In this document: one piece after another, positions 1-32,608 of the stretch | How the letters are laid out: each line of letters begins with the position of its first letter | Position numbering within the stretch: the stretch's first letter is position 1 | Source: Actinomycetota bacterium | GTDB taxonomy: Bacteria; Actinomycetota; Acidimicrobiia; Acidimicrobiales; Acidimicrobilacustridaceae | Assembly: GCA_009703275.1 (NCBI GenBank) | Contig: WLGJ01000005.1 | Coordinates: 1-32,608 of the forward strand | Direction of reading: 5' to 3' | DNA: 32,608 nucleotides | Notes under the pieces: model-generated | What the model was told of the DNA's origin: nothing | Database searches by the model: none | What the model saw: only the letters and a program-made list of their open reading frames with translations | Translations under genes and position numbers: made by a program

Positions 1-455
1 CCGAGAAGCATCAGAAGGGCGTTGGTTTTCCAGTCAAGAAGGTCGATTGGTGAGCCAGAGAAAATTGTGAAGACCACAAGACCGAGGACCCCGGCCGTCA
101 TGGAGGGAATGCTTGCAACTCCGGCAAGGCCGCAGACGAGACCAGCCAACCCTCCAATGGAAACGTGAAGGATCTGATTCGCCGAGACGAGACCACCGAC
201 TGCGGTCCCGAGCGTCACGGCAACCAATGCACCGGCCATTGAGGTCAACCGACGTTGAAGTGTTGTGCCTCGATCAGCGATGGCGGCGAACAACATGCCG
301 ATGCCAAGGGGCAGGAGTGCTCTGACATCGTTTCGGGAATAGGTGGCTGCGAGCACACCAAGAATCACCAGAGCCGCCCGTATGGGCCGGACATGTTCGA
401 AGAAACTCAAATCGGTTTTGATTGCGGTTCGAACAGAACGCTGGAGGAGATTCAC
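1..455 (-). CDS. FUSC-like integral membrane protein, N-terminal part, truncated by window edge
   Basis: Manual minus-strand translation from GTG at 455 stays open to position 1: [152 protein letters not shown]. Hydrophobic helices in FUSC-like arrangement; absent from the ORF track because it has no stop in the window. Confidence 0.65.
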   Translation of the reverse strand, partial: MNLLQRSVRTAIKTDLSFFEHVRPIRAALVILGVLAATYSRNDVRALLPLGIGMLFAAIADRGTTLQRRLTSMAGALVAVTLGTAVGGLVSANQILHVSIGGLAGLVCGLAGVASIPSMTAGVLGLVVFTIFSGSPIDLLDWKTNALLMLL

Positions 456-539
456 GCAGCAATCGTAGGTGCCGCCACTTGCGGCAGCTGGACGCAGAAG
501 GGACCGCCACGATGGACGGTCCCTCTTGGTTTTCCGAGT

Positions 540-612
540 GGGCGATACTGGACTCGAACCAGCGACCCCTGCCGTGTGAAGGCAGTGCTCTAGCCAACTG
601 AGCTAATCGCCC
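540..612 (-). tRNA. tRNA-Val (anticodon CAC)
   Basis: Reverse complement GGGCGATTAGCTCAGTTGGCTAGAGCACTGCCTTCACACGGCAGGGGTCGCTGGTTCGAGTCCAGTATCGCCC: 7-bp acceptor stem, anticodon stem CTGCC/GGCAG with loop TTCACAC, T-arm GGTTCGAGTCC. Confidence 0.95.
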
Positions 613-746
613 TGAGTCGGGAGATCGTAGCCGACGTCTACGAGGGCTCCATATCCGCCAGGCGTTCCGACGGGCCCTTCTGGTCGTTCTAAGGTTCGCC
701 TGACTCGCACCGCCGGTGCAGACATCTTCGAATTAGGGGAGTACCA

Positions 747-1865
747 ATGCCGATTCCTGCCGATGAGTTCCCACTGCACCAAGCGCCCTATTCGCTCGCG
801 CATGCAGCTTCCAGTGATCGCAATTTCTATGACCGTTCGTATTGGAACGCGCATGATCGCTCTGGCGAGGTGTTTCTCATCACGGGCCTTGGCCAGTATC
901 CGAATTTGGGAGTCACTGACGCGTTCGCATGTATCCGTCGCGGAGATCTTCAACACACGATCCGCATGTCGGATGTTCTTGGACCAGATCGCATGAACCA
1001 GCAGGTTGGTCCTTACCGCATTGAAGTGATCGATCCTTTGAATGAACTTCGCATCACGTGCGATGGCAAGGACCAAGAGTTCGAACTCGATCTTCATTGG
1101 CGTGGTTCATTCCCAGCTGTCGACGAGTCACCCCATGTGTCTCGTAACGGGGCGAAGATCATGCTCGACGCACAGCGCTTCGCGCAGGTGGGCACTTGGG
1201 AAGGATTCATTCGGGTCAAGGGCGAGGAACTCATCGTCGATCCCGCCACTTGGGTCGGTACTCGAGATCGTTCGTGGGGCATTCGCCCAGTTGGTGAACC
1301 AGAACCGGCCGGTCGTTGGGTAGCGGAACCAAAGGTCGATGGTGGCTTCTATTGGATTTACGTCCCGCTTCGTTTCGACGACTTCGCTCTCGTGTTTATT
1401 GCACAAGAAGACGCAGATGGTCTTCGCACGCTGAACGACGCGCTGCGTGTCTGGCCCGACGGTCGCGTTGAGCCGCTTGGCTACCCGAAGTACGACATCA
1501 ACTACCGCTCAGGAACGCGTATTCCGGAATCAGCAACGATCACTGCACAAGCAGCTGATGGATCACCGTTGGTTGTAGAAGTTCAATGCCTCGGCCACGT
1601 TGCATTGTCTGCAGGCTGTGGCTACGGACCCGATCCGCAGTGGACGCACGGCGTATGGCGCGGACGCGACTGGATCGAAACGGCGACATACGACCTCACG
1701 AATCAGTCGGACCCCGGCATCATGATCGCAACGCAATACAGCATCCTCGACCATGTCGGTAAGGCCACGCTTGACGGCAAGGTCGGTTATGGACTGTTCG
1801 AGCATTCCTGCGCCGGTCGCCACACGCCGTCTGGATTCGCCAACGGCGGATCGATGGCGCCCTGA
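747..1865 (+). CDS. Uncharacterised protein, possibly AttH/CrtC-like beta-barrel fold
   Basis: 372-aa ORF with AGGGGAG Shine-Dalgarno-like sequence just upstream of ATG. Family call is tentative. Confidence 0.7.
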   Translation: MPIPADEFPLHQAPYSLAHAASSDRNFYDRSYWNAHDRSGEVFLITGLGQYPNLGVTDAFACIRRGDLQHTIRMSDVLGPDRMNQQVGPYRIEVIDPLNELRITCDGKDQEFELDLHWRGSFPAVDESPHVSRNGAKIMLDAQRFAQVGTWEGFIRVKGEELIVDPATWVGTRDRSWGIRPVGEPEPAGRWVAEPKVDGGFYWIYVPLRFDDFALVFIAQEDADGLRTLNDALRVWPDGRVEPLGYPKYDINYRSGTRIPESATITAQAADGSPLVVEVQCLGHVALSAGCGYGPDPQWTHGVWRGRDWIETATYDLTNQSDPGIMIATQYSILDHVGKATLDGKVGYGLFEHSCAGRHTPSGFANGGSMAP

Positions 1866-1888
1866 ACGAAGCAAGATCGACGAAGCGT

Positions 1889-2872
1889 TTAGCTCTGAGG
1901 TAACAATCCGATGTTTGTTCGGGCCCGTTCCAAAACGGGCCCAGCAATCGAGCGTGCCTTCTCGGCACCACTCGCAAGAATGGCCGCGGTTCCGGTTGGG
2001 TCGGCGGCGAGTTCGGCAAATCGTCCCTGTATGGGACGCAGCGTCTCTACGACTGCTTCGGCGACTGCAGTTTTCAAATCGCCGTAGCGGGTGTAGGACT
2101 CGGCAAGCGTTTCGGGGGCTGTGCCGGTGCAGGCGCTGAGAATCGACAGAAGGTTCGAGACGCCAGGCTTTTCGGTCGGATCGAAACGAACATCGGTGTC
2201 GGTGTCGGTGACGGCGCGTTTGATCTTCTTCGCAACAGCATCAAGATCTTCAAGGACGAGGATGGTGCCTTGGGGTGAGTCTTCGGACTTCGACATCTTC
2301 TTTGTCGGATTCTGAAGGTCCATCACCCGAGCCCCAATTTTGGGAATGGCGGCTTCAGGTACGACGAACGTGTCGCCGTAGCGACTATTGAAACGAATCG
2401 CGAGGTCGCGTGACAGTTCGAGGTGTTGGCGTTGATCGTCGCCAACCGGTACGCGATCGGTGTCATACAGGAGAATGTCGGCTGCCATGAGCGCTGGATA
2501 AGTGAACAGGCCCGCCGAAACAAACTCGGACTGATCGCTCTTGTCTTTGAACTGTGTCATTCGCCGGAGTTCTCCGAACGACGCAGTGCATTCCATGAGC
2601 CACGAAAGCTCGGTGTGTTCGCGGACGTGGCTCTGAACAAAGAGGGTGGAGCGAGCAGGGTCGATACCGATGGCCAGAAGAAGTTGGGCCAGTTCGAGGG
2701 TCCGAGTCCGGAGTTCTGCGGGATCCTGGGGGACGGTAAGGGCGTGGAGATCAACCACGCAGAAGATGGTGTCTGCCTCGTCCTGGTCGGCGACCCAGTG
2801 GCGCAGGGCACCCAAGAGGTTGCCGAGCTGGACCGGACCGGTGGGCTTGATGCCCGAGAAGACACGCGTCAT
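1889..2872 (-). CDS. trpS: Tryptophanyl-tRNA synthetase
   Basis: 327 aa; FSGIKPTGPVQLGNLLGAL class I signature and KMSKS motif (NPTKKMSKSEDSP). Confidence 0.97.
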   Translation of the reverse strand: MTRVFSGIKPTGPVQLGNLLGALRHWVADQDEADTIFCVVDLHALTVPQDPAELRTRTLELAQLLLAIGIDPARSTLFVQSHVREHTELSWLMECTASFGELRRMTQFKDKSDQSEFVSAGLFTYPALMAADILLYDTDRVPVGDDQRQHLELSRDLAIRFNSRYGDTFVVPEAAIPKIGARVMDLQNPTKKMSKSEDSPQGTILVLEDLDAVAKKIKRAVTDTDTDVRFDPTEKPGVSNLLSILSACTGTAPETLAESYTRYGDLKTAVAEAVVETLRPIQGRFAELAADPTGTAAILASGAEKARSIAGPVLERARTNIGLLPQS

Positions 2873-2954
2873 GGCCGCCGATGCTAGAGGTCCCGGCGGA
2901 GGTTTCGGGAACGGAATGCACTTTGACCCCTCCGGACGCCTCTATCGTGAGTCC

Positions 2955-3734
2955 GTGCCATATGAGGTCCAGACATCGGTCTTTGAGGGTCCCTTCGACC
3001 TTCTGCTCCACCTGATCCTTCGGGAACAGGTGGACCTCTACGAGATCTCACTCGCTCGAATCGTCGACGCCTATCTCGTCGAGATCGAGAAACTTGAGCA
3101 TCTCGACTTGGAGATCACCACCGAGTTCCTTCTGATCGCAGCCACGCTCGTCGAACTCAAGTGCAAGCGTCTCCTGCCCGAGGACGCCGACATCGATCTC
3201 GACGACGAGTTCTCGCTCTGGGAAGAGCGTGACCTTCTTATTGCTCGTTTGCTCGACTGTAAAACGTTCAAAGACGCATCCCATGTTCTCTCTGACCTTT
3301 TCGACAACGCTGCGATGTGTGTTCCCCGTCGCGCTGGTCTCGACGAGCGCTATCTCGAACTTGTCCCAGACCTGCTCGAGGGTGTCGACATCGACGATGT
3401 TCGTGCGGCCTACATCAGAGCAATGACGCCGAAGCCGGTTCCGGTTGTAAGTGTCGAACACATTCACAGTGTTCGCGTCAGTGTTGGCGAGGCAGTTGAA
3501 GAACTTCTCGATGAACTACCGCGTTTTGGTCGTGTGTCGTTCCGTCGCCTCACCGACACTCTCGTTGAGCGACTCGAGATCGTTGTCCGCTTTCTCGCCG
3601 TACTCGAATTGTTCAAGCAGGGATTCATCGAACTCGATCAGCCGGCAGCATTTGGCGATATCGAGATCATTTGGGTCGGATCCCCGGCCATTGGTGTGGC
3701 GGACCTCGCCGACATCGACAACTACGACGGCTAA
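2955..3734 (+). CDS. scpA: Segregation and condensation protein A
   Basis: VPYEVQTSVFEGPFDLLLHLILREQVDLYEISLARIVDAYL is a typical ScpA N-terminus. GTG start at 2955 chosen (TATCGT-N6-GTG upstream); ATG at 2916 is an alternative. The track's start at 2646 lies inside trpS and is rejected. Confidence 0.92.
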   Translation: MPYEVQTSVFEGPFDLLLHLILREQVDLYEISLARIVDAYLVEIEKLEHLDLEITTEFLLIAATLVELKCKRLLPEDADIDLDDEFSLWEERDLLIARLLDCKTFKDASHVLSDLFDNAAMCVPRRAGLDERYLELVPDLLEGVDIDDVRAAYIRAMTPKPVPVVSVEHIHSVRVSVGEAVEELLDELPRFGRVSFRRLTDTLVERLEIVVRFLAVLELFKQGFIELDQPAAFGDIEIIWVGSPAIGVADLADIDNYDG

Positions 3735-3743
3735 GGGTTTCTC

Positions 3744-4406
3744 ATGTCTGCCGATATCAAAAGAGCACTCGAAGCGATCATCATGGTTGCCGACACACCA
3801 GTACAGACCGACATGCTGGCGCAGTTGACGGGTATGCCGGCTGAGCGTGTCGAAGCAATCCTTGTTGAGCTTGGTGCCGAATACGCAAGCGCTGAGCGCG
3901 GCTTTCAACTTGTACGCGTTGCCGGTGGCTGGCGTTATCAGAGCCATCCCGATCAAGCGCCATACATCGAACAGTTCGTTCTCGAAGGCCAGTCGGCGAA
4001 GTTGTCGGCCGCCGCCCTTGAGACGTTGGCGATTGTTGCGTACAAGCAACCGATTAGCCGAGCCCAGATCGCTTCGATTCGTGGGGTCGGAGTCGACAGC
4101 GTCGTACGAACTCTCGAGCAGCGTGGTTACATCGGCGAGGTTGCTCGCGATCCTGGTCCCGGTCAGGCCGTCATGTTTGGAACGACGCCAGAGTTTCTTA
4201 TGAAGATGGGTCTCGACTCGCTTTCACAGTTACCGTCGATTGCCGATTTCGTGCCGGGTGCCGACGTCGTTGAAGCACTCGAAATGGGTCTTCGTGTTGA
4301 TTCGGCCACTGAAGAGGTCGAGAGTTCCGTCTCTGAGAGCGCTGATTCGGCCGATGGCATTCGACCTTCGTTGGGCGATCTGCTCGACGGGGACGGCTCG
4401 GTGTGA
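3744..4406 (+). CDS. scpB: Segregation and condensation protein B
   Basis: 220 aa; ALEAIIMVADTPVQTDMLAQLTG...ALETLAIVAYKQPISRAQIASIRGVGVDSVVRTLEQRGYI is ScpB; adjacent to scpA. Confidence 0.95.
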   Translation: MSADIKRALEAIIMVADTPVQTDMLAQLTGMPAERVEAILVELGAEYASAERGFQLVRVAGGWRYQSHPDQAPYIEQFVLEGQSAKLSAAALETLAIVAYKQPISRAQIASIRGVGVDSVVRTLEQRGYIGEVARDPGPGQAVMFGTTPEFLMKMGLDSLSQLPSIADFVPGADVVEALEMGLRVDSATEEVESSVSESADSADGIRPSLGDLLDGDGSV

Positions 4407-5152
4407 CCGACGAGGAACGAACGGGGGAGCGCCTTCAAAAGGTGCTGGCCCGCATCGGTATCGGCAGTCGGAGAGTTTGCGAGGACCTCATCGCCGACGG
4501 CCGAGTCACGGTCAATGGGGAAGTTGCGGAACTCGGTCGCCGAGTCACAGCAGAGACCGATGAAGTTGCCGTCAACGGCGTCATCATCGGGGTGCGGCCT
4601 GGGCTCGTTCATCTACTTCTGAATAAGCCAACCGGTGTGGTGACTACCGCTGATGATCCTCAGGGGCGTCCAACAGTTCTCGAACTCGTACCCGAAGAGC
4701 CGCGCGTTTTTCCCGTTGGTCGTCTCGACATGGAGACAGAGGGCCTCTTGCTTCTCACCAACGATGGTGATCTTGCCCACAGGCTGACGCATCCCTCCTT
4801 TGGTGTTGAGAAGGAATACATCGCCCACGTCGAAGGCGAGCCGACCCGTGGCGAACTCCGAATGCTTCGTGAAGGGGTCATGCTTGATGATGGAATCACC
4901 GCTCCAGCGAAGGCTGCTCTTCTCGGCCCGGGGATCGTTCGCATAACGATTCACGAGGGTCGGAATCGTCAGATCCGTCGCATGTGCGATGCCATTGAGC
5001 ATCCGGTGAAGCGCCTGATTCGTACCCGCATAGGCCCCCTCGCTGATCGGAAGCTCAAACCGGGGCAGTGGCGTCCACTTACGGGCGAGGAGCTTCGTTC
5101 TCTCGAGCGTGCTGCGGTAGCCCGCTCCAACGAATCTCCTTCGGCTCGTTGA
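4403..5152 (+). CDS. rluB: Pseudouridine synthase, RsuA/RluB family
   Basis: 249 aa; S4 domain then LLLNKPTGVVTT...PVGRLDMETEGLLLLTNDGDLAHRLTHPSFGVEKEY; GTG start overlaps scpB stop. Confidence 0.93.
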   Translation: MTDEERTGERLQKVLARIGIGSRRVCEDLIADGRVTVNGEVAELGRRVTAETDEVAVNGVIIGVRPGLVHLLLNKPTGVVTTADDPQGRPTVLELVPEEPRVFPVGRLDMETEGLLLLTNDGDLAHRLTHPSFGVEKEYIAHVEGEPTRGELRMLREGVMLDDGITAPAKAALLGPGIVRITIHEGRNRQIRRMCDAIEHPVKRLIRTRIGPLADRKLKPGQWRPLTGEELRSLERAAVARSNESPSAR

Positions 5153-5175
5153 CCTCACCGTTCTAGGATCACATT

Positions 5176-5544
5176 GTGACTTCTGCTGTCCGAGCGCTTC
5201 GCGGCGCCACCACCATTGATGCTGATACCGCCGATGATGTTCGATCTCGCACGATCGCGTTGCTTGAACAAATGATCGAGCGCAATGGCGTCGAGCACGA
5301 CGACATCATCAGTGTTCTCTTCACTGCGACCGACGACATCCATTCGATGTTCCCGGCCTCGGCTGCTCGCGACATCGGGTTTGGCGATATTCCGCTTATC
5401 TGTGCCCGCGAACTCGACATCACTGGGGCAACCCCTTTCTGTATTCGTGTGCTTATGCATCTTTCGACGCCCCGATCACGTTCTGAACTTCGTCACGTGT
5501 ACCTCGAAGGCGCGAGCGGTCTACGCGACGATCTGCCGGAGTGA
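5176..5544 (+). CDS. aroH: Chorismate mutase, AroH type
   Basis: 122 aa; VRALRGATTIDADTADDVRSRTIALLEQMIERNG...VLFTATDDIHSMFPA...ITGATPFCIRVLMHL. Confidence 0.93.
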   Translation: MTSAVRALRGATTIDADTADDVRSRTIALLEQMIERNGVEHDDIISVLFTATDDIHSMFPASAARDIGFGDIPLICARELDITGATPFCIRVLMHLSTPRSRSELRHVYLEGASGLRDDLPE

Positions 5545-6647
5545 CCGCTATGGCTCCGGTATCAGAGCAGCACACCGCGTTAATCGTTGGCGTCGGTCTC
5601 ATTGGCGGGTCGGTTGGACTTTGCCTCCGTGAAGCGGGCTGGAACGTGCTCGGACGAGACCGATCCACCTCATGTCTTGAGCGGGCCCTTGCAGTCGGAG
5701 CAATCGATTCAATTGCGCCCGTGGGCTTTCTCGACGATGTCGATCTCACGTTTGTCGCCACACCGGTTGGTGTGATCGCAAATGAGGTCGAAGTCGCACT
5801 GCGAGACACAACTGGTTTCGTCACCGACGTTGGAAGCGTCAAGACACCCCTACTCCAGTTGATGGAGAACCCAAGGTTTATCGGTGGCCATCCGATGGCT
5901 GGTTCAGAGCAGGAAGGTGTCGACGGTTCGAGATCAGATCTTTTCGAAGGGCGCACCTGGGTGCTCACTCCCATAGAGACGACGGACGACGAAACGCTCG
6001 CGACAATTCGCAGCATCGTTTCGGGGTTCGGGGCAGAGGTCGTGTCGTTACCGCCGGCTCAGCACGACTCAATGGTGGCAATCGTTTCTCATGTTCCGCA
6101 TCTGACGGCGGCGAGTCTCATGGGTCTCGCTGATGAGCGCTCCATCGAACACCGAAGCCTTATGCGTTTGGCAGCGGGCGGTTTTCGTGACATGACCCGA
6201 ATCGCCGCAAGTCATCCCGGCATTTGGCCAGATATCTGCAACGAGAATCGAGAAGCGATTGTTACCGAACTCGATCGACTTGTAGCGGCACTTTCTTCGG
6301 TTCGCTCGATTGTTGCTGATGGAGATCGAGACGCACTCGTTTCGATCCTTGAGCGCGCACGGTCAGCGCGGCTTGCTCTACCTGCGCGTTTCGCCCGTGC
6401 CGAAGATCTCGCAGAGTTGCGTATCCCTGTTGCTGACCAAAAGGGTGCGCTCGCTGGTATCACCATGATCGCGACCGAACTTGATGTCAGTATCGCTGAT
6501 ATCGAAATCGCCCACTCGGTTGAAGGCGACGAGGGAGTCGTCATCCTTCTCGTCGAAGCCGCGAATGGTGCACTCCTTCGCGACGGCCTCACCGCACGTG
6601 GATACAAAGCTGTGATGCGTTCGCTCGACGGATCAGAAGACCGCTGA
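5541..6647 (+). CDS. tyrA: Prephenate dehydrogenase with C-terminal ACT-like domain
   Basis: 368 aa; GVGLIGGSVGLCLREAGWNVLGRDR Rossmann motif; ADQKGALAGITMIATELDVSIADIEI ACT-like region; overlaps aroH by 4 nt. Confidence 0.92.
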   Translation: MTAMAPVSEQHTALIVGVGLIGGSVGLCLREAGWNVLGRDRSTSCLERALAVGAIDSIAPVGFLDDVDLTFVATPVGVIANEVEVALRDTTGFVTDVGSVKTPLLQLMENPRFIGGHPMAGSEQEGVDGSRSDLFEGRTWVLTPIETTDDETLATIRSIVSGFGAEVVSLPPAQHDSMVAIVSHVPHLTAASLMGLADERSIEHRSLMRLAAGGFRDMTRIAASHPGIWPDICNENREAIVTELDRLVAALSSVRSIVADGDRDALVSILERARSARLALPARFARAEDLAELRIPVADQKGALAGITMIATELDVSIADIEIAHSVEGDEGVVILLVEAANGALLRDGLTARGYKAVMRSLDGSEDR

Positions 6648-7942
6648 TGGTCGAGGTCCTCAAGATCATCCCATTCGGTGGACCCGTTGACGCTGTTGTC
6701 GTTCCGCCTGGTTCGAAGAGCATTACGAATCGGGCGCTACTCGCCGCTGCGCTCGCAAGTGGAACGAGCACCCTTCGTGGTGTTCTGGTCGCTGATGACA
6801 CCGAGGCGATGATCGATTGTGTTCGCTCGCTCGGAGCCGTCGTGTCGTTGAACGAGGACCCAAACACAGTTTCGGTAGTTGGTATTGGTGGCGACCTCAC
6901 CGGTTGTAGTTCGTCGTTATTCGCGAGGCAGTCGGGAACAACAGCCCGATTTCTCGCTCCGGTTCTCGCGTTGGGTGGCGCCCCTTTGCGACTTGATGCC
7001 GACGAGGCAATGCGGCGGCGCCCGATGAACGATGTTTTCACTGCGATTGAACGTTTAGGAGTGAAGGTTTCGTTCGATCAGGTCGCCGGTCACCTGCCTG
7101 CAGTGGTTGAGGGACCAATTCAAAGGTCCGGAGAGATGCCGGTGCTCTCAATCGATGCATCGGTCTCCAGCCAGTTCACCTCTGGGCTTTTGCTCGCCGC
7201 TCCCTGCATGCCTGAAGGGCTGCAGATTCATATCGCCGGTGACGTCGTTTCGCGTCCATATCTCGATATGACCATCGCTGTGATGGAATCGTTCGGCGCA
7301 ACTGTTGATCAGCCTGATGACCGCACATTCATCGTTCCGCCAAGTGGTTATCGCGCTCGGGACTACGACATCGAACCCGATGCGTCCGCAGCTTCCTACT
7401 TTTTTGCTGCGGCAGCGATTTGCGGTGGCACGGTTCGCGTTGACGGACTCGGTGCCCACTCGCTCCAAGGCGACATCCGTTTTGTCGATGTACTCGCCGA
7501 CATGGGCGCCGCTGTTGTAGTCGACGAGTCGTCGATCACGGTCACGGGGGCAGCGCTTCATGGCGTAAATGCCGATTTCAGCCAGTTCTCCGATACAGCG
7601 CAGACCGCCGCAGCAGTTGCTGTATTTGCTGAAGGTCCGACAACGATTTCCGGTATTGGATTCATCCGGAAAAAGGAGACCAACAGGGTCGCCGCCGTTG
7701 TCGCAGAGCTTCGTCGGCTCGGTGTCGATGCAATTGAGGAAGATGATGGATTCACGGTGAACCCGGGTACGACTCATTCCGCGACGATTGAGACCTACGA
7801 CGATCATCGAATGGCGATGAGCATGGCCTTGATCGGCTACGCGAATTCGGGCGTTTCAATCTCGGATCCAAACTGCGTGCGCAAAACATTTCCGACATAC
7901 TTCGAAGAGATGGAACGACTTCGCCCTGGAGGCTTGAAGTGA
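6647..7942 (+). CDS. aroA: 3-phosphoshikimate 1-carboxyvinyltransferase (EPSP synthase)
   Basis: 431 aa; PPGSKSITNRALLAAALA, ARQSGTTARFLAPVLAL, ETYDDHRMAMSMALIG signatures. Confidence 0.97.
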   Translation: MVEVLKIIPFGGPVDAVVVPPGSKSITNRALLAAALASGTSTLRGVLVADDTEAMIDCVRSLGAVVSLNEDPNTVSVVGIGGDLTGCSSSLFARQSGTTARFLAPVLALGGAPLRLDADEAMRRRPMNDVFTAIERLGVKVSFDQVAGHLPAVVEGPIQRSGEMPVLSIDASVSSQFTSGLLLAAPCMPEGLQIHIAGDVVSRPYLDMTIAVMESFGATVDQPDDRTFIVPPSGYRARDYDIEPDASAASYFFAAAAICGGTVRVDGLGAHSLQGDIRFVDVLADMGAAVVVDESSITVTGAALHGVNADFSQFSDTAQTAAAVAVFAEGPTTISGIGFIRKKETNRVAAVVAELRRLGVDAIEEDDGFTVNPGTTHSATIETYDDHRMAMSMALIGYANSGVSISDPNCVRKTFPTYFEEMERLRPGGLK

Positions 7943-8586
7943 CCGAACAACCATTGGTAATAGCGATCGACGGTCCGGCCGGATCAGGGAAGTCGACCGT
8001 GGCCAAGGCCGTCGCGATTCGACTGGGACTGGACTATCTCGATACCGGTGCGATGTATCGCTCTGTTGCGTTTGCCGCGCTTCGCGGTGGTGTCGATCCC
8101 GAGGATGCCGAAGTTGTCGGGAACCTGGCTCGCAATATCGAACTCGAGGTTGATCCGACAGGTCCGGTAGTTGTTGATGGCGTCGACGCAACCATCGAGA
8201 TTCGTGGTCCTGAGGTCACTCGGGCCGTCAGCATCGTTGCGGCAAACCCAACCGTGCGCACCGAGATGCGGGCACGACAACGCCAGTGGGTAGCCAAACG
8301 CGGTGGTGGCGTGATGGAAGGACGTGACATCGGCACCGTTGTCTTCCCCGACGCGAGGCTCAAGGTGTACCTCGACGCAAGTCCCGAGGTTCGTGCTGCT
8401 CGTCGCTCGAAGGAAGTATCGGATCTCTCCTACGAGACAGTCGCTACCGATCTTGCTCGGCGTGATGCCCTCGATCAGAACCGAACTCATGATCCATTGC
8501 GCACCGCCGATGACGCAGTTGTCATCGATACGAGCGATCTGTCTGTTGATCAGATCGTCGACGCAATTATGGAATACCTGTCGTGA
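7939..8586 (+). CDS. cmk: Cytidylate kinase
   Basis: 215 aa; IAIDGPAGSGKSTVAKAVAIRLGLDYLDTGAMYR and MEGRDIGTVVFPDARLKVYLDA. Confidence 0.97.
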   Translation: MTEQPLVIAIDGPAGSGKSTVAKAVAIRLGLDYLDTGAMYRSVAFAALRGGVDPEDAEVVGNLARNIELEVDPTGPVVVDGVDATIEIRGPEVTRAVSIVAANPTVRTEMRARQRQWVAKRGGGVMEGRDIGTVVFPDARLKVYLDASPEVRAARRSKEVSDLSYETVATDLARRDALDQNRTHDPLRTADDAVVIDTSDLSVDQIVDAIMEYLS

Positions 8587-9296
8587 GTCGTCGCGAAATC
8601 TACATCCCCGAAGGTCATGACAACGGGGAAGTGCTGACTCTTGCGCAGAAGGCCATGCACCATTTGGTGCGACTCATCCTCGAGATTGTGATCCGCCTCT
8701 ATTTTCGCCTTGAGGTACACGGGCGCGAGAACATCCCGAAGCGGGGACCATTCATCGTTTCGCCAATCCATCGGTCATATCTCGATACACCCGTGATCGG
8801 CGCGGCGATTTGGCGATTGATGCGCTACATGGGCGCAGAGAAAATGTGGACGAACAAGCAGTTGGGCTGGTTCCTGACAGCAATGGGCGGATTCCCGGTT
8901 CAACGAGGAGCGGCGGATCGGGATGCCTTGAAGGCTGCGTTGACCGTCATCGAAAGGGGAGAGCCTCTGGTGATGTTTCCGGAAGGCACTCGCCAGTCCG
9001 GACCTCTGGTTCAAGAAATGTTCGATGGGCCGGCCTACGTCGCTTGTCGAACCGGTGTTGCAATTATTCCGGTAGGTCTCGGAGGAACCGAGCGAGCCAT
9101 GCCGAAGGGCAAGAAATTCATCCGACCGGTGAAAATGGTCGTTGTCATCGGCGAAGCAATTGCTCCGCCTCCTAAGAAAGAGAGCGGTCGAGTTTCTCGA
9201 AACGGAGTTCGCGACATGACGGCTCTACTGGGAGCAAGGATCCAAGATCTTTTCGACGAAGCGCAACTTCGAGCTGGCTCACCGAACCAGCATTGA
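8583..9296 (+). CDS. plsC: 1-acyl-sn-glycerol-3-phosphate acyltransferase
   Basis: 237 aa; acyltransferase motif variant SPIHRSYLDTPV and FPEGTRQSG. Confidence 0.9.
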   Translation: MSRREIYIPEGHDNGEVLTLAQKAMHHLVRLILEIVIRLYFRLEVHGRENIPKRGPFIVSPIHRSYLDTPVIGAAIWRLMRYMGAEKMWTNKQLGWFLTAMGGFPVQRGAADRDALKAALTVIERGEPLVMFPEGTRQSGPLVQEMFDGPAYVACRTGVAIIPVGLGGTERAMPKGKKFIRPVKMVVVIGEAIAPPPKKESGRVSRNGVRDMTALLGARIQDLFDEAQLRAGSPNQH

Positions 9297-9310
9297 ACTC
9301 GAGCGAAAGC

Positions 9311-9865
9311 TCAAACTGACATATCGCCAGTGAGTTTTCGAACGAGTGGTTCGAAATGCGACAGCGGCAGAGTGTCGTATTCGGTGTCGAATGCGATTTG
9401 ATCCCACTCGTCTGCAAATTGTGCAGCGAGTTCGAACTGTTCGGTGGTGAGTTCCTCGCGATGCTTCTCACGTGCATCAGGATCTGCACCGAAATGCTGG
9501 TAGTAGTGCTTGCCCTGGAAATCCTGGTGAACGCGAATCATTTGGTAGACGTCGTCGCGGACATACGGCTTGATCATCTCTGCGGCGATGGCGCCATGGT
9601 TCGCGACGGTGATTGCCTTGCCGACATCGTGCATGAGTGAGGCAAACACAACTTGCTCATCGGCACCGGCACGTTCGGCGAGGGTGGCGGTTTGAAGGCA
9701 GTGAGTCAACTGGTCAGCGTTAAACCCATCGGTGATCTCGCCGAGCGACTCGAGGAGCATCAGCATCCGGTCAGCGACGCGCCCTTGATTCAGCGCGTGT
9801 TGGGCTCCGATATGCAGCCATTGTTCCTCGGTGGATTCGTCCATGCGGGTGAATGAAGTAGCCAT
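9311..9865 (-). CDS. HD-domain protein, possibly PhnZ/MIOX-type HD oxygenase
   Basis: 184 aa; HCLQTATLAERAGADEQVVFASLMHDVGKAI...NHG...RVHQDFQGKHYYQHFG...FADEWDQIAFD metal-ligand pattern. Confidence 0.8.
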   Translation of the reverse strand: MATSFTRMDESTEEQWLHIGAQHALNQGRVADRMLMLLESLGEITDGFNADQLTHCLQTATLAERAGADEQVVFASLMHDVGKAITVANHGAIAAEMIKPYVRDDVYQMIRVHQDFQGKHYYQHFGADPDAREKHREELTTEQFELAAQFADEWDQIAFDTEYDTLPLSHFEPLVRKLTGDMSV

Positions 9866-9905
9866 GACACAAGTCTGCCCTCTCCGAACCTCTTGTGGCG
9901 TATTT

Positions 9906-10319
9906 CTATGAAGGTGCTACTGAGAGCATGACTCCCAGTAGGACAGCAGCGAGCCCAGCAAACAGGGAAATAGCGCCTCCCGCAGCCAAGATGGCCTTGG
10001 AACGGGCACCAGCGTGGAACGCCGCGGCGATGCCGGTAGCGGCGACCATCAGGAGTTTCAGGCCCAAGGTGGCATTCCATGCTGGCCCACGTGTGCTCGG
10101 CGATTCCGCCAAAAGGCTCCAGATCCCCGTTACAAAAAGCACGCCAAACGCGAACCATGCGATGCGGTTGAATCGCTGTGCTGCGGCTTTGGGCGCATCG
10201 GGACCGTAACCACGCAGTACGGGTAGGAGACCGAGCAGCGTTAGCTGTCCTCCAACCCACACAGCTGCTGCGGTGACATGGAGAAAGAGGCGGATCGATT
10301 CAAGCGAGACAGGAAGCAT
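9906..10319 (-). CDS. CopD-like integral membrane protein
   Basis: 137 aa, several hydrophobic helices, LESIRLFLHVTAAAVWVGGQL. Confidence 0.75.
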   Translation of the reverse strand: MLPVSLESIRLFLHVTAAAVWVGGQLTLLGLLPVLRGYGPDAPKAAAQRFNRIAWFAFGVLFVTGIWSLLAESPSTRGPAWNATLGLKLLMVAATGIAAAFHAGARSKAILAAGGAISLFAGLAAVLLGVMLSVAPS

Positions 10320-10331
10320 TGGTCAGTCAGG

Positions 10332-11405
10332 TCACGCAAGCGACGCGAGGACGTCGCTGGCGTGCAGTGATCGATCTTGCGTTGGTGGGCGGGCATCGAC
10401 GGGACCACCAAAGCTGAGTGTGGCTGCTGCGTCGATCGTGGAGATCAGATCGCGCAGGTTGCGTGGGGGCGGGAAGTACTCGTCCTCTTCAGTGACCTGA
10501 ACAATCTCCACACCATCGGCTGGGGCGATTCTTGAAATGACAGATTCAACGAGTTCTTCGGGCGCAGATGCACCAGCAGTGACACCCACGACTCCGTGAA
10601 GATCGTCGGGAAGTTCCTCGGCCCCGTTCACTCGATAGACGCGGGCACAGCCGGCCTGACGAGCGAGACTCTCAAGTGCTCGAGTATTGGATGAATTTGC
10701 TGAACCAATGACGACAACCGCATCGCATTTCGGAGCGATTTCAAGGAGCGCTGATTGTCGGTTCGTTGTTGCAAAGCAGAGGTCGGAGCGACCGGGAACC
10801 CACATGTCTGGGAATCGCTCTCGAGTGGCATCGAGAACGCTCGCCCAATCGCGATGGCTCAACGTTGTTTGGGCAAGAAGTGCGACTGGTTCTGTGAACG
10901 AGGGGAGTTGTGCAACTTCCTCGACTGATTCCACGCGATGAATGTTGTCGGGAGCAACCGCCATCGTGCCAACAGCTTCTTCGTGTCCTTCATGGCCGAT
11001 GTAGACAATCTGGTACCCCTTGCCAGCACGCACCTTCACTTCGTGATGCACCTTGGTAACCAGCGGGCAGACCGCATCGACGACATAACCGCCGCTTGAC
11101 TGCGCGGCTGCCACGACATCTGGGGCACTTCCATGAGCTGACAGCATGATGGGACTGCCGGCCGGAACTTCTGCGATGTCATCGACAAAGACCACACCCA
11201 GATCGCGGAACCTCTCAACGACTCGTTGGTTATGCACGATCTCGTGGTAGCAGTACACCGGTGCCTCGAAAGAGCGAACCATCCAGGCCAAGGCCTTAAT
11301 CGCCATCTCGACCCCTGCGCAGAATCCGCGAGGGGCGGCGAGGAGAACCTTCTGAACAACGGGAGATTCCGAATCAGGGGAAGGTTGTGCCGACTGCTCG
11401 TTCAT
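10332..11405 (-). CDS. ispH: 4-hydroxy-3-methylbut-2-enyl diphosphate reductase
   Basis: VLLAAPRGFCAGVEMAIKAL, YCYHEIVHNQRVVERF, SAHGSAP, TAGASAPEELV. Start MNEQSAQ preferred over the ORF-track start at 11426. Confidence 0.97.
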   Translation of the reverse strand: MNEQSAQPSPDSESPVVQKVLLAAPRGFCAGVEMAIKALAWMVRSFEAPVYCYHEIVHNQRVVERFRDLGVVFVDDIAEVPAGSPIMLSAHGSAPDVVAAAQSSGGYVVDAVCPLVTKVHHEVKVRAGKGYQIVYIGHEGHEEAVGTMAVAPDNIHRVESVEEVAQLPSFTEPVALLAQTTLSHRDWASVLDATRERFPDMWVPGRSDLCFATTNRQSALLEIAPKCDAVVVIGSANSSNTRALESLARQAGCARVYRVNGAEELPDDLHGVVGVTAGASAPEELVESVISRIAPADGVEIVQVTEEDEYFPPPRNLRDLISTIDAAATLSFGGPVDARPPTQDRSLHASDVLASLA

Positions 11406-11440
11406 GGGATCAGAGGCTACCGGCACTAGCCTTGCTGACT

Positions 11441-12799
11441 ATGTCCTCGCCTCGAGTTGTCAGCGTCGCGCCCGCTTCGCCGGCCGAGCGAGCCGGATTG
11501 CTGCCCGGCGACTTGATACTTCGGCTTAATGGCGAAGTACCCCGCGACATCATTGCGTATCGGCTCCTTGCCGATGAGGGTGAACTCAGCCTGGACATTG
11601 ATCGAGGTGGGCTCCAGATCTCGCTCGAAGTCGAGAAACAACCTGGTGAATCGCTCGGTGCAGAGATTCACTCGGCTCTCTTCGACCAGGTCAGAACCTG
11701 TGACAACCATTGCGAGTTCTGCTTCATTTATCAATTGCCTCCCAATCTGCGTGAGTCCCTCTATCTCAAAGACGACGATTATCGGCTTTCGTTCCTCTAC
11801 GGAAATTTCACGACGCTCACTCGGTTCACTGAGCTTGATCTCGAACGAGTCGTGACGGAGCGGATTTCACCGTTGCACGTTTCAATCCATGCGACAGATC
11901 CAGATCTGCGTTCCTCAATGCTGCGGAACCGGCGCGGCGCTTCGAGTCTTCGTTGGCTTCGCGCATTACTTGACCACGGAATTGAGGTCCACGGACAGGT
12001 GGTCGTGTGCCCGGGCAGAAACGACGGTCCGGCTCTCGATGAGACGCTGGCGACCGTGCTCGATTCGTATTCGGAATTGGCAACCTTGAGCGTTGTCCCT
12101 CTTGGTGTCAGTGATTTCAACACCGAGTCGACGATGCGCCCGCATACGCAAGTCGAAGCGAGCGACGTGATCGACGCTGTACATGATTGGCAGGACATCT
12201 ACCTTGCAACGCTCGGACGGCGCATCGTTCACGCCGCTGACGAGTACTACCTGCTGGCGAATCGGCCTTTTCCCGATCACAGCGTCTATGAAGAATTCCC
12301 GATGCATGAAGACGGCATCGGAATGGCGCGCACCTTTGAGCGTGAGTTCTTGGGTGAGACCGAAACCCCAACTGGCGTTGCCACCGGATTTTTCGCATGG
12401 GTCGATGGAGCGCCACCCGAGGGATATCGGGCGCCTCGAGGCGGGGGAGCGATCTCGATTCGACCTCGTCCTAATGCACCCGTTGCCATCATTACTGGCG
12501 GCTACGGAGCGCAGATCCTCGGACCCTTGGTGGAAACACTCGACCGCGATGACATACGTGTACTCAGTGTGGAGAATCTTTTCTTCGGCGGCAACACTGG
12601 TGTGGCGGGTCTCCTCACCGGGGCCGACCTCATTCGTGTGCTCTCGACAGAGCCCGAAGGTCATCGCTACCTCTTGCCCGATGTGTGTCTATCGCAGGGA
12701 CGTTTCCTCGATGGTCTCACTCCTGACGATCTGCCAAGACAGGTCGAGATCCTCCCGACAGATGGCATCGCTCTCCGTCGGGCACTGGAGCCGAAATGA
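11441..12799 (+). CDS. DUF512 family protein: PDZ-like N-terminus plus radical-SAM-like Fe-S domain
   Basis: MSSPRVVSVAPASPAERAGLLPGDLILRLNGE (PDZ-like) then CDNHCEFCFIYQLPPNLRESLYLKDDDYRLSFLYGNFTTLTRF with CX3CX2C. Start moved from 11387 to ATG 11441. Confidence 0.9.
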   Translation: MSSPRVVSVAPASPAERAGLLPGDLILRLNGEVPRDIIAYRLLADEGELSLDIDRGGLQISLEVEKQPGESLGAEIHSALFDQVRTCDNHCEFCFIYQLPPNLRESLYLKDDDYRLSFLYGNFTTLTRFTELDLERVVTERISPLHVSIHATDPDLRSSMLRNRRGASSLRWLRALLDHGIEVHGQVVVCPGRNDGPALDETLATVLDSYSELATLSVVPLGVSDFNTESTMRPHTQVEASDVIDAVHDWQDIYLATLGRRIVHAADEYYLLANRPFPDHSVYEEFPMHEDGIGMARTFEREFLGETETPTGVATGFFAWVDGAPPEGYRAPRGGGAISIRPRPNAPVAIITGGYGAQILGPLVETLDRDDIRVLSVENLFFGGNTGVAGLLTGADLIRVLSTEPEGHRYLLPDVCLSQGRFLDGLTPDDLPRQVEILPTDGIALRRALEPK

Positions 12800-14115
12800 G
12801 TACCCAACCAATCGATCTTCCGCTTGTTGCGGTCGTGGGCCGACCCAATGTCGGCAAGTCGACACTCTTCAATCGAATCGTCGGTCGCCGAGAAGCGATT
12901 GTTGAAGAAAAACCTGGCGTCACGCGCGATCGAAAAGAAGTAGTTGCGGAGTGGCAGGCCCGCGAGTTCCGATTGGTCGACACTGGTGGATGGATGCCGG
13001 GCGGCGACTCGCTTGACGAGAAAGTGTCAAAGCAGAGCGAGAAAGCAATCCTCGAAGCCGATGTCGTACTTTTTGTTGTCGATGTCACTGTCGGTATTAC
13101 CGAAGAAGACAGCCGTGTTGCTCAGATTCTTCGTCGGAATGGCCGTCCCGTTCTCCTGGTCGCCAACAAGGTGGACGACACAAATCGAGAATCTGCAATC
13201 TGGGATCTACTTGGATTGGGAGTTGGCAATCCGTTCCCCGTAAGTGCCCTGCACGGCCGCGGGACTGGTGATCTTCTTGAGTCACTCATGCTCGAGTTCC
13301 CTCCCGAGCCTGAGGTAGTTGTCGATGAGAACGAAGCAGAAGCCGACAAGATCTTCTCTGTTTCGATTGTCGGTCGACCCAATGTCGGAAAGTCGACTTT
13401 GTTCAACCGTCTCATCGGCGATGAACGATCCGTTGTGCACGATATGCCGGGAACAACCAGAGACGCAGTTGACACGATTGTCGAGACTGAAGACGGTCCG
13501 ATCCGATTTGTTGACACAGCCGGGATGCGCCGTCGAAGCAAAGTCGATGAATCGACCGAGTACTACTCACTTGTGCGCGCTCTTCAGGCAATCGATCGCT
13601 CCGATGTCGCGCTACTTGTTATTGATGCAACGGTGGGCGTAACGGCGCAGGATCAACGTTTGGCAGAGCGGATCGATGCCGCTGGTTGTCCTGTTGTTGT
13701 GCTGCTCAACAAGTGGGAACTCCTTGATGCTGATGCGCGTGATGACGTGGGTTACCAAATCAGTCAGCGTTTGCACTTCATTGGCGAGTCACCTGTTCTG
13801 AAGATCAGTGCCCTTTCCGGGAAAGGGGTGCATCGTTTGCTCCCGGCTCTTTCGGGGACCATCGAGGATTACCACCGCAGAGTTCCAACCAGAAAAGTCA
13901 ATCAGGTATTGCGAGCAGCGCAAGCAGCTCAGCCCGGTCCCCACGGGGCGAGGGTCTTGTACGCAACGCAGGGTGCGACAGATCCACCGACCTTCACGCT
14001 GTTCGCCAACAAGGAGATCCCTCCTTCCTATCTTCGCTACCTCGAGCGCTCTCTTCGCGAAGCATTCGACATGGGTGCAACCCCGATCAAGATGCGAGTC
14101 CGGAAGCGGGACTGA
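12796..14115 (+). CDS. der: Ribosome biogenesis GTPase Der (EngA)
   Basis: 439 aa with two G domains (GRPNVGKSTLFNRIVG and GRPNVGKSTLFNRLIG) and C-terminal KH-like domain. Confidence 0.97.
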   Translation: MSTQPIDLPLVAVVGRPNVGKSTLFNRIVGRREAIVEEKPGVTRDRKEVVAEWQAREFRLVDTGGWMPGGDSLDEKVSKQSEKAILEADVVLFVVDVTVGITEEDSRVAQILRRNGRPVLLVANKVDDTNRESAIWDLLGLGVGNPFPVSALHGRGTGDLLESLMLEFPPEPEVVVDENEAEADKIFSVSIVGRPNVGKSTLFNRLIGDERSVVHDMPGTTRDAVDTIVETEDGPIRFVDTAGMRRRSKVDESTEYYSLVRALQAIDRSDVALLVIDATVGVTAQDQRLAERIDAAGCPVVVLLNKWELLDADARDDVGYQISQRLHFIGESPVLKISALSGKGVHRLLPALSGTIEDYHRRVPTRKVNQVLRAAQAAQPGPHGARVLYATQGATDPPTFTLFANKEIPPSYLRYLERSLREAFDMGATPIKMRVRKRD

Positions 14116-14119
14116 CCCA

Positions 14120-14320
14120 ATGCCGTGGTGCGAGGAATGTTCCAAGTTTTGGAACCCGAATTCATTGCCTCCCGATGGGACGTGCCCGTCCTGCGGTCGG
14201 ATGATCGGGGAGCCGCCGAATATTCAGAAAGTCCCATGGCATTTTTGGATTCTGGTTTTGGCTGCTGGCCTCTATCTCGGTTGGCGCGCATTCCAAGGCG
14301 TGGTCTGGTTGCTGCAATGA
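14120..14320 (+). CDS. Small zinc-ribbon single-TM protein
   Basis: MPWCEECSKFWNPNSLPPDGTCPSCGRMIGEPPNIQKVPWHFWILVLAAGLYLGWRAFQGVVWLLQ: CxxC...CxxC then a hydrophobic helix; lies at the end of track ORF 13808..14320. Confidence 0.75.
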   Translation: MPWCEECSKFWNPNSLPPDGTCPSCGRMIGEPPNIQKVPWHFWILVLAAGLYLGWRAFQGVVWLLQ

Positions 14321-14336
14321 GTGGAAAGAGTTGATC

Positions 14337-15839
14337 ATGGAGAGTGGCGTGGTCGAACTTGCGATCATCGGCAGTGGCTTCGGTGGTCTTGGGGCTGGAG
14401 TGATGGCCATTGAACAGGGCATCGATTCCTTTGTGATCCTCGAGCGCGCGAAAGCGGTTGGGGGTACGTGGCGCGACAACACCTATCCCGGCTGCGCATG
14501 CGACATTCCAAGCCATCTTTATTCGTTTTCGTTTGCACAGAATTCTGAATGGAGTCGCAGCTATCCGGCTCAACCGGAGATCGAGGACTACCTCGAACGA
14601 GTTACTGACCGCTACAAGCTTCATTCGCATATTCGCTTCGGATTCGATGTTGCCGAGGTGCGATGGATTCAGGAGCGAACGTGTTGGTCGATCACTTCTC
14701 GAGAGGGTGACACCGTCCTCGCGTCAGCCGTCATTTCAGCAACCGGGCCGTTGAGTCAGCCCGCAACACCCGATTTCCCAGGGCTCGCGGACTTTGCTGG
14801 CGAAGTTTTTCACTCGGCAAAATGGCGCCACGAGATTCCTCTCGAGGGCAAGAGGGTTGGTGTCGTCGGCACTGGGGCATCGGCTATTCAACTTGTCCCG
14901 GCAATCGCAGATGCTGTCGAACACCTTGATGTCTTCCAGCGGACTCCACCGTGGGTGCTGCCTCGCGATGATCGTCCGGCTCCCTCGTGGCGTCGACACC
15001 TTTACCGAGCGCTGCCGTTTCTCCAGCGGCTTCACCGGTGGCGCATCTATTTCCGCCAAGAGTTCCTTTCCTTGGCTTTTCTCGGTAATGGAAAAATTGC
15101 GAAGGGGATGACAGCGCGCATCAAACAAGAGACAAAAACTCTGATTGACGCTGCGTTTCCCGATTCGGACGCGGCCGCTGCACTCCTTCCGACGTTTAAG
15201 CCGGGCTGCAAGCGGCTCTTGATTTCGAACGACTGGTACACAGCGTTAGCAAAGCCGAATGTTGATGTTGTCACTTCTTCAATCGAAAAGATTGACAGGA
15301 CTGGTCTCACAACATCTGATGGCAACCACCGCGACCTCGATGTGCTTGTGCTTGCGACAGGTTTTGCCGCCACTGATTTTCCGTCGCCTCTGACGGTCAT
15401 CGGTCGAGACGGAGTGAACTTGACCGACCATTGGAGAGATGGCGCCGCTACGGATTTCGGGATCACGGTCTCAGGATTTCCGAACCTATGGTTTTTGGCG
15501 GGTCCGGGAACGGGTCTTGGACACAACTCCATCGTGTTCATGATCGAAGTCCAACTTCAGCAGATCGGTCGCGCTCTTCGATATATGCGCAGCGAATCCG
15601 TTGCCACGATCGAACTTCGGCGAGAGGTTGAGGAAGCCTCCTATGCCGAGTTGCAGCGAAGGGTCGCCACCACGGTGTGGGCCTCAGGTTGCTCAAGCTG
15701 GTATGTCGGAGATGACGGCAGAGTCGACACGATCTGGCCTGGAACCACGACCGAGTACTGGTGGCGTGCCCGCCGTTTCACTCCCGATCGTTACCTCACG
15801 ACCGCCGGCCGATTCGGTGAGATCACCCCATCTCGCTAA
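14337..15839 (+). CDS. Flavin-containing monooxygenase, Baeyer-Villiger type
   Basis: IIGSGFGGLGAG FAD motif; FAGEVFHSAKWRHE matches FxGxxxHxxxW; second nucleotide motif VVGTGASAIQ. SD GGAAAG upstream of ATG 14337. Confidence 0.9.
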   Translation: MESGVVELAIIGSGFGGLGAGVMAIEQGIDSFVILERAKAVGGTWRDNTYPGCACDIPSHLYSFSFAQNSEWSRSYPAQPEIEDYLERVTDRYKLHSHIRFGFDVAEVRWIQERTCWSITSREGDTVLASAVISATGPLSQPATPDFPGLADFAGEVFHSAKWRHEIPLEGKRVGVVGTGASAIQLVPAIADAVEHLDVFQRTPPWVLPRDDRPAPSWRRHLYRALPFLQRLHRWRIYFRQEFLSLAFLGNGKIAKGMTARIKQETKTLIDAAFPDSDAAAALLPTFKPGCKRLLISNDWYTALAKPNVDVVTSSIEKIDRTGLTTSDGNHRDLDVLVLATGFAATDFPSPLTVIGRDGVNLTDHWRDGAATDFGITVSGFPNLWFLAGPGTGLGHNSIVFMIEVQLQQIGRALRYMRSESVATIELRREVEEASYAELQRRVATTVWASGCSSWYVGDDGRVDTIWPGTTTEYWWRARRFTPDRYLTTAGRFGEITPSR

Positions 15840-15852
15840 GGTGTCCCATCCA

Positions 15853-15930
15853 CGGGCTGTGGCGCAGCTTGGTTAGCGCGTCGGTCTGGGGGACCGAAGG
15901 TCGTGGGTTCGAATCCCGCCAGCCCGACCA
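15853..15930 (+). tRNA. tRNA-Pro (anticodon GGG), 3' CCA apparently encoded
   Basis: CGGGCTGTGGCGCAGCTTGGTTAGCGCGTCGGTCTGGGGGACCGAAGGTCGTGGGTTCGAATCCCGCCAGCCCGACCA: acceptor CGGGCTG/CAGCCCG, anticodon stem TCGGT/ACCGA, loop CTGGGGG. Confidence 0.95.
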
Positions 15931-15937
15931 GACACGA

Positions 15938-15962
15938 GCGGGGTGCCACACTGGCACCCCGC
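15938..15962. other. Perfect hairpin, 11-bp stem and 3-nt loop
   Basis: GCGGGGTGCCA-CAC-TGGCACCCCGC directly after tRNA-Pro; no U-tract follows. Confidence 0.7.
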
Positions 15963-15993
15963 CCCGTTACCCCCGAGAACTCCAGGAAGACTG

Positions 15994-17577
15994 ATGTCAG
16001 ACGAGAACGCCGCAGAGTCCTCCTCAGAACCGCTCGATAGTCCTGAAGATCTAGAGGCTTCCTCCGAAGAGCGGGCCTCCATTCGTGCCCAGCGTCTCGA
16101 GCGAGTCGGTCAATTGCGGGCGTCGGGAGTCGAACCGTACCCGTATCGATTTGAGCGTTCCTCCGACATCGGTCCCGTTCGAGATGAGTGGGGCACTCTC
16201 GAAGCTGGCAGCGAAACCGGCGTCATCGTCCGCCTTGCAGGACGGCTCATGCTTAAGCGAGAGCAGGGACGTCTCACGTTTGGTCAGCTTCGAGATCGAA
16301 CTGGTGAGATTCAGTTGTTTGTCTCGGCCGGAGTTTTGGGCAAGGAATCGTTCGGTGAGTTCAACCAGCTTGATCGTGGCGACTGGGTGGGTGTCGAAGG
16401 CGAGGTCATGTCCACCAAGAAGGGCGAACTCTCGGTCAAGGTTTCTGAGTGGGTGCTCTTAAGCAAAGCGCTGCGTCCTCTTCCCGATAAGTGGAAGGGT
16501 CTTGCCGATGTCGACGCGCGTTACCGCCAGCGGTATGTCGACCTCACGGTGAATCCAGATGCTCGACGCGTGTTTGAAACGCGATTTGCCGCGGTTGATG
16601 CAATCCGAAGCGTGCTTCGCGAACGTGGTTACCTCGAGGTTGAAACACCCATTCTGAATCTGCAGCAAGGCGGCGCCACTGCACGTCCGTTCATTACGCA
16701 TTACAACGCCCTGACTCTTGACACGTACTTGCGCATCGCCTTGGAGCTTCCGTTGAAGCGTCTTCTTGTCGGCGGACTCGATCGCGTTTTTGAGATTGGT
16801 CGCGTCTTTCGCAATGAGGGGATCGATACGCGCCACAATCCCGAGTTCACGATGCTCGAGTCCTACGAGGCATTCGCTGATTACAGCGACATGATGGACC
16901 TCGTTGAGGTTCTCGTATCTTCAGCAGCGATCGCTGCAAACGGCACCACGAAGGTCGAACTTGGTGGCTCATCTGTTGATCTTGCGCCACCGTGGCGCAG
17001 AGTGTCGATGGTTGAACTCATCAAGGAAGTTGTTGGGGTCGACATCAACCCAGGGATGGAACTTTCCGAAACCAGAGCGATTCTTGATGGGCTTGGACTC
17101 GAATGGAAGGACTCATGGGGTCCTGGTCGCTGCACGCATGAGGTCTACGACGAACTCGTCGAGTCAAAGGTGGTGGAGCCCACCATTGTTTTCGATCACC
17201 CTCGTGAAACATCCCCGCTTGCGAAACCTCACCGCAGCGACACATCTCTCGTTGAGCGCTTTGAAGTCATCGTCTACGGCCGTGAGTTGGCCAACGCCTA
17301 CAGCGAGCTCAACGATCCAGTGGAACAACTTGCACGCTTTCAGGAAGAAGCAGCGCACAAGGCAGCTGGCGATCCAGAAGCAGGCGACGTCGACCTCGAT
17401 TACATCCGAGCGCTTGAGTATGGAATGCCTCCTGCCGGCGGCCTCGGTATAGGCATTGATCGCCTCGTAATGATTCTTGCGGCGGTCGAAAGCATTCGAG
17501 AGGTCATCTTGTTCCCCACGCTTCGACCGGAACATGGATTGACTGACGAAGATTTCTCCGCTGGTCCTACTGTCTAG
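15994..17577 (+). CDS. lysS: Lysyl-tRNA synthetase (class II)
   Basis: RYRQRYVDLTVNPDARRVFETR, FRNEGIDTRHNPEFTMLESYEA, GGLGIGIDRLVMIL. Start MSDENAAES at 15994 preferred. Confidence 0.96.
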   Translation: MSDENAAESSSEPLDSPEDLEASSEERASIRAQRLERVGQLRASGVEPYPYRFERSSDIGPVRDEWGTLEAGSETGVIVRLAGRLMLKREQGRLTFGQLRDRTGEIQLFVSAGVLGKESFGEFNQLDRGDWVGVEGEVMSTKKGELSVKVSEWVLLSKALRPLPDKWKGLADVDARYRQRYVDLTVNPDARRVFETRFAAVDAIRSVLRERGYLEVETPILNLQQGGATARPFITHYNALTLDTYLRIALELPLKRLLVGGLDRVFEIGRVFRNEGIDTRHNPEFTMLESYEAFADYSDMMDLVEVLVSSAAIAANGTTKVELGGSSVDLAPPWRRVSMVELIKEVVGVDINPGMELSETRAILDGLGLEWKDSWGPGRCTHEVYDELVESKVVEPTIVFDHPRETSPLAKPHRSDTSLVERFEVIVYGRELANAYSELNDPVEQLARFQEEAAHKAAGDPEAGDVDLDYIRALEYGMPPAGGLGIGIDRLVMILAAVESIREVILFPTLRPEHGLTDEDFSAGPTV

Positions 17578-17610
17578 GAATGCGCACGTCGGAAATCGGA
17601 GGTCGCGCTG

Positions 17611-19350
17611 ATGCGACGTGATTCCCGTCGAGCTCGGCTCATCGGTTTCCTCACCGCGCTAGGCGGAATCATTCTCCTGCTATCGACGCTCCCAGCAGTG
17701 GGTGGTCGGATGGGCCGAATCGTTGACGTCGTCGCCCCATTTGGCGTTCGGGTTACGAGTCACGTCATCGCTGTTGCCGCTGGTGTCGCTTTGCTCTATC
17801 TCGCGGGCCAGTTGAGCCGACGTCGTCACTTGGCGTGGGTGATGGCAGTGGCTGTCTTCAGTACATCGTTTGTGGTTGATGTCCTACGCGAACACCATTA
17901 CCTCGCTGCGCTGTATTCGCTCTTTATGGTGTTTCTGCTGTTGGTGAGTCGATCAAAATTCAAGGCTCCAGGTGATCCACCGACGCTTCTCGAGTTTCTA
18001 CGGTTCATTCCGCGATACTTCCTGATCGTCTTTGTCTACGGGTACGCAGCTCTCTTCTTGGAACGTGCGTCGATCACGCCGAGCCCAACCTTTTGGAAGA
18101 ACGCCGAGACGATATTGCTCGGTCTCGTCGGTTTCGACGGGCCTTATCAGTATGAACGCAACTTCTTTGAGTGGGCGTTTCCATCGTCACTTCTTCTGCT
18201 TGGGGTCGGGGGGTTACTTGCCGCGGTGATTCTCGTATTTCGGCCGATCGTTTCGCGTTCTTATGTGACGCCAGAAGCGCTCAACGAGGCTGTGTCGATT
18301 GTGAAGGAGTTCAGCTCCGATTCACTTGACTATTTTGCACTGCGCGATGACAAACTTTTCTTCGTCTCATCGGACCAGAAGGCATTCATCGCCTACACCT
18401 ATGTTGGGCGGCAAGCACTGGTGTCAGGTGACCCGATCGGATCCAAAGAATCAATTCCGCTCGTGATCGATGAGTTCCTCGAGATGTGTCGAGAACGAGC
18501 TTGGGGGTTCTCTTTTCTCGCAGTTCGAGAATCGGATCGCAATTTGTATGTTGATCGAGGATTGCACACGGTGTATCTCGGGGATGAGGCCGTGATTGAT
18601 GTTCGTGGGTTCTCACTTGCGGGAAAGAAGTGGAAGAGCGTCCGTCAATCCTCGGGTCGCGTCGAGCGGACCTACACCTATGTGTGGATGTCCGAAACCG
18701 AGGCATCGAAGGAACTGCTTCAGGAACTGAACGATATTTCCAAACTCTGGCGAGGAAAAGCTCCAGAGCGCGGTTTCACGATGACACTGAACCAGGATGT
18801 CGAAGGAACTAATCCCGACTTCCGATTGTGTATCGCTCTCGATGAAGAGGGAAAGCCCGGCGGGTTTCTTCGCGTCGTTCCCATCTACGGAGAACGAACT
18901 GGTTACACGCTGGACATTATGAGACGGGATCCGAATACCCCTAACGGCATGACGGAGTTTTTACTCACTCGAACCATCATGAAACTCGACGAACTTGGCT
19001 TTCAGAGATTCAGCATGAATTTCGCAGCGTGGGGGAGACTCTTTGAAGACGACGTGGATTACTCGTTGACACAGCGAATCGTGAAACTGGTTTTGAATCT
19101 GATGAGTCCCTTTTATCAAATCAAATCTTTGAAGGAATTCAATCAACGCTTCTACCCAGAGTGGGTTCCACGCTGCATCGCCTATGAAGGCTTTCGGAGC
19201 CTTCCAAGAGTTGCGCTGCTTTACTCTGCAGCCGAAGGGTTTCTCACACTGCCTGTGATCGGCAAGTACCTCCTACCGCGGACTGTTCTCCATCCAGGGC
19301 ACCCGGTCGTTGGTGAAATTGTTGGTCAACCAACAAGTGAGCAGATCTAG
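17611..19350 (+). CDS. MprF/LysX-like membrane protein with DUF2156 (phosphatidylglycerol lysyltransferase-type) domain
   Basis: 579 aa; N-terminal hydrophobic helices; C-terminal FALRDDKLFFVSSDQKAFIAYTYVGRQALVSGDPIG...SMNFAAWGRLFEDD...FNQRFYPEWVPRCIAYEG. SD GGAGGT upstream. Confidence 0.88.
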   Translation: MRRDSRRARLIGFLTALGGIILLLSTLPAVGGRMGRIVDVVAPFGVRVTSHVIAVAAGVALLYLAGQLSRRRHLAWVMAVAVFSTSFVVDVLREHHYLAALYSLFMVFLLLVSRSKFKAPGDPPTLLEFLRFIPRYFLIVFVYGYAALFLERASITPSPTFWKNAETILLGLVGFDGPYQYERNFFEWAFPSSLLLLGVGGLLAAVILVFRPIVSRSYVTPEALNEAVSIVKEFSSDSLDYFALRDDKLFFVSSDQKAFIAYTYVGRQALVSGDPIGSKESIPLVIDEFLEMCRERAWGFSFLAVRESDRNLYVDRGLHTVYLGDEAVIDVRGFSLAGKKWKSVRQSSGRVERTYTYVWMSETEASKELLQELNDISKLWRGKAPERGFTMTLNQDVEGTNPDFRLCIALDEEGKPGGFLRVVPIYGERTGYTLDIMRRDPNTPNGMTEFLLTRTIMKLDELGFQRFSMNFAAWGRLFEDDVDYSLTQRIVKLVLNLMSPFYQIKSLKEFNQRFYPEWVPRCIAYEGFRSLPRVALLYSAAEGFLTLPVIGKYLLPRTVLHPGHPVVGEIVGQPTSEQI

Positions 19351-19352
19351 TC

Positions 19353-20084
19353 ATGTGTGGTCGGTTCACAAGCACAACGCCTGCATCTGAATTGGCTGAC
19401 TTTTTTGAGGCGGAGACCGATCTCCCCGATGGGATTGAGAACTACAACGTCACTCCAACCAGTGATGTAGCGGTTGTGCATCAAGATCCGAGTGGGCAAC
19501 GTCGCCTGGATTTGATGTTCTGGGGTCTGGTGCCGAGTTGGGCGGAGAGTCCAGCGATCGGTTCGCGTCTCATCAATGCCCGATCTGAAACCGTCGCAGT
19601 GAAGCCATCATTCCGGTCTGCCTTTCGACGGCGACGATGCATCATTCCGATTGATGGCTTCTATGAATGGATCCATGTGCCGGAACGGAAGAAGAAACAA
19701 CCGGTTTTCATCTCATCGACCGACGGCAACCCGCTTGCATTCGCAGGTATCTGGGAGTCATGGCGAAGTAAAGAACTTTCACAATCCGCTGATGAACTTC
19801 GTTCGTGTTCGATCCTCACCGGGCCACCGAATGAATTGATCGCACCACTTCATGACCGGATGCCGATGATTCTCTCGCGGGATCAGTGGACACGGTGGCT
19901 GGATCAATCAAATGATCACATCGATGAACTGCATTCCATGCTGAGACCGGCTCCAGAGTCATGGTTGCAGTGGTGGCCAGTTTCATTGGCGGTAAACAAT
20001 GTGCGCAATCGCGATGCGTCGCTGATCGAACGCGCCGAGATCGTCGCCGACGGCCAAGCTGAGGGCCAGGGTCGTTTGTTGTAG
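19353..20084 (+). CDS. SOS response-associated peptidase, YedK/HMCES family
   Basis: 243 aa beginning MCGRFT (catalytic Cys2); INARSETV, RRCIIPIDGFYEW, HDRMPMIL motifs. Confidence 0.95.
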   Translation: MCGRFTSTTPASELADFFEAETDLPDGIENYNVTPTSDVAVVHQDPSGQRRLDLMFWGLVPSWAESPAIGSRLINARSETVAVKPSFRSAFRRRRCIIPIDGFYEWIHVPERKKKQPVFISSTDGNPLAFAGIWESWRSKELSQSADELRSCSILTGPPNELIAPLHDRMPMILSRDQWTRWLDQSNDHIDELHSMLRPAPESWLQWWPVSLAVNNVRNRDASLIERAEIVADGQAEGQGRLL

Positions 20085-20088
20085 CTCG

Positions 20089-20499
20089 CTATTCCGAAGC
20101 TTCCGCACCTAGGGCGGCACGTAGTGCTCTCGCTGCTTCGTCGAGATCGGCCGGATCGACCGCACTGTTCGCTTTACGGAAATCGATGTCTGCTTCCGAA
20201 GTAATAGGGAGGACGTGGAGGTGGGTGTGGGGGACTTCCAGCCCGGCGATGATGAGGGAGATTCTTTCGGCCTCAAATGCGCTCATCTGAGCCGCGCCAA
20301 TCTTGCGGGCAACGATGGCGAGATGCCCGGCAAGTTCGTCGGGGAGATCGACCCAGTGGTCAACTTCGAGTCGCGGGACAACAAGTGTGTGGCCGGGGCA
20401 GATTGGGGCGATTGTCAGGAAGGCGACGCACAAATCGTCTCGGTAAACGAACCGGCCTGGAAGGTCGCCGTTGATGATCTTGGTAAACAAGGTGCTCAT
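20089..20499 (-). CDS. HIT family protein
   Basis: 136 aa; MSTLFTKIINGDLPGRFVYRDDLCVAFL...HTHLHVLPI. Confidence 0.95.
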   Translation of the reverse strand: MSTLFTKIINGDLPGRFVYRDDLCVAFLTIAPICPGHTLVVPRLEVDHWVDLPDELAGHLAIVARKIGAAQMSAFEAERISLIIAGLEVPHTHLHVLPITSEADIDFRKANSAVDPADLDEAARALRAALGAEASE

Positions 20500-20525
20500 G
20501 GTTTTGAAATCGTAGAGTGCAACGA

Positions 20526-21131
20526 ATGAACGTGCCCCCCAACTCCGAGCCCGAGAGCCAGATTCTCACCGTTCCAAATCTGATCACTCTCGTCCGGTTG
20601 CTGTGTTTGCCGGTTTTTGTCTGGCTTCTGCTTGGTCGAGAGAATCCTCTGGCGGCCGGTGCACTCCTTGGGGTTTTGGGAGCTACCGATTGGGTAGACG
20701 GCTGGTATGCACGTCGTTTCAACGCTGTTTCCAACTTCGGGAAGATCTTCGATCCGGTCGTCGACCGCCTCCTCTTCTTCGTTTCTATCGTTGCGATCAT
20801 CATCGCCGGAGCGGCTCCGATCTGGTTCTGCATCGCCGTATTGGTGCGTGAAGTGGCTCTTTCCTTGGCGACGTTAGTCTTGGCTTCGCTCGGAGCACGC
20901 CGCATCGACGTGACTTGGATTGGTAAGGCGGCCACATTCGGTCTGATGTTTGCGTTCCCAGGTTTCCTCTGGGCGTCGACTGACTGGGCGCTGCAGCCAT
21001 TCTTTGAGATCGCCGCATGGGTCTGTGCGCTGCCATCACTGGCGGCCTCGTACTACGCAGCAGGGCTGTACGTGCCGATTGGTCTTCGGGCGCTGCGTGA
21101 GGGACGCGAGGCGAGGGCAGCGGGGGAGTGA
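20526..21131 (+). CDS. pgsA: CDP-alcohol phosphatidyltransferase, PgsA-like
   Basis: DWVDGWYARRFNAVSNFGKIFDPVVDR contains the complete DGxxAR...GxxxDxxxD motif. ATG 20526 preferred over 20517. Confidence 0.92.
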   Translation: MNVPPNSEPESQILTVPNLITLVRLLCLPVFVWLLLGRENPLAAGALLGVLGATDWVDGWYARRFNAVSNFGKIFDPVVDRLLFFVSIVAIIIAGAAPIWFCIAVLVREVALSLATLVLASLGARRIDVTWIGKAATFGLMFAFPGFLWASTDWALQPFFEIAAWVCALPSLAASYYAAGLYVPIGLRALREGREARAAGE

Positions 21132-21189
21132 CTCGGCTCCGGGGCTCACGCTTCGGTGGAGGTCGAGGCAATCGGATAGCGTTCGGCTC

Positions 21190-21573
21190 ATGCAACTGCC
21201 TGATGACCTGCGCTATTCCTCCGACCACGAATGGGTCCGCCTTGAGAACGGGCAGCTCCGTCTCGGAATCACCGATTACGCGCAAGATGCGCTTGGCGAC
21301 GTCGTGTTCGTCGAGATTCCCGAGGTAGGTATGCAGGTTGATGCTGCCGCAAAGGTCAGCGAAGTTGAGTCAACGAAATCTGTCTCCGACATCTACGCAC
21401 CCGTTGCCGGCACGGTCATCGCAGTGAACGAATCGCTTGCGGATTCTCCAGAACGTTTGAATGACGATCCTTACGGCGACGGTTGGATCTGCATCATCGA
21501 ACCTTCTGATGCAACTTCCGTTGACGCGCTTCTAGATGTCGATGGTTATCGGCGGTTGATCGAAGGCGCGTGA
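21190..21573 (+). CDS. gcvH: Glycine cleavage system H protein
   Basis: MQLPDDLRYSSDHEWVRLENGQLRLGITDYAQDALGDVVFVEIPEVG...VSEVESTKSVSDIYAPVAG (lipoyl Lys). Track start 20950 rejected. Confidence 0.96.
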   Translation: MQLPDDLRYSSDHEWVRLENGQLRLGITDYAQDALGDVVFVEIPEVGMQVDAAAKVSEVESTKSVSDIYAPVAGTVIAVNESLADSPERLNDDPYGDGWICIIEPSDATSVDALLDVDGYRRLIEGA

Positions 21574-22067
21574 TGGCTGTTGCTGAGGGATTCTGTAATA
21601 ACTGCGGGCACCGTAATTCGCTTGGAGCAAATTTCTGCTCGTCATGCGGTGCTGTGCTGGAATCACTCGCGCCCGATCACACAACGATCACCTTTCACCC
21701 AGTGACGCCCGGAGACCCGGTCGAGAGCGACGTTGCAGTCGTTGTCGAAGGTATTCCTGCCGATACTGCGATGCTCGTCGTTCAGCGTGGTTCGAAGGCT
21801 GGAAGTCGTTTCGCGTTAGATAACGATGTTGTGACTGCGGGTCGACATCCCGACTCAGATATTTTCCTCGACGACATCACAGTTTCGCGGCGGCACGCCG
21901 AACTCCGCCGCGTAACCGATGGCACGTGGTTGGCCTGTGACACCGGTTCGCTCAATGGCACCTATCTCAATCGTCAACGTATCGAGACAGCGATTCTTTC
22001 GAGTGGCGATGAACTGCAAATCGGGAAATTCAAACTCGTTTTTCTCCTCGGTGGTGACGGCGCGTGA
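21573..22067 (+). CDS. garA: GarA-like FHA-domain protein with N-terminal zinc ribbon
   Basis: CNNCGHRNSLGANFCSSCG zinc ribbon, then HTTITFHP, then AGRHPDSDIFLDDITVSRRHAEL...GSLNGTYLNRQRI...GDELQIGKFKLVFL (FHA). TGATG overlap with gcvH. Confidence 0.92.
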   Translation: MAVAEGFCNNCGHRNSLGANFCSSCGAVLESLAPDHTTITFHPVTPGDPVESDVAVVVEGIPADTAMLVVQRGSKAGSRFALDNDVVTAGRHPDSDIFLDDITVSRRHAELRRVTDGTWLACDTGSLNGTYLNRQRIETAILSSGDELQIGKFKLVFLLGGDGA

Positions 22068-23005
22068 CCGACGTAAGTTCCCACTCCTCAATAGGCGAAG
22101 TACTTTCGCTTCTCCAGAGCGATTATCCCGATATCACCATTTCGAAGATCCGATTCTTGGAGAGCCAAGGGCTATTAAATCCCGAGCGCACTCCGTCGGG
22201 ATATCGAAAGTTTCACGAAGAAGACATTGAACGACTGCGATGGATCCTCACCCAGCAACGCGATCATTTTTTGCCGCTCAAGGTGATCAAGGATCGTCTC
22301 GCCGCAGGTGATTTCGCCGATGGTCCGCCCGAGGGCGTGCTTCCATTTGAGCGGAACTCGGAAGTCGTAGACACATCTACCGACTCCTCCACATCTGAGG
22401 TTGTCGAGAATTCTGCAGTTTCCGCGTCACCCAAGAAGGATTCCGTTGCGAAGGACTCAGGTGCCAACGCCTCAACTTCTCGAACAAGTGCCGTAACGAG
22501 TTTGCTCGAAGGACCGGCAGCGACGACCACCTCGCCTCGAGGCGGGAAACGTCATCCGACCGGACACAAGAAGGGCGATCCCACACCGGTGAAAGGTGCG
22601 GAAGACGAAATCGAAGTACCCGAGGTTGCACTCACACTCAAAGAACTCTGTGAACAAAGCGGCTTGGGGGAGTCTGAGGTTGCTGACCTGGAGAAGTTCG
22701 GTCTTCTCACGCGCCGATCCATGGGGCATGTCGAGTACTACGACGACGAAGCTCTTGTCGTGGCGCGACTCGCAGGCGGATTCGGGCGGTATGGAATTGA
22801 ACCTCGCCACCTCCGTATGTACAAAGTTTCGGCTGAACGAGAGGCTGGCCTCTTTGAGCAGCTCATTACTCCGCTTTTGAAACAGCGCCGTGCTGCTGCC
22901 CGAGAGCAGGCCGTCGAGATGCTTGAAGAATTGGCGGAACTCGCAGATGACCTACGTGCGGTGATGGTTCGGGCATCGCTGCGTGAGTATCTGGGCCAGG
23001 CCTGA
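22064..23005 (+). CDS. ftsR: MerR-family regulator, FtsR (Rv1828)-like
   Basis: SIGEVLSLLQSDYPDITISKIRFLESQGLLNPERTPSGYRKFHEEDIERLRWIL; second helix-turn-helix-like region LTLKELCEQSGLGESEVADLEKFGLL; position after garA. Confidence 0.88.
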   Translation: MTDVSSHSSIGEVLSLLQSDYPDITISKIRFLESQGLLNPERTPSGYRKFHEEDIERLRWILTQQRDHFLPLKVIKDRLAAGDFADGPPEGVLPFERNSEVVDTSTDSSTSEVVENSAVSASPKKDSVAKDSGANASTSRTSAVTSLLEGPAATTTSPRGGKRHPTGHKKGDPTPVKGAEDEIEVPEVALTLKELCEQSGLGESEVADLEKFGLLTRRSMGHVEYYDDEALVVARLAGGFGRYGIEPRHLRMYKVSAEREAGLFEQLITPLLKQRRAAAREQAVEMLEELAELADDLRAVMVRASLREYLGQA

Positions 23006-23047
23006 ACCACGGGTTCGGTTCGCTCTCACTGCCGGTAGTCTGAGTCG

Positions 23048-23542
23048 GTGATTGAGATGGAAGTCATCAACGTTCAGGTTGATATACCGGGCAACTCTCC
23101 AGTGCTCGTTTTGCGCGAGGTCGCGGGTGCGGGCCGGCTCGTGCCCATCTTCATTGGTCACGCCGAAGCATCCGCAATCAGTTTTGGACTCGAAGGTGTC
23201 GTTGCCTCGAGGCCACTCACTCACGATCTTTTCTGTGAGGCGATTGAACACTTAGGCGCCACTCTGACTTCTATTGAGATCACGAAAGTCGACGGTGGGA
23301 CGTTCTATGCCGAGATGGTGCTGAAAGTTTCCGAGACCGAATCTCGACTCTCAGCCCGGCCATCCGACGCTGTGGCATTGGCATTGCGCTTTCACTGCCC
23401 GATTTGGGCCGACGAATCCGTCGTCGAAGCCGCTGGTCTGCTTCCCGACGATGAGCCTGAGGGTTCCGACGACGGAGGAGACGTGGTCGAGGAGTTCCGC
23501 GCCTTTATCGACAACGTGAATCCTGAGGATTTCGGGTCCTGA
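23048..23542 (+). CDS. Bifunctional nuclease family (DUF151) protein
   Basis: 164 aa; VLVLREVAGAGRLVPIFIGHAEASAISFGLEG...RPLTHDLFCEAIEHLGA...RPSDAVALALRFHCPIW. Confidence 0.93.
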   Translation: MIEMEVINVQVDIPGNSPVLVLREVAGAGRLVPIFIGHAEASAISFGLEGVVASRPLTHDLFCEAIEHLGATLTSIEITKVDGGTFYAEMVLKVSETESRLSARPSDAVALALRFHCPIWADESVVEAAGLLPDDEPEGSDDGGDVVEEFRAFIDNVNPEDFGS

Positions 23543-23565
23543 GGCGATTTCCGCCCAACCATTGA

Positions 23566-23579
23566 CGCCGCGCGCGGCG
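23566..23579. promoter_or_regulatory. 14-bp perfect palindrome between candidate -35 and -10 of the downstream merR gene
   Basis: TTGACG (23562-23567), CGCCGCGCGCGGCG (23566-23579), TACGGT (23585-23590), spacer 17 bp. Confidence 0.5.
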
Positions 23580-23694
23580 CCCTGTACGGTCAGCGGTCCT
23601 CACAACGGCGTAATTTCGCCGTTGTCATCCGTGGGGTCAGCGCCGATCCCGTTCAGTGACGCAGATCCGTCACTAGTCATAACTGGGAGTTTCG

Positions 23695-24195
23695 ATGGCA
23701 TCTACGAATGAGCGCGCGGTTGACCACGGATTTAGTGGCGCGAAGGCGGCGGAGATCGTTGGAATTAGTTACCGACAGCTTGATTACTGGGCTCGCACCG
23801 ATTTGGTCCGTCCGACGCTGACTGATGCGGCCGGAAGTGGCAGTCGCCGTCGCTACGGATATACCGATCTTCTTGAGTTGAAGGTCATTAAGAGTCTTCT
23901 CGATGCGGGAATCCGCCTCGAAAACGTTCGAGAGGTTTTTAGCTACCTCCGAGACATCCTCGGACAAGAGGTCACCTCTGCGAATCTCGTCATCCAGGGT
24001 TCAACCTCGGTGGTCATCCAATCCGATGGTGAACTCATCGACCTGATCCATAAGGGACAGGGTGTTTTGAACATCCTTCCGTTGGCAGGAGTTCGAGACG
24101 AGATGGATGCTCGAATCCGTGAACTTCGGCCAGCTGCGGAATCTTCCGCAGAGGTCGGCAGCGAACCTGCGGCGCCGATCTCAACCGCAATCTGA
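23695..24195 (+). CDS. MerR-family transcriptional regulator (Rv1830-like)
   Basis: 166 aa; FSGAKAAEIVGISYRQLDYWARTDLVRPTLTDAAGSGSRRRYGYTDLLELKVIKSLLDAG. Confidence 0.92.
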   Translation: MASTNERAVDHGFSGAKAAEIVGISYRQLDYWARTDLVRPTLTDAAGSGSRRRYGYTDLLELKVIKSLLDAGIRLENVREVFSYLRDILGQEVTSANLVIQGSTSVVIQSDGELIDLIHKGQGVLNILPLAGVRDEMDARIRELRPAAESSAEVGSEPAAPISTAI

Positions 24196-24250
24196 GTGCA
24201 GCGCTGCGCGAGTGCCTGCGACATCGACTCTTCGAAACTAGGGTCAACTC

Positions 24251-25333
24251 GTGACTGATCGACTTTCTCCTCTCGATGCTGTCCATCGCTCCATCGGCGC
24301 CAAAATGGTTCCGTTTGGCGGTTGGGACATGCCCCTTTCGTATGAGGAGGGGACTCTCGCCGAACACCGAGCATGCCGTCACGGCGCAGTCGTTTTCGAC
24401 GTCTCCCATCTCGGGACAGTTCGAGTCACTGGTCCCGATGCATTCGAAGTGCTGCAGCGAGCATTCACAAACGATCTCCATCGAGTTCGTCCTGGTCGAG
24501 CTCAGTACACCCACCTCCTCGACGAGAACGATGCATCAGTTGTTGACGACATCATCATCTGGTGGGTTGACCCTGAGACGTTTGATGTCATGCCAAACGC
24601 TTCAAATACGGATCGGGTAACCGGTGCGTTAGAGCAGATCGTCATGAACATGGGCGGCATCACCATCGATGCCGGCGACATCACTTCGGAAAGAGCAATT
24701 TTGGCTGTTCAGGGCCCACAAGCTCGATCGCTGCTCTCGAGTGTTGATGATGCAATTGCTTCCGTCGGTCGCTTCGATGTTCAAAGACTCGAATGGCAGG
24801 GCGTGCCGCTCATTGTTGCTGGTACCGGCTACACGGGTGAAGACGGTGTCGAGATTGCCGTTCCTTCTCGTCATGCGGCTGAACTTTGGTCGGCACTCAC
24901 GACTGCAGGAATCACACCGGCAGGTTTGGGGGCGCGTGACACCCTGAGGCTCGAGGCTGGCCTTCCGTTGCACGGTCATGAACTCGGCGCGGGCATCACG
25001 TCCTTGCAGGCGGGGCTTGGTTGGGCAGTGCGCTTCGACAAAGGTCCGTTCCGAGGCTCTGAAGCTCTTGCTGCCGAACGCGATCGAGGGATCTCGCGGC
25101 GGCTCGCAGGGCTCGTCACCGAGGGTCGCCGACCCCCACGCGAAGGTTCAGCGGTTTTGCGCGACGGCGTTGTCGTCGGAGAAGTGACGAGCGGTAATTA
25201 CTCTCCTGAACTGGGGCACGGAATAGCACTCGCGTTCCTTCCGCCCGACGCGAGCGTGGGCGATCAGTTCTCTATCGATGTGCGCGGAACACTTCTCGAC
25301 GCGGTTGTTGTGAAACCGCCGTTCGTGAGCTGA
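24251..25333 (+). CDS. gcvT: Aminomethyltransferase (glycine cleavage T protein)
   Basis: 360 aa; LDAVHRSIGAKMVPFGGWDMPLSYEEGTLAEHRACRHGAVVFDVSHLG...GARDTLRLEAGLPLHGHEL. Confidence 0.96.
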   Translation: MTDRLSPLDAVHRSIGAKMVPFGGWDMPLSYEEGTLAEHRACRHGAVVFDVSHLGTVRVTGPDAFEVLQRAFTNDLHRVRPGRAQYTHLLDENDASVVDDIIIWWVDPETFDVMPNASNTDRVTGALEQIVMNMGGITIDAGDITSERAILAVQGPQARSLLSSVDDAIASVGRFDVQRLEWQGVPLIVAGTGYTGEDGVEIAVPSRHAAELWSALTTAGITPAGLGARDTLRLEAGLPLHGHELGAGITSLQAGLGWAVRFDKGPFRGSEALAAERDRGISRRLAGLVTEGRRPPREGSAVLRDGVVVGEVTSGNYSPELGHGIALAFLPPDASVGDQFSIDVRGTLLDAVVVKPPFVS

Positions 25334-28231
25334 TTAGTTTTCGGCGAACGCTTCGATTGGCGGACACGAGCACACCACGTTTCGATCGCCGTAAGCGCCG
25401 TCGATGCGGCTCACCGGAGGCCAATAGCGAGCAGCGACGTGACCTGCGGGCCAGCCCGCCACCTCTCGTGGGTAGGCATGTTCCCATGAGTCGCTCGTGA
25501 GGTCAGCTGCGGTATGTGGCGCGTTGTGTAGGGGATTGTCCTCTGCTGGCCAATGGCCAGACGCAACGAGGTCGATTTCGCGTCGGATCGACAACATTGC
25601 GTTGCAGAATCGATCGAGTTCGTTCAAACCTTCACTCTCGGTGCTCTCGAACATGAGCGTTCCGGCAACAGGGAACGACATCGTCGGAGCGTGAAAGCCG
25701 TAGTCGATTAAACGCTTCGCGACGTCATCGACTGTCACACCCGTTTCTTTCGTGATGGGTCGAAGATCGAGGATGCACTCATGGGCAACCAATCCATCGC
25801 GTCCGGTGTAGAGAATCGGGAAGTCGTCTTTGAGTCGTTTCGCCACGTAGTTCGCGTTGAGGATTGCGACATGGGTGGCGCGCTCAAGGCCCTCGGGGCC
25901 CATCATCGAGATGTATGACCACGGAATCGTAAGGATGTTCGCTGAGCCATAGGGCGCTGAAGAAACAGGACCAACCAGCGGACCGGTAACGGAACTGTCT
26001 CGATCGGGACCAGCCGAAGGAATGACCGGGTGGCTTGGGAGATAGGGAGCCAAGTGCGAGCGAACAGCGACGGGTCCAACTCCGGGTCCACCTCCACCAT
26101 GAGGAATACAGAACGTCTTATGGAGATTGAGGTGACTGACGTCGGCGCCGAAATGGCCAGGTCGCGCAACGCCGACAAGTGCGTTGAGGTTTGCCCCGTC
26201 GAGATACACCTGACCGCCAGCGTCGTGCACCGCTCCACAAATATCGCCGATGGCTTCTTCGAAAACGCCATGCGTGGATGGGTAGGTAATCATCAAAGCG
26301 GCGAGATTGTCAGCGTGTTCATCAATCTTTGACCGAAGATCATCGACATCGACATTGCCGTTGTCATCGCAGGCGATGACGATCACGCGCATTCCGACCA
26401 TCGTCGCGCTTGCAGCATTGGTTCCGTGCGCTGATGCCGGAATCAAACAGACAGTGCGATGCTCATGTCCGTTGCCAAGATGCCATGCACGAATCGCAAG
26501 AAGGCCGGCGAACTCACCCTGGGAACCAGCGTTTGGCTGAAGAGACACAGCGTCATAGCCAGTGATGTCAGAAAGCCAACGTTCGAGATCGGAAATGATC
26601 GTTCGATAGCCAGCCGAATCGGCGGGGTCGACATAGGGGTGAAGACCGGCGAACTGGCTCCATGTGACAGGTTCCATCTCGGCTGCCGAATTGAGTTTCA
26701 TCGTGCAAGAACCAAGCGGGATCATGGCCCGGTCGAGTGCAAGATCGACATCGGCGAGTCTGCGCAAATACCGGACCATCTCCGTTTCACTGTGGTGTGT
26801 TGTGAAATTCGGGTGGTCGAGATAACTCGTGGTGCGTCGGCTCGCTAACGGAATGGACTCTGTCGCTACCGCATCGAGTTTGGCGACCGAAACCTCGCTG
26901 GCCCCGGCGCAGGTTAAAAGCGTGGAGACGGTTACTGGTGTTGTGGTCTCATCGAATGAAACCGAAATGGTGTCAGCATCGACTCGACGTACTTCAAGAC
27001 CAGCGGCACGTGCCGTCGCTACGAGAGCGTCGGCTCCGGAGGGTACCGAAATCGTGAGTGTGTCGAAGAATGTTTGGTTGACCGGGCCAAGACCAAGACC
27101 ACGGAAACCCTCGGCCGCCGCAGCGGTAAGGCGATTGATACGCGTAGCGATTCGGCGGAGTCCCTGCGGTCCGTGCCACGCGGCATAAAGGGCCGCCATC
27201 ACCGCGAGAAGAACTTGGGCGGTGCAGATATTCGACGTTGCCTTTTCGCGACGGATGTGTTGCTCACGAGTCTGCAGTGCAAGGCGGTACGCCGGTCGGC
27301 CAGCTGTGTCGATCGAAACACCAACGAGACGACCGGGCAGAACTCGTCGGTGCTCGTCACGAGTTGCAAGGAACCCAGCGCTCGGCCCGCCAAATCCCAG
27401 CGGGATCCCGAAACGTTGTGAAGAGCCAACGACAACGTCGGCGCCGAGTTCACCCGGGGGAGTGATGAGACAGCATGCAAGGAGATCGGTGGTCACGGCC
27501 ACGAGTGCGCCAGCGATATGGGCGGCATCAATTGCGGGAGCAAGATTGCGAATTTCACCCGATGAGCCCGGATGGGAAAGGAGCACACCGAAAACGTCGT
27601 CAGCGATTGGATCGTCGGGACTGGCAAGCTCGATCGTGAAACCAAGCGGTTCGGCGCGTGTCTGGAGCACCGCAATTGTTTGGGGATGTGTATCGCGATC
27701 GACGACAAAGCGATCGCCGCGTTTTCCGTTTGTTCGGTGAAGAAGAGTCATTGCCTCAGCGGCAGCAGTTGACTCGTCGAGCATCGATGCGTTCGCAATA
27801 TCCATGCCTGTGAGATCGCAGACCATGGTTTGGTACATGAGAAGCGCTTCGAGACGGCCCTGGGAAATCTCGGGCTGATAGGGCGTGTAAGCGGTGTACC
27901 AGGCGGGATTCTCAAGCACATTGCGGCGAAGCACCGGGGGAGTCACGCAGTCGTACCAACCGCATCCGATGAGAGACGTGCGGACAACATTGCGATCGGC
28001 GATCAAGCGCAAGCGCTGCAACATCGTTGCTTCGTCGACTGCTGCGGGAACAGCGAGCGGCGTCGTCGAACGAATGGAGGGCGGGACAACGGCATCGATG
28101 AGCGCTTCGAGAGTCGGCTGTCCGACAACAGAGAGCATCCGTTCGATGTCATTGTCAGACGGACCGATATGGCGACCAACAAATTGATCGGGAGCAATCA
28201 GTTCTTCAAGTGACGGGCGGGGATCAGTCAT
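25334..28231 (-). CDS. gcvP: Glycine dehydrogenase (decarboxylating), P protein
   Basis: [40 protein letters not shown] (PLP lysine region). ATG ([11 protein letters not shown]) at 28231; track extension to 28738 runs through the riboswitch. Confidence 0.97.
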
Positions 28232-28267
28232 GGTGGCCTCGATGGTCGCGACGCGAATGCGCCTAGG

Positions 28268-28518
28268 TCGGGACCCCGCTCTGTTGTGGTACCTGAGAGT
28301 TTCGCTTCGAACGGCGACCGGGCCCCAAGGAACCTGGTCGTCGTTGTCGACTTTCCCCGTCGGTGAGTCACCTACGTGAGTAAGCGACTGCTCTCCAGAG
28401 TTGCCTGCGCAAGCGGTACATGGGCCTGAGAGTTTCCCGGGGGGTTGCTCCTTCGGCGCCAGACACTTTCCGTTCGATCGAGTTGATCGTTTGGCGAATG
28501 ACTGGACTCTCCCGCAAG
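28268..28518 (-). ncRNA. Tandem glycine riboswitch upstream of gcvP
   Basis: Reverse complement shows GGGAGAGTCC...GGCGCCGAAGGAGCAACC...GGGAAACTCTCAGGCCC...CTCTGGAGAG, then CACCGACGGGGAAAG...GCGAAACTCTCAGGTACC...AGAGCGGGG: two glycine-aptamer cores in tandem. Confidence 0.9.
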
Positions 28519-28548
28519 CGGTGATCAGCGTCAGTTGTCTTTTGGAAC

Positions 28549-29355
28549 TTAGTCGAAGAGATCTGGTTGTTCGCGCACGATGGTCGAGTACAGCGGTTGG
28601 AAGGAGAACCACCCTGCGAAGTTGTGACCAACTTGATCGTGCGTCATGGCGGCACAGTCGGCGTCGATCAAAATCGGGGTGCCGGCTGCCATGGCAAGAA
28701 GCTGCGCTTGGCAGCTCCGCTCCATAGTGATGTACCACCAGGCGGCTTCATCAACAGAGTGGCCAACAGTGAGCAGGCCGTGATTGCGGAGGATTGCTGC
28801 CTTCTTCATTTCGAGTCCAGCGGCGATGCGTCGGCCCTCGCTCGAATCAAGCACGACGCCGGTGTAGTCGTCGAACAAGACGTGGTCATCGTAAAACGCA
28901 CATGCATCCTGCGTAATTGGATCGAGCAGCCGTCCGAGTGACGAGAACGCTTTGCCATAGATCGAATGCGTATGGGCTGCAGCAATGACGTCGGGCCGGG
29001 CCGCATGCACCTCGGAATGGATCGCGAACGCGGCCTGATTAATCGCATACTCGCCGTGGAGAATCTCGCCCTCGTGGTTTACGAGAATCAGATCGGACAC
29101 GCTGATCAAACGAAAATCCATGCCGATTGGATTAAGCCAGAAGCAATCAGGATGCTCAGGATCGCGAACAGTGATGTGACCGGCGACGCCTTCACCAAAT
29201 CCGAGTTTGCCGAAAAGCCGAAACGCTGCAGCGAGTCGCTCTTTGCGATGTTGGCGTTCGTCTTCGAAATTGTCGAAGACCGGGATGTCGTAGGGGATTG
29301 GCTTGCTCGCTGCACGAACCACGCCGAAATTGTCAGGATCGAGACTTGCGGTCAT
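28549..29355 (-). CDS. Class II aldolase/adducin family protein
   Basis: [24 protein letters not shown]...[26 protein letters not shown]...[13 protein letters not shown]. Start 29355 chosen for GGAGAG SD 5 nt upstream; ATG 29382 or 29418 possible. Confidence 0.9.
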
Positions 29356-29480
29356 CGCAGCTCTCCATTCTTTTGGGGGCATCACCCCGCTGCCGTGGGA
29401 CGATCCTATGTCCGCCATGGCATCAGATGACGTCCTTGACCGAGCGTCTCTTTGCTGTTTACCTAACGACACAACAAGTT

Positions 29481-29599
29481 GTTCTCGTGTGAGGGGAAGT
29501 TCGGTGAGAATCCGGCGCTGTCCCGCAACCGTGTGAGTGTTGGCTCTTTGGTTCTTGCCAGAGGGGTGGCAGTCGAGTCGGATCACCGAACCCGAGAAC
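29481..29599 (+). ncRNA. Cobalamin (adenosylcobalamin-type) riboswitch aptamer
   Basis: GAGGGGAAGTTCGGTGAGAATCCGGCGCTGTCCCGCAACCGTGTGAGT (B12-box core) and AGTCGAGTCGGATCACC 3' part; perfect closing stem GTTCTCG (29481-29487)/CGAGAAC (29593-29599). Confidence 0.92.
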
Positions 29600-29710
29600 G
29601 AAGCTCATCATCACCGTCGTGGAATGCGGTGTCGAGCCTCGAACTCTTGCGCCATTAGGTGTTCGACGAGGACCGACATTGTTCAAGCGTCGGTCCAAAT
29701 AAAGGACATC

Positions 29711-30880
29711 ATGAACATTCTCCCAACACGAGTTTCGACTCGCATCCGTCGCGGAACGGTTGCGGTGGTCGTTGCACTCGTCGCTGTTCTCGGCATAACG
29801 AACTTCCCAGCCTCAGCGATTTCAACACCAGAATCGTCGTTGACGTCCAGCTGGCTGGCTGCGCAGGTTGGTCCTACGGGGGAAGTCAACATCAGCGGTG
29901 CCACACAGTCGATCGTCACGCAGACGATGTACGTCGCTCAGGGTCTCGCGGCAACGGGGGAGCAGCGTGATGCACTGGATCGTGCGATGTCATATCTCTC
30001 GCTCAACAGCAGCATCGAAGAATGGGTTACGAACGACGGAAGTGGTGGCACCGTTGCACCACCTGGCGCTGACCTCCCTGAGCGTCTCGCAGCATTGATC
30101 CTGCTCGTCAACACCACGCGGGGAAACCCAAGAGCCTTCGGAACTCCTGCGGTGGATCTCGTTGCTCGAGCCCAAGCCATGTACGGCCAAGTTGTTCCAG
30201 GGTTCTACGGCTACCAAGAGCCGTGGTCGTCAATTCAGGATCAGTCGTTGATGGTGATTGCGTTGCAGGCTGTGGGGGCGACGCCTCCAACAGCGGCCAT
30301 TGACTGGCTTGTCGATCAACAATGTGTGGGCGGTTCCAATCCGCAGAGCTCACTCGGCGGTTGGCAAGCATTTCGGGCGTCGAATGGCAATGTCATTCAG
30401 GACTGCGATGCTCCTGACCCCATCAACTACGTAGGCGCTGACACCAACTCCACAGCGTTTGCAGTACAGGCATTGCAACTGTTTGGTCGGACGGCTCCGG
30501 TTGCTTCAGCGGTGACGTTCTTGCAGAGCGCACAGGCGACGAGCGGATCCGGTGCCGGTGGGTTCCCGTGGTTCACCGGGGGAGACGTGGACGCCAATTC
30601 CACTGCGCTAGTTCTCCAAGCAATCACGGCGATGGGTCAAGCTCCTTCGTCATGGTCGGTCGGTGGCGCAGATCCCCTTGATGCGCTCGAGGCATTTCAG
30701 CTTTCGTCGCCGGCCAGCGATGCCGGGGCGTTCTTTGCGAGTTGGAATCCTGGGGTGCCCGATCTGCTTGCCTCGTACCAGGGGGTCTGGGGCTTGACCC
30801 TCACCGCCTTCCCGTTCCCGGTACTTCCAGATCGCACCGTGGTCATCGAGCCAGTCGCCGTTCCTGCGTTCACCGGGTAA
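29711..30880 (+). CDS. Secreted alpha/alpha-toroid (prenyltransferase/squalene-oxidase-repeat-like) protein under cobalamin riboswitch control
   Basis: 389 aa from ATG 29711 (SD AAAGGA); signal peptide RTRIRRGTVAVVVALVAVLGITNFPASA-like (sequence: MNILPTRVSTRIRRGTVAVVVALVAVLGITNFPASA); repeats such as DQSLMVIALQAVG, STAFAVQALQLFG, STALVLQAITAMG with GGW/GGFPWF segments. Confidence 0.85.
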   Translation: MNILPTRVSTRIRRGTVAVVVALVAVLGITNFPASAISTPESSLTSSWLAAQVGPTGEVNISGATQSIVTQTMYVAQGLAATGEQRDALDRAMSYLSLNSSIEEWVTNDGSGGTVAPPGADLPERLAALILLVNTTRGNPRAFGTPAVDLVARAQAMYGQVVPGFYGYQEPWSSIQDQSLMVIALQAVGATPPTAAIDWLVDQQCVGGSNPQSSLGGWQAFRASNGNVIQDCDAPDPINYVGADTNSTAFAVQALQLFGRTAPVASAVTFLQSAQATSGSGAGGFPWFTGGDVDANSTALVLQAITAMGQAPSSWSVGGADPLDALEAFQLSSPASDAGAFFASWNPGVPDLLASYQGVWGLTLTAFPFPVLPDRTVVIEPVAVPAFTG

Positions 30881-30929
30881 TCGCAGTCGCCGGCTGCGGA
30901 CGATCCTGGATCATCCGGTCAAACGGCTT

Positions 30930-30958
30930 CGATATTGAGTAATATCGTCACGTGACGA
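30930..30958. promoter_or_regulatory. Two overlapping perfect inverted repeats at the start of the 30952 gene
   Basis: CGATATT-GAGT-AATATCG (30930-30947) and TCGTCACGTGACGA (30945-30958); TAATAT -10-like element at 30940-30945 ends 6 nt before GTG 30952. Confidence 0.6.
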
Positions 30959-31335
30959 AATTACCCGAAGGTGAGAGTGGCCGGGCAAACAACGCTGTGA
31001 GGTGCCGTTGGTGTGGTCGTCCCGTTGAACCCCGTGAGGGTCCGGGTCGACCACGGTCGTTCTGTCGGGATGGCTGCAAGCAACAGTCGTATATGGCTCG
31101 GAAGTTGGCTCAGTCGCACGGACTCGACGACAACGATGTGATTATCGATCGCGTTGCGCTGGAGGAACTCCAAGGACTGCTGTATTGCCTCCAAGCTGCC
31201 GTCGAAGATGTTGAACGAGATCTTGCCGCATCGTCGACGGCCCAGGACGTCTCGGAGGCGTTGGCGTGGCTTATGGAGAATGCGGAGCCTCTGGCTGCGG
31301 CAAGGCTCGAGCCTCGGATGGCGACGCTGATCTGA
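30952..31335 (+). CDS. Small zinc-finger-like uncharacterised protein
   Basis: 127 aa; CRWCGRPVEPREGPGRPRSFCRDGCKQQSYMARKL then helical C-terminus. Confidence 0.8.
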   Translation: MTKLPEGESGRANNAVRCRWCGRPVEPREGPGRPRSFCRDGCKQQSYMARKLAQSHGLDDNDVIIDRVALEELQGLLYCLQAAVEDVERDLAASSTAQDVSEALAWLMENAEPLAAARLEPRMATLI

Positions 31336-31385
31336 CCAGCAGGCCGTTTTCGGTCCTCGCCGTATTTCTGTGATCTCCACCCATA

Positions 31386-31413
31386 ACTTTACATAACGAG
31401 GATTATCGGCAAC
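31386..31413 (-). other. dif: Candidate chromosomal dif site (XerC/XerD recombination site)
   Basis: Minus strand: GTTGCCGATAA-TCCTCG-TTATGTAAAGT, an 11+6+11 architecture; XerD-like arm differs at one position from B. subtilis TTATGTAAACT; XerC-like arm contains CCGATAA as in the actinobacterial consensus as I recall it. Confidence 0.8.
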
Positions 31414-31465
31414 CGACTACCGATCTGTAGGTTGAACCGAGTCTTGCGATGTCTCACGGGTTCGG

Positions 31466-32164
31466 TCAGGTCAGCCCTTCCGCAACCGCAGAGAGTTCGC
31501 CGCCAAGGTGGCCGGTGTCGTTGTAACGACGGAGCATCCAGCGATCGCCGAGAACGATGAGATGAGCGATCGATGCGTTGTCGGTGGCGCCAAAGGCCAG
31601 CGGCTTTGCTCCGGTGGCATGGGAGAGCGCTGCCCCTATCGCTCCCCCGTGGCTCACCGCCACAATGCGTTCTCCGGGGTGAGCGGCATGAATCCGGGTG
31701 ATTGCCCCAACGACCCTGTGCTGGAGCTGAGCGAACGATTCAGCGCCCGGTATTGCGCTCCAGTCCTGCGTGCGTTCGACCTCGAGGAAGGCGGGATCAC
31801 GCTCGGCCACCTTCTTGCGGAAGATTCCCCCTTCCCACTCCCCCAAGTGGATCTCCCGGAGATCGGGTTCGACGATCGCCGTCTGACCGATGTGGTCAAG
31901 GAGCGGCGCAGCAGTCTGAACGGTGCGTTGGAGCGTCGTGACGTAAACCGCAGCAAGGGCGACATGACGAAGCCGCTCTCCTACCTGCGCTGCCTGCCAT
32001 TGCCCGTGGGCGGTTAGCGGAGGATCGCCCTGACCGTCGACGAGCGGGAATGGATGGCCATCTCTGTAGGCAGCCGACTGCCCGTGGCGGACCAGAAAGA
32101 CCTCGGTCGATCCAGGCGGTGCTTGGAACGGGCGCTGTCCATACTCAACCTCATCGTCACTCAT
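31466..32164 (-). CDS. Histidine phosphatase (phosphoglycerate mutase-like) family protein
   Basis: 232 aa; VFLVRHGQSAAY, LTAHGQWQAAQVGERL, LREIHLGEWEG, VAVSHGGAIGAAL. Confidence 0.93.
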   Translation of the reverse strand: MSDDEVEYGQRPFQAPPGSTEVFLVRHGQSAAYRDGHPFPLVDGQGDPPLTAHGQWQAAQVGERLRHVALAAVYVTTLQRTVQTAAPLLDHIGQTAIVEPDLREIHLGEWEGGIFRKKVAERDPAFLEVERTQDWSAIPGAESFAQLQHRVVGAITRIHAAHPGERIVAVSHGGAIGAALSHATGAKPLAFGATDNASIAHLIVLGDRWMLRRYNDTGHLGGELSAVAEGLT

Positions 32165-32243
32165 CGGCGGGAAGGTAGCAGCGGACGACCTTGGGTGGGC
32201 TCGTTCGCTCTGCCCACACGCTCAGCGTTAGCGTGGTCCCCCT

Positions 32244-32608
32244 ATGTCACGCCGCATCGAAGTTGAACTCACAAGTACTCGTGAAGACGGAATCTGGACC
32301 TGGCGGGCAGCCGGCGCCAAGTTGCCCAAGGGGGAACTCAACGGTTCGCTGCTCTTTGCCGGCGCCAAGGTTGGCGATGTCGTTCGCGCCGACGCCGACT
32401 TCATGATGGATGGCATTGACATCATCGCCGTGCTCGCTCCGAAGGGTGCTCGGAAAGAACCAGAGCGCATCGAAGTTGTTGGCACTCCTCGTCGCGACGA
32501 TGAGCCTCTTGTTACAACGAAACTTGCACCGAAGGGGCGCGGTGGAGATCGACGTGATCGCAAGCCGCGCCGTGAAGGCGATGGAGACAAGCGTGATGGT
32601 CGCCCGCC
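32244..32608 (+). CDS. Uncharacterised protein with basic Arg/Gly-rich tail, truncated by window edge
   Basis: Manual translation from ATG 32244, open to the window end: MSRRIEVELTSTREDGIWTWRAAGAKLPKGELNGSLLFAGAKVGDVVRADADFMMDGIDIIAVLAPKGARKEPERIEVVGTPRRDDEPLVTTKLAPKGRGGDRRDRKPRREGDGDKRDGR. Absent from the ORF track (no stop in window). Confidence 0.7.
   Translation, partial: MSRRIEVELTSTREDGIWTWRAAGAKLPKGELNGSLLFAGAKVGDVVRADADFMMDGIDIIAVLAPKGARKEPERIEVVGTPRRDDEPLVTTKLAPKGRGGDRRDRKPRREGDGDKRDGRP

Follow-up and report, generated by a model that had tools for sequence, protein, structure and literature searches.

What is the function of a secreted alpha/alpha-toroid protein whose gene stands directly behind a cobalamin riboswitch, and does it serve vitamin B12 at all? 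This question is raised by a locus in the window, by which we mean the whole stretch of 32,608 nucleotides that was analysed. The host appears to be a freshwater actinobacterium: its close relatives in a single-protein scan are all MAGs labelled as Actinomycetota, Acidimicrobiia or Microthrixaceae, and the habitat is taken from the lake-type isolate names that several of them bear. The B12-dependent methionine synthase MetH is present in 21/21 genomes of the genus, while a search for CbiC finds it in none of the 21, so that the genus uses B12 with probably no de novo synthesis, and judging by this gene content it is probably dependent on imported B12.

The riboswitch and the toroid gene

An E-value scan of the leader of the toroid gene against all 4227 Rfam families places an AdoCbl (cobalamin) riboswitch aptamer (RF01482) at 29468-29639 of the plus strand, with 42.2 bits and E=1.7e-6. 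As the gathering score of RF01482 is 50, the element falls under the threshold, and for this reason it is missed by the Rfam scan of the whole window at gathering threshold, which returns a tandem glycine riboswitch besides two tRNAs. In the alignment of nine toroid leaders, the aptamer core is invariant, and in the P1 stem (alignment columns 65-70 with 187-192) both strands change together so that they still pair. Moreover, an RF00174 aptamer is located directly 5' of the toroid gene in all 11 of the genus genomes whose sequence before this gene is intact, several of the wider toroid homologues have at the same position a riboswitch above the gathering score, and the homologues L013 and L022 meet the gathering threshold of RF01482. 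The original prediction had put a cobalamin aptamer before this gene, and with the E-value, the covarying P1 stem and the occurrence throughout the genus this part of it stands; as far as can be read from sequence, the cobalamin riboswitch of the window is genuine and far beyond chance. Such an element would bind AdoCbl and switch expression of the gene behind it.

The probable expression platform is predicted at 29640-29710 (plus strand) from a single fold of this part of the window together with a consensus fold of the nine leaders. It comprises a strong hairpin, GGACCGAC...GUCGGUCC, located 5' of the ribosome-binding site, and a helix of the platform by which, in the consensus fold, GUUCG may base-pair to AAGGAC of the Shine-Dalgarno region. 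From the hairpin and this pairing, control by the toroid riboswitch at the level of translation seems plausible in the predicted folds, and its direction is presumably that B12 represses.

The gene itself (29711-30880, plus strand) encodes a secreted alpha/alpha-toroid protein of 389 aa, similar to the transcobalamin alpha domain and to SCO2321, as delineated by its ORF, ribosome-binding site, start conservation, AlphaFold2 (AF2) model and NCBIfam match. Its likely start is the ATG at 29711, which has AAAGGAC just 5' and is kept in close relatives. The GTG at 29537, the first codon of the long ORF, was rejected as a start because it lies inside the aptamer. Residues 1-36 (29711-29818, plus strand) have the basic N-region, the hydrophobic core and the ASA before the cut that are expected of a signal peptide, and cleavage is likely after ...FPASA, a pattern which sequence reading and alignment find in the homologues as well. 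The AF2 model, built with 26 homologues, reaches a pLDDT of 88.6 and a pTM of 0.85 with inner and outer toroid helices, and together with its Foldseek matches it presents the alpha6-alpha6 toroid of the transcobalamin/intrinsic factor family; a single signal-peptide toroid protein behind the aptamer had thus been correctly foreseen. The only two cysteines of the protein, Cys205 (30323-30325) and Cys232 (30404-30406), both encoded on the plus strand, are invariant in the alignment and likely form a disulphide with each other.

By Foldseek, the best PDB matches of the toroid model are alpha/alpha-toroid proteins, and terpene cyclases, linalool dehydratase-isomerase, RabGGTase and complement C5 make up most of the 50 listed. 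Transcobalamin is absent among these 50, which means that the fold comparison of the toroid alone is unspecific; the comparison with transcobalamin and intrinsic factor that had been proposed as a check did not single the toroid out among the matches listed. At the level of sequence, no Pfam family matched, a single-sequence search of PDB gave no match, a profile search of PDB gave squalene-hopene cyclases, and in neither of the latter two was transcobalamin matched. With the NCBIfam family SCO2321_fam (NF053823) the toroid scores 102.8 bits (E=1.9e-29), short of the curated cut-off of 300. The second proposed check, on the catalytic motifs of cyclases, turned out in favour of a non-cyclase, since DxDD or DDxxE is found in 0/26 toroid homologues.

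The C-terminus of the toroid merits attention in its own right. It ends in a P-A-F-T-G-stop tail (30863-30880, plus strand), a candidate sorting or anchoring signal on the basis of homologue conservation and genome recurrence. In the form P-x-[FY]-[TA]-G-stop the tail is shared by 23 of the 26 toroid homologues, and as a DNA pattern P-x-F-T-G-stop occurs 17 times in the host genome against 0 control matches, about 15 of the occurrences lying in frame at the C-terminus of a protein, in most cases a large secreted protein or a repeat protein (the window toroid and L214, L216, L218-L221 and L223-L230). Across the family the pattern is enriched, often with 5-36 occurrences per genome, while the remaining families of the order are mostly near background, with the exception of G041 and G417. 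No transmembrane helix follows the motif. This distribution makes P-x-F-T-G-stop a candidate for a new C-terminal sorting signal.

As for the surroundings, a tandem glycine riboswitch identified with Rfam (28274-28524, minus strand) precedes gcvP (25334 onwards), which is an ordinary arrangement and is kept beside many homologous toroid loci. A small cysteine-containing protein with no confident family match is encoded at 30952-31335 (plus strand), 72 bases 3' of the toroid gene.

The proposed partner protein and the ECF operons

Two cobalamin riboswitches are found in the host genome, that of the toroid gene and another at C39:3624-3786, and the same pattern of two is found in most of the genus. 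The second riboswitch precedes a gene whose product, the beta partner, is secreted and anchored in the membrane by its C-terminus, and has relatives in 20/20 other genus genomes searched (21/21 with the host genome). It scores 52-63 bits with the NCBIfam family SCO2322_fam (NF040672), under the cut-off of 85, and a search of PDB by sequence profile gives no link. In its AF2 model, the 16 best PDB matches are transcobalamin, haptocorrin and intrinsic factor, and the isolated transcobalamin beta domain is matched with a TM of 0.68 (5no0) and 0.66 (5np4, which by its PDB entry name is this domain with cyanocobalamin). The beta-domain fold of the transcobalamin/intrinsic factor system is therefore present, on a separate protein, and the transcobalamin signal comes from the fold of the partner and not from the toroid. 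We regard this as the strongest single result of the analysis: the only other gene of the genome found under a cobalamin riboswitch would, according to its modelled fold, encode the counterpart of the toroid in the carriers of animals.

In relatives, the beta gene is followed by genes for a CbiQ-like EcfT, a double ECF ATPase and an S-like membrane protein. The host MAG is 78% complete and its contig C39 ends inside the beta gene; the S-component is not detected in this 78%-complete MAG and is present in 19/20 other genus genomes. The remark of the original prediction that no transporter gene is adjacent holds in the window, where EcfT, ECF ATPase and S-component are not beside the toroid gene; in relatives these ECF genes are located instead with the beta gene at the locus of the second riboswitch.

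Across a sample of the phylum, toroids of the SCO2321 type cluster with a beta gene of the SCO2322 type, EcfT, the double ATPase and the S-component, some of these clusters being without a recognised beta gene. Several toroid-ECF clusters of other families are headed by cobalamin riboswitches, while the Streptomyces-like toroid operons (L111-L113, so called for their NCBIfam SCO2321 matches above cut-off) have no cobalamin riboswitch at gathering threshold. A search with PF14478 (DUF4430) yielded ten further loci (L191-L200) that combine DUF4430, ECF ATPase, S-component and toroid, and a cobalamin riboswitch at gathering threshold is found in 10/10 of them, with E from 3e-14 to 6e-28. Against PDB the DUF4430 profile gives a weak haptocorrin match (E=0.01), and the hhalign comparison of the beta partner with DUF4430 is likewise weak, with a probability of 3.8%. 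In two genomes the ECF S-component is even fused to the toroid in a single ORF (L194 2919-4895, minus strand; L195 7254-8840, plus strand), as recognised by PF12822/PF07155 together with prenyltransferase/SQHop matches. For the toroid, the link to ECF transport comes from the operons and the S-component fusions, and that to B12 from the riboswitches and the beta fold. A survey of homologues for riboswitches or ECF neighbours had been suggested at the outset, and riboswitch-headed toroid-ECF operons, the ten DUF4430 loci among them, are what it revealed. At one locus, L122, two toroid genes stand next to an ECF operon, and cobalamin riboswitches are matched four times.

In many homologues, the toroid gene with its own riboswitch is divergent from the glycine-cleavage side. 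The gene order suggests that the toroid gene has left an ECF operon and come to lie beside the glycine-cleavage locus, a rearrangement specific to the family of the window.

A probable split cobalamin binder and its alternatives

With a probability of roughly 0.7, we consider the window toroid to be an exported protein that forms the alpha half of a cobalamin binder, similar to transcobalamin but made of two proteins, which serves a CbrTUV-like ECF importer. This reading is built upon the riboswitch, the toroid fold of the model, the match of the beta fold, the control of both genes by one class of element, and the links by operon and fusion. When AdoCbl is scarce, both riboswitches would permit expression; the toroid would be secreted and probably retained at the cell surface, and the beta protein would be exported and held by its C-terminal membrane anchor. 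The toroid and the beta domain would then clamp cobalamin between them in the transcobalamin style, and hand it over to the S-component of the CbrTUV-like ECF importer, the genes of which lie 3' of the beta gene. A B12-repressed, exported toroid of the transcobalamin type, as opposed to a terpene enzyme, is what had been proposed for this locus, and it is well supported by the beta partner, the riboswitch-headed ECF operons and the two fusions. The stand-alone scavenger of the same proposal has to be given up on the same evidence, from which the toroid appears to belong to an uptake system of several proteins.

A bolder version goes further, and we would put it a little below even odds. According to it, the Actinomycetota possess a split transcobalamin whose halves are controlled by separate riboswitches and form a B12 clamp at the surface that feeds an ECF importer, the alpha plus beta design of animals is an ancient bacterial invention, and the P-x-F-T-G tail, as a new C-terminal sorting signal that other secreted proteins have too, delivers or holds the toroid in this lineage.

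Among the alternatives, an improbable one that still deserves serious weighing takes the toroid as a part of the B12 ECF system that binds no ligand and works as a scaffold for the beta protein or the S-component, the binding being done by the beta domain or the S-component. Toroids are in fact common scaffolds for proteins and ligands. The two S-component-toroid fusions would suit such a role, and so would the isolated transcobalamin beta domain that was crystallised with cyanocobalamin (5np4). The window toroid moreover contains no histidine at all, and hence no axial His for cobalt. However, in the known animal carriers a transcobalamin-type beta domain is paired with an alpha toroid, and this pairing is kept across actinobacterial families too; in addition, the alignment and the AF2 model show recurrent polar residues where the inner helices of the toroid begin.

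We find it less probable again that the true ligand is not cobalamin but a different corrinoid or a precursor, such as cobinamide, other cobamides or dimethylbenzimidazole. The fold of the beta partner matches carriers of cobalamin, and a search for CbiC itself found none in the genus, although the regulation says merely that the product is needed when AdoCbl is low, and the ECF-CbrT of Lactobacillus delbrueckii also takes cobinamide (PMC5997447).

An exported enzyme, either a terpene cyclase or one similar to prenyltransferases, which stands by chance behind a cobalamin riboswitch would agree with the best sequence and fold matches, namely squalene-hopene and drimenyl cyclases, but this identity is ruled out for practical purposes by the missing DxDD/DDxxE motifs, the export, and the co-occurrence with B12-riboswitch ECF operons and fusion to an ECF S-component. 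Least credible of all is a chance or decayed riboswitch match with a toroid gene free of B12 regulation, because the score under the gathering threshold is outweighed by the E-value over all Rfam, the covariation in P1 and the homologues that exceed that threshold at the same place.

If the split binder is true, it would explain how freshwater actinobacteria that are probably unable to make B12 take it up at very low levels. It would also assign a role to SCO2321, SCO2322 and a large number of DUF4430 proteins, and would be relevant to the origin of animal transcobalamin.

Comparison with known systems

To our knowledge, extracellular capture of B12 in bacteria is known mainly from BtuF-type binding proteins and from outer-membrane proteins of Gram-negatives. 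Rodionov et al. in 2009 reportedly predicted CbrTUV as ECF transporters of cobalamin, and additional components are said to be mentioned in SEED annotations, so that the operon link may in part have been recognised there before. In the open-access literature, no paper was found on the toroid and the beta protein in bacterial B12 uptake.

The ECF-CbrT of L. delbrueckii is likewise an ECF-type B12 importer, in which cobalamin is transported by CbrT and the ECF module alone (PMC5997447), whereas the window system would add two extracellular proteins. Squalene-hopene and drimenyl cyclases have the toroid fold and a weak repeat similarity in common with the window toroid, which differs from them by the absence of the catalytic motifs, by its secretion and by its B12-riboswitch context.

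Of the uncharacterised NCBIfam families SCO2321_fam and SCO2322_fam, the window toroid and the beta partner are distant members or sisters. The Streptomyces-like SCO2321/SCO2322 genes sit together with ECF genes, while the toroid gene of the window is located away from the operon. Furthermore, both the toroid and the beta domain of L111-L113 are circularly permuted relative to the window forms, and the toroids of L114 and L116 are permuted as well; for example in the toroid of L111, residues 93-287 match profile positions 150-359 and residues 299-409 match positions 33-146. The DUF4430-ECF-toroid operons similarly bring together a cobalamin riboswitch, ECF genes, a toroid and a domain of the transcobalamin C-terminal type, but in one cluster, and they carry DUF4430 where the genus of the window has a diverged SCO2322-like beta domain, the profile link between the two being weak.

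The vertebrate carriers transcobalamin, haptocorrin and intrinsic factor are likewise secreted and consist of an alpha/alpha toroid and a beta domain, and it is their fold that the predicted fold of the beta partner matches. In them the toroid and the beta domain form one chain with the beta domain C-terminal, whereas the protein of the window stops at the end of the toroid and the two halves are separate proteins under two riboswitches. Moreover, the beta half of the window type is membrane-anchored, unlike the vertebrate carriers, and the system is linked to an ECF importer where the vertebrate carriers are linked to a receptor.
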